Assembly: GCA_004570425.1 (NCBI GenBank)
Contig: SPQJ01000035.1
Span: 1 to 46,196, forward strand
Length of the DNA stretch: 46,196 bases
Source: Bacillus sp. AZ43
GTDB taxonomy: Bacteria; Actinomycetota; Actinomycetes; Mycobacteriales; Geodermatophilaceae
Direction: 5' to 3'
A program made the translations under genes and the position numbers. Numbering within the stretch: the stretch's first letter is position 1; the number at the start of each line of letters is the position of its first letter. Shown here piece after piece: positions 1 through 46,196 of this stretch. The notes under the pieces were generated by a model. That model did no database searches and had not been told where the DNA came from. It was given only the letters and a program-made list of their open reading frames with translations.

Positions 1-218
1 CGCCCGCACCGGCGCCGTCGGGCGGCGGCCACGGCGGTGCGCCCGCGCAGCAGCCCCCGGCGCAGCAGCAGCCCCCCGAGCAGCAGCCCCCGGCGCAGCA
101 GCCGCCGAAGGACGGCGGCGGGTCCGACTGCGGCTGCGAGGACGGCGGGGTCCTGGATCCGGTCGTCGGCACGGTCGACGACCTCCTCGACGGCGTCGGC
201 GGCCTGCTCGGCCCCTGA
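1..218 (+). CDS. C-terminal end of a Pro/Gln-rich protein (5' cut by window edge)
   Basis: The frame is open from base 3 to a TGA at 216-218 and its start lies outside the window. The visible 71 residues begin with Pro, Ala and Gly, continue as repeated Gln-Gln-Pro-Pro and Pro-Ala-Gln-Gln units, then a short Gly/Asp stretch with two nearby Cys (DCGCEDGG). They end in a hydrophobic helix-like tail, VLDPVVGTVDDLLDGVGG. Low-complexity Pro/Gln stretches of this kind are common in actinobacterial envelope or secreted proteins, but no family can be named. A competing open frame over 37-546 is Arg/Ser-rich and is judged a GC artefact. Confidence 0.55.
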   Translation, partial: PAPAPSGGGHGGAPAQQPPAQQQPPEQQPPAQQPPKDGGGSDCGCEDGGVLDPVVGTVDDLLDGVGGLLGP

Positions 219-247
219 CAGGGCGCGGGAGCGTTCGCGGCGCCGGT

Positions 248-259
248 TAGGTTCGCTGC
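248..259 (+). promoter_or_regulatory. Leaderless -10 element for menB
   Basis: TAGGTT at 248-253 fits the actinobacterial TANNNT -10 pattern and lies 6 nt before the ATG at 260. No Shine-Dalgarno is present, so the transcript probably starts at the A of the start codon. This is inference from sequence only. Confidence 0.45.
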
Positions 260-1150
260 ATGAGCGCCCGCGACGACGTCTCCGAGATCTTCGACAGCTC
301 CGCCTGGCAGCCGGTCGAGGGGTTCGACTTCGGCGACATCACCTACCACCGGGCCGTGGACGCCGGCGTCGTGCGGATCGCGTTCGACCGGCCGGAGGTG
401 CGCAACGCGTTCCGACCGCAGACCGTCGACGAGCTGATCACCGCGCTGGAGCACGCCCGGCTGTCCACCGACGTCGGCTGCGTCATCCTCACCGGCAACG
501 GGCCGAGCCCCAAGGACGGCGGCTGGGCCTTCTGCTCCGGCGGTGACCAGCGCGTGCGCGGGAAGTACGGCTACGAGCACGACAAGGGGCGGTCGAGCGG
601 AAGGCTGCACGTCCTCGAGGCGCAGCGGCTGATCCGCTTCATGCCGAAGGTGGTCATCTGCGTCGTCCCCGGATGGGCCGCCGGGGGCGGGCACAGCTTG
701 CACGTCGTCGCCGACCTCACCCTGGCCAGCGCCGAGCACGCCCGCTTCAAGCAGACCGACGCCGACGTCGGCAGCTTCGACGGCGGCTTCGGGTCGGCCT
801 ACCTCGCCCGGCAGGTGGGCCAGAAGTTCGCCCGCGAGATCTTCTTCCTCGGCGACGAGTACACCGCCGCCGACGCGCACGCCATGGGCATGGTCAACCG
901 CGTCGTCCCGCACGCGGAGCTGGAGGCGACGGCGCTGGACTGGGGGCGGCGGATCGTGGCGAAGAGCCCCACCGCCCAGCGCATGCTCAAGTACTCGTTC
1001 AACCTGATCGACGACGGCCTGGTCGGCCAGCAGCTGTTCGCCGGGGAGACGACCCGGCTGGCCTACATGGCCGAGGAGGCCGTGGAGGGCCGTGACGCGT
1101 TCCTCGAGAAGCGCGACCCCGACTTCAGCCGCTTCCCGTGGCATGTCTGA
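260..1150 (+). CDS. menB: 1,4-dihydroxy-2-naphthoyl-CoA synthase
   Basis: This 296-residue crotonase-fold enzyme closes o-succinylbenzoyl-CoA to 1,4-dihydroxy-2-naphthoyl-CoA in menaquinone synthesis. MenB hallmarks are visible: FCSGGDQRVRG near residues 94-104, the oxyanion-hole stretch GWAAGGGHSLHVV, the T-DADVGSFDGGFGSAYLAR stretch, and a C-terminal DFSRFPW typical of MenB rather than of general enoyl-CoA hydratases. Length is normal for the family. The ATG at 260 is chosen because a -10-like TAGGTT sits 6 nt upstream. No other men gene lies in the window. Menaquinone is the likely electron acceptor for the formate dehydrogenase further along; that link is inference. Confidence 0.95.
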   Translation: MSARDDVSEIFDSSAWQPVEGFDFGDITYHRAVDAGVVRIAFDRPEVRNAFRPQTVDELITALEHARLSTDVGCVILTGNGPSPKDGGWAFCSGGDQRVRGKYGYEHDKGRSSGRLHVLEAQRLIRFMPKVVICVVPGWAAGGGHSLHVVADLTLASAEHARFKQTDADVGSFDGGFGSAYLARQVGQKFAREIFFLGDEYTAADAHAMGMVNRVVPHAELEATALDWGRRIVAKSPTAQRMLKYSFNLIDDGLVGQQLFAGETTRLAYMAEEAVEGRDAFLEKRDPDFSRFPWHV

Positions 1151-1192
1151 GGGCCGAAATGGCCATTAAGGCCCCATGACGAGGAGGTCAGC

Positions 1193-1525
1193 ATGATCGT
1201 CGAGGTGGTGACGGGCGCGGACGAGCGTCCGGAGGCGAGGGTCGTCGACGTCGACGACCTCGGCCGGCTGCACCTGGCCCTGGGGCAGGTGACCGACGAC
1301 GAGGCGACGCAGGTCCTGCGGAACTCCGGCCTGGGCCGGCTCACCGGGGACGACGAGGCGCAGCTCGACCTCGCCGCGCTGCGGGCGGCCGCGGAGCCCC
1401 GGGCGACGGCGGCGGACTGGTCGGCGCAGTGGGACCGGATGGTCGCCGCCGCGAAGGCGCAGGGCTGGCTGTCCGACGACGGCGCGACGGTGCGGGTGCA
1501 CGTGGAGAGCGCCGCCGGCGCCTGA
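1193..1525 (+). CDS. Small acidic hypothetical protein
   Basis: A 110-residue protein starting at ATG 1193, with GAGGAGGTC about 6 nt upstream as a ribosome binding site. It lies 42 nt after menB on the same strand, so it may be co-transcribed. The sequence is acidic, with several Asp-Asp and Asp-Glu pairs, and has no signal peptide or membrane segment. The C-terminal half (AADWSAQWDRMVAAAKAQGW) reads as an amphipathic helix rich in Trp. Codon use is typical for the region. I do not recognise a family. Confidence 0.65.
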   Translation: MIVEVVTGADERPEARVVDVDDLGRLHLALGQVTDDEATQVLRNSGLGRLTGDDEAQLDLAALRAAAEPRATAADWSAQWDRMVAAAKAQGWLSDDGATVRVHVESAAGA

Positions 1526-1683
1526 GCCGCCATCCCAGGGCTGACCTGCGGATTTGCCCACCTGGTCCACAAACTTTCAAGCGTCCCAGATTTCGGTGCG
1601 ACTGGCGTCCGGGTCATTGTGGTGACCCGGATGACAGGCCAGGATGTCGCGGTGCGTATGACGTCACGTCACGGAATCCGGTC

Positions 1684-2295
1684 ATGAGCGGCACCCCCGG
1701 GCGGCCGCTGAGCCCCGAGCTGTCCGAGCAACTGCTCTCGGTCGCGGTCGACATCCTCGCCGAGGAGGGCTGGGGGCGGCTCAACAGCGACCGCATCGCG
1801 GCCCGTGCCCGCGCCGGGAAGGCCGGCATCTACCGCCGCTGGCCGACCATGGCCGCACTGGCCCGCACCGCGGTGAGCCGGTTCGTCCTGGTCGAGGCCC
1901 CGGCCGACGGCGGCTCGCTGCGCATCGACCTCATGGCGCTGGCCGACCGCTGGACCCGCCCCCTCGACCGGGAGGAGCGCGCGGTGGCCAGCATCGTGGG
2001 CGCCGCCCGCCACGAGGAGCAGCTCCGGGCCGGCCTCGACGACGCGCTCGTGCGCCCGCTCGCCGACGTGGTGGCCGAGCTGGGCCGGCGGTGCGCCGAC
2101 CGCGGCGAGCCCGTCGAGCCGGCGCGGCTGGCACTGCTGGGCTCGGTGCTGCAGGCCTTCTGGTGGCAGCGCTACACGGCGGCCGGCGACGGTGCGATGA
2201 CCGGCGAGGAGGTCGAGCGGGTGGTGGACGACGTCCTGGTGCCGATCGCCGCCCCCACGGCGGAGTCGCGGATCGCGGAGCCCGCGGCGGTCTGA
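1684..2295 (+). CDS. TetR-family transcriptional regulator
   Basis: A 203-residue one-component repressor type. Residues about 10-55 form the TetR helix-turn-helix: LLSVAVDILAEEGW, then SDRIAARARAGKAGIYRRWP, which is the recognition helix with the usual Y-R-W end. The C-terminal ligand domain is unclassified. The start is ATG 1684; the frame extends further upstream but that part is Arg-rich and unlike coding sequence. An 8-bp palindrome TGACGTCA at 1659-1666, 18 nt before the start, could be part of an autoregulatory operator. It converges tail to tail with the second TetR gene, leaving 1 nt between stops. The target genes and ligand are unknown. Confidence 0.85.
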   Translation: MSGTPGRPLSPELSEQLLSVAVDILAEEGWGRLNSDRIAARARAGKAGIYRRWPTMAALARTAVSRFVLVEAPADGGSLRIDLMALADRWTRPLDREERAVASIVGAARHEEQLRAGLDDALVRPLADVVAELGRRCADRGEPVEPARLALLGSVLQAFWWQRYTAAGDGAMTGEEVERVVDDVLVPIAAPTAESRIAEPAAV

Positions 2296-2296
2296 C

Positions 2297-3001
2297 TCAG
2301 CTCGCCCGCAGGAGCTCCGGCCGGCCGACCCTGGCCTGGGCGCCGGAGAGGACGAGGTCCACCGCCTGCCTGACCCGCTCCCGCGCCGTGACGGGCCCGC
2401 ACTCCACGAGCAGCCGCCGTCGCTGCTCCGAGAAGGTCACCCGGGCGGCGGCCAGCCAGGTCGCGGCGGTGAGCGGGGCGAGCAGGCCCGTCTGGGACGC
2501 GAGCCCGTCGCCTCCCGGCTCGGGGTCGGTCTCCCATGCCTCGGCGAGCACCGCGGCGAGCGCGCGCTCGCCGGCCTGCACGGCCTGCTGCTCGTAGGCG
2601 GCGAGTGCCGGGCAGGAGTGGAGCGCCTCGGCGAAGGCCCGGCCCTCCGGGCTCAGCTGCAGGGCGGCGAAGTGGCCGGCTTCCTCGACCAGGTGCTCGC
2701 GCAGCGCCGTCAGCGGCGAGACGCCGGGGCGGCGGCGGCGCACCGCCTCCGCCGGGCCCTCGGCCCACGGGATGCGGCCGTCGAAGAACAGCTCTTCCTT
2801 GGTGGGGAAGTGGTTGAACACCGTCTGGACGGCGACGCCCGCCTCCCGGGCCACGTCCGCGATGGTCACGGTGTCGAACCCCGCGTCGGCGAACATCCGA
2901 TGGGCCACCGTGCGGACATGCTGCCGAGTGCGCGCCTTCTTGGTCGCGCGAGTACCGAGAACCTCACTCACCGTGTCACTGTAAGCACGGAACGTGCGCA
3001 T
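2297..3001 (-). CDS. TetR-family transcriptional regulator
   Basis: 234 residues from ATG 3001; an internal GTG at 2971 is an equally possible start, giving 224 residues. The helix-turn-helix is clear: HRMFADAGFDTVTIADVARE followed by AGVAVQTVFNHFPTKEELFF, the canonical recognition helix and F-x-F-P-T-K-E-E-L end. The C-terminal domain is Ala/Leu-rich and variable. The gene is convergent with the first TetR gene and divergent from nothing obvious. The N-terminal stretch rich in Thr, Lys and Arg (TRATKKARTRQHVR) fits the DNA-backbone-contacting arm of this family. Regulated genes cannot be told from the context. Confidence 0.86.
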   Translation of the reverse strand: MRTFRAYSDTVSEVLGTRATKKARTRQHVRTVAHRMFADAGFDTVTIADVAREAGVAVQTVFNHFPTKEELFFDGRIPWAEGPAEAVRRRRPGVSPLTALREHLVEEAGHFAALQLSPEGRAFAEALHSCPALAAYEQQAVQAGERALAAVLAEAWETDPEPGGDGLASQTGLLAPLTAATWLAAARVTFSEQRRRLLVECGPVTARERVRQAVDLVLSGAQARVGRPELLRAS

Positions 3002-3023
3002 ATTCGGGAACGGCGCGGGCTCG

Positions 3024-3437
3024 TCACCGGTGCGGCGCGACCACCGCCGTCCAGTCGTCCCGCACCGCCGTGGCCCAGCTGGTCACCAGGGCCGGCAGGT
3101 CGATCACGTCGAGATCGGCGGCGACGTCGGCGACCGTCGTCCGCCACGCGGCGGGCACCCGGTGCGGATCGGTGCCCGGCACGCCGATGGCCGCGAGCGC
3201 CCGGCGCAGCCGGTCGGCGTCACCGGCGACCGGGTGCTGCGCGTCGTACGCGGCGTCGGCCAGGGCGACGAGCGCGGCGGCGACCGGGTCGGCGCCCGCC
3301 TCCTCGTGGAGGCCGCCGAGCGTGGTCTCGAACAGCCGGCGGCAGGACGGGGACGCGCCCGGATGCGCGGCCGTGGCGTCGCCCTGCGGGGCCAGGACGG
3401 CGCCGCAGCCGGGGCAGACCTCGGTGGATGCGGCCAT
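3024..3437 (-). CDS. Zinc-ribbon-like small protein (resembles DUF5946)
   Basis: 137 residues from ATG 3437. The N-terminus carries CPGCGAVL, a zinc-knuckle half site, with a further Cys at SCRRLFE. The middle holds DAAYDAQHP, reminiscent of the D-x-Y-x-x-Q-H-P motif I associate with DUF5946-type proteins; that assignment is from memory and tentative. The gene is divergent from the HAD phosphatase, with 74 nt between starts. Much longer open frames in the same register run upstream to 4934 but consist of Arg/Pro-rich shadow translation of other genes. Function is unknown. Confidence 0.7.
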   Translation of the reverse strand: MAASTEVCPGCGAVLAPQGDATAAHPGASPSCRRLFETTLGGLHEEAGADPVAAALVALADAAYDAQHPVAGDADRLRRALAAIGVPGTDPHRVPAAWRTTVADVAADLDVIDLPALVTSWATAVRDDWTAVVAPHR

Positions 3438-3511
3438 CGCCCGCGATCGTGCCCGACGTGCGGCACGGGCGCCCGGGGATGAGCGCCGCGCGGTCTGGGC
3501 ATGGGCGGGCC

Positions 3512-4177
3512 ATGACCGCAGCGCGCATCGCCGTCCTCGACGTGGACGGCACCCTCGTCGACACCAACTACCAGCACGCCCTCGCGTGGTACCGGGCGCT
3601 GCGGTCGCTGGGCGAGACGTTCCCGGTCTGGCGGATCCACCGGCTGATCGGCATGGGTGGCGACCAGCTGGTCGCCGCCCTCGGTGGGGACGACGTGGAG
3701 GCGCGCATCGGCGACGCCGCTCGCGAGCGCTGGGTCGAGGAGGTCGACCCGATGATGGACGAGACGGCGCTGCTCCCGGGGGCGCGCGAGCTGATCGTCG
3801 CGCTGAAGGACCGTGGCCACCGGGTCGTCCTGGCCAGCTCGGGCAAGCCGCACCACGTCGACCGGGCGCTGGACCTGCTCGACGCCCGCGACCTCGCCGA
3901 CGCCTGGACCACCAGCGACGACGTCGAGGCGACCAAGCCCGCGCCCGACCTGCTCCAGGTGGCGCTGAAGAAGCTCGGCGAGCCGATGGACGCGCCCAGC
4001 GTCGTCGTCGGGGACTCCGTCTACGACGTCGAGGCGGCGAAGAACGCGGGGATGCCGGCGATCGTCGTCCGCTCCGGGGGCTTCGGGGACGACGAGCTGC
4101 GCGAGGCCGGCGCGATCGGGATCCACGACACCCCGGCCGACCTCGTCGCCGCCCTGGACGGCACCGACCTCGCCTGA
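3512..4177 (+). CDS. HAD-superfamily phosphatase (beta-phosphoglucomutase/phosphoglycolate phosphatase-like)
   Basis: 221 residues from ATG 3512. All four HAD motifs are visible: motif I DVDGTLVD (nucleophile Asp), motif II VLASSGKP, motif III Lys in TKPAPD, and motif IV GDSVYDVEAAKNAG. A helical cap with HRLIGMGGDQLV lies between motifs I and II, as in subfamily I phosphatases. It probably dephosphorylates a small phosphorylated metabolite; the substrate cannot be read from sequence. It stands alone on its strand, facing the glycerophosphodiesterase gene tail to tail 24 nt away. Confidence 0.85.
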   Translation: MTAARIAVLDVDGTLVDTNYQHALAWYRALRSLGETFPVWRIHRLIGMGGDQLVAALGGDDVEARIGDAARERWVEEVDPMMDETALLPGARELIVALKDRGHRVVLASSGKPHHVDRALDLLDARDLADAWTTSDDVEATKPAPDLLQVALKKLGEPMDAPSVVVGDSVYDVEAAKNAGMPAIVVRSGGFGDDELREAGAIGIHDTPADLVAALDGTDLA

Positions 4178-4201
4178 CGCGGGAGGTCTGCGCGACCCCC
4201 G

Positions 4202-5041
4202 TCAGGAGGCGGCGGCGTCGCGGCCCAGGCGGCGGATCAGCTCGTCCGGGTGGTCGGTGATCACCGCGTCCACGCCCAGGTCGCGCACGAGCTCCATGTC
4301 GGCGGGCCGGTTCACCGTCCAGACGTGGACCTCCTTGCCGGCGGCGTGCGCATCGGCGACGAAGTCGGGGTCGGCCCGGATCAGCGCGATGCCGGGGCCC
4401 ACCGCCGAGGCGGTGCCGTGCAGCAGCTCGCGGCGGACCGGCCGCAGCCGCTTGCCGATCAGCTGCACGGTGGGCACGGCGGGGGCGAGCTCGGCCATCC
4501 GGCGCACGGCCAGCTGCGAGAAGCTCATCATCCGGACGGCAGGCTTGCCGGCCCACTCGACGGGGCGCCCGTTGCCGAGCAGGCCGTAGCGGCCCAGCGA
4601 CTCGACGAGCGCCTCCTCCACCTTCCGGGCGTGCCGGGTCGGGTGCTTGGTCTCGATCGCCAGCCGGACCGTGCCGGGGGTGGCGGTGATGTACTCGAGC
4701 AGCCGGTCGAGGGTGAGCACCAGCCCGTTCTCGACGTCGGGCTCGTCCGTGACCGCGGTGATCTGGTCGTCGGCCCACCGGTTGCGGCGCGACGCCCGGC
4801 GGGGGCCGAACTGGAACTGCTCGAGCTCGGCCAGCTGAAGCGCCGACACGATCCCGCGCCCGTTCGAGGTGTGCCTGATCTGCCGGTCGTGCACGCAGAC
4901 CAGGACGCCGTCCCGGGTCAGCCGGACGTCGCACTCGACGGCGTCGGCACCGACGGCGGCGGCCTCGCGGTAGGCGGCGAGGGTGTGCTCCGGGGCTTCG
5001 GCGGTGGCGCCGCGGTGGGCGACGACCTCGGGCAGGGTCAA
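4202..5041 (-). CDS. Glycerophosphodiester phosphodiesterase
   Basis: 279 residues from ATG 5041. GDPD enzymes hydrolyse glycerophosphodiesters to glycerol-3-phosphate and an alcohol. Visible signatures are VAHRGATAEAPEHT at residues 7-20, the metal-binding ECDVRLTRDGVLVCVHD near 37-53, an E-T-K-H stretch in the barrel core, and the C-terminal VHVWTVNRPADMELVRDLGVD with the typical ITDHPDEL. No signal peptide is seen, so it is likely cytosolic. It lies 73 nt downstream of gpgS on the same strand and may share its transcript. Confidence 0.92.
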   Translation of the reverse strand: MTLPEVVAHRGATAEAPEHTLAAYREAAAVGADAVECDVRLTRDGVLVCVHDRQIRHTSNGRGIVSALQLAELEQFQFGPRRASRRNRWADDQITAVTDEPDVENGLVLTLDRLLEYITATPGTVRLAIETKHPTRHARKVEEALVESLGRYGLLGNGRPVEWAGKPAVRMMSFSQLAVRRMAELAPAVPTVQLIGKRLRPVRRELLHGTASAVGPGIALIRADPDFVADAHAAGKEVHVWTVNRPADMELVRDLGVDAVITDHPDELIRRLGRDAAAS

Positions 5042-5114
5042 CGGAGCGGAGCGGGGGGAACGACCGGCACGGGGCAGATCCTGCCCCGTCCGGCCCCCGA
5101 TCGCCCGCTGCGAC

Positions 5115-6098
5115 TCAGCCGGCCAGCCGGTGCCGGTACTCCGGCACGGTCGCCATCGGCGGGCGCTCGTCCACGCCGACGGCCCGGCTGCTCGGCACGA
5201 AGCCGGTCCCGTCGTGGCGGAACTGGGTGAGCAGCCCGCTGGCGGGAAGCGGCTGGTGGCCCGGCCGGCCGCACTCCGCCCGCGCGAGCACGGTCGACAC
5301 CACCTCGCCGGCCATCGCGCCCAGGGCCTCCTGCGACTGGGAGGTGTGCCGGCGCACGCCGAGGTCGACCTGGGCGAGGGCGTGCAGGCCGTGGTGGCCG
5401 AGCAGGTCGATGAGCAGCCCCACCTCCACCCCGTAGGCGGAGACGAACGGCACCTGCTCGAGCGCCGACCGCCGCCCGGCGTACTCGCCGCCCAGCGGCT
5501 GCACGAAGCCGGCGAGCTCCGGCCACAGCGCGTTGAGCAGTGGCCGCGCGGTCAGCTCGGTGACCCGCCCGCCGCCGGCGGGCTGGACCTGGCCGGCGAC
5601 CTCGAGCGGCCGCGTGTAGCAGCCCTTCACGTACTGCACCTGCGGTTCGGCGAGCAGCGGCCCGAGCAGCCCCGGCACGAAGTGCGCGACGTCGCCGATC
5701 AGGTCGGAGTCGAGGAAGACCAGCAGGTCGCCGGTGGTGGCGGCCAGCGACTTCCACAGCGCCTCGCCCTTGCCGGGACGGGTGCCGTGCGCGGGGAGCA
5801 CGTCGGTGGTGGCGACGACCTGGGCGCCGGCGGCGCGGGCGACCGCGGCGGTGGCGTCGGTGGAGTCGGAGTCGACGACGAGCAGCTCGTCGACCAGCGG
5901 CGTCCGCAGCATCCAGCGCTCGCGCAGGTCGGCGACCAGCGTGCCGACTGTCGCCTCCTCGTCGCGCGCGGGCAGCACGACGCTGATCCGGTGACCGCCG
6001 CGCCGCTTGGCGCGCAGCAGGGCGGGCAGGTCGAGGTCGTCGAGCCCGGTCGCGGACGTGGTGCGGTGCTGGAACCAGGCGCGGGCGTCGGGTCTCAT
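5115..6098 (-). CDS. gpgS: Glucosyl-3-phosphoglycerate synthase
   Basis: 327 residues from ATG 6098. GpgS is a GT-A retaining glycosyltransferase (GT81) that transfers glucose from a nucleotide sugar to 3-phosphoglycerate, the first step toward glucosylglycerate and methylglucose lipopolysaccharide in actinobacteria. Evidence: ISVVLPARDEEATVG near 38-52, RPGKGEALWKSL, the metal site LDSDLIG, YVKGCYTRPL, and the conserved GGEYAGRRSALEQVPF with YGVEVGLLIDL. The length matches the family. A GACAGT element 6 nt before the ATG suggests a leaderless start. Downstream is a glycerophosphodiesterase. Confidence 0.93.
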   Translation of the reverse strand: MRPDARAWFQHRTTSATGLDDLDLPALLRAKRRGGHRISVVLPARDEEATVGTLVADLRERWMLRTPLVDELLVVDSDSTDATAAVARAAGAQVVATTDVLPAHGTRPGKGEALWKSLAATTGDLLVFLDSDLIGDVAHFVPGLLGPLLAEPQVQYVKGCYTRPLEVAGQVQPAGGGRVTELTARPLLNALWPELAGFVQPLGGEYAGRRSALEQVPFVSAYGVEVGLLIDLLGHHGLHALAQVDLGVRRHTSQSQEALGAMAGEVVSTVLARAECGRPGHQPLPASGLLTQFRHDGTGFVPSSRAVGVDERPPMATVPEYRHRLAG

Positions 6099-6428
6099 CG
6101 CTTCACTGTCGACCAGGACGGCCCGCCAGGCCAGGACCGCACCCGGAGTTCATTCGTTCGTCACGCCACATCCGGGGCGCGGACTCTTGCGCATCCCTTG
6201 CGCTCCCGTGGCGCGTTCCGTGCGGCGGGCCGGTCAGGGTGGGACCAGCACCACAGGGGAAGCACCACCACGGGGGAGCACCACCAGCACCACCAGGGGG
6301 AAGACGAGCCGTCCAGGACCGGGACGCGACGCAGCCACCGCACCAGCAGCCCTGACCCGCTGCGGGCGCGGGCGTCGCCCCGGGCTCCTGGGCGGCTCGC
6401 CGCCCGGTCGGACCGCTCCGACCGGCGG
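6099..6428. other. 330-nt intergenic region with CACCAC-rich simple sequence
   Basis: It lies between the phosphodiesterase stop and the gpgS start, both on the minus strand. Bases about 6240-6310 are rich in CACCAC and CACCAG repeats. A 60-codon minus-strand frame at 6161-6343 runs through them and yields Trp/Cys-rich peptide; it is not supported as a gene. Two tandem hairpins sit next to the upstream gene's stop and are listed separately. The gpgS promoter must lie in the low-numbered part. Confidence 0.6.
6390..6424 (-). terminator. Tandem GC hairpins after the membrane phosphodiesterase gene
   Basis: Two adjacent perfect stems follow the stop at 6429. The first is CGGTCGG/CCGACCG with a 6-nt loop (6405-6424). 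The second is GGGCGG/CCGCCC with a 4-nt loop (6390-6405); they share base 6405. No T-tract follows, as is often the case for actinobacterial terminators. The call is by position and structure only. Confidence 0.45.
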
Positions 6429-8567
6429 CTACCGCGTGCCGACGGCGGCCAGCGCCGTGGCGCTCTGCTCGCCCACCGCGGCCCCCTCGCCCGTCGGCTC
6501 GGGATGGCCCAGGTCGGTCAGCCAGCCGCGCAGCACCCGGTGCAGCTGCTCGGCGCCCACGATCTCGCCGGGGGCCGCCCACGACCTCGGGTACGCCAGG
6601 ACGGCGTGCTGCTGCGGCCCGCCCAGCCCGCCGTGCGAGCCCACGTGCGGCTCGAACGGCGAGGCCTCGTCGGTGTCGGGGTCGTAGCGGCTGTTGATCA
6701 CGACGTCGGCGCAGTGCGGGAACGTGGACACCCGGGCCACGAGCGCCGCGGCGTGCTCCCCGTAGGGCAGCAGCGGGTCGGTGCCGATGACCACGTCGCT
6801 GGCCAGCCGGCGCAGCCCGTCGCGGCCGAGCACGACCGGACCGAACTCCTCGGAGTGCACCAGCAGGAAGCCGACGCCGTCGTGGTCGACCAGGCCGGGC
6901 AGCAGGTGGGGCCAGTGCCGCTCGATCTCCTCCAGCGACACCCGGCCGGGGATGTCGGCGAAGGACACCATCGCGGTGTGGCCGGAGACGACGCACACGA
7001 CGCCGGGGGCCACCCGCGGCACGGCGCCGTCGTCCCCCGGCTCGAGCTCGTGGTCGTGCCGCACGTCGCCGGCCCGCTCCACCCGGTCGCGCAGCCGGCG
7101 GGCGATGACGCCGCCCTCGGCCAGCCCGCTGGTCATCTGCCAGCTCTCCACCGGCCGGCGGCTGTCCTTGGTCCCGGTGGTCCGCTGCCCGCCGGGGGAG
7201 CCGCACAGCCGGCCCACCAGCTCCTCGATCGACTCGCCGAACCGGTCGGCGAACGCCCAGCCCTGCGTCTGCCCGTGGTCGGAGAGGACGACGAGGTGGT
7301 AGCGGCGCGGCGCCAGGGCGGCGGCCCGGTGCAGCCGGCCGATCTGCTGGTCGATGGAGCGCAGCACGGCCAGGCTGTCGGCCCGCTCGAGCCCGCCGTG
7401 GTGGGCGGCCTCGTCGTAGCCGAGGAAGTCGGCGTACACGACGGAGCGCCCGGCCAGCATGTCCTCGAGCAGCGCGAAGACGACGACGTCGCGCGAGATG
7501 ACGGTCACCCCGGGCCGGGCCAGCGGGTAGAGGCCGCCGCGGCTGACCCGCGGCCGGACGTCGTCGCGACGCTCCCGGGCCGAGGCCGCCAGCTCGCGGC
7601 CGATGTCGACGAGCGAGACGGCGAGCGTCCGCAGGGCGTTCACGGGGTTGGCGAAGTAGGCGTAGTAGCCGGAGCCGACCCGCTCCCGGGTGCGCCGCGC
7701 GCGGCGGGCACGGGCGGGGACGACGTGCGACAGCGAGCTCATGGTGAGGCTCACGTGCGGGGCGTCGCCGGTGAACAGGTTGCCCCGCCCGGCGCCGTCG
7801 CCGGCGAGCAGCCCGCGGCCGTCGGAGTGCCGCCGCTCCACCTCGACGGCGTCGGCCGGGTGGGAGACGCGGGTGATGTGGTCGCGGTCCTTCTCGTACC
7901 AGCGGAACCCGGGCACGTCGAAGTTGGAGCCGTGCAGGATGCCGGTCACGGCGGCGCCGGTCTGGGAGCTCCAGTCGGTGTGCCAGCTGGTCAGGGTGTG
8001 GCTGCCCGACCGCAACCACGCGGCGAGGTTGGGCATCCAGCCGTCGCGCACCGCCCGGCGGGCTGTCTCGTAGGCCAGCGCGTCGATCTGCAGGAAGAGC
8101 ACGCCGGGCGGCCGGTCGGCGTCGTCGGGGGTGCGGCGGGCCCGGCGCGCGGCGCGGCGGAAGAAGATCTCGTCCTCGTCGACGGCGAGCAGGCTGCTGA
8201 CCAGCCCGGAGACCGCGGCGATCGCGACCGCGACGACCACGGCGACCCGCAGGCTCTCCATGGTCACGCCCGGCAGCGCGTAGGCGATGCCGAGGACGCC
8301 GGCCCCCAGCAGCAGGAAGCTGCCCAGGCCCAGGGTGAACAGCGCGATCGGCACGGCGATCCGCACGACCAGCGGCCAGACCGCCGCCGACAGCACCCCC
8401 AGCAGCAGCGCCATGACCGGCGCCTGCCAGCCGGAGGTCAGCTCGAAGCCGTCGAGCCGGGAGTCGAGGAGCACCAGGGCGCCGGTGACCGCCGCCCAGA
8501 TGACGAGGACGCGCGCGACGGTGCGGCCGGTGCGCAGCAGCCGACCGGGACGGGGTGTGCTGGTCAT
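6429..8567 (-). CDS. Membrane-anchored type I phosphodiesterase/nucleotide pyrophosphatase-like protein
   Basis: 712 residues from ATG 8567. About four hydrophobic helices occupy residues 15-140, resembling the small phage-holin-like four-helix module seen on some actinobacterial phosphatases. A long alkaline-phosphatase-superfamily domain follows. Its landmarks are LFLQIDALAY (metal Asp), WSSQTGAAVTGILHG (likely Ser/Thr nucleophile region), YADFLGYDEAAHHGG and VVLSDHGQTQGW (metal Asp/His). It starts 5 nt after the DedA gene and is the last gene of the operon metallo-hydrolase, DedA, phosphodiesterase. The substrate is probably a phosphodiester at the membrane face; its identity is unknown. 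Confidence 0.85.
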   Translation of the reverse strand: MTSTPRPGRLLRTGRTVARVLVIWAAVTGALVLLDSRLDGFELTSGWQAPVMALLLGVLSAAVWPLVVRIAVPIALFTLGLGSFLLLGAGVLGIAYALPGVTMESLRVAVVVAVAIAAVSGLVSSLLAVDEDEIFFRRAARRARRTPDDADRPPGVLFLQIDALAYETARRAVRDGWMPNLAAWLRSGSHTLTSWHTDWSSQTGAAVTGILHGSNFDVPGFRWYEKDRDHITRVSHPADAVEVERRHSDGRGLLAGDGAGRGNLFTGDAPHVSLTMSSLSHVVPARARRARRTRERVGSGYYAYFANPVNALRTLAVSLVDIGRELAASARERRDDVRPRVSRGGLYPLARPGVTVISRDVVVFALLEDMLAGRSVVYADFLGYDEAAHHGGLERADSLAVLRSIDQQIGRLHRAAALAPRRYHLVVLSDHGQTQGWAFADRFGESIEELVGRLCGSPGGQRTTGTKDSRRPVESWQMTSGLAEGGVIARRLRDRVERAGDVRHDHELEPGDDGAVPRVAPGVVCVVSGHTAMVSFADIPGRVSLEEIERHWPHLLPGLVDHDGVGFLLVHSEEFGPVVLGRDGLRRLASDVVIGTDPLLPYGEHAAALVARVSTFPHCADVVINSRYDPDTDEASPFEPHVGSHGGLGGPQQHAVLAYPRSWAAPGEIVGAEQLHRVLRGWLTDLGHPEPTGEGAAVGEQSATALAAVGTR

Positions 8568-8572
8568 GCCGC

Positions 8573-9190
8573 TCAGCAGTGCTCCGGCTCGCGGGCGGCC
8601 GCCTCCGACCGCCGGTGGGCGCTCATGACGTTCATGATCGCCCCGACGGCCAGCACCAGGACCGTCGCCACGAGCATGGCCAGCAGCGGGGAGTCGAAGA
8701 TGCCGCCGCTGACCACGCCGAGCAGCGCGTACGCCAGCGCCCAGAGGAACGCCGCCAGCAGCGACGCCGGCACCAGCCGCCGCCACGGGTAGGCCAGGGC
8801 GCCGGCGGCGGCGAGCACCGGGATCCGCCCGGCAGGCAGCAGGCGCCCGGCGACGATGATCTGCCAGCCGTGCCGGCGGAACTGCTCGCGGACCTCCTCG
8901 AGGCGTTCGGTGTGCTGGCCGCGGGTGACCCAGCGGACGGCCGCGGGCCCGCCGAACCGGCAGACCGCGAAGGTGATCAGGTCACCGGCCAGGGCGGCCG
9001 AGGTGGAGGTGGCCAGCACCAGCGGCAGGCCGAGGGCGTCGCTGGTCATGGCGAAGGCCGCCGCCGTCCCGACCACCAGGCCGGTGGGCACCACCGGGAC
9101 GACGGAGCCGAGCAGGACCAGCCCGAACAGCAGCGGGTAGCCGATCTCGGCGCCGTCGGACCACGGCGCCGCGAGCAGGTCGAGGGTCAT
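8573..9190 (-). CDS. DedA-family (VTT domain) membrane protein
   Basis: 205 residues from ATG 9190. DedA proteins act in lipid-carrier or phospholipid scrambling and membrane homeostasis. Visible features are several hydrophobic segments, an early re-entrant-like stretch VPVVPTGLVVGTAA, the acidic GDLITFAVCRFGG, and the family's G-R-x-x-P-x-G-R motif as AGRLLPAGRIPVLAAAG near residues 113-127. The ATG overlaps the stop of the metallo-hydrolase gene (ATGA), so translation is coupled. The context suggests handling of phosphorylated lipids or carriers together with the following phosphodiesterase. Confidence 0.88.
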   Translation of the reverse strand: MTLDLLAAPWSDGAEIGYPLLFGLVLLGSVVPVVPTGLVVGTAAAFAMTSDALGLPLVLATSTSAALAGDLITFAVCRFGGPAAVRWVTRGQHTERLEEVREQFRRHGWQIIVAGRLLPAGRIPVLAAAGALAYPWRRLVPASLLAAFLWALAYALLGVVSGGIFDSPLLAMLVATVLVLAVGAIMNVMSAHRRSEAAAREPEHC

Positions 9191-9996
9191 GCCGCCGCCC
9201 GCTCGCTCAGGTCGACGGCCGAGCCGGGCTCGGTGACGACGACGCGGGTGGGCAGGCCGCGGGCCGCGACCTCGGTGGCGAAGGTGCGCGGCGGGTCGTG
9301 CAGCAGCCGGCGCATCCGGCCGCGGAGCGGGGAGGGGATCGTGGTCATCCCGGCGATCGCCAGCGTGCCCCAGTGCACCGGGACGGCGATCCGGGGCCGC
9401 ACCAGCTCGACGGCGTCGGCCGCGGTGACCGGGTCGAGGTGCCCGGGGCCCAGGCTCGGGCCCCAGCCCCAGACCGGCAGCAGCGCGACGTCGATCTCGC
9501 GCTCGGCGAGCAGCGCCATGCCGTCGTAGAGGCCGGTGTCGCCGCTGACGTAGACCGACGTGCCGCCGTCCTCGAGCAGGAAGCCGAGCGCTTCGGTGTC
9601 GGGCCCGTGGGTGGAGCGGGGACCCCAGCGGTGGCCGCTGTGCTCGGCGCGGACGGCGGTGACCCGCAGGCCGCCGTCGATCAGGCCCTCCCCGGCGGAC
9701 AGCTCGTCGACGCGCGGGAAGCCGCGGCCGCGCAGCCAGTCGCCGGCCCCGCGGGGGACGACGATCCGCGCGGTGCGGCCGATCATCCGCAGCGAGGGCA
9801 GGTGCAGGTGGTCGCCGTGCAGGTGGCTGATCAGGACGAGGTCGACGCCGGCCCAGGCGACCGGGTCGGGCATCGGCACGACGCGGCGCAGCGCACCGAC
9901 GGTGGGCGCGAGGAGGGGGTCGGTGAGCACGGTGCGCCCGGCCAGCTCGACCCGGACGGTCGAGTGGCCGAGGAAGTGCAGGCCCGGGCTCGTCAC
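9187..9996 (-). CDS. MBL-fold metal-dependent hydrolase (UlaG-like)
   Basis: 269 residues from GTG 9996. The start is placed there because VTSPGLHFLGHSTVRVELAG is a typical N-terminus of this subgroup; the frame runs further upstream but through low-quality sequence. Metal ligands are visible: SHLHGDHLH (the H-x-H-x-D-H motif), a distal His in EHSGHRWG, YVSGDTGLYDG (Asp) and PVHWGTL (His). A TTTACT element 6 nt before the GTG suggests a leaderless start. It is the first gene of a three-gene operon with a DedA protein and a membrane phosphodiesterase. The substrate is unknown; N-acyl-phosphatidylethanolamine-type or lactone hydrolysis are options. Confidence 0.82.
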   Translation of the reverse strand: MTSPGLHFLGHSTVRVELAGRTVLTDPLLAPTVGALRRVVPMPDPVAWAGVDLVLISHLHGDHLHLPSLRMIGRTARIVVPRGAGDWLRGRGFPRVDELSAGEGLIDGGLRVTAVRAEHSGHRWGPRSTHGPDTEALGFLLEDGGTSVYVSGDTGLYDGMALLAEREIDVALLPVWGWGPSLGPGHLDPVTAADAVELVRPRIAVPVHWGTLAIAGMTTIPSPLRGRMRRLLHDPPRTFATEVAARGLPTRVVVTEPGSAVDLSERAAA

Positions 9997-10090
9997 GGCG
10001 TCAGTAAACGCCGGGCCCCGGACGGTTCCCAGCGGTTTCGGCTCGTTCGGGGGACGGTGCGGGGTGAAATGGGGGGAAACCCTGAGGGCG

Positions 10091-12658
10091 TCAGGCCGTG
10101 GGGACGGCGACCAGCGCCGCCACCTCGGCGGGGGTGAGGTCGTGCGGCTGGCTGCGGCCGTGCAGCAGCTCCACCCCGGCGTCGATCGCGCCGGCCAGCA
10201 GCTCCGGCGTGCTGAGCCCGCCGGCGATGGCGGCCACGCCGAACTCCCTCGTCGTCCGGAGGATGGCCCGGAAGACCTGCAGGGCACGGGCGGTGTCGTC
10301 CCGCGCGGCGAGGGCGGCGACGTCCACCCGGACGAGGTCCAGCGGGATGCGCGCGAGCAGGGCGAAGATGCTGTGGCCCATCCCGTAGTTGTCCAGGCAG
10401 AGGCGCGCGCCGAGCGCGCGGACCGCCTCGAGCGCGGGGACGAGCGCCGCGGAGGCGGTCAGCAGGGTCTCCTCGGAGAACGACACCACCAGGCGCTCCG
10501 CGGGGAGGCCGGACGCGGCGAGCGCGGCCGTCACGTCGGAGTCCACGGCCTCGGCCGTGACGAACCCGGCGGGCAGGCTCACCGCGACGGCGACACCGGG
10601 CAGGCCGGCGCCGACCCGGCAGACCTCGTGCAGCAGCCAGGTCTGCAGCTCCGCGGCGCGGCCCTGCCGCTCGGCGAAACCCCACAGCTCGAGGTGGCGG
10701 ACCGTGCCGTGCACGGGGTGGGTCCAGGTGGGGACGGCGTGGATCATCTCGACGCGGCCGTCGGGGGTGCGGGCGGCGTCCAGGCGCACCGCGAACTCGC
10801 CCTCGGCGATCACGTCCTGGAAGTCCGGCTGGCTCTCGACCTCCGTCCGGGGGGCGGTGGCGCCGGCGAGCCGGACGCAGCCCTTGCCCGCGGCCTTCGC
10901 CTCGCGCAGCGCGGCGTCGGCCTCGCGGAAGGCGACCTGCCCGCCGGCCGGGCCGAGCTCGGTGACGCCGACGCTCCCGCCGACCGCGAACGACGCGCCG
11001 GCGGTGCGGTGCGGCCGGCCGAGGGCGTCGACGATGCGCTGCGCGACCTCCTCGGCCTCGGGGAGCGTGCCGGTGACGACGACGGCGAACTCGTCGCCGC
11101 CGAGGCGGGCGATCAGGTCGCCCTCGCGGACGACGGTGTTGAGCCGGCGGGCGACCTCGACCAGCAGCTGGTCGCCGGCCTCGTGCCCGGCGACGTCGTT
11201 GACCGCCTTGAACCCGTCGAGGTCGAGCACGAGCAGGCAGCGACCGGCGCCCGGCGCCGCGAGCTCCCGGAAGAGCGCCGCCCGGTTGGGCAGGCCGGTG
11301 AGGTGGTCGGTGTAGGCCATGCGCTCGAGCTCCCGCTCGCGGCGGCGGCGGGCGGTGACGTCGCGCAGGTACAGCACCCGGCGGCCGCTGCCGGGGCGCT
11401 CCGTGGAGGTGGCCTCGATCTCGCGGGCCGTGCCGTCGGGCGCGGCGATCCGCAGGTGCAGCGCCGGGCCCTCGCCGGCGGGGACGTCGAGGGTCGCGGC
11501 CACCACGTGGTCGCGGTCGTCGGGGGCGACGAGGTCGAGCAGCGACACCTCCTCCTCCGCGTCCGCGCCCAGGCCGAGCAGGGAGCGGGCGGCCGGCGAG
11601 GTGAACAGGAGCCGGAAGTCGCCGTCCATGATCGCGATGCCGTCGGAGCTGGCCTCGACGAGGTCGCGGAAGTTCTCCTCGCTGCGGACCAGGTCCTGGT
11701 GGGCCCGGCCGTCCTCGCGGATGCGCAGCACCAGCCGCAGCGCCATGAGCAGGAAGACCGCGGCGATCAGGAACTCGGCGGTGGTGGAGTGGGAGCGGTC
11801 GCGCAGCTCCATGACCGTGATGGACGCCGGCAGGCAGAGCAGCGAGCCGACGACCAGCACCGCGCCCAGCCGGCTGACCACCGGTGCGGCGGCGCGGGCG
11901 GTGTGGTCGGCGAACCGGCGCGGCGCGAAGCACGCCGCGACGACGACGGTCTGCAGGCTCATCGCGACCGAGACGTCGGAGACCGCCGTCCAGTACCAGG
12001 ACGGGTCGACGATGGCCATCGCCTCGGCGACGGCGGCCGTGGCCTGCCAGGCGACGGCGACCATCATGATCGTGGCCGAGCGCCGGAGGGCCGCCGTCGA
12101 GACGGTGCACAGGGCGCCGGCGGCGCCGATCATCACCGCGGCGTAGGCGCCGTAGGCGAGCACCAGCGAGCGCAGGTCGTCGGGCGCGTTCGCCGGGTTG
12201 ACCAGCGGGGTGCGCAGCACCTCGGTGACCACCAGCAGGGCCAGGGTGATGACCAGGCCGTCGACGGCCAGCGCCGGCCAGCGGGTCCGGCTGACCCGGC
12301 GGGCGAGCATCCCGCAGGTGACCACCGGCGCCGTCGCGCCGGCGAACAGCAGCACGTCGTCGAAGCCGAAGCCGTCCATCTCCGGGCCCGGGAACGCCGC
12401 CGCCAGCCACTGCGCGGTCATGAACATCAGCGCCGCGTAGCCGACGATGCGCCACGGGCGGCCCGCCGTGCGCTGCATGGGCCGGGCGATGCGGAACACC
12501 GTCCAGGCCGAACTCGCGGCGACGCCGCCGAGGACCACCTCGTCCCACTGCATGCCGGTGCCGTCGGGCGCGCTGAACGGCACCGTGAGCGCCAGGCCGA
12601 TCAGGCCCAGGGGGACCGTCCAGCGGACGCTCCGCGGGATGCTGCGCAGCGCGATCAC
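10091..12658 (-). CDS. Membrane PAS-GGDEF protein with degenerate EAL domain (probable diguanylate cyclase)
   Basis: 855 residues from GTG 12658, overlapping the preceding gene's stop as GTGA. Residues 10-315 contain about nine hydrophobic helices, 325-440 a PAS sensor, 445-600 a GGDEF domain and 610-855 an EAL-like domain. The GGDEF site is intact (RLGGDEF, 518-524), with an RxxD inhibitory site (REGD, 511-514) exactly five residues before it. The EAL domain has lost its signature residues: the EAL position reads IHAVPTW, the NxSxxQ position reads VSLPAGF, DDFGTG reads LDNYGMG, and the late catalytic Glu is replaced in AIAGGLS. It should make c-di-GMP and not degrade it. Its upstream partner has the opposite pattern. 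Confidence 0.88.
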   Translation of the reverse strand: MIALRSIPRSVRWTVPLGLIGLALTVPFSAPDGTGMQWDEVVLGGVAASSAWTVFRIARPMQRTAGRPWRIVGYAALMFMTAQWLAAAFPGPEMDGFGFDDVLLFAGATAPVVTCGMLARRVSRTRWPALAVDGLVITLALLVVTEVLRTPLVNPANAPDDLRSLVLAYGAYAAVMIGAAGALCTVSTAALRRSATIMMVAVAWQATAAVAEAMAIVDPSWYWTAVSDVSVAMSLQTVVVAACFAPRRFADHTARAAAPVVSRLGAVLVVGSLLCLPASITVMELRDRSHSTTAEFLIAAVFLLMALRLVLRIREDGRAHQDLVRSEENFRDLVEASSDGIAIMDGDFRLLFTSPAARSLLGLGADAEEEVSLLDLVAPDDRDHVVAATLDVPAGEGPALHLRIAAPDGTAREIEATSTERPGSGRRVLYLRDVTARRRRERELERMAYTDHLTGLPNRAALFRELAAPGAGRCLLVLDLDGFKAVNDVAGHEAGDQLLVEVARRLNTVVREGDLIARLGGDEFAVVVTGTLPEAEEVAQRIVDALGRPHRTAGASFAVGGSVGVTELGPAGGQVAFREADAALREAKAAGKGCVRLAGATAPRTEVESQPDFQDVIAEGEFAVRLDAARTPDGRVEMIHAVPTWTHPVHGTVRHLELWGFAERQGRAAELQTWLLHEVCRVGAGLPGVAVAVSLPAGFVTAEAVDSDVTAALAASGLPAERLVVSFSEETLLTASAALVPALEAVRALGARLCLDNYGMGHSIFALLARIPLDLVRVDVAALAARDDTARALQVFRAILRTTREFGVAAIAGGLSTPELLAGAIDAGVELLHGRSQPHDLTPAEVAALVAVPTA

Positions 12659-14565
12659 GACGGCACCACCGGGGAGGCCGCGGGGAGGGCGGCGGCGACG
12701 TCCCAGGCGCCGTCGGCCAGCTGCCCGGCCTCGAGCGGGCGGGCGAAGACGTAGCCCTGGAGGTAGCGGTGCCCCATGTCGGTGAGCAGGCCGAGGACCG
12801 CCTCGTTGGTCACGCCCTCGACGATGACGGGCAGGCCCAGGCTGGTGCCCAGCTGCAGCACCGCGCGGCACATGGCGCGGCGGGCCGGGTCGTGCTCGAC
12901 GTTGGCCAGGAAGTACTGGTCCATCTTGAGCACGTCGACCGGCATGCCGACCAGGTAGGCGAGCGACGACCAGCCGGTGCCGAAGTCGTCGACGGCGACG
13001 CGGACGCCGAGCTGGCGCAGCACGGTGAGGTCCTCGATGACGTGCGAGTCGTCGAGCAGCACCGATTCGGTGATCTCGACGATCAGCCGGGACGGCGGCA
13101 GGCCGCTGTCCTCCAGCGCGCCGAGCACGTCGGGCACCAGCTCGCCGCTGCGCACCTGGCGGGCCGACACGTTGACGGCGACGCCGAGGTCGGTGTCCTC
13201 GAGCGCGGCGATGGTGCCGCACGCCTCGCGCAGCACCCACCGGCCGAGCGCGGTGATCAGCGGTGACTCCTCCGCCAGCGGGACGAACTCGGTGGGGGAG
13301 ACGTCGCCGAACAGCGGGTGCCGCCAGCGCAGCAGCGCCTCGACCGAGACGGTGCGGTGCATGACGACGTCGACGACGGGCTGGAAGACCAGCCGCAGCT
13401 CGCCGCGGTCCAGCGCCCCGTCGAGGTCGGCGCGCAGCGCGGCGCGCCGGTCCTCCTCGACGCGCAGGGCGTCGTCGTACCGGTGGACGGAGCCGGGGCC
13501 GGCCGCGCCGGCGCTGCGCAGCGCCAGCTCCGACCGGCGCAGCGACTCACCGGTGTCGACGTCGGGGCCGAGCGTGGTGACGCCGGCGACGGCGGACAGG
13601 TGCAGGGCTCCGCCGGGCACGGGGACCGGGCCGACGGCGGCCACGAGTCGGGCGGCCACCACCTCGGCGTCGGCGATGGTGCCCTCGACCAGGACGACGA
13701 AGTCGCCGTCCTTGCCGCGGGCCAGCCAGTCGGCGCCGCGCAGGGCGCGGGTGAGCCGGGTGGTCAGGGAACGGAGGACGGTGGACTCGGTGTCGGGGGC
13801 GAGGACCTCGGAGGCCAGGCCGTTGATCCGGACGGCGGCCAGCGCGTACGCCCGGGCGGGGGCCTGGCGCGCCACCGCGCCCAGCCGGCGGACCAGCGCC
13901 GAGCGGTTGGGCAGCCCGGTGACCGGGTCGGTGAGGGAGAACTCGGCGAGGTCGGGGTCGATGGCCTCGGGGCTGCGGGCGGTGACGTCGCGGCAGTACA
14001 GGACGAGCGCGCCGACGTCGGGGTCGGCGCGCAGGTCGCGGACGGTCGCCTGGATCAGCCGCCAGCGGCCGTCGGCGTGCCGGATCCGGGCGGTGCGGAC
14101 GGCGAGTTCGTCGGTGCCGCCCGGGTGCGGGGCGAGCGCGGCGAGGACCGCCGTCCGGTCGTCGGGGTGGACGACGGAGTCGACCGCCAGGCCGGTGACG
14201 GCGGCCGGCTCGACGCCGAGGAGGTCGGCGAGGGCCTGGGAGGCGAAGGTGACCCGGAGCCGGTCGTCGAGGATGACCACCGGGTCGACGCTGCTCTTGA
14301 CCAGCGTGCGGAAGGAGGACTGGCTGCGCTGCAGGGCGCCGGTCAGCCGGCGCTGGCGCGCCCAGAGGCCGGCCTGGACGGCCACGAGCAGCGCGAGCCC
14401 GGCGGCGACGAGCAGGACGCCCGGCAGCGCGGGCACGGTGAGGAGGCCACCGACGACGGCGGTGACGGCGACCCCGGCCAGGGCAACGGCGACGAGCCCG
14501 GTGCGCCCCCGGTGGGGCGCGACCGGGCCTGCAGCCGCTGGCTGCCCCAGCGGGGCGGTGGTCAC
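12655..14565 (-). CDS. Membrane PAS protein with degenerate GGDEF and intact EAL domain (probable c-di-GMP phosphodiesterase)
   Basis: 636 residues from ATG 14565. Two N-terminal hydrophobic helices (about 22-70) precede a PAS domain (80-195), a GGDEF-like domain (205-370) and an EAL domain (375-625). The cyclase signature is destroyed, reading KDGDF at 285-289. The hydrolase signature is complete: VEALLRWRHP (EAL at 409-411), NVSARQ, EITES, VDDFGTGWSSLAYL, LKMDQYFL, a Glu in VIVEGV, and QGYVFARP. It should hydrolyse c-di-GMP to pGpG. The stop overlaps the next gene's GTG by 4 nt, so both proteins are made in a coupled way. Confidence 0.9.
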   Translation of the reverse strand: MTTAPLGQPAAAGPVAPHRGRTGLVAVALAGVAVTAVVGGLLTVPALPGVLLVAAGLALLVAVQAGLWARQRRLTGALQRSQSSFRTLVKSSVDPVVILDDRLRVTFASQALADLLGVEPAAVTGLAVDSVVHPDDRTAVLAALAPHPGGTDELAVRTARIRHADGRWRLIQATVRDLRADPDVGALVLYCRDVTARSPEAIDPDLAEFSLTDPVTGLPNRSALVRRLGAVARQAPARAYALAAVRINGLASEVLAPDTESTVLRSLTTRLTRALRGADWLARGKDGDFVVLVEGTIADAEVVAARLVAAVGPVPVPGGALHLSAVAGVTTLGPDVDTGESLRRSELALRSAGAAGPGSVHRYDDALRVEEDRRAALRADLDGALDRGELRLVFQPVVDVVMHRTVSVEALLRWRHPLFGDVSPTEFVPLAEESPLITALGRWVLREACGTIAALEDTDLGVAVNVSARQVRSGELVPDVLGALEDSGLPPSRLIVEITESVLLDDSHVIEDLTVLRQLGVRVAVDDFGTGWSSLAYLVGMPVDVLKMDQYFLANVEHDPARRAMCRAVLQLGTSLGLPVIVEGVTNEAVLGLLTDMGHRYLQGYVFARPLEAGQLADGAWDVAAALPAASPVVPS

Positions 14566-14708
14566 AGGGTCTGATCGGGACGGCGCGGCGCCCGCTGCAG
14601 CATCGTTACCGAACCGTCACCCGTCCGGGTGATGGGCCCCGGGCCGGCGCGCGCGAACCGCCGCGGCACCCGGTCGATCGCCGGGCGGCGATGTGGGACG
14701 CTCCGGCG

Positions 14709-14894
14709 ATGGGGAAGTCCCTCGCCGTCCTGCTGGCCGTCGTCGTCGTCGCGGAGCTGGTCGCGATCATCGCGATCGCGGGCGCCCTGTTCTGGCTCGG
14801 CGGCACCGGCACGATCGTCATCGGAGCGTCGATGCTCGTCGTCGCCCTGGTCGCCGGGACCCTCGCGCTGCGCTCCATGCGCGCCCGCTCGTGA
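14709..14894 (+). CDS. Small two-helix membrane protein
   Basis: 61 residues from ATG 14709, almost entirely hydrophobic: one helix near residues 4-30 and another near 36-55, ending in SMRARS. This is a typical positive-inside tail. It is divergent from the c-di-GMP gene pair with 143 nt between starts. An in-frame ATG at 14691 would add six residues but has no better ribosome site. No family is recognised. Confidence 0.6.
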   Translation: MGKSLAVLLAVVVVAELVAIIAIAGALFWLGGTGTIVIGASMLVVALVAGTLALRSMRARS

Positions 14895-15014
14895 GCGCCG
14901 TCACCGGCTGCCGGTGACCTCGCCGACACCCTGTCACCCGACCGGTGCCAGTTTGCCGATTGTTCACCTTCGTGGTGCTTGCCGGTCATCGGAGGAGGGC
15001 GGAAGCTTCGCCTC

Positions 15015-15212
15015 GTGATCGGTGACGCCGAGGTCCTGGACCGGGTTCAGCGCGACGCGGACCGCGTCGTCCTCTGCCGCTGCGGCGGCGCGGGGCGCGT
15101 GGTGCACGTGCCCGTCGACGGCGACCCGGAGCGCTACGTCCGCTCGACCTTCACCTGCACCTGGGACCGGCCCGGACCGCACGAGCCCAAGCTCCCGCCG
15201 CGCCGCCGCTGA
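15015..15212 (+). CDS. Small hypothetical protein with Cys-rich middle
   Basis: 65 residues from GTG 15015, preceded by GGAGGAGGG at 14991-14999; a TTG at 14979 is an alternative but lies before that site. The chain has VVLCRCGGAGRVVHVPVDGD, then ERYVRSTFTCTW and a basic end PPRRR. Three Cys could bind metal. Codon use fits the region. The open minus-strand frame over the same bases has no ribosome site. No function is assigned. Confidence 0.5.
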   Translation: MIGDAEVLDRVQRDADRVVLCRCGGAGRVVHVPVDGDPERYVRSTFTCTWDRPGPHEPKLPPRRR

Positions 15213-15229
15213 GCGGTCCGGGGCGGAGG

Positions 15230-15260
15230 GTTATCGGCACCTCCGGGCCCCGGAGATAAC
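15230..15260. repeat. Interrupted inverted repeat, GTTATC...GATAAC with inner TCCGG/CCGGA
   Basis: Outer arms GTTATC (15230-15235) and GATAAC (15255-15260) enclose a second stem TCCGG-GCC-CCGGA. It lies 18 nt after one small gene and about 100 nt before the next, so it could be a terminator for the first or an operator for the second. Confidence 0.35.
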
Positions 15261-15362
15261 GGATCCCGGACGACGGGGACCATCCGTCCCGTCCGTCACA
15301 TCCGTCGCTCGCCCCAGGCCGCTCGCCCCTACCGTCGGGTTCCACCGACGAGAGAGGGAGCC

Positions 15363-15497
15363 ATGACGACCACCTGGCGCGCGGACCACCACCACGTCGA
15401 CGTCGTCCGCAAGTGCTTCACCGTCGGCTTCTGGCTGCTGGCCGCCGGCGCGTCCGCCGTCCTCGGCCTGGACCTGGAGACCGACACGACCGTCTAG
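15363..15497 (+). CDS. 44-residue single-helix membrane protein
   Basis: Starts at ATG 15363 with a strong ribosome site, AGAGAGGGAG, 2-11 nt upstream. The protein begins with a His-rich soluble stretch (ADHHHVDVVRK), has one hydrophobic helix, FTVGFWLLAAGASAVLGLDL, and ends in an acidic tail. A CCTACCGTCGGG sequence about 30 nt upstream has a TACCGT -10-like core also seen before ugd and rmlB. The stop TAG shares the palindrome CTAG (15494-15497) with the stop of the minus-strand gene facing it. No family is recognised. Confidence 0.6.
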   Translation: MTTTWRADHHHVDVVRKCFTVGFWLLAAGASAVLGLDLETDTTV

Positions 15498-15832
15498 GAC
15501 GTCGGGGCCGCCCCGGCGGCCGCGGAGACGCCCGGCAGGTCCTCGAGGAGGGCGCGCACGGCCGGCTCGATCCGGTCGGCCAGGCGGACGTGCCCGGCGT
15601 CGGTCACCGCGTGGGGCCTGCGCAGCTCGGCGCCGAGGCACTCGCCGGCCAGCCTGCCGCGGCGGTGCCGCCCTGCGCGGTACCGGACACGTACCAGTCG
15701 GCCGTGGACGGCGAGGACCGGCGGCCGGCTGGCCGTGGAGGTCGGTGCGGCGCCGGTCGGCGCCGACGTGTCGTCGGGCGTGACGAACTCCGGCGGAGTG
15801 CGATTGCTCGCCCACCACGCTGGGTGCGGCAC
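15494..15832 (-). CDS. Hypothetical protein (start uncertain)
   Basis: 112 residues if read from GTG 15832; an ATG at 15904 would overlap the start of the divergent GAF-ANTAR gene and is less likely. The N-terminal part contains PAWWASNRTPPEFVTPDDTS and the C-terminal part reads as a charged helix, VRLADRIEPAVRALLEDLPG. Third-position G/C use is high but several rare codons occur, and no ribosome site is clear. It is tail to tail with the 44-residue membrane gene. This may be a real gene or a chance frame. Confidence 0.4.
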   Translation of the reverse strand: MPHPAWWASNRTPPEFVTPDDTSAPTGAAPTSTASRPPVLAVHGRLVRVRYRAGRHRRGRLAGECLGAELRRPHAVTDAGHVRLADRIEPAVRALLEDLPGVSAAAGAAPTS

Positions 15833-15889
15833 CGGGGCGGCTGAGGCTTCCCGCGGGAGCGACCCGCTGTGGAGACCCCGCGGTGTCGC

Positions 15890-15902
15890 TATGTTGCCGC
15901 GC
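15890..15902 (+). promoter_or_regulatory. Leaderless -10 element for the GAF-ANTAR gene
   Basis: TATGTT (15890-15895) lies 7 nt before ATG 15903 and no Shine-Dalgarno is seen, so transcription probably begins at or next to the start codon. This supports ATG 15903 over ATG 15891, which lies inside the element. Confidence 0.45.
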
Positions 15903-16763
15903 ATGGCGGAGACGGGCCGGGAACCGCGGCGTGGCGGGCGGTCGGAGCAGAGCCGGCGACCGCAGCAGCCCGCTCGCGCGACCGGCGACGGCTCGGGCGC
16001 CCACGGCGCCACCGACGACCTCGCCGAGGTCATGGGGCAACTGGCCCGCTCGCTGCAGGACCTGCACGGCGACGTCGACGCGACCCTGCAGCAGATCACC
16101 TCGACCGCGGTGCTCAACGTGCCCGGCGCCGAGCACTGCACCATCAGCTACGTCACCGGGCGGCGGCGCGTGCAGCCGCGGGCGTCGACCGGTGAGGTGC
16201 CCGCAGCGGTGGACGAGGCCCAGAGCCGGCTGCAGGAAGGGCCGTGCCTGGACTCGGTGTCGGAGCAGACGACCGTCCGCATCGACGACATGCGGCAGGA
16301 GAGCAGGTGGCCGACCTTCGCCCAGGAGGCCGTGCGCCTCGGGGTGCTGTCCTCGCTGTCGATCCAGCTGTTCGTCGAGGCGGACAACCTCGGGGCCCTC
16401 AACATGTACGCCGGTGCGCCGCACGCCTTCGGTGAGGAGTCGGAGGACGTCGGGCTGGTGTTCGCCGCCCACGCCGCGATCGCCATCGCCGGAGCTCAGC
16501 AGGAGAGCCACCTCCGGCTCGCCATGGGCAGCCGCGACCTCATCGGTCAGGCGAAAGGCATCCTGATGGAGCGCTACAAGGTCACCTCCGATCAGGCGTT
16601 CGCCCTCCTGTCGCAGGCGTCGCAGCTGACGAACCGCAAGCTCGTCGACATCGCCGCGGAGCTGTGCCAGACCGGTGCCCTGCCGGGCCGCTCCACCGGT
16701 TCTCGCATGACCGCCGAGTCCGTGGGGCAGCCCAGCGGCCAGGGCAGGCCTGGGGACCGGTAA
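15903..16763 (+). CDS. GAF-ANTAR sensor/antitermination regulator
   Basis: 286 residues from ATG 15903. A basic, low-complexity N-terminus of about 40 residues is followed by a GAF domain (about 50-205; LQEGPCLDSV and GVLSSLSIQLFV are typical). An ANTAR RNA-binding domain covers about 210-260, with RDLIGQAKGILMERYKVTSD and a following helix with Ala-Phe-Ala. ANTAR proteins bind paired hairpins in nascent RNA to prevent termination. It lies just upstream of the formate dehydrogenase operon on the same strand, so it is a candidate regulator of that operon; this is inference. The final 25 residues look disordered. Confidence 0.88.
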   Translation: MAETGREPRRGGRSEQSRRPQQPARATGDGSGAHGATDDLAEVMGQLARSLQDLHGDVDATLQQITSTAVLNVPGAEHCTISYVTGRRRVQPRASTGEVPAAVDEAQSRLQEGPCLDSVSEQTTVRIDDMRQESRWPTFAQEAVRLGVLSSLSIQLFVEADNLGALNMYAGAPHAFGEESEDVGLVFAAHAAIAIAGAQQESHLRLAMGSRDLIGQAKGILMERYKVTSDQAFALLSQASQLTNRKLVDIAAELCQTGALPGRSTGSRMTAESVGQPSGQGRPGDR

Positions 16764-16813
16764 CCAGGGCCGCCTGTCGCGCGACGGTCCCGGTGGACGA
16801 GCGCGCACGGCCG

Positions 16814-16857
16814 GTGGTCGGCCGAACACGCAGCACGGTCCGTCGCGCACGACCGTG
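16814..16857. promoter_or_regulatory. Two inverted repeats upstream of the formate dehydrogenase operon
   Basis: A near-perfect 16-bp palindrome GTGGTCGGCCGAACAC occupies 16814-16829, with 14 of 16 positions symmetric. Four nt later CACGGTC (16834-16840) pairs with GACCGTG (16851-16857) around a 10-nt loop, extendable by one G-U and one A-T pair. The repeats end 24 nt before the GTG of the catalytic subunit. Either an operator or a paired-hairpin leader of the kind read by ANTAR proteins is possible. Confidence 0.45.
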
Positions 16858-16880
16858 TTCCGGATGGCAGAGTTCAGGGA

Positions 16881-19800
16881 GTGAAGACCTGGCTCGACAG
16901 CTGGCCGGTGTACCGGCAGCTCACCGGCTCCGACCCCCTGGGGCGCGGCAAGGCCGCGCGCAGCAAGGGCACCGAGGCGACGGTCTCGCGCACGGCGACC
17001 GCCGACCGCGTCGTCCGGAGCGTCTGCCCCTACTGCGCCGTCGGCTGCGGCCAGAAGGTCTACGTCCAGGACGAGAAGATCACGCAGATCGAGGGCGACC
17101 CCGATTCGCCGATCAGCCGCGGCCGGCTGTGCCCGAAGGGCAGCGCGAGCAAGCAGCTGGTCACCAGCCCCACGCGGGTCACCACGGTCAAGTACCGCCG
17201 TCCGTTCGGGACGGAGTGGGAGGACCTCGACCTCGACACGGCGATGGAGATGATCGCCGACCGCGTCCTCGAGGCCCGGCGCAAGGGCTGGCAGGAGGAG
17301 GTCGACGGCAAGCGCGTCAACCGCACCATGGGGATAGCGAGCCTCGGAGGGGCGACCCTCGACAACGAGGAGAACTACCTCATGAAGAAGCTCTACAGCG
17401 CCCTGGGCGCGATCCAGATCGAGAACCAGGCCCGCATATAGCACTCCGCCACGGTGCCCGGTCTGGGTGCCTCGTTCGGCCGTGGTGGCGCAACCAACTT
17501 CCTGGAAGACCTGGCGAACTCCGACTGCATCGTCATCGAGGGTTCGAACATGGCCGAGTGCCACCCCGTGGGCTTCCAGTGGGTGGGTGAGGCCAAGGCG
17601 CGTGGCGCCAAGATCGTGCACATCGACCCGCGGTTCACGCGGACCAGCGCGATCGCCGACCTGCACGTGCCGCTGCGGATCGGCACCGACATCGCGTTCC
17701 TCGGCGGGCTCATCAACTACGTCCTGACCAACGAGCTGTACTTCAAGGAGTACGTCACCGCGTACACGAACGCGGCCGCGCTCGTGGGCGAGGAGTACGT
17801 CGACTCCGAGGACCTCGACGGCCTCTTCTCCGGCTTCGACCCGGAGAACCGCGTCTACGACGAGACCAGCTGGCAGTACGAGCCGGAGGACCGGCCCGAG
17901 TCGAACGCGGACAACCCGCCGGAGGCGGCCGAGCAGGAGCGCGCCGAGCAGCACCCCGACGTCAAGCACTCCGACCGCGCCCAGGCGGCCGGCAGCGGCG
18001 GCCCGCCGATCCCGAGCAAGCCGAAGCGGGACGAGACGCTGCAGCACCCGCGCACGGTGTTCCAGATCCTCAAGCGGCACTTCGCCCGGTACACGCCCGA
18101 GATGGTGTCGGAGGTCTGCGGCATCGAGCCGGAGGTCTTCGAGCAGGTCGCCAGGTGGGTGACCGAGAACAGCAACCGCGACCGGACGACGGCGTGGGTG
18201 TACTCGGTGGGCTGGACGCAGCACAGCGTCGGCGCGCAGTACATCCGCACCTGCTCGATCCTGCAGACGCTGCTGGGCAACATCGGCCGCCCCGGCGGCG
18301 GGATCATGGCGCTGCGCGGGCACGCGAGCATCCAGGGCTCGACCGACGTCCCGACGCTGTTCAACCTGCTGCCCGGCTACCTGCCGATGCCGCACGCGCT
18401 GCAGCACCAGACGCTCGAGGAGTACGTCGCCGACGCCGAGGGCAAGGCCGGCTTCTGGGGCAACAAGAAGTCCTACATGGTCAGCCTGCTCAAGGCCTGG
18501 TGGGGCGAGCACGCGACGGCGGAGAACGACTTCGCCTTCGACTACCTGCCCAAGATCAACGGCGACCACAGCTCGTACCAGACGATCGCCGCCATGATCC
18601 GCGGCGAGGTGTCCGGCTACTTCCTCGTCGGGGAGAACCCGGCCGTGGGCCACCCCAACAGCCGGATGAACCGGTTCGGGCTGGCCAACCTCGACTGGCT
18701 GGTCGTCCGCGACCTGCAGATGATCGAGTCGGCGACCTTCTGGAAGGAAGGCCCGGAGCACGACACGGGCGAGCTCGCGCCGGAGACGATCGGCACCGAG
18801 GTCTTCTTCATGCCTGCGGCGACGCACGTGGAGAAGGAAGGCACCTTCACCCAGACGCAGCGGGTGCTGCAGTGGCGGCACAAGGCGGTCGAGCCGCCGC
18901 ACGACGCCCGCAGCGACCTGTGGTTCTACTACCACCTGGGCCGCATCCTGCGGGACCGGCTGCAGGATTCCACCGACTCGAAGGACCGCCCGCTGCTCGA
19001 CCTCACCTGGGACTACCCGGTGGAGGGCGAGACGGCCGATCCCAGCGCCCAGGCCGTGCTGCGCGAGATCAACGGCACCGGCCCCGACGGCCGCGCGCTG
19101 TCGTCCTACATGGAGATGAAGGACGACGGCTCGACGACCGGCGGTTGCTGGATCTACTGCGGCGTCTACGCCGACGAGGTCAACCAGGCCGACCGGCGCA
19201 AGCCCGGCACGGAGCAGGGCCCCGTCGCCTCCGAGTGGGGCTGGGCGTGGCCGCTCAACCGGCGGATGCTCTACAACCGCGCCTCGGCCGACCCCGACGG
19301 CAAGCCGTGGAGCGAGCGCAAGAAGTACGTGTGGTGGGACGAGGACGCCGGCGAGTGGACCGGCCTCGACATCCCGGACTTCGAGAAGAAGAAGCGCCCC
19401 GACTACGTGCCCCCGGAGGGCGCCAAGGCGCAGGACGCGCTCGCCGGCAACGACCCGTTCGTCATGCAGGGCGACGGCAAGGCGTGGCTGTTCGCTCCGG
19501 CGGGCGTGGTCGACGGGCCGTTGCCGACGCACTACGAGCCGGCCGAGTCCGTGGTCGAGAACGGCCTGTACAAGCAGCAGGCCAACCCGACGGTGGAGTA
19601 CATCGAGGGCCCGTGGAACCGGCGCAACCCCGCGACCAGCGACGTCTTCCCCTTCACCGTGACGACCTACCGGCTCACCGAGCACCACACGGCCGGCGGG
19701 ATGAGCCGCACGCTGCCCTACCTCGCCGAGCTCCAGCCGGAGTTCTTCGTCGAGGTGAGCCCGGAGCTCGCGACCCTGCGCGGCCTCGAGAACAACGAGT

Positions 19801-20174
19801 ACGCGACGCTGGTCAGCGCGCGGACGGCCGTCGAGGCGAAGGTGCTGGTCACCGAGCGGGTGCGGCCCATCAAGCTGGCCGACGGCCGCGTCGTCCACCA
19901 GATCGGCATGCCGTACCACTGGTCCTACGCGGGCATCTCCACCGGCGACGCCGCCAACGACCTGCTCGGGATCGTGCTGGACCCGAACACGCACATCCAG
20001 GAGTCGAAGGTGTCGACCTGCGACATCGTCCCGGGTCGGCGGCCGCGCGGCCCCGAGCTGCTGGAGTTCGTCGAGTCCTACCGCCGCCGGGCCGACGTCC
20101 CCTCGGGGCGGGTCGGGGTGAACGGGCGGGACCCGGTCGAGGCGAGCGCCGGCGAAGGGTCCACGGGGTCATGA
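16881..20174 (+). CDS. fdhA: Formate dehydrogenase catalytic subunit, UAG-encoded selenoprotein
   Basis: Read through the in-frame TAG at 17439-17441, this is one 1097-residue molybdenum/tungsten bis-MGD enzyme oxidising formate to CO2. The start is GTG 16881, with weak start signals. A [4Fe-4S] site uses C49, C52, C56 and C84, followed by Lys86 (LCPKG). Residues 182-198 read NQARI-stop-HSATVPGLGAS, where FdhG/FdhF enzymes have selenocysteine followed by His. Later landmarks are WTQHSVGAQYIRTCSIL, GNIGRPGGGI, LVGENPAVGHPNS and a C-terminal MopB domain with MPYHWSYAG. The frame stays open and family-like for 911 codons after the TAG. No twin-arginine signal is visible. A hydrophilic acidic insert lies near residues 333-375. 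The stop is followed 25 nt later by the beta subunit. Confidence 0.93.
17439..17441 (+). other. UAG codon at the selenocysteine position (residue 187)
   Basis: TAG replaces the usual Sec TGA or Cys codon of this family, between Ile186 (a rare ATA) and His188. The catalytic residue of formate dehydrogenases belongs exactly here. UAG read as selenocysteine needs a tRNA-Sec with a CUA anticodon, which is not encoded in this window. Confidence 0.9.
17453..17471 (+). promoter_or_regulatory. SECIS-like hairpin
   Basis: GGTGCCCGGTCTGGGTGCC folds into a 7-bp stem with two G-U pairs and the loop GGUCU. The loop core GGUC is that of the E. coli fdhF SECIS bound by SelB. From the stop codon to GGUC there are 18 nt, the same as I count in E. 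coli fdhF from memory. The hairpin lies inside coding sequence, as bacterial SECIS elements do. Confidence 0.85.
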
Positions 20175-20199
20175 GCGACGAGCGCGAGAGGAGGCCGGC

Positions 20200-21261
20200 A
20201 TGACGATCAGTTCGGCCAGCCCGGCCTTCACGGGCAGGGATCCGCAGAACCGGCTGTTCGGGCCGCTGCCCGACGTCGCGGCGGAGGCGGGTTACGAGCC
20301 CGAGCACCCCAAGCGGGTCGGCTTCTTCACCGACACCTCGGTGTGCATCGGCTGCAAGGCCTGCGAGGTGGCGTGCAAGGAGTGGAACACGCTGCCGATG
20401 GACGACTCGCACGGCGTGCGCGACGCCATCGGGCTGTCGGGCATGTCGTACGACAACACCGGGCAGCTCGGGGCCAACTCGTGGCGGCACGTGGCGTTCA
20501 TCGAGCAGTCCCGCGCCGTGGACCTGCCGATGCCGACGTTCGGCCGGCCGGGTGACGACCGCAAGGACTCCGGCCCGTCGCCGGCCACCTACGGCGACGA
20601 CGTCAGCCTGGCGAACGCCCAGCAGAGCGTGCTCAACGCCGAGGCGCTGAGCGAGTTCGACCCGCAGACCGGGCAGAGCGGAGCCGACAAGCAGGTCCGC
20701 TGGCTGATGAGCTCCGACGTCTGCAAGCACTGCACGCACGCCGGCTGCCTCGACGTGTGCCCGACCGGTGCGCTGTTCCGCACGGAGTTCGGCACCGTCG
20801 TCGTCCAGGGCGACATCTGCAACGGCTGCGGCTACTGCGTGGCGGCCTGCCCGTACGGCGTCATCGACCAGCGCAAGGGCGACGGCCGGGTCTTCAAGTG
20901 CACGATGTGCTACGACCGGCTGACCGACGGGCTGCAGCCCGCGTGTGCCACCGCGTGCCCGACGCAGTCCATCCAGTTCGGCGACCTCGACGAGCTGCAG
21001 GCCCGCGCGGACGCCCGGCTGGCGACGCTCCAGGCGCAGGGGGTGGAGACGGCGCGGCTCTACGGCCGCGACGAGAACGACGGCGTCGGCGGCGACGGGG
21101 CCTTCTTCCTCCTGCTCGACGAGCCGGAGGTCTACGGCCTGCCGCCGGACCCGATCGTCACCACCCGCGACCTGCCGGCCATGTGGAAGGCGGCCGGCAA
21201 GGCGGCGGTCATGATGATCGGGGTCGCCGTGACGGCGATCGTCGGCTCGCGGCGGAGGTGA
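20200..21261 (+). CDS. fdhB: Formate dehydrogenase iron-sulfur (beta) subunit
   Basis: 353 residues from ATG 20200, with ribosome site GAGAGGAGG upstream. It carries electrons from the catalytic subunit to the membrane subunit. Four ferredoxin-type cysteine groups are visible: C49-x2-C52-x2-C55-x3-C59, VCKHCTHAGCLDVCP, ICNGCGYCVAACP and the pair CTMCYDRL with PACATACP, giving capacity for four [4Fe-4S] clusters. Residues about 65-170 are a long insert between the first and second group. A hydrophobic segment near the C-terminus (AVMMIGVAVTAIVG) probably anchors it in the membrane. It ends 1 nt before the next gene. Confidence 0.94.
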   Translation: MTISSASPAFTGRDPQNRLFGPLPDVAAEAGYEPEHPKRVGFFTDTSVCIGCKACEVACKEWNTLPMDDSHGVRDAIGLSGMSYDNTGQLGANSWRHVAFIEQSRAVDLPMPTFGRPGDDRKDSGPSPATYGDDVSLANAQQSVLNAEALSEFDPQTGQSGADKQVRWLMSSDVCKHCTHAGCLDVCPTGALFRTEFGTVVVQGDICNGCGYCVAACPYGVIDQRKGDGRVFKCTMCYDRLTDGLQPACATACPTQSIQFGDLDELQARADARLATLQAQGVETARLYGRDENDGVGGDGAFFLLLDEPEVYGLPPDPIVTTRDLPAMWKAAGKAAVMMIGVAVTAIVGSRRR

Positions 21262-21262
21262 C

Positions 21263-22303
21263 ATGACCGGCGGGATCACCAGCCCGGGCGCCGGGTGGCG
21301 CCAGGCCGACCGCGGCCCGGCGACGCAGCGGACGGGCAAGAAGCGCCGTCGCGGCGGAGGCCGTGGCCGCGGCGAAGTGGCCATGGTCGACGACGTCGAG
21401 TTCACGTCGTACTACGGCCGGCAGATCGTGAAGACGCCGGTGTGGAAGTCGCCCGACGTGCCGCTGTACCTCTTCCTGGGCGGCGCGGCCGGCTCGTCGT
21501 CGATCCTCGCGGCGCTGGCCGACCTGACCGACCGCCCGACGCTCACGAAGGTGGGCCGCTACACGGCGGGCGCCGGCGGGCTGCTGTCGGTCGTCGCGCT
21601 GATCCACGACCTGGGGCGGCCGGAGCGGTTCCTGCACATGCTGCGGGTGCTCAAGCCGACGTCGCCGCTGTCGGTGGGCACCTACATCCTCTCGCCGTTC
21701 AGCGCCGCGGCCGCCGCGACGGCCGGGGTGGAGCTGCTGGGCTGGTTCCCGCGGCTCAAGCGGTTCGGGGGAGTGGTGTCGGCGATCTTCGGCGGCCCGC
21801 TGGCCACCTACACCGGCGTGCTGCTCGCGAACACCGCGGTGCCGTCGTGGCACGTGGCGCACACCCAGCTGCCGTTCGTCTTCGGCGGCTCGGCGATGGC
21901 GGCCGGCGGCGGGATCTCGATGGTCTTCGTGCCGGTCGACGAGGCCGGGCCGGCGCGCACCATGGCGATCGCCGGTGCGGCGATCGAGCTGGCCGCCATG
22001 CACAAGGTGGAGAACGACCACGGCATCCTCAGTGAGCCGTTCCACGAGGGGCGGCCCGGCAGGCTCATGCGGGCGGCGAAGACGGCGACCGCCACGGGCG
22101 CCGGGCTGGCCGCGATCGCCGGGCGCACCCGCCTGGGCGCCATCGCGTCAGGGACGCTCCTGGCGGCCGGCTCGCTGCTCACCCGGTTCGGCGTCTTCGA
22201 GGCCGGCATCGCCAGCACCAAGGACCCGAAGTACGTCGTCGTCCCGCAGCGCGAGCGCCTCGCGGCGCGGCAGAACGAGCACGCCGCCACGACGACGAGC
22301 TGA
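21263..22303 (+). CDS. NrfD/PsrC-type membrane subunit of formate dehydrogenase
   Basis: 346 residues from ATG 21263, one base after the beta-subunit stop. The N-terminal 45 residues are strongly basic (KKRRRGGGRGRG) and may be cytosolic; an internal ATG at residue 41 is an alternative start. The rest contains about eight hydrophobic helices. Recognisable stretches are PLYLFLGGAAGSSSILAA, HDLGRPERFLHMLRVLKPTS and GPLATYTGVLLANTAVP, all typical of NrfD-like quinone-reactive subunits. It likely passes electrons to menaquinone. It replaces the cytochrome b subunit used in enterobacterial Fdn. Confidence 0.9.
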   Translation: MTGGITSPGAGWRQADRGPATQRTGKKRRRGGGRGRGEVAMVDDVEFTSYYGRQIVKTPVWKSPDVPLYLFLGGAAGSSSILAALADLTDRPTLTKVGRYTAGAGGLLSVVALIHDLGRPERFLHMLRVLKPTSPLSVGTYILSPFSAAAAATAGVELLGWFPRLKRFGGVVSAIFGGPLATYTGVLLANTAVPSWHVAHTQLPFVFGGSAMAAGGGISMVFVPVDEAGPARTMAIAGAAIELAAMHKVENDHGILSEPFHEGRPGRLMRAAKTATATGAGLAAIAGRTRLGAIASGTLLAAGSLLTRFGVFEAGIASTKDPKYVVVPQRERLAARQNEHAATTTS

Positions 22304-22314
22304 GGCCGGCTCGG

Positions 22315-23115
22315 TCAGAGCAGGCCGCTGTCGACCGACTGCTGCCAGGACATCTCGTCGATGACGGCGCGCTTCTCGACGTCGTCGAAGCGGATCTTCC
22401 GCCAGCGGCCCTGCTCGGAGGCCGTGGTCCCGTAGGCGCCGCTGCGGTGCCAGGCGCCCTTGCGAGTCAGGAACCACGATCGGCCGTGGTAGTCGGGGCC
22501 CTCGAAGGCCCAGCCCGTCAGCCGGGTCAGCCCGGTGCGCCGGGTCTCGGGCCGGCGGGCCTGCCGGAGGAGGTAGAGGCAGGCGTCGGTGAACTCCTCG
22601 GCCGTGAGCCCCCGCAGGACGTGCACCGCGGAGCGGATCTCCTGCTCGGTGCGCGGGGCGTCGTCGGCGTAGAGGATCCAGACGGCGTCCTCCTCGCCGA
22701 GCTGGAGGAGCGTGGTGCGCTGCCGGTGGCGCTCGGCCTCGGCGGCGGCCGCCTCGGCCTCACGTCGGCGCTCCTCGGCGACGGCCGCGGCGCGGGACCG
22801 GACGCGGGCGTTGGCCAGGTCGCGGTCGCAGACCCGCCAGCCCTGCCACAGCGTGGAGTGGTCGCCGCAGACGGCGCGCGTGCACTCGGTGCACTCGCCG
22901 ATCGCCGGGTCGCCGCAGCGGCAGGCGGCGCCCTCCTCCAGGCGGGTCTGGAGGTAGATGGTGCCGCACCGCGACGGCTGCGCGGCACCGGTCGGTGCGT
23001 TCGCAGGAGCGGGGCCGCCGACGAGCTGGCCGGCACGGGCGGCGGCGTCGCAGCGCCAGTAACCGGGAAGGATCTGCGTGCGTGCGTCCGTCGCCCCACA
23101 GGTGGGACAAGGCAT
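22315..23115 (-). CDS. Cys-rich hypothetical protein
   Basis: 266 residues from ATG 23115. Residues 1-100 contain CPTCGA, a further WRCDAA and a cluster CRCGDPAIGECTECTRAVCGDHS, resembling zinc-ribbon or B-box-like binding sites. Residues about 105-135 form an Ala/Glu/Arg coiled coil. The C-terminal 120 residues include LTGWAFEGPDYHGRSWFLTRKGAWH and look globular. It faces the formate dehydrogenase operon tail to tail, with 11 nt between stops. I do not recognise the family; metal binding is inferred from Cys spacing. Confidence 0.65.
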   Translation of the reverse strand: MPCPTCGATDARTQILPGYWRCDAAARAGQLVGGPAPANAPTGAAQPSRCGTIYLQTRLEEGAACRCGDPAIGECTECTRAVCGDHSTLWQGWRVCDRDLANARVRSRAAAVAEERRREAEAAAAEAERHRQRTTLLQLGEEDAVWILYADDAPRTEQEIRSAVHVLRGLTAEEFTDACLYLLRQARRPETRRTGLTRLTGWAFEGPDYHGRSWFLTRKGAWHRSGAYGTTASEQGRWRKIRFDDVEKRAVIDEMSWQQSVDSGLL

Positions 23116-23175
23116 GGCGGCAGCGTAGGAGCGCGCGCACCTACCATCCCGCCCACACGGAGCGTGTCGCCGACG

Positions 23176-23579
23176 TTACTGACCGTTCGTCACAGGTGTC
23201 ACGAGCGTCCCCGGGGTCCGCGGCACGGGAAGCGCCTCGGCCGTGGACCGAACCCCCGCGCACAGGGCGTCGACGAGGGGGTCGAGACAGCGTCGGATGT
23301 GCTCGGCCACGAGGCGTGGACGGACCGGTCCCGGCCGATGGGGTCGAGGACGTCGTCGGACGGGTCGACAGGCCCGGCGGAACCGCGTCGGGCGCGGGCT
23401 GCCGCGAGAGCCGCGACCAGATCACGTCCGCGGACGGATAGCGACTGGGGTGGCGCGGCGACGTCGACCAGCGGCAGCAGTGCGGCGGCCTCGGGGAGCG
23501 CGAACGTCCGCCGCAGCGCGCCCGGCATCGGGCGGAGGACCGCGTCGCGCTGGACGCGCGTCATGGTGAGCAGGCGTTG
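23176..23579 (-). pseudogene. Low-molecular-weight protein tyrosine phosphatase, 5'-truncated and frameshifted
   Basis: The minus strand keeps the middle and end of an LMW-PTP: LLTMTRVQRDAVLRP, RRTFALPEAAALLPLV and DVLDPIGRDRSVH, which contains the catalytic D-P region. Near 23303-23306 the frame shifts; the continuation VAEHIRRCLDPLVDAL runs to a natural TAA at 23176-23178. The N-terminal catalytic C-x5-R loop is absent, because the DNA upstream of about 23579 belongs to other sequence. Enzymes of this type (Wzb-like) often regulate polysaccharide export. The relic marks a rearrangement boundary. Confidence 0.75.
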
Positions 23580-23660
23580 CGGCGGCCAATCTGGGGGCCG
23601 TACTTCTGTACATCGCCCTGATTCGCGTGGAGCGACTGAGGCGTCGATCTACGATGGCGA

Positions 23661-23913
23661 TTGTCCGATATACGGATCGCTTGCGTTGTAGTGACGTACG
23701 GTGATGCTGTAGAAGTCGATACGCTGATCCGCTCAGTCGGTGACCACGCGGGCGTCCGATTCGTTGTTGTGGGGAACAAGCATGGCGATGCCGACGAATT
23801 GCGCAGACTGCTGGGACATCGCTCGAACGTCGCAGTCGTAGCCAGCGAAGACGATCCCGGATACATGGGCGCCTTGGCGGAGGTCGCTCCGCGGCTCGAT
23901 CCCGATGATCGGT
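23661..23913 (+). pseudogene. N-terminal fragment of a family 2 glycosyltransferase
   Basis: From TTG 23661 the peptide reads SDIRIACVVVTYGDAVEVD, later VRFVVVGNKHGDADELRR and VAVVASEDDPGYMGALAEVA. These match the first beta strands of GT-A family 2 enzymes. About 84 residues in, the similarity stops and the frame continues as basic nonsense, so the gene is truncated. TACGAT lies 5 nt before the TTG, which could be a surviving leaderless promoter. Base composition is visibly less GC-rich than the flanks. It is probably a relic of the polysaccharide locus or of a transferred one. Confidence 0.6.
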
Positions 23914-24132
23914 TACCTCGCCACGCGTGCATGGGTTTCGCTTCTCGCCCGGGCTGCGGTCGCTGGACCTGTCGCGTTCATCTGCATCTTCGGTGCAATG
24001 GCGCACTGGGTGACAATTTCCAACTTCACGTTCACGAACGTCGCCCTCGCCCCTGTCCTTGTGACTCTGGGGTTGGCGTGCACCCCGCCCGCAGCCGGAT
24101 TTTCGCGCGCGTCCCTTCCCGGCAACTCCTGA
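23905..24132 (+). pseudogene. Membrane-protein fragment, possibly the C-terminus of a polymerase/ligase
   Basis: 75 residues from ATG 23905: one helix WVSLLARAAVAGPVAFICIF and a second, less certain one, FTNVALAPVLVTLGLACTPP. It could be an independent small membrane protein. Its position directly on the broken end of the glycosyltransferase fragment, in lower-GC DNA, makes a C-terminal remnant of a larger O-antigen-ligase-like protein more likely. The evidence is circumstantial. Confidence 0.4.
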
Positions 24133-24165
24133 GGGCTGATGAATCCGGTCTTCCCGGGATAACCC

Positions 24166-24354
24166 TCAGCTGCGCCGGCGCTGTTGCGCCGCGACAGCGG
24201 CAACCAGTTCATCGGGGATGAAGTCCGGCACCAGGGCGTCGCTGCGTGCGGCGGCGTCGCGGCGGTCGGCAATCCGTATCCCGCGGCCGAGCAGCAGGCC
24301 GGCGGGCAGGGCGAGCGCCACCCAGGCGAACGCGATGAGCACCAGCCATGTCAT
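24166..24354 (-). CDS. Small membrane protein of the W-x7-W-x11-GR family (copy A)
   Basis: 62 residues from ATG 24354, with AGGAG about 4 nt upstream. The sequence begins MTWLVLIAFAWVALA and reaches LLLGRGIRIAD, giving one transmembrane helix followed by a basic cytosolic tail ending in QQRRRS. The pattern W-x7-W-x11-G-R-x4-A-D is shared with three other proteins in this window. It is divergent from the second phosphatase relic (140 nt between starts). An intact frame and good ribosome site amid decayed genes suggest selection. Function is unknown. Confidence 0.7.
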   Translation of the reverse strand: MTWLVLIAFAWVALALPAGLLLGRGIRIADRRDAAARSDALVPDFIPDELVAAVAAQQRRRS

Positions 24355-24494
24355 GACTCCTGTCTACGGCGTGCAGTGGGTCGGTCACGTAGCGCCACGC
24401 GGGCAGAACGTGCCGAAGGGACCGTCCCGTCACTGGTCACCCTGAAGAGGGTCGTGCGCCGACCCGCGCGCGGTCGGCTCGCCACACTGAGGGG

Positions 24495-25142
24495 GTGTCG
24501 TCCACACCCGCCGCGGGAACCGACGATCCGGATCCTGCTGGTCTGCACCGGCAACGTCTGCAGGTCGGCCTTCGCCCAGCGCCTCGGGGAGGAGTGGCTG
24601 TGGGAGACGCTCGGCGAGGACGGCAAGGCGATCGAGCTCTCCAGCGCAGGAACGCGCGCCGTCGTCGGGTCGGCGATGCACCCCGACAGCGAGCTCGCCC
24701 TGCGCGGTTATGGACCCGACGGCGGTACTTCCGCGCACGTCAGCTCAGGGTCGAGCAGACCGCCGAGGCGGACCTTATCCTGACCATGACGCGCTCGCAT
24801 CGGAGCGCCGTCCTCGGCCTCGCCCTCGGGCGCTCGCCCGCACGTTCACCCTGCGGGAGGCCGCCGCGCTGCTCGACCTGGTCGACGATGGTGCCGGCGA
24901 ACGTGGCGCGGACTTCGTCGCTCGCGCTCGCGATCTCGTCGGCGGTCTTGCGAGGCGCGGCCCCGCCGAACGGCTGGCCCCGAGGATGGCGTGTCCGGTC
25001 CGATCAACCGACCCCTGGAGCGCACGAGCGCGCCGGTGAGCTGATCGTGGAGGCGCTGCTGCCCCTCCTTCGACGGCTGACCGAGCTGCTCACCGCTGGG
25101 GTCTCTGGGGCAACTCCGTCGGGCGAAGCGTCCGGGAGCTGA
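24495..25142 (+). pseudogene. Low-molecular-weight protein tyrosine phosphatase with multiple frameshifts
   Basis: Conserved pieces appear in order but in changing frames. They are the catalytic loop LLVCTGNVCRSAFAQRLGEE, then after a shift near 24720 FRARQLRVEQTAEADLILTM, then after a shift near 24828 RALARTFTLREAAALLDLV, then VSGPINRPLE near 24985 and finally ERAGELIVEALLPLL. Three or four single-base shifts are needed. The acid-catalyst D-P motif also reads G-P. The catalytic Cys and Arg survive. Either true decay or clustered sequence error is possible; the first is favoured because a second relic of the same family lies 1 kb away. Confidence 0.75.
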
Positions 25143-25194
25143 TGGTCGGGCGCGCCCAGCCGCGCTTCACCCCATGTGAGGGAACTGCGACCGC

Positions 25195-26118
25195 GTGGTC
25201 ACAACCTTGGCGCCGGCTGCCGATGGAGCAGGTGTGTGGTGGGTCTGGGTGCTCGGCGGTCTGGCCGCCTGGACGGTCGTGGCCGGCCTCTTCGGCCTGG
25301 TCCTCGGCCGCAGCATGCGCCTGGCCGACGAGCGGGAGCTGCGCACGCGTGTCATCGACGACCGGCTCCCGGTCCCGGCTCGCGCGACCGTCCGGGAACG
25401 CCGCCGCGCCGTTCCGCTCCCGCCCCTCGGTGTGGCGCTGTTCGCCGTCGCCGTCGCGTTGGAGATCGCGGGCTACATCGGCCGCCTGAGCGGAGCGACC
25501 GGGCAGACCGCCCGGCTGCTGTCGATGGACGCGCCCTGGTCGCTGCCCCGCCTCTTCGTCGCCGCTCTCTTCGCGGCGGCAGCTCTGGCCGCGGTCGCGG
25601 GGGCCAGCAGCATCCCCGGCCGCCGGACCTGGTGGCTGGCTGTCGGTCTCGTGGCCGCCGGCATCGCATCGGTCAAGGTCGGCAGCACGGTGCACTCCGA
25701 CGTCATGACCCTGGTGTCCGACGCCGTCGGCGGCACCGGAGCGCTCCTGCTGAGTGCGGGTGCGGCACTCGTCGTCCTCGCCGGACTGGCCTTCCTCAGC
25801 CGGAACGAGCGTCGTGACCGGCGCCGGATGCTCGGCGTCCTGGCGCTCTACGCGGGCGCGTCGGTCGGCCTGTCAGCCGTCTCCTCCGCCGTCGCCGGGG
25901 CTGTCGGCTCGGCCAGCTCGTGGGCCGCGGCCGCCACGTTCGTGGAGGAGTCGGGGGAGGCGCTGGCGGGCGTCAGCTTCCTCATCGCCGTCCTCGTGGG
26001 TGTGGCTCCTCGCCTGGTGCTCCCCGCCGAGTGGGGGCTCCGCCGCTCCGCCGACGCGCACACACTCGACCTCCCGGAACAGCTCCCCGCTCGCGCGGAA
26101 GGCTCCGCGCCCAGCTGA
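25195..26118 (+). CDS. Polytopic membrane protein with N-terminal W-x7-W-x11-GR module (copy D)
   Basis: 307 residues from GTG 25195, with GAGGGA upstream. The first helix, VWVLGGLAAWTVVAGLFGLV followed by LGRSMRLADE, matches the signature of three small proteins in this window. A basic linker (residues 42-75) and about six further hydrophobic helices follow; the soluble tail is acidic. It is convergent with the LCP gene, 7 nt apart. A glycine/alanine-rich membrane core and no catalytic motifs give no function. It looks like a fusion of the small family to a larger membrane domain. Confidence 0.75.
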   Translation: MVTTLAPAADGAGVWWVWVLGGLAAWTVVAGLFGLVLGRSMRLADERELRTRVIDDRLPVPARATVRERRRAVPLPPLGVALFAVAVALEIAGYIGRLSGATGQTARLLSMDAPWSLPRLFVAALFAAAALAAVAGASSIPGRRTWWLAVGLVAAGIASVKVGSTVHSDVMTLVSDAVGGTGALLLSAGAALVVLAGLAFLSRNERRDRRRMLGVLALYAGASVGLSAVSSAVAGAVGSASSWAAAATFVEESGEALAGVSFLIAVLVGVAPRLVLPAEWGLRRSADAHTLDLPEQLPARAEGSAPS

Positions 26119-26125
26119 CGCGAGG

Positions 26126-27277
26126 TCAGCGGGGGACGTCGGGCAGGGCCTGCTGCGCGAACTCGTCGGCGTTCTGCGCGAGCGAGTCGCCGCGGAGGAA
26201 CGTCCACATCCGCTCGCCGAAGACGGCGTCGAGGTAGACGACGCTCGCCGCCCCCTCCATGCCCGTCCCCAGCACCGGCGCGGTGAAGAAGTCGACGCTG
26301 TCGGGCGTCACCCCGCGCAGTGAGTACGCCAGCGCCAGCAGGTCGGTGTTGCCGAGGGTGTCGTCGACGGTGACTGCTCCGGTCACCGCCCGCAGGGCCG
26401 TGTCCAGCCGGCCGGGGTCGGTGAACGTGTCGGCGCTGAAAAGCTTCCGGAACATCGACTGCAGGTACTGCTGTTGCCGTCGCACCCGGTCGAAGTCGCC
26501 GCCGGGCAGCCCCTTGCGCTGGGCCAGGTACCAGCGGGCCTGCTCGCCGTTCAGGTGGTTCTCGCCGGCGGTGAAGGTGTACGGCCCGTTGGTGCTCGTC
26601 TCGGCGACGACGACGTCGACGCCGCCGAGCTCGTCGGTCAGCTGGATCAGGCCGTCGAAGTCGATGGTCACGTAGTGGTCGATGCGTACCTGGGTCAGCT
26701 GCTCGACGGTCTGGATCAGCAGGGTTGGACCGCCGAACGCGTAGCTCGCGTTGATCTTGTTCCAACCGTGCCCGGGGATGTCGACCCAGGAGTCCCGCGG
26801 AATGGAGATCAGCTGGGCGTGCTGCCGGTCACCGGTGAACCGGGCCAGCATGATCGCGTCCGAGCGTCCGTCGGGCGTCTCGCCCGGTTCCAGCTCCGGG
26901 CGGGTGTCGGAGCCCACCAGGAGGAACGTCACCGGTTCCTCTGCGGTGGCCTGCGCCGGGGTGGCCGGTGCCGGGCGTGCGTCCTCGTCGAGGCCGGCGA
27001 AGACATCGGGGACGCGGTCGATGTTGCCGGCGTACCGGTCGAGGAGGAACCACAGGCCGCCGCCCGCAAGCAGGGCCAGCACGAGGCCGAGGACGCCCAG
27101 CGCGGTCAGCACCCGCCGGATGGGTCGCCGCGGCGGCTCGTAGTCCTCGTCGTACGCCTCGTCGTCCCAGTCGGGCTCGTCCGCCTCGCCGGCCCATGCG
27201 TAGGGAGGGTCGAGGCGACGAGGACGGAACGACTCGTCCGCGTTCCTGCCCGAACCGCTCGGCCCGCCAGCGCTCAT
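26126..27277 (-). CDS. LytR-CpsA-Psr family protein (polysaccharide-to-wall ligase)
   Basis: 383 residues from ATG 27277. LCP proteins transfer lipid-linked glycopolymers to peptidoglycan on the outer face of the membrane. An acidic cytosolic N-terminus (about 55 residues) precedes one helix, VLTALGVLGLVLALLAGGGL. The LCP domain follows, with FLLVGSDTR, GRSDAIMLARF, LISIPRDSWVDIPGHG, KINASYAFGG and RRQQQYLQSM, containing the conserved Asp and Arg residues that bind the pyrophosphate lipid. Its position at the border of the polysaccharide locus fits the role. Confidence 0.92.
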   Translation of the reverse strand: MSAGGPSGSGRNADESFRPRRLDPPYAWAGEADEPDWDDEAYDEDYEPPRRPIRRVLTALGVLGLVLALLAGGGLWFLLDRYAGNIDRVPDVFAGLDEDARPAPATPAQATAEEPVTFLLVGSDTRPELEPGETPDGRSDAIMLARFTGDRQHAQLISIPRDSWVDIPGHGWNKINASYAFGGPTLLIQTVEQLTQVRIDHYVTIDFDGLIQLTDELGGVDVVVAETSTNGPYTFTAGENHLNGEQARWYLAQRKGLPGGDFDRVRRQQQYLQSMFRKLFSADTFTDPGRLDTALRAVTGAVTVDDTLGNTDLLALAYSLRGVTPDSVDFFTAPVLGTGMEGAASVVYLDAVFGERMWTFLRGDSLAQNADEFAQQALPDVPR

Positions 27278-27378
27278 GGGACCCCCGTCCGTTCGACGTC
27301 GGTTCGAGGGTACGGCCCCTGCGGCCCCGCACCGGTCGACTCACCCGCGGGAGCGAGGGACGGCGATGCAAGCCGTCG

Positions 27379-27534
27379 CTACCGGGCTGGGGAGCTCAGC
27401 CAGTCGGCCGGCACGAAGTCCTCATCGTGTGGCGGCTCCGTCTCGTCGGCGACGTGCACGGACCGGCCGATCAGCATCGCGACGGCAGACGCCGCGACCA
27501 CCCAGGCGATCGCGACGATCACCATCCAGCTCAT
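27379..27534 (-). CDS. Small membrane protein of the W-x7-W-x11-GR family (copy B)
   Basis: 51 residues from ATG 27534, with ribosome site AGGAAGG 4 nt upstream. It reads MSWMVIVAIAWVVAA, then MLIGRSVHVAD, and an acidic tail ending DWLSSPAR. One transmembrane helix is predicted. Spacing of Trp, Trp, Gly-Arg and Ala-Asp is identical to copies A, C and D. It lies between the LCP gene (same strand, downstream) and ugd (divergent). Confidence 0.7.
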   Translation of the reverse strand: MSWMVIVAIAWVVAASAVAMLIGRSVHVADETEPPHDEDFVPADWLSSPAR

Positions 27535-27704
27535 CGGACCTTCCTCTTCTGCAAGGCCGACCGGGTATCGATCCCGCGGTCGGAGCGTGCTGAGAGCGGG
27601 GTCGTGCCGTACCGGTGAGGGGAGTGCCCGCGCGCGACCCGATCCACGCGCGGTGCGTCACATTTCCTGAACCGATGGTCCGCTCGTCCGGGGGCTCCGA
27701 CGCC

Positions 27705-27741
27705 TGTGCGCTCGCACATCGGTGCCGGCAGCCTCTACCGT
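27705..27741 (+). promoter_or_regulatory. Palindrome and -10 element upstream of ugd
   Basis: TGTGCG-CT-CGCACA (27705-27718) is a perfect 14-bp interrupted palindrome. A TACCGT -10-like hexamer follows 17 nt later (27736-27741), so the palindrome sits where the -35 box should be. That is an arrangement expected for an operator or activator site. The mRNA would have a leader of about 65 nt before ATG 27810. Confidence 0.4.
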
Positions 27742-27809
27742 CCGGAGCGATCAGCCGAGACGGTCGGAGGGCTGCCGTGCCGCTGAACGTGGGGAATGGG
27801 GAACAGGGC

Positions 27810-29129
27810 ATGAGGATCTCGGTCATCGGCTGCGGCTACCTCGGGGCCGTGCACGCAGCCTCGATGGCGGAGCTCGGGCACGACGTCGTCGGCGTCGACG
27901 TCGACGCGCCCAAGATCGAGGCCCTGTCGCAGGCCCGGGCGCCCTTCTACGAGCCGGGCTTCGAGGAGCTGCTCGCGCGCACGCTGGCGACCGGCCGGCT
28001 GCGGTTCTCCACCGACTTCGCCGACGCCGCCGGCTCGGCCGTCCACTTCGTCTGCGTAGGGACCCCGCAGAAGCGCGGCGAGTACGCGGCCGACATGCGG
28101 TACGTGCAGGGTGCCGTCGAGTCGCTGCTGGGCGTACTGTCGCCGGGCGAGCTCGTCGTCGGCAAGTCCACCGTCCCCGTCGGGACCGCGGCCGGCCTCG
28201 CCGAGCTCGTCTCCTCCAAGGTGCCCGGCGCCCTGCTGGCCTGGAACCCGGAGTTCCTCCGCGAGGGCTTCGCCGTCCAGGACACCCTGCACCCCGACCG
28301 CCTGGTCTACGGCCTGCCGTCCGGTGCGGACGGCGGCACCGCGCGGGCGCTGCTCGACCAGGTCTACGCGCCGATCGTCGAGCGCGGCACCCCCAAGGTG
28401 GAGAGCGACTACGCGACCGCCGAGATGGTGAAGACGGCGGCCAACTCCTTCCTCGCCACCAAGATCTCTTTCATCAACGCGATGGCCGAGCTGTGCGAGG
28501 CGACCGGTGCCGACGTCAAGCTCCTCGCCGACGCCATCGGCTACGACGACCGCATCGGCCGCAAGTTCCTCAACGCCGGCCTCGGCTTCGGCGGCGGCTG
28601 CCTGCCCAAGGACATCCGCGCCTTCATGGCCCGCGCCGGTGAGCTGGGCGCCGACCAGGCCCTGACCTTCCTCAAGGAGGTCGACAACATCAACATGCGG
28701 CGCCGGATCCGCATGGTCGAGCTGGCCCGCGAGGTCTGCGACGGGTCGCTGCTGGGCAAGCGGGTCGCCGTCCTGGGCGCCGCCTTCAAGCCCGACAGCG
28801 ACGACATCCGCGACTCGCCCGCCCTCAACGTCGCCGCCCAGCTGCAGCTGCAGGGCGCCGTCGTCCGGGTGACCGACCCGGCCGCGGTCGAGAACAGCCG
28901 CCGCCAGTGGCCGCAGCTCGACTACGCCGCCACCGCCGAGGAGGCCGCGGAGCGAGCCGACGCCGTCCTGGTGCTGACCGAGTGGCGGCAGTACCGCGAG
29001 CTCGATCCCGTCGCCTTCGGCGAGGTGGTGGCGCAGAAGCGAGTGCTCGACGGACGCAACGCCCTCGACCGTGAGGCATGGACCGCGGCCGGCTGGACCT
29101 ACCGAGCCCTGGGTCGCCGAGCCGGGTGA
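27810..29129 (+). CDS. ugd: UDP-glucose 6-dehydrogenase
   Basis: 439 residues from ATG 27810. It oxidises UDP-glucose twice with NAD to UDP-glucuronate. Visible features are the Rossmann motif VIGCGYLG at residues 5-12, FVCVGTPQK, GKSTVPVGT, WNPEFLREG, the active-site loop GFGGGCLPKDI with catalytic Cys, the C-terminal half GAAFKPDSDDIRDSPA, and VLTEWRQYRELD. Length is usual for the bacterial enzyme. It begins the nucleotide-sugar part of the locus, upstream of rmlB. Confidence 0.96.
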   Translation: MRISVIGCGYLGAVHAASMAELGHDVVGVDVDAPKIEALSQARAPFYEPGFEELLARTLATGRLRFSTDFADAAGSAVHFVCVGTPQKRGEYAADMRYVQGAVESLLGVLSPGELVVGKSTVPVGTAAGLAELVSSKVPGALLAWNPEFLREGFAVQDTLHPDRLVYGLPSGADGGTARALLDQVYAPIVERGTPKVESDYATAEMVKTAANSFLATKISFINAMAELCEATGADVKLLADAIGYDDRIGRKFLNAGLGFGGGCLPKDIRAFMARAGELGADQALTFLKEVDNINMRRRIRMVELAREVCDGSLLGKRVAVLGAAFKPDSDDIRDSPALNVAAQLQLQGAVVRVTDPAAVENSRRQWPQLDYAATAEEAAERADAVLVLTEWRQYRELDPVAFGEVVAQKRVLDGRNALDREAWTAAGWTYRALGRRAG

Positions 29130-29171
29130 GACGCACGGGGCGTGCGTTTCGACGTCGCACACGCACCCGAC

Positions 29172-29185
29172 TACCGTCTAACGGT
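29172..29185 (+). promoter_or_regulatory. TACCGT -10 element with ACCGT-CTA-ACGGT repeat, upstream of rmlB
   Basis: TACCGT (29172-29177) repeats the hexamer seen before ugd, here forming an inverted repeat ACCGT-CTA-ACGGT. It would give a leader of about 90 nt before ATG 29273. This is a weak prediction from pattern alone. Confidence 0.3.
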
Positions 29186-29251
29186 CAGAGGACCTGCGGC
29201 GCCGCACCTGCGGCAGGCAGGGACCGGGCGGAGGCGCCGCACCGGTCGTGA

Positions 29252-31110
<1,859 letters not shown>

Positions 31111-31168
31111 GCGGTGGTGTGACCGGTTCGTCCCGCGCATCGGGGTAGGCGGTCTCCCGGAAAACACC

Positions 31169-31180
31169 TAGCCTCGGTGA
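31169..31180 (+). promoter_or_regulatory. Leaderless -10 element for the GH5 lipoprotein gene
   Basis: TAGCCT (31169-31174) ends 6 nt before ATG 31181, with no Shine-Dalgarno between. The same layout occurs at menB, the GAF-ANTAR gene and the PRTase gene. Confidence 0.45.
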
Positions 31181-32338
31181 ATGCGTCCGATGCTCCAGTC
31201 GTCTCGCAGATGGATGACTGCCGTCCTCGCCCTCGTCCTCGTCCTGCTCAGCGGTTGCACCTCCGGCGGAACTGACGACCAGTCCTTGCCGTCCGCCGCG
31301 GACTACGTCTACCTGCGAGGCGTCAACACGCAGGGCGGCGGCGGCGCCAACGAGGATCCTGGCCGCGTTCCGGGCGAAGCCGAGACGGACTACCACTGGA
31401 ACAGCCAGGAGTTCTACGACTACGTGCAGTCACGCGGGCACAAGATCGTGCGATTGGACTTCCTCTGGGAGCGAGTGCAACCGGAGCTCGGTGGCGAGCT
31501 GGACCGTTCGGGGCTGGCCGAACTGGAGCGAACGGTGCAGCGGGCCGCCGACGCCGGGCTGCTCGTGCTTCTCGACATGAAGAACTACGGCCGCTACTGG
31601 CTGCCTGATGACACCCAGGTCATGCTCGGCGACGGCATCACCGAAGAGGATTTTGCCGGCGTGTGGCGCCAGTTGGCCGACGCGTTCGCCGATCAGCCCG
31701 CGGTGGCCGGCTTTGGCTTGATGAACGAACCCTGGGGGCTTCCCGACCCTCCGGGCGGTGAGGGTGACACGTCCGTCTGGAAGGAATTCAGCCAGGCCGC
31801 CGTGGATGCGATCCGGGACACCGGTGAGACCCGCTCGATCTTCGTCGCCGGGGACGAATGGGGCGGTGCCTGGGGCTGGTCCGACATCAACGGCGATCCG
31901 TGGATCGACGACCCGGCCGACAACGTCATCTACGAAGCGCACGTGTACTTCGACGCCAACAACTCGGGCAAGTACGACTCGTCGTACGCCGACACGGAGG
32001 CCGACGCGGTCGAACGCGGTTGGCCCGATCTGTCCAGCCGCATCGAGGAGGAACTCGAGAACTTCACCGGCTGGCTGAAAGAGCACGGCGAGCGAGGGTT
32101 CATCGGCGAGATCGGCTGGCCGAGCGGCCCCGAGGCCGAGCAGTGGAACGAGATCGGTGAGCTTGCCTACGGGATCATGAACGAAGCCGAGGTCGGTGCG
32201 ACCTACTGGGCCGCGGGTGAGTGGTTGTCGACGGACGGTGGCATGTACAACCAGGACGCCTACAACCGCGACCGGCAGGAGCCGCAGGCCCAGGTCGCCG
32301 TCATCGAGGCCGAGGACAACCTGTCGAAACGACGCTGA
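31181..32338 (+). CDS. Secreted glycoside hydrolase family 5-like lipoprotein
   Basis: 385 residues from ATG 31181. A lipoprotein signal peptide is clear: basic start, hydrophobic core AVLALVLVLL and lipobox LSGC near residue 26. The mature part resembles a GH5 (cellulase/endoglycosidase) barrel. It has YLRGVNTQG, HKIVRLDFLWERVQPE, LVLLDMKNYGRYW, FGLMNEPWG (acid/base Glu in Asn-Glu-Pro), IYEAHVYFD and GFIGEIGWP (likely nucleophile Glu). It likely cuts or remodels a beta-glycan outside the cell, possibly the polymer made by this locus. Its own leaderless promoter separates it from rmlD. Confidence 0.88.
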   Translation: MRPMLQSSRRWMTAVLALVLVLLSGCTSGGTDDQSLPSAADYVYLRGVNTQGGGGANEDPGRVPGEAETDYHWNSQEFYDYVQSRGHKIVRLDFLWERVQPELGGELDRSGLAELERTVQRAADAGLLVLLDMKNYGRYWLPDDTQVMLGDGITEEDFAGVWRQLADAFADQPAVAGFGLMNEPWGLPDPPGGEGDTSVWKEFSQAAVDAIRDTGETRSIFVAGDEWGGAWGWSDINGDPWIDDPADNVIYEAHVYFDANNSGKYDSSYADTEADAVERGWPDLSSRIEEELENFTGWLKEHGERGFIGEIGWPSGPEAEQWNEIGELAYGIMNEAEVGATYWAAGEWLSTDGGMYNQDAYNRDRQEPQAQVAVIEAEDNLSKRR

Positions 32339-32454
32339 CGAGCTGTCTGCTCACGCCGCGGCCCCGGACCGCCGGTCGGCTCCTGACCACACGACGGGGC
32401 GGCCGTGGCTGCCCGGATGAACGCATCGAGATCAACATCGACGAATGGGCTCTC

Positions 32455-33924
32455 ATGCACAGAGATGTAGCGATCGTCGGGGCCGGTGCTGTCGGGCTGG
32501 TCGTCGCTCGAGCGCTGGCGGCCACCGGACTCAGCGTCGCCGTGATCGAGGCCGGAACGAGCCACCGTGCCCGGCACGCTGACCTGAGACCGCACGTCTC
32601 GTACGACCAACAGCGGCATGAGGGCGCGCTGGACGGCTGGACGACGGGTCTGGGCGGGACCACCCAGCTCTGGGGCGGCCAGCTCTGGGCCTGGGAGGAT
32701 TACGAGTTCGAGCAGCGCCGGTACGTCGAGGCCTCGCCATGGCCGGTCACCCGCGACGACCTGGATCGGCATTACGAGACGTTCCTCCGCTCGTCGGGTG
32801 CCGCTTCCCGGATCCGGGAGACCCTGCTGACCCGTCACGACGCCGTCGCGGCCGGTCCCGCGTACACGAAGTACTCCGCGTGGCTGCCATGGCGGAAGAG
32901 GAACTTCTACCCGCCGTTCCAGCGTGAGTTCGCCCGGTCCGCCGGCGTGGAGATCCTGGCGGAGCACAGGGTGATTCAGATCAAGGTGCACGGATCCGAC
33001 AAGGCCACCGTCGTCGTCGAGCAGTCTTCCGGCGACGCCGCCCGCATCGATTGCCGAGCGGTCGTCCTCGCAGCCGGCACGCTCGGCAACATCGGCCTCC
33101 TACAGGACTCGCAGGCGTCGGACTCGCCCTGGCTCGGGCGTGGGTTCATGGACCACGTGTCCGCGCGCTACGCGACGTTCGCGGTCAAGAATCCGGTCCG
33201 CTTCGTCCGCACCGCCGGCGCCGTGTACGGCGGAAGCAGCCTCCTGACCCCTCGCTTCGTCATGGAGCCGGCATACGCGCAGAAGCACGAGCTGCTCAAT
33301 GCCTTCGCGCACTGGGAGGTCGAGCTGCCACCGTCGAGTCCCTACGCGATTCTCCGGGAAGGTCTGCGCAGCGCGCAGCGGGGGACCCCGCGCATCCGTC
33401 CGTCGGATGCCCTCCGGCTGTTGCGGCAGGGCCCCCGTGAACTGGCCTTCGGTGCGTACTGTGCGGCGGCCCTGCGGCGCCGACCGTTGCCGCGGGATGC
33501 GCGGCTCCAGCTCCGGATCGACGTGGAGCAACCTCCGCGCTTCGATTCCGCGGTGCGGTGGTCGCGGAACGGGGGAGAGCGAGAGCTGCACGTGGGCTGG
33601 ACGATCGGGAGGGAGGAACGCGCGGCCTTCGACACGTTCGGCTCCGACTTCGTGGGGTCGCTCGACCTGGACGAACTGGGCCTCGAGCCGGTAGCGGTCG
33701 CGGCGGAGCCGGCGTTCCGCGATACCTTCCACATGATGGGAGGAACCAGAATCTCCGCGAACGTGGCCGACGGTGTCGTCGATGCGGGTCTCGCCGTACA
33801 CGGCGCACCGAACGTGCTGGTGGTCGGCGCAAGTGTCTTTCCCACCGGTGGAGTGGCAAACCCCACCATGACGGCGGCTGCGCTGGCTCTGCGAGCGGCG
33901 GCCGGGATGAAGGACCGGCTGTGA
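32455..33924 (+). CDS. GMC-type FAD-dependent oxidoreductase
   Basis: 489 residues from ATG 32455. The N-terminus is a dinucleotide-binding fold, DVAIVGAGAVGLVVARALAA with VIEAG at the second strand. WTTGLGGTTQLWGGQLWAWE is the flavin-contact segment. The C-terminus has FHMMGGTRIS with the active-site His, then VVGASVFPTGGVANPTMTAA as in GMC enzymes such as glucose or choline oxidases. No export signal is seen. Its stop overlaps the aldo/keto reductase start by 4 nt, suggesting a two-step oxidation/reduction on a sugar or polyol. The substrate is unknown. Confidence 0.88.
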   Translation: MHRDVAIVGAGAVGLVVARALAATGLSVAVIEAGTSHRARHADLRPHVSYDQQRHEGALDGWTTGLGGTTQLWGGQLWAWEDYEFEQRRYVEASPWPVTRDDLDRHYETFLRSSGAASRIRETLLTRHDAVAAGPAYTKYSAWLPWRKRNFYPPFQREFARSAGVEILAEHRVIQIKVHGSDKATVVVEQSSGDAARIDCRAVVLAAGTLGNIGLLQDSQASDSPWLGRGFMDHVSARYATFAVKNPVRFVRTAGAVYGGSSLLTPRFVMEPAYAQKHELLNAFAHWEVELPPSSPYAILREGLRSAQRGTPRIRPSDALRLLRQGPRELAFGAYCAAALRRRPLPRDARLQLRIDVEQPPRFDSAVRWSRNGGERELHVGWTIGREERAAFDTFGSDFVGSLDLDELGLEPVAVAAEPAFRDTFHMMGGTRISANVADGVVDAGLAVHGAPNVLVVGASVFPTGGVANPTMTAAALALRAAAGMKDRL

Positions 33925-34862
33925 CCGACGACGTGGTGCCGAACCTCGGCCTGGGGATCGCGACCCTGATGCGGGAGCCCTCACGCCGAAAACGGCGACA
34001 GCTGCTGGACCACGCGTACGAGCAGGGCTACCGGCACTTCGATGTCGCGCCTCTCTACGGTCTCGGGGCGGGCGAGGCGGAACTCGGCGAGTTCGTCGCC
34101 ACCCACGGCGACGTGGTCGTCGCCACCAAGGTCGGGCTCGCGCCGGGCCCTGCGGCGCGCGCTCTCGCGAAGGTGCAGGGGCCGCTGCGCGCGGCCCTCC
34201 AGCGGTTCCCGGCCCTCCGCTCCGCGGTGAAGGGCCGGTCCGGTGCTGCTCAGGTGCCCGTGCAGATCACCGAGGACACGCTGGTCAACAGCGTGGAGAA
34301 CAGTCTGCGGCGGCTACGGGTGGAGAGCCTCGACTACCTGCTCCTGCACGAGGTCCCCATCTCCAGCCTGTCAGAGACGGCCGTGGCGGCCGCAGGCAGG
34401 CTGATCGAGAAGGGGTCGGTGCGGCGTTTCGGCATCTCCGGCCCTCCTGCGGTCGTGGCGGCCGGCGACGTGGACGGGACGGACATCGTCACGGTCGTGC
34501 AGACCTCCGACGCGCTGGAGCCCGCCACTCACGTCACCCGCCGCGACATCTCCTGGATTCATTACGGCGTGCTCTCGACCAAACTGCACCGACTTGGTCC
34601 TGTTCTGCAGGACCCTCCCCGCCGGCAGGAGATCGAGGGAGCACTCGGTCGAGGGCTGCGCTCGGTGGGTGACCTCGCGAGCGTGCTGATCCTCCTGTCG
34701 GCCACGGCCCGGCCCGGAGCGACGGTCCTGATCGGATCCACCGATCCGGCACACGTGACCGCGGCCGCTCACGCGTTGCGCGGCCCCTTCCCCGGTGACG
34801 AGGCGCTCGCCCGGGTCCGCCGGTTGATGAGCGACGCGGTGTCCTCGCTCGACACCCGATAG
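33921..34862 (+). CDS. Aldo/keto reductase
   Basis: 313 residues from GTG 33921 within a GTGA overlap with the preceding oxidoreductase. The AKR tetrad is visible: Asp in HFDVAPLYG, Tyr in the same motif (PLYGLGAGE), Lys in VVATKVGLAP and His in DYLLLHEVP. Beta-barrel order is preserved through RRFGISGPP and IHYGVLSTK, and TVLIGSTDPAHV corresponds to the NADP-binding end. It probably reduces an aldehyde or keto sugar. Pairing with a GMC enzyme would allow epimerisation by oxidation and re-reduction; this is speculation. Confidence 0.86.
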   Translation: MTDDVVPNLGLGIATLMREPSRRKRRQLLDHAYEQGYRHFDVAPLYGLGAGEAELGEFVATHGDVVVATKVGLAPGPAARALAKVQGPLRAALQRFPALRSAVKGRSGAAQVPVQITEDTLVNSVENSLRRLRVESLDYLLLHEVPISSLSETAVAAAGRLIEKGSVRRFGISGPPAVVAAGDVDGTDIVTVVQTSDALEPATHVTRRDISWIHYGVLSTKLHRLGPVLQDPPRRQEIEGALGRGLRSVGDLASVLILLSATARPGATVLIGSTDPAHVTAAAHALRGPFPGDEALARVRRLMSDAVSSLDTR

Positions 34863-34949
34863 GCGGATCAGGACGCCGCTGTGATCGTTCGAGCTCGCGA
34901 GCGCTGTAGCATCGGCAGCTCTCCAATCGCTGTGTACGGGGTGGGATGA

Positions 34950-35831
34950 GTGACCGCAACGTCGTCCACGTCGGCCGATACGCCGGCCGTGCAGTCCGTG
35001 GGCTCTCCACCTGCACCCCCGAAGCCCGCGCCACCGCGACCGGAGAAGGCCCGGGCCACGGGCCCCTGGCCGGGGAGCCGGGTCCGGAGGATCTCCCTGG
35101 TCATCGGGGCCTGCCTGCTCCTCGTCGTCCCGGCCGTCGTCGGGTACCTGGTGTCGGCGCGCGGGGCCGAGGTGTACGGGGCCCGGGCGGAGCTGGTCGT
35201 CGAGGCCCCCAGCACCTCCAACACGGCCGAGCAGCAGACCGCGACCCTCATCAGCATGCTCGACACCAGGGATCTGCTGGAGCCGATCGCGAACGACCAT
35301 GACATGGACCTCGACGACCTCCAGGAGAACGTCACCCGCGAACAGCTCGAGGGCGGAAACGTCGTCCGGGTGACCGTGGAGGACACCGATCGGGACACCG
35401 CGCTCGACATCGTCTCGACACTCCAGGAGAACTACGTCGCCCTGGTCACCGGGCTGCAGAGCGAGACCAGCCAGGACCAGTTCGTCGCCGACGAGATCGC
35501 CCGCCTCACGGCCCAGCAGGCCGACCTCCGGGCCCAACTCATCGCACTGGCCGGGTCGACGCTCGATGCGGACGGCGAGGTGGCGCGGCAGCTGCGCGTC
35601 GACAGTGATCTCATCCAGCAGCGGCTCGTGCAGCTCCAGGAGCGGGCGATCGACATCCAGACTCAGCGAGTCGCGAGCGCTCCCGTCGTGCGGCCCTTGA
35701 GCGAGCCCTATCTGCTCGAGGAGCCGGTCGGGCCCCAGCCACTCCGATCCGCGGCGGCCGGCCTGCTCGTGGGCATCTTCCTCACGGCCGGTCTGATCGC
35801 GTTGGTTCTCCGCCAGCGACGGCGTTCCTGA
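34950..35831 (+). CDS. Wzz-like chain-length determinant / polysaccharide co-polymerase
   Basis: 293 residues from GTG 34950. A Pro-rich cytosolic N-terminus is followed by a helix, ISLVIGACLLLVVPAVVGYL. A periplasm-type domain follows, with coiled-coil segments (DEIARLTAQQADLRAQLIAL and DLIQQRLVQLQERAIDIQTQ), then a Pro-rich approach VRPLSEPYLLEEPVGPQPL and a second helix near the C-terminus. That two-helix, coiled-coil, Pro-Leu-x-Pro layout is the Wzz pattern. No Walker kinase domain is attached. It lies directly upstream of the flippase gene. Confidence 0.82.
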   Translation: MTATSSTSADTPAVQSVGSPPAPPKPAPPRPEKARATGPWPGSRVRRISLVIGACLLLVVPAVVGYLVSARGAEVYGARAELVVEAPSTSNTAEQQTATLISMLDTRDLLEPIANDHDMDLDDLQENVTREQLEGGNVVRVTVEDTDRDTALDIVSTLQENYVALVTGLQSETSQDQFVADEIARLTAQQADLRAQLIALAGSTLDADGEVARQLRVDSDLIQQRLVQLQERAIDIQTQRVASAPVVRPLSEPYLLEEPVGPQPLRSAAAGLLVGIFLTAGLIALVLRQRRRS

Positions 35832-35885
35832 CCGATGCGTCGGCTCCGGAGGCCGCATGACCCGCTGGAGGAAGCGCCACCCGCA

Positions 35886-37514
35886 GTGACGACCTCCGCG
35901 GCGGCCGGGACGGACACCTTGGTGGCCGATCCCATCCGGAACAGCGTCACCGTGGCCAGCTGGACCCTGGTCAGCCGCCTGACGGGACTCGGGAAGGTCG
36001 CGGTGATCGCCGGCGTCCTGGGCCCCACGTATCTCGGCAACCTGTTCCAGGCGGCGAATCTGCTGCCGAACATCACCTTCGAGCTGCTGACCGGCGCCCT
36101 GTTCACGTCGCTCCTGGTCCCGGCCCTCATCAGGCATGCCGATCTCGGCAGTCGCAGGTCCGTCGAGCGCCTCGCCGGCGGCTTCCTCGGAATGGTGCTC
36201 GTCGCGTTCGTCGTCGTGTCCCTGGCCGTGGGTCTGGCGGCGCCGTGGATCATGCGCTTGCTGTCCATCGGCATCTCCGACGACACGATCGTGCAGGCGC
36301 AGGTCTCGTCGGGAAGCCTCCTGCTGTGGCTGCTCATCCCGCAGGTGATGCTGTATGCCGTGATCGGCTGCGCGTCGGCCGTCCAGAATGCGCACGGGCG
36401 CTTCTCCTTCACCGCAGCCGTGCCGGCGCTGGAGAACGTCGCAATCATCGGGGTCCTGATCGGTTACGCCTTCGCATTCGAGAACGGCACGGACCTGGCG
36501 ACCGCGAGCACCGGACAGATCCTCTGGCTCGGGATCGGCACGACGTCGGCCGTCGCCCTCCACGCGGCCGCTCAGTGGTGGGGCGCCCGGAGAACCGGGG
36601 TCACCCTGATCCCGACCCTGCGGTGGCGTGATCCGGAGGTCCTGCACATCCTGCGGCTGGCCATCCCGTCACTGGGCAACGCCGGCCTGACCGCTGCCCG
36701 CATGGTGGGCATCCTGGTCGTGGCGTCCAGCGTCCCGGGAGGCGTCGTCGCCTTCCAGCTGGCGTACAACTTCTACACGCTGCCCGACGCACTGATCGCC
36801 CGGCCGTTGGCGCAGGCCATGCTCCCCGACCTCGCCCGCGCGCATCTGCGCTCGAACCGTCGAGCGTTCTTCGCACCCCTCATCGAAGCCGGACGCGTCG
36901 CACTGTTCGTGGCGGTCCCGGCGGTCGTGGCCTTCCTCGTCCTGGCCGAACCGATCGCGCGGGCGGTCTCCGGCGGGAACATGGCGACCGACGAGGGAAC
37001 GTCCCTGGTCAGTGGAGCCCTCGCAGGCCTGGCGCTCGGGGCGCTCGCGCAGTGCGGGGTGTTGCTGTGCACCAACGCCTACTACGCGCGCCGCGACGCA
37101 CGCACCCCGCTGGGCGTCGTCGCCGTCCGATCGCTGCTGGCGCTGGTATGGATGGCCTGGTACCTCGCCGCGTCCGACGGCATCTCACTAGTGACACTGG
37201 GCGTCATCATCAGCGTGACCGACGTCGTCGCGGTCGTGATCATGCTGATCCTGCTCGGGTCGGAACGCCCCGGCGGGGTCCGTGCCCTGCCGCTCAGCGC
37301 GGGCAAGGCGCTGATTGCGTCAGCGCTCATGGCCGTCGCGGCCTGGGTCGTCGTCCGTCTGGTCGGTGACTGGGGCGGGTCCGCCCCGGTCGCCCTCCTG
37401 GCCGGAGGATCCCTCGGCCTCGGTATCTATCTCGCGGCCCAATGGGCCATGCGGTCCCCCGAGATCGAACTGCTGCGCCGTCAGCTCGGACGACGTGGCG
37501 AGGTCCCGCTGTGA
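35886..37514 (+). CDS. MurJ/MVIN-family lipid-linked oligosaccharide flippase
   Basis: 542 residues from GTG 35886, preferred because GGAGGAAG lies just upstream; ATG 35835 would give 559 residues. About 14 hydrophobic helices are visible. MurJ-type stretches include SWTLVSRLTGLGKVAVIAG, GNLFQAANLLPNITFELLTG, LFTSLLVPAL, LAYNFYTLPDALIARPLAQA and ALAQCGVLLCTNAYYARRDA. It likely flips the polyprenyl-linked repeat unit across the membrane for this locus. It overlaps the following membrane gene by GTGA. Confidence 0.9.
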   Translation: MTTSAAAGTDTLVADPIRNSVTVASWTLVSRLTGLGKVAVIAGVLGPTYLGNLFQAANLLPNITFELLTGALFTSLLVPALIRHADLGSRRSVERLAGGFLGMVLVAFVVVSLAVGLAAPWIMRLLSIGISDDTIVQAQVSSGSLLLWLLIPQVMLYAVIGCASAVQNAHGRFSFTAAVPALENVAIIGVLIGYAFAFENGTDLATASTGQILWLGIGTTSAVALHAAAQWWGARRTGVTLIPTLRWRDPEVLHILRLAIPSLGNAGLTAARMVGILVVASSVPGGVVAFQLAYNFYTLPDALIARPLAQAMLPDLARAHLRSNRRAFFAPLIEAGRVALFVAVPAVVAFLVLAEPIARAVSGGNMATDEGTSLVSGALAGLALGALAQCGVLLCTNAYYARRDARTPLGVVAVRSLLALVWMAWYLAASDGISLVTLGVIISVTDVVAVVIMLILLGSERPGGVRALPLSAGKALIASALMAVAAWVVVRLVGDWGGSAPVALLAGGSLGLGIYLAAQWAMRSPEIELLRRQLGRRGEVPL

Positions 37515-39025
37515 GCCAGACGAGCCAGCAGGTTCGACCGGCGGTCGCGTCGGTGAACCGGAGGGTACGGCAGGTCTCGGCCTTCTGGTCGGTGTCTCTC
37601 CTGACCGCGGCAGCTGCGGGAATGGCGGTCGGCCTGTCACCGGTCATGGCACTCGCCGGCATCGTGGTGGTCGCGCTGGTGGTGCTCGTGGCACGGCGCC
37701 CGGAGTGGGCCGGCTACGTCTACCTCGGACTGGTCCCGCTCATCGTCGGGCTCCAGCGAGGAACGATCCTCCCGGTGATCCGCCTGAACGAGGCGCTCCT
37801 CGGCGTTCTCTGGCTGGGGCTCCTGCTCGGACCCGTACGGCGGTGGGCCGTGGCCGGATTCCCGCGTCCGCGCTTCGTCGGGCTGGACCTGGCCGTGCTG
37901 GGAATGGCGTTCTTCAGTTCGGTTACGAGCCTGCTCTGGATGTACGTCAGGGCTGTTGAGATCACCGCGGACGACATCCTCTTCGCACTGACGCTGTGGA
38001 AGTACGGGGCCCTGTACGCCCTCTTCCGCGTGAGTCTCCGTTCCGAGCGTCAGGTGCGGACGGGGATCATCACGACCCTGGCGGCGTGTGTCCCGGTGGC
38101 CGTCATCGGGATCCTGCAGGCGATCGGCGTCCCGGCCGTTCTCTCGTTCCTGGTCCCGTTCGCCACTGACGAGGGGCCAGAGGCACTCGCGAACAACCGG
38201 GCCTCCTCCACGATCGGCGCACCGATTCCCTTCGGCGACGTTATGGTCATCGCCCTCTCGCTCAGTCTGGGGTGGCTGATCTGCGTCGCAGTCAGGCGGG
38301 CCCTGGTCGGTACGGCGGCGGCCCTCTTCGGGCTCGGGGCGGTCGCGTCGGGTCAGGTCTCCAGCTGGATCGGTCTGATCGTCGCCGGGCTCACCATCGG
38401 CTGGGCGATCGGCCAGTTGCGCCGCGCCGTCGCCGGTCTCGTCGTGCTGTCGGCCGCGGCGGCGTGGGGGTTGCAGCCGGTCATCACTGCTCGGATCCCG
38501 GCCGGGGAGGGGGTACCGTCGGCGTGGACGGGGGAGGACGGTCGCATCGGCAACCTCTCCACCTTCATCTGGCCGCGCATCGGCGAGGGGCTCAACTGGC
38601 TGCTCGGCGTCCGCACCTCGGCCCGGATCCCGGCGCCGGAGGTCTGGCGGGAGTGGGTCTGGATCGAGAGCGGCTACACGTGGCTGATGTGGAACGGCGG
38701 ACTGCCACTCACCATCGTCTTCGTCCTCTTCCTCGTGGCCGCCGTGCGGACGGCGAGGCGCGTTAGCGTTACGGCTACGCCGGCGTTCCGAGCAGTCGGA
38801 CTGGCAGCGGTGGGAAGCCTGGTGGTGCTGGCGGTCCTGATGGTCGTCGACCCGCACCTCACCATGCGGGGCGCCGCGGATCTGCTCTTCCCGGTGGTCG
38901 CGATGTGCGCCAATTGGCGCGCCGCTGCGCCCGCGGCCTCGGCCTCGGCCCAGGACGAATCGCGCGCAGCAGACGAGGAACTCCCCAAGGGTGCGGGGAT
39001 CGTGGATCGGGTGCGCCCGGCATGA
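37511..39025 (+). CDS. O-antigen polymerase/ligase-like membrane protein (Wzy candidate)
   Basis: 504 residues from GTG 37511, overlapping the flippase stop. There are about 11 hydrophobic helices, a large outer loop (GRIGNLSTFIWPRIGEGLNW, about residues 345-390) and the tail segment WIESGYTWLMWNGGLPLTIV. This matches the architecture of Wzy/WaaL proteins, whose sequences diverge strongly. Placement after Wzz and the flippase supports polymerisation of the repeat unit. Sequence motifs alone do not decide polymerase versus ligase. Confidence 0.75.
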   Translation: MSQTSQQVRPAVASVNRRVRQVSAFWSVSLLTAAAAGMAVGLSPVMALAGIVVVALVVLVARRPEWAGYVYLGLVPLIVGLQRGTILPVIRLNEALLGVLWLGLLLGPVRRWAVAGFPRPRFVGLDLAVLGMAFFSSVTSLLWMYVRAVEITADDILFALTLWKYGALYALFRVSLRSERQVRTGIITTLAACVPVAVIGILQAIGVPAVLSFLVPFATDEGPEALANNRASSTIGAPIPFGDVMVIALSLSLGWLICVAVRRALVGTAAALFGLGAVASGQVSSWIGLIVAGLTIGWAIGQLRRAVAGLVVLSAAAAWGLQPVITARIPAGEGVPSAWTGEDGRIGNLSTFIWPRIGEGLNWLLGVRTSARIPAPEVWREWVWIESGYTWLMWNGGLPLTIVFVLFLVAAVRTARRVSVTATPAFRAVGLAAVGSLVVLAVLMVVDPHLTMRGAADLLFPVVAMCANWRAAAPAASASAQDESRAADEELPKGAGIVDRVRPA

Positions 39026-39086
39026 CCGGGCGGGGAGCACGACGCAGGGGCTGGCGAGGCCTGCCCCTGGACACCAGGAGGTGACC

Positions 39087-39575
39087 ATGTGGCACTGGCA
39101 CCGCCGCGGAGCGGATTGCCGGATGATGCTGGTGTACAACCCCGGTGGTCACCGCAGGGAACTGGAGATGGCCGTCCGGGATCTGGCGCCGAGCGTCGTC
39201 CTCTGTGTCACGTTCCGCCCTCTCCAGGGCATCAGATTCCAGACGGAGCCGGCGTCCCTGAGGACGGTGGGTGTCACCCATCCTCGTCGGCGGGCCGGGC
39301 GCCTCCTGCTCAACGCACTCCAGTCCGTCTTCCACATCGTGGCGTTCCGGCCCTGCGTCATCATCACCAGCGGGGCGGATGCAGCCGTGGCCAGCGTCGT
39401 CCTCGGCAAGATCCTCTTCCGCCGCAGGACTCTCTTCATCGAGAGCGCCGGAACGCTGGGCCCCACCCTCGCGGGCCGCTTATGTCACCGGTTCGCCGAT
39501 CTCATGGTGGTGCAGTGGCCGGAACAGTCCGCCGTCTACCCGGGCTCCAGAAGATTGGACGCACCCCTGCTGTGA
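39087..39575 (+). CDS. Alg14/PssD-like glycosyltransferase membrane partner
   Basis: 162 residues from ATG 39087, with a near-consensus ribosome site AGGAGGTGA. It resembles the Alg14 half of split GT28 enzymes: MMLVYNPGGHRRELEMAVRD (the G-G-H motif), PCVIITSGADAAVASVVLGK and RTLFIESAGTLGPT, ending LMVVQWPEQSAVYPGS. This half binds acceptor lipid and recruits the catalytic partner, encoded next with a 4-nt overlap. Confidence 0.88.
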   Translation: MWHWHRRGADCRMMLVYNPGGHRRELEMAVRDLAPSVVLCVTFRPLQGIRFQTEPASLRTVGVTHPRRRAGRLLLNALQSVFHIVAFRPCVIITSGADAAVASVVLGKILFRRRTLFIESAGTLGPTLAGRLCHRFADLMVVQWPEQSAVYPGSRRLDAPLL

Positions 39576-40084
39576 GCCTCTTCCTGGTGGTCGGCACCAC
39601 GCCCTTCGGCTGGAACGAGCTCGTCCGTGCCGTCGACGACGTAGCTCGTAGCGAGAACCTCTCCGGCTCGGCGCAGATCGGCAATGGAACGTATGAGCCG
39701 ACCGCGTTGAGTCATGAGAGGTTCGTGCCGCACGACGTCATTCTCGAGAACATGCGCTCGGCGGACATCACGGTAATCCACGGCGGCCTCGGCAGCATCG
39801 GCGACGCCCTGCGGAATGCGCGGCGACTGGTGGTTGCGCCGCGGACCCTCGGCATCGGCCGGCACGGACGCCAAGAGGCCCCGAACGACCAATGGCCGGT
39901 CGCACTCCGCCTGGCCGAGGTGTACGGCTTCGACTGTGTTCCGCTGTCGCAGATCGGGTCCGCGATCACGTCTCAGCTGGAGCGCCCGCCGCAGCGGTGG
40001 AGCGTGCCCACCGGGAATGCGACGCACCTCATCGAGGAGTGGCTGGCGGCCGAGGGCCTGCGCATCAACAAGGGCCCGCGCTGA
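39572..40084 (+). CDS. Alg13/PssE-like glycosyltransferase catalytic subunit
   Basis: 170 residues from GTG 39572, within a GTGA overlap with its partner. It is the C-terminal half of a GT28-type enzyme: LFLVVGTTPFGWNELVRAVD, SHERFVPHDVILENMRSAD, VIHGGLGSIGDALRNARRLV (nucleotide-sugar binding H-G-G-x-G) and PNDQWPVALRLAE. Together the pair should add one sugar to the lipid-linked intermediate. Which sugar cannot be read, though GlcNAc or glucuronate are used by relatives. Confidence 0.9.
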   Translation: MSLFLVVGTTPFGWNELVRAVDDVARSENLSGSAQIGNGTYEPTALSHERFVPHDVILENMRSADITVIHGGLGSIGDALRNARRLVVAPRTLGIGRHGRQEAPNDQWPVALRLAEVYGFDCVPLSQIGSAITSQLERPPQRWSVPTGNATHLIEEWLAAEGLRINKGPR

Positions 40085-40146
40085 GCCCTGATGCTCGATC
40101 GTGGGGTCCTCGACCCTGGTCGCGGGGTGCCTGACGAACGCTCGGC

Positions 40147-40159
40147 TAGCATCCAGCGC
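40147..40159 (+). promoter_or_regulatory. Leaderless -10 element for the PRTase gene
   Basis: TAGCAT (40147-40152) lies 7 nt before ATG 40160. It favours that start over ATG 40091 and implies a separate transcript for the PRTase-HAD pair. Confidence 0.42.
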
Positions 40160-40756
40160 ATGATCCGACCGCCGGCGCGCCGGGACCTGTACGGAGAGGG
40201 GTTCGGCACGGTCTGCGGACAACTGGCCGAGGCCGTGCGCGACTACGGGCCAGATCTCGTCGTCGGGATCGAGACCGGCGGTGCGCGTGTGGCGGAGGCC
40301 ATGCTGGCGACCATGGGTGACCCGGCGTACCTCTCGGTTCGCATCCAGCGCCCGGCGACGAAGGTGAAGTCGTCACTGCGCATCGGCCGGCTGGTGAGTC
40401 GGCTCCCGCGGCCGTTGGCGGACGGGCTCCGCTGGGCCGAAGTCGAACTGCGCGAGACGTCACTGAGGAGTCGCCGCCCCTCGGTTGAGTCGACGGCACA
40501 GCAGCTCCTCGGTACGACGGGCCTGCAGCATGCCGCCGAGAAGGCGCAACGGATTCTCGTCGTCGACGACACCATTGATTCCGGGCGCACCCTCCTGACT
40601 GTTCGACGCGCTGTTGAGCTGGCCAGTCCCAGGGCAGAGATCCGCACCGCTGTGCTGGCTTCCACATGGCGACGGCCGCCCGTACGGCCGGACTACTGCC
40701 TCTTCGGCCGGACGCTCCTGCGCATGCCGTGGAGCTTCGATGCCCAGGCGTCTTGA
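40160..40756 (+). CDS. Phosphoribosyltransferase-fold protein
   Basis: 198 residues from ATG 40160. The PRPP-binding loop is clear, ILVVDDTIDSGRTLLTVRRA, and an upstream pyrophosphate-loop region DLVVGIETGGARVAEAML is present. Between them lies a longer than usual basic segment (residues 75-130), so this is not a standard purine or orotate enzyme. It overlaps the HAD gene that follows by 17 nt, so the two act together. A role in salvage, or in making a phosphoribosyl-decorated lipid or sugar, is possible; nothing in the sequence decides. Confidence 0.8.
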   Translation: MIRPPARRDLYGEGFGTVCGQLAEAVRDYGPDLVVGIETGGARVAEAMLATMGDPAYLSVRIQRPATKVKSSLRIGRLVSRLPRPLADGLRWAEVELRETSLRSRRPSVESTAQQLLGTTGLQHAAEKAQRILVVDDTIDSGRTLLTVRRAVELASPRAEIRTAVLASTWRRPPVRPDYCLFGRTLLRMPWSFDAQAS

Positions 40757-41369
40757 CGGTCCGGTCCTCGCCTGCGATCTGGACGAGACCCTGGTGCGGG
40801 TGAACACGTTCCCCTTGTTCGTCCGTTTCACCGGCAGGCAGTTGCTGGCCCAACGTGATTACCCCGCCCTGGTACGCCTCGCCCTGGCGGTGGCCGCACG
40901 TCGCCTCTTCGGTGGGTCGCACGTGCGTTTCAAGGCGGAGGTGCACGCTCTGGGGCGACGGCTCGATGGGGCAGCGGTGGACACCTGGGCGACCGGCGTC
41001 TTCCGTGCGCACGTCAACGCTGACGTGCTGCAACGGGTCGCGGAGTGGCGGGGGCACACGGTCCTGGTGACCGCTGCGCCGAGAATCTATGCCGAGCGGA
41101 TCGGCGCCCTGGCCGATGTCACGCTGGTCCAGGCTAGCGACTTCGGCGATGCGGGATATGACGAGAACGTGCACGCCCGCAAGGCGCGACGTCTGCAGGA
41201 CGTGCTGACGGACCGCCTCGATTGCGCCATCACCGACGACGTACGTCTGGACGGTCCGCTCCTCGAGATGGCGGGCCGACCGCTCGTGGTGGACAGCAAC
41301 GGAACGATCCAGGACCTGGGTGCACCTGGTGGCGGTGCCCGGCCGGAGTCGCCTTCCGCACTGCCGTAG
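40740..41369 (+). CDS. HAD-superfamily phosphatase (phosphoserine-phosphatase-like)
   Basis: 209 residues from ATG 40740, starting inside the PRTase gene. Motif I is ACDLDETLVRVNTFP, motif II HTVLVTAAP, the motif III Lys lies near HARKARRLQDVL, and motif IV is CAITDDVRLDGPLLEMAG. A helical cap follows motif I. It probably removes phosphate from the product of the preceding PRTase-like protein. The tail (last 15 residues) is disordered. Confidence 0.82.
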   Translation: MPRRLDGPVLACDLDETLVRVNTFPLFVRFTGRQLLAQRDYPALVRLALAVAARRLFGGSHVRFKAEVHALGRRLDGAAVDTWATGVFRAHVNADVLQRVAEWRGHTVLVTAAPRIYAERIGALADVTLVQASDFGDAGYDENVHARKARRLQDVLTDRLDCAITDDVRLDGPLLEMAGRPLVVDSNGTIQDLGAPGGGARPESPSALP

Positions 41370-41402
41370 GCGGGGCGGGCCCACCAAACCGGCCCGAGTG
41401 CA

Positions 41403-41720
41403 TCAGCCTGCGTCGGAGTGTGGATACCGTCGCCGGGTTCGGCCGGGTGGTCGGCCGACCGGGGGCCGTGCGGAGGGAAGTCCCGGGATCGTGGGCGGGC
41501 CCGGCGAGGTGAGTGGGTCGAGCGCGCCCTCCGAAGCCCGGGCAGACGCCCCGGCCTCCGGCGCCGGGATGACGGGATGGTCGACGACGAAGTTCGGGGC
41601 GTGGCCGGACCCGGTTCCCGGGCCGTTGCTCTCCGCCATTGCGATGGCCCGGCCGACGAGCGGGGAGACAACCACCGCGAGGAGCACCCATGCCGCTGTT
41701 GCGGCCAAGACCCAGTCCAT
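41403..41720 (-). CDS. Membrane protein of the W-x7-W-x11-GR family with long tail (copy C)
   Basis: 105 residues from ATG 41720, with GAAGAAGG about 9 nt upstream. It reads MDWVLAATAAWVLLA, then PLVGRAIAMAE, so the signature is kept with Glu in the last place. The single helix is followed by a Pro/Ala/Ser-rich tail of about 75 residues, much longer than in copies A and B. It lies tail to tail with the HAD gene, 33 nt apart. Confidence 0.65.
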   Translation of the reverse strand: MDWVLAATAAWVLLAVVVSPLVGRAIAMAESNGPGTGSGHAPNFVVDHPVIPAPEAGASARASEGALDPLTSPGPPTIPGLPSARPPVGRPPGRTRRRYPHSDAG

Positions 41721-42131
41721 TCGGGCGCCCTTCTTCGGTGATGGCGGGACCCGATTCCCGGGCCGGACGTCCATGGCGCACCTTATGTGCCCATGCGCAG
41801 AGTGCATATGCGGGGGAGATATGCACTCTGCAGTCTCTTATGTGCGGTGGCCGCCGCGCACTGCTTGGCGCGACGAGGCTCGGCGGCCGTTGCCACGTAT
41901 GCAAGCGTGACGGAATACGGCCGGAGCGGCCGGGTGACCTCACAAGGAACGTGGTGACACTGTCGGGGTGGACGGACTGACTCCGCCATTAGATGCCGGA
42001 AGCGTTCCATTGCTTTCGTGGCTGAAAGTCGGTCGCGGTGGCCGCTGAGCAGCCATGCGGTGTCGTAGGCTCACCCGCCCCACGTCCGTCCGGTCGGAAG
42101 GAGATCGGAGTCCCCACTCCGAGCATCAGCA
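41721..42131. other. 411-nt intergenic region between copy C and the hydroxyacid oxidase gene
   Basis: It is less GC-rich than its surroundings. It contains a strong hairpin flanked by 9-bp direct repeats (listed separately) and a TAGGCT hexamer near 42066, about 60 nt before the oxidase start. AAGGAG at 42098-42103 is rather far from GTG 42132. No convincing gene was found in either direction. Confidence 0.6.
41782..41845. repeat. 13-bp perfect hairpin flanked by 9-bp direct repeats
   Basis: GCAGAGTGCATAT (41797-41809) and ATATGCACTCTGC (41819-41831) are exact inverted copies around a 9-nt loop, GCGGGGGAG. CTTATGTGC occurs just outside on both sides, at 41782-41790 and 41837-41845. No T-tract follows. 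It could be a divergent operator, an RNA hairpin, or a tiny inserted element with target duplication. Confidence 0.7.
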
Positions 42132-43199
42132 GTGCTTCCAGGACTCGCCCAGAACTACGCCGCCGCCCGCGCTGTGCTGTCCGAGGACGTCTGGGACTAC
42201 TACGAGGCCGGCTCGGGCCAGGAGGTCACGCTCGGCGAGGCCGAGCGGGCATGGCGGTCCTACCGCTTCCGCCCCCGCGTCCTCCGGGACGTCTCGTCCG
42301 TGGACCTGGCCACCGACCTCCTGGGCACACGCGTTTCCTCGCCCTTCGTCGTCGCACCCATGGCGTTCCACGCCCTGGCCAGCACGGACGGGGAGTGCGC
42401 GACCGTCGCCGGGAGCGGTGACGCGGGGGCCCTCTCGGTCGTGTCGACGCGCGCCTCGCGGACCGTGGAGGACATCGCCTCCGCCGCGACGGGTCCGTGG
42501 TGGTTCCAGGCGTACCTCATGCGCGACCGCGGCCTCACCGAGGCGCTCGTGCAGCGGGCTGCTGCCGCCGGCGCCCGTGCGATCGTCCTCACCGTCGACA
42601 CCCCCTACGTCGGACGCAAGAACAAGGTGGTCGGCGTCCGCTTCGCGGTGCCGGAGGACCAGTACCTGATCAATCTCGCCCAGCACCTGCTGCCCGGGGC
42701 GGTCGGACGGGAGTCGGCGGAGCAGGACCCGTCGATGACACCGGAGGTCATCGGCCGGCTGGCCGACATCAGCGGCCTGCCGGTGGTCGTGAAGGGTCTG
42801 CTCCGGGGCGACGAGGCGCAACGGTGCGTCGACGCGGGGGCCGCCGGCGTTGTCGTGTCCAACCATGGCGGCCGCCAGCTCGACCGCGCCGTACCCAGCG
42901 CGCTGGCGCTCCCCGACGTCCTCCAGGCCGTCGGCGGCCGGGTGCCGGTACTCGTCGACGGCGGCATCCGTTCCGGGCTCGACGCGCTGGTGGCTCTGAC
43001 CCTCGGGGCGAGCGCGGTACTGGTCGGCCGGCCGGTGCTGTGGGCTCTGGCCGCGGGCGGGCGCGACGCCGTCGACCGCACTCTCCGGGAACTCACCGAG
43101 GACCTCCGCCATGTGATGGCCGTGGCCGGGGCCGCGAGGGTCGGCGATCTGGATCCCAGCATGGTGATGATCTCGCCCGGGTCGACCGGAGGCCTCTAG
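42132..43199 (+). CDS. FMN-dependent alpha-hydroxyacid oxidase/dehydrogenase
   Basis: 355 residues from GTG 42132. Family members oxidise L-2-hydroxyacids such as lactate or glycolate. Visible features are YYEAGSGQEVTL near residues 24-35, SPFVVAPMAFH (flavin binding), the substrate Tyr in FQAYLMRDR, LTVDTPYVGRKNK, Lys in VVVKGLLRG, the catalytic SNHGGRQLDRA, and VPVLVDGGIRSG with LGASAVLVGRPVLW. The start codon is weakly supported. Its presence inside a polysaccharide locus is unusual; the substrate is not known. Confidence 0.9.
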   Translation: MLPGLAQNYAAARAVLSEDVWDYYEAGSGQEVTLGEAERAWRSYRFRPRVLRDVSSVDLATDLLGTRVSSPFVVAPMAFHALASTDGECATVAGSGDAGALSVVSTRASRTVEDIASAATGPWWFQAYLMRDRGLTEALVQRAAAAGARAIVLTVDTPYVGRKNKVVGVRFAVPEDQYLINLAQHLLPGAVGRESAEQDPSMTPEVIGRLADISGLPVVVKGLLRGDEAQRCVDAGAAGVVVSNHGGRQLDRAVPSALALPDVLQAVGGRVPVLVDGGIRSGLDALVALTLGASAVLVGRPVLWALAAGGRDAVDRTLRELTEDLRHVMAVAGAARVGDLDPSMVMISPGSTGGL

Positions 43200-43213
43200 T
43201 GATACAGATCACA
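43198..43213. promoter_or_regulatory. CRP/GlxR-type binding site
   Basis: AGTGA-TACAGA-TCACA differs from the consensus TGTGA-N6-TCACA in only its first base. It overlaps the stop codon of the hydroxyacid oxidase and is 295 nt upstream of the sugar transferase start, so it could act on that gene. Binding by a cAMP-responsive regulator is inference. Confidence 0.5.
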
Positions 43214-43507
43214 ACGGATGGGAGGGCGGCCGACGGCGGGCCTGTTCGGGCGAACCGGCGTCCTCGTCCGGCCTGACGGCGGAGCGTCGGTCACGCTGAG
43301 TCACCCCTACGCTGCGTAACGGCGGGTCGTTCGTCGGCCACCCTTGCTGGGCGTAGACGTTCCTCACCGCGCTCACCGCGCCGCTCTTCTCGTTGTGTGG
43401 CAAAGGGTTCCGATCACTCAACGTGTCGGTTACGGTCGCCGGGCGGATGAACCGACCGCTCCGCACGTGGTCGGCCTTCGACGACCGACCGACGGGGAGC
43501 CCGATTC
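43200..43507. other. 308-nt intergenic region upstream of the sugar transferase gene
   Basis: Apart from the CRP-like site at its left end it has no supported gene. Short basic peptides in several frames lack ribosome sites. The promoter of the initiating sugar transferase should lie here. A less GC-rich patch around 43384-43430 (TTGTGTGG...) could include it, but no convincing -35/-10 pair was settled on. Confidence 0.5.
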
Positions 43508-45007
43508 ATGCTGACGATGGACAGCCAGCTGGTCCATGGCGAACAGCTCCGCGGGAGTGGGGGCTCCCCGGTCGCCGAGCCGACGAGGCGCCGCACGGCC
43601 TGGCAGGCGGCGTACGTCCGGCGGACCGTCATCGGCGACCTGCTGGCCGGCTTCCTGGCCGCTCTGGCCGGCTATCTCCTCCGCTTCGGGCCCGACACCT
43701 CGCCCCAGGGGTATCAGGTCGCGTCCGCATGGATCGCGTGTGTTCTCCCGGTGGTGTGGGTGGCGGCGATGGCCCTCGGCAGGACGTACGAACGGCGATT
43801 CCTCTGGGTCGGTGCCGAGGAGTTCCGCCGCGTCTTCAGCACAGCCGTCCTGCTCCTGGCGGCCGTGGGAACGGTCAGCTGGGCCTTCCAGCTCCAGGTG
43901 GCTCGCGGGCTGGTGGTCGTGGCGTTGCCCCTCGCAACCGTCCTCACGCTCCTGGCGCGCTATGGCCAGCGCGCCTGGCTGCACCGTCAGCGCTCCCACG
44001 GTCGCTTCGGTCAGTCCCTCCTGATCGTCGGGCACTACTCCGGTATCGCAGCACTGCACGCGCAGCTCGAGCGCGAGGCCTACCACGGGTACCGGGTCGT
44101 CGGCTGCTGCACGCCGACGGGAACGGATCCCGCTGACCCGCAACCCGGCTTCCAGTCGCTGCCGGTGCTCGGTGGCTTCAGCGACGTGGTCTCCGCGGTC
44201 GAGAGGCACCACGTGGACGCGGTGGCCGTACTGTCCTCTCCGGAGCTGGACGGTCCAGCGTTGCGCCGGCTGGGCTGGGTGTTGGAATCGACCGACGCGG
44301 AACTCCTCCTCGCGCCTGCTGTCACCGACGTCGTCGGGCCACGGGTGAACATCCGTCCGATCTCGGGGCTGCCGCTGCTGCACATGCAGCGTCCGGAACT
44401 GCGTGGCATCCGGCGACTTGCCAAGGAGACGACGGACAAGGTCGCCGCGACGTTCGTGCTGCTCCTGACGCTGCCCCTCCTCCTCGGCGTGGCGACGGCG
44501 GTCCGGTTCACCAGCCGGGGGCCGGTGCTCTTCCGTCAGGAGCGGGTCGGCCGGGACGGCAAGCCCTTCGTCATGCTGAAGTTCCGCACGATGGTCGAGG
44601 GCGCGGACCGGATGGCGTCGACGCTGGTCACACCCAACGACGGGAACGGCGTCCTGTTCAAGCTCAAGAGCGACCCGCGAACGACGCGGGTCGGCAGGTT
44701 CCTCCGTCGTTACTCGCTCGACGAGCTGCCTCAGCTGCTCAACGTCCTTCGAGGAGACATGTCCCTCGTCGGACCGCGACCGCCCCTGGCGAGCGAGGTC
44801 GAGCGGTACGGCATCGACATGCACCGCCGCTTCCTGGTGAAGCCTGGGCTCACGGGCCTGTGGCAGATCAGTGGTCGGTCGAATCTGTCCTGGGACGACT
44901 CCGTGCGGATGGATGTGCAGTACGTCGAGAACTGGTCCCTGGCATTCGACTGCATGATCCTGTGGAAGACGCTCGGTGCTGTCGTCCGAGGCTCGGGCGC
45001 TTACTGA
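43508..45007 (+). CDS. Polyprenyl-phosphate sugar-1-phosphate transferase (WbaP/WcaJ-like)
   Basis: 499 residues from ATG 43508. It starts polysaccharide assembly by moving a sugar-1-phosphate from a UDP-sugar to undecaprenyl- or decaprenyl-phosphate. Four N-terminal helices (about 40-155) precede a Rossmann-like soluble region (SLLIVGHYSGIAALHAQLE). A fifth helix follows near 315-335 (VAATFVLLLTLPLLLGVATA), then the catalytic domain: LFRQERVGRDGKPFVMLKFR, RYSLDELPQLLNVLRGDMSL, VGPRPPL and KPGLTGLWQISGRS. The length is typical. Confidence 0.95.
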   Translation: MLTMDSQLVHGEQLRGSGGSPVAEPTRRRTAWQAAYVRRTVIGDLLAGFLAALAGYLLRFGPDTSPQGYQVASAWIACVLPVVWVAAMALGRTYERRFLWVGAEEFRRVFSTAVLLLAAVGTVSWAFQLQVARGLVVVALPLATVLTLLARYGQRAWLHRQRSHGRFGQSLLIVGHYSGIAALHAQLEREAYHGYRVVGCCTPTGTDPADPQPGFQSLPVLGGFSDVVSAVERHHVDAVAVLSSPELDGPALRRLGWVLESTDAELLLAPAVTDVVGPRVNIRPISGLPLLHMQRPELRGIRRLAKETTDKVAATFVLLLTLPLLLGVATAVRFTSRGPVLFRQERVGRDGKPFVMLKFRTMVEGADRMASTLVTPNDGNGVLFKLKSDPRTTRVGRFLRRYSLDELPQLLNVLRGDMSLVGPRPPLASEVERYGIDMHRRFLVKPGLTGLWQISGRSNLSWDDSVRMDVQYVENWSLAFDCMILWKTLGAVVRGSGAY

Positions 45008-45098
45008 CGCGCCCTCCGGCCGTGGCAATCCCTTCGCGCTAGAACCACCGATTCGCTGAACCGTCGCGAGCGGGTGCCACGGACGATTGCCCGCCGGT

Positions 45099-45920
45099 GT
45101 GCGGTCTCCCACTTTCTTGGCGCCAGAATCGTCCCGACCCGACATCCCCGTGGTCATCCTCTGTGGCGGGATGGGAACCCGACTTCGCGAGCCCAGTGAA
45201 CGGCCGCCCAAGCAGATGGTCGACACCGGTGGCCCGCCGATCCTGTGGCACATCATGAAGACCTACAGCCACTACGGGTTCCGGCGCTTCGTCCTGTGCG
45301 TGGGATACAAGGGCCACATGATCAAGGATCATTTCGTCAACCACCGGTCGCGCATGAACGATGTCACGCTGCGGTTCCAGGGCGACCGCGAGATCGAATT
45401 CCACCCGGCCGTCGAGGACGAGGACTGGGAGATCTCGTTCGCCGAGACCGGCTCGGCCACGGCCACGGGTGCCCGGATCGCGCGCGTGGCGCAGTACCTC
45501 GACGCACCCAGGTTCGTCCTCACCTACGGCGACGGCATCGCTGCCGTGGACATCTCGGCCGTTCACAAGAGCCACCTCGTCAGCGGCAAGCTCGGCACCC
45601 TGACCGGGGTGCACCCGGGTGGTTGCTACGGGGAGATGGCACTGCGCGGCGACGACGTGACGGAGTTCAACGAGAAGCAGTCCCAGACCGGCTACGTCAA
45701 CGGGGGGCTTCTTCTTCGAGCGCGTGTTCATCGACCAGCACATGAATCCGTCCGCCACCGACCAGATGCTCGAGCATGCGACGTTGCAGCGCCTCGCCCG
45801 CGACGCAGCTGGCGGGTGTACCGCCACGAGGGCTTCTGGATGGCAATGGACACCTACCGCGGCTGAAAGGAACTCAACGGCATGTGGGACGACAGCGGGG
45901 CGGCCTGAAAGGTCTGGTAG
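45099..45920 (+). pseudogene. rfbF: Glucose-1-phosphate cytidylyltransferase, frameshifted with internal stops
   Basis: An RfbF-type enzyme makes CDP-glucose from CTP and glucose-1-phosphate. Present are VVILCGGMGTRLREPSE, PPKQMVDTGGPPILWHIMK, FRRFVLCVGYKGHMIKDHF, LTYGDGIA and NEKQSQTGYVNGG. At a run of six G near 45703 one extra base shifts the frame; ERVFIDQHMNPSATDQMLEH continues in another frame. A missing base near 45808 restores the first frame at WRVYRHEGFWMAMDTYR. Two TGA codons then interrupt KELNGMWDDSGAA before the natural end KVW-TAG at 45920. The start is uncertain (GTG 45099 or TTG 45087). Confidence 0.8.
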
Positions 45921-45956
45921 CCGGATGACCATGAATGACGGCGGACGACCGCGGGA

Positions 45957-46196
45957 GTGATGGTCACCGCCACGGACGGCTACCTCGGGTGCCTGACGGC
46001 GGAAGAACTGCTCAGCCGCGGCCACCAGGTCGTCGGTGTGGACACCGGGTACTACAAGCACGGCTGGCTCGGCCTCGACCGGGTCCCGGAGACCCTGGCG
46101 ATGGACATCCGCCGCCTCGGGCAGGAGCAGCTCGAGGGCGTGGACGCGATCGTCCACATGGCCGAGCTGAGCAACGATCCGATCGGTGACCTGATC
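45957..46196 (+). CDS. NAD-dependent epimerase/dehydratase (3' cut by window edge)
   Basis: 80 residues are visible from GTG 45957; ATG 45960 is an alternative. The N-terminus is a short-chain dehydrogenase Rossmann fold, VTATDGYLGCLTAEELLSRG, with the second strand VVGVDTGYY. IVHMAELSNDPIGD corresponds to the strand-4 region of extended SDR sugar enzymes. The first Gly of G-x-x-G-x-x-G is replaced by Ala. It follows the damaged cytidylyltransferase gene, so it probably acts on a nucleotide sugar, perhaps a CDP-sugar. Confidence 0.8.
   Translation, partial: MMVTATDGYLGCLTAEELLSRGHQVVGVDTGYYKHGWLGLDRVPETLAMDIRRLGQEQLEGVDAIVHMAELSNDPIGDLI

Follow-up and report, generated by a model that had tools for sequence, protein, structure and literature searches.

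A formate dehydrogenase gene of the Geodermatophilaceae with a predicted UAG selenocysteine codon, and a putative UGA cassette in a related genome

The release factor that competes with selenocysteine (Sec) insertion at a UGA codon is RF2, and at a UAG codon it is RF1. In the part of PMC5330540 considered here, three Geodermatophilaceae genomes are described as having a tRNA-Sec with the anticodon CUA, and a Sec-TAG codon, for which its reference 56 is credited, is given for formate dehydrogenases, UGSC-motif proteins and an AhpC of Blastococcus saxobsidens. UAG is likewise named as a Sec codon in Blastococcus in the portion of PMC5133445 consulted, and in some bacteria in that of PMC8124441. 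The locus analyzed here shares with this system its family, its formate dehydrogenase gene, the UAG codon and the CUA anticodon; since the same sections of PMC5330540 concern the same family and gene, it is already known in kind and in group. UGSC genes with TAG also occur in relatives of the window, and we found no difference in kind. The window's own genome has no UGSC match and no AhpC-TSA match with an internal stop. With the canonical bacterial UGA-Sec system this genome has in common SelA, SelB, SelC, SelD and a SECIS hairpin, and it differs in its codon, UAG, and its anticodon, CUA. We take reference 56 to be the 2016 study of Mukai and co-workers, in which Sec insertion at UAG in Geodermatophilaceae was reportedly shown by labelling. 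An earlier note on this DNA had pointed to a 2016 report of UAG-directed Sec in the group, and this attribution is right as far as the citing papers, in the parts consulted, show.

The window, by which we mean the whole stretch of DNA that was analyzed (46,196 nt), contains fdhA and its operon partners:

16881..20174, + strand: fdhA, formate dehydrogenase major subunit (NF041513; Pfam Molybdopterin, Molybdop_Fe4S4 and Molydop_binding), 1097 residues if UAG is Sec
17439..17441, + strand: in-frame TAG, codon 187, putative Sec codon; sole internal stop, in an aligned column common to relatives
20200..21261, + strand: formate dehydrogenase iron-sulfur subunit (Pfam Fer4_11)
21263..22303, + strand: membrane subunit, NrfD-like (Pfam NrfD and NrfD_2 over cut-off)

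The fdhA frame runs from a GTG start at 16881 to a TGA ending at 20174. Read through, it matches the NCBIfam model NF041513 (formate_DH_Act) over residues 4-1070 with 1923.4 bits (cut-off 1400), and the TAG falls at the Sec position of the formate dehydrogenase family. The earlier note had described a single TAG splitting a continuous FdhA frame at exactly this position, which holds for the entire 1097-residue frame. Its further statement that family-like sequence continues for 911 codons after the TAG stands for the continuation and needs correcting for the count: 186 codons precede the TAG and 910 sense codons follow it, 911 being the number with the terminal stop included. Both downstream genes are open frames, and the operon partners are intact, as had been claimed. 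The iron-sulfur subunit finds its best NCBIfam match in TIGR01582 (FDH-beta) at 175.8 bits, under the cut-off of 334.7, and the NrfD-like gene matches no NCBIfam family.

A contig scan for fdhA confirmed 525 relatives, the best 80 of which were taken as loci, and the codon at the Sec site was read in 80 genes, namely the window's own and those of the best 80 of 525 with L084 left out. The site holds TAG in 69 of these 80 genes and TGA in 11; in the alignment of relatives that the earlier note had proposed, this corresponds to TAG in 69/69 ingroup genes and TGA in 11/11 outgroup genes. The TAG genes come from Blastococcus, Geodermatophilus, Modestobacter, Klenkia, Goekera and Trujillonella, from two Geodermatophilaceae strains without a genus name and from one MAG titled Frankiales bacterium; the TGA genes come from Pseudonocardiaceae, Actinopolymorpha and Nocardioidaceae. 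In a quick protein tree built with the Sec column removed, all 69 TAG genes lie on one side of a branch with support 99, so that TAG and TGA are separated by a single change when the tree is rooted on the chosen outgroup, and the window's fdhA is placed among the Blastococcus rows. In two genomes fdhA is present as a pair of diverged genes (L086 and L089; L059 and L088), all four with TAG at the Sec site.

Because the identical column holds TAG in all 68 of the same-clade relatives whose site was read, the TAG at 17439 is not due to chance. In our view this conservation already refutes a sequencing error or a broken gene, an explanation for which the window's gene offers the interrupted frame and that alone, and against which the conserved full-length sequence after the TAG and the presence of a matching CUA tRNA (see below) also speak; we give it practically no credence. 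One relative, G079, could be cited in favor of a broken gene, as its two fdhA copies (L326 and L327, on C4 and C12) lack the Sec codon and the hairpin stretch that follows it and have lost the frame. The 3′ junctions of these copies are similar, and either both copies have decayed or the assembly has lost sequence at the hairpin.

The window's genome (G000) is a 4.06-Mb draft in 78 contigs. Scans of the window for tRNAs and for Rfam families at gathering score were negative; selC lies on another contig, C44, with the other sel genes:

C44:12250-12341: tRNA-Sec, anticodon CUA (RF01852, 66.8 bits, cut-off 47)
about C44:6313-8085: selB (TIGR00475 over cut-off)
C44, frame end adjoining selB: selA (TIGR00474, 421.1 bits, cut-off 267.9)
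about C44:12985-13992: selD (TIGR00476 over cut-off)

The earlier note had suggested searching the genome for a selC with anticodon CUA and for selA, selB and selD, and all four are present, the three protein genes lying within 8 kb of the tRNA. Besides this tRNA, only an ordinary tRNA-Ser scores over the RF01852 cut-off. Pyrrolysine is also inserted at UAG by a tRNA with the anticodon CUA, and ARAGORN indeed labels the C44 tRNA as tRNA-Pyl (anticodon cta). This tRNA, however, belongs to the Sec type: the tRNA-Sec model aligns with it over the full length, its neighbors are sel genes, and seven UCA tRNA-Sec from other genera of the family share 83 to 91% identity with it. Moreover, the codon at the same site is TGA in the 11 outgroup genes. 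We consider it exceedingly improbable that the UAG is read as pyrrolysine and retain Sec as the amino acid concerned. A UCA tRNA-Sec was found in nine of the 11 TGA outgroup loci within the stretch examined; the remaining two have no tRNA-Sec within that stretch. The other selenoprotein families tried in G000 were AhpC-TSA, UGSC and the AhpD-like P0001 only: AhpC-TSA gave eight matches, none with an internal stop, UGSC gave no match at E ≤ 0.001, and P0001 gave none at E ≤ 1e-15.

UAG also serves as an ordinary stop in this clade. Terminal stops were counted in the window, L020 and L021-L089, in predicted genes 200 or more codons long that passed a codon-composition criterion and with 30 fdhA Sec sites excluded; the 263 predicted ingroup genes end in TGA (245), TAG (16) or TAA (2). 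In the window, the gene for an FMN-dependent dehydrogenase (42132-43199), which covers positions 1-348 of the 350 in the Pfam FMN_dh profile, ends in TAG, and the fdhA of L057, which has TAG at its Sec site, is terminated by TAG as well. The terminal TAGs of other genes and of the L057 fdhA indicate that UAG is recoded in context, not reassigned.

Two features flank the Sec codon:

17436..17438, + strand: rare Ile codon ATA directly 5′ of the Sec codon, invariant in TAG genes
17453..17471, + strand: SECIS apical hairpin of seven pairs, loop GGUCU at 17460-17464 (RNAalifold, pair counts)

The hairpin was predicted by RNAalifold from 80 sequences, and its loop is like that of the hairpin after the Sec codon of Escherichia coli fdhF, which is also GGUCU. 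Pairing is maintained in 99.2% of 357 cells (51 distinct rows), with 3 of 357 unpaired, and a slid-hairpin control reaches at most 61%. Cells in which both partners change number 27, compared with 11.0 ± 2.0 in shuffles. The three pairs with such double changes all link third codon positions; the third base of the Val codon and that of the second Gly codon after the site occur as G-U, C-G, G-C, U-A and U-G. Two pairs besides this one show one compensatory change apiece, in L088 and L090. Folded alone, the 19 nt of the hairpin give a z of −2.46. When the 60 nt starting at the UAG are simply folded, their stability is unremarkable (z −0.64), and this folding energy provides no evidence of a SECIS. 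Mean synonymous entropy over the 14 codons 3′ of the UAG equals the gene mean (0.494 versus 0.495), and for four-fold and larger codon sets it is 0.603 in these codons versus 0.755 in the gene; the stretches of highest conservation in the TAG genes lie outside these 14 codons. Directly 5′ of the Sec codon, Ile is encoded by ATA in 69/69 TAG genes and by ATT in 11/11 TGA genes, and the remaining Ile codons are ATC in 2692 of 2747 cases in TAG genes and in 406 of 423 in TGA genes. This invariant rare codon is an addition of the present analysis.

The hairpin also bears on a reading in which UAG mainly stops translation and 16881-17441 and 17454-20174 are separate subunits or are linked by re-initiation. 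A GTG at 17454, just 3′ of the stop, would provide a start for the second piece, but the conserved hairpin and the matching tRNA would then serve no purpose, and we judge this reading to be very unlikely. Recoding systems in general probably allow some termination alongside Sec insertion.

Taken at the level of sequence, these data make it almost certain that the window's fdhA, from a soil bacterium of the genus Blastococcus, encodes a selenoprotein with UAG as its Sec codon. The same claim in the earlier note is supported by the genome's own CUA tRNA-Sec and sel genes, the clade-wide TAG and the SECIS. The parts of a UAG-Sec system are present and conserved in these genomes, and we infer that Sec is inserted at codon 187. 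By analogy with the known bacterial pathway, from which the roles of SelA, SelB, SelD and RF1 follow, SelA and selenophosphate from SelD would make Sec-tRNA-Sec with the anticodon CUA. SelB would carry this tRNA, bind the hairpin located at nucleotides 12-30 3′ of the UAG and place Sec at the UAG in competition with RF1, and UAGs without such a hairpin would terminate translation.

To place this system in its family, we surveyed 112 Geodermatophilaceae genomes for tRNA-Sec at E ≤ 1e-10. A match was found in 108 of the 112, with 110 matches in total, 102 having the anticodon CUA and 8 UCA. By genome, CUA is present in 101 of the 108, with G058 as the one that has UCA in addition, and seven, assigned to genera g5, g6 and g7 under the same family label, have UCA only (L102-L107 and L110). 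This map of 101 CUA-bearing and seven UCA-only genomes is a further addition of the present analysis. Genome G036 has two CUA tRNA-Sec matches of slightly different sequence on separate contigs, C168 (L128) and C25 (L167). The CUA tRNA-Sec of the window's genome is 83% identical to two Nocardioidaceae UCA tRNAs and 71 to 74% identical to the other seven outgroup tRNAs; together with its likeness to the seven UCA tRNA-Sec of the family, these values fit an anticodon change that would have taken place inside Geodermatophilaceae.

At E ≤ 1e-100, fdhA finds no match in any of the seven UCA-only genomes. At E ≤ 1e-8, distant matches resembling formate dehydrogenase and containing one TGA appear in four genomes of g7, one of which gave no tRNA-Sec match; the TGA is at the Sec site in two of them, and the script found no such site in the other two. 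The UCA-only genome G070 (g6) has two short fdhA-like fragments on C162 (L296 and L306), one with 67% identity over 61 residues and the other with 40% and a TAG. The Sec site was seen in neither fragment, and they may be the remnant of a lost fdhA. Elsewhere in the family, by a computed count partly read by eye, fdhA matches that span residue 187 contain TAG and those without TAG start 3′ of that residue. Some rows were scored as having one TGA and one TAG, which suggested two recoded stops; in the one row inspected (G105) the TGA is the terminal stop codon. The UGSC family has matches in 54 of the 112 genomes; among the 95 matches listed, 72 have one internal TAG and 23 have no stop. Where UGSC loci with a TAG were read, this codon occupies the U position of the motif, and eight stop-free loci have TGC there.

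Genome G058, Geodermatophilus sp. LHW52908 of the same family, carries TAG in both an fdhA and a UGSC gene, and its contig C11 encodes a CUA tRNA-Sec and the genome's sole SelB match over the cut-off. Contig C17 adds the following:

C17:1173-1263 (L160), minus strand: second tRNA-Sec, anticodon UCA (81.8 bits, the family's best score)
C17:1579-2157: AhpD-like gene with in-frame TGA (TIGR01926, 112.6 bits, cut-off 81.8, Cys put for Sec in the scan)

The AhpD-like frame starts 315 bp from the UCA tRNA-Sec and has 192 codons; its TGA, codon 98, lies within a C-F-Y-U motif. A hairpin after this TGA is small, with an energy within chance, and provides no evidence of a SECIS. The UCA tRNA-Sec is 83.5% identical to that of Gandjariella and shares a median of 69% identity with the CUA tRNAs. 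GC content around the tRNA and gene is 59 to 65%, compared with about 70 to 75% on both flanks, and an IS110-type transposase and another helix-turn-helix protein are encoded nearby. C17 is 69 kb long, and since its bases 39001-45000 match family genes at about 75 to 86%, it can be assigned to the G058 organism, barring a chimeric join close to its end. The AhpD-like P0001 was not found in plasmids (E ≤ 1e-20), in viral contigs or, of 397 genomes sampled within the order, in the remaining 396 (E ≤ 1e-35), and the window contains no piece of the UCA tRNA.

We read the tRNA and AhpD-like gene on C17 as perhaps a UGA cassette that a UAG genome has acquired. On this basis, G058 may use two Sec codons simultaneously: UAG, decoded by the native CUA tRNA-Sec (fdhA and UGSC), and UGA, decoded by a laterally acquired UCA tRNA-Sec (AhpD-like). 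We regard the chances of this proposal as evenly balanced. Given the single SelB match, one SelB would serve both codons. A second tRNA-Sec copy as such is not new, as PMC5330540, in the part considered, reports genomes with two tRNA-Sec genes, some of them bacterial; that part makes no mention of differing tRNA-Sec anticodons in one genome. A literature search, judged by titles and the starts of abstracts and barely covering subscription journals, listed no paper recognizable as a report of UGA and UAG Sec codons in one natural genome. The putative dual-tRNA case is the most novel part of this analysis.

The window represents one more genome with a natural codon change for the 21st amino acid. 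Most of the family has retained the CUA tRNA (101 of the 112 genomes searched, with the seven UCA-only genomes under the same label), and the UCA and CUA genera together provide material for asking how a recoding signal switches codon. If both tRNAs of G058 work, two Sec codons can coexist in one genome, a stage through which such a change may have to pass.
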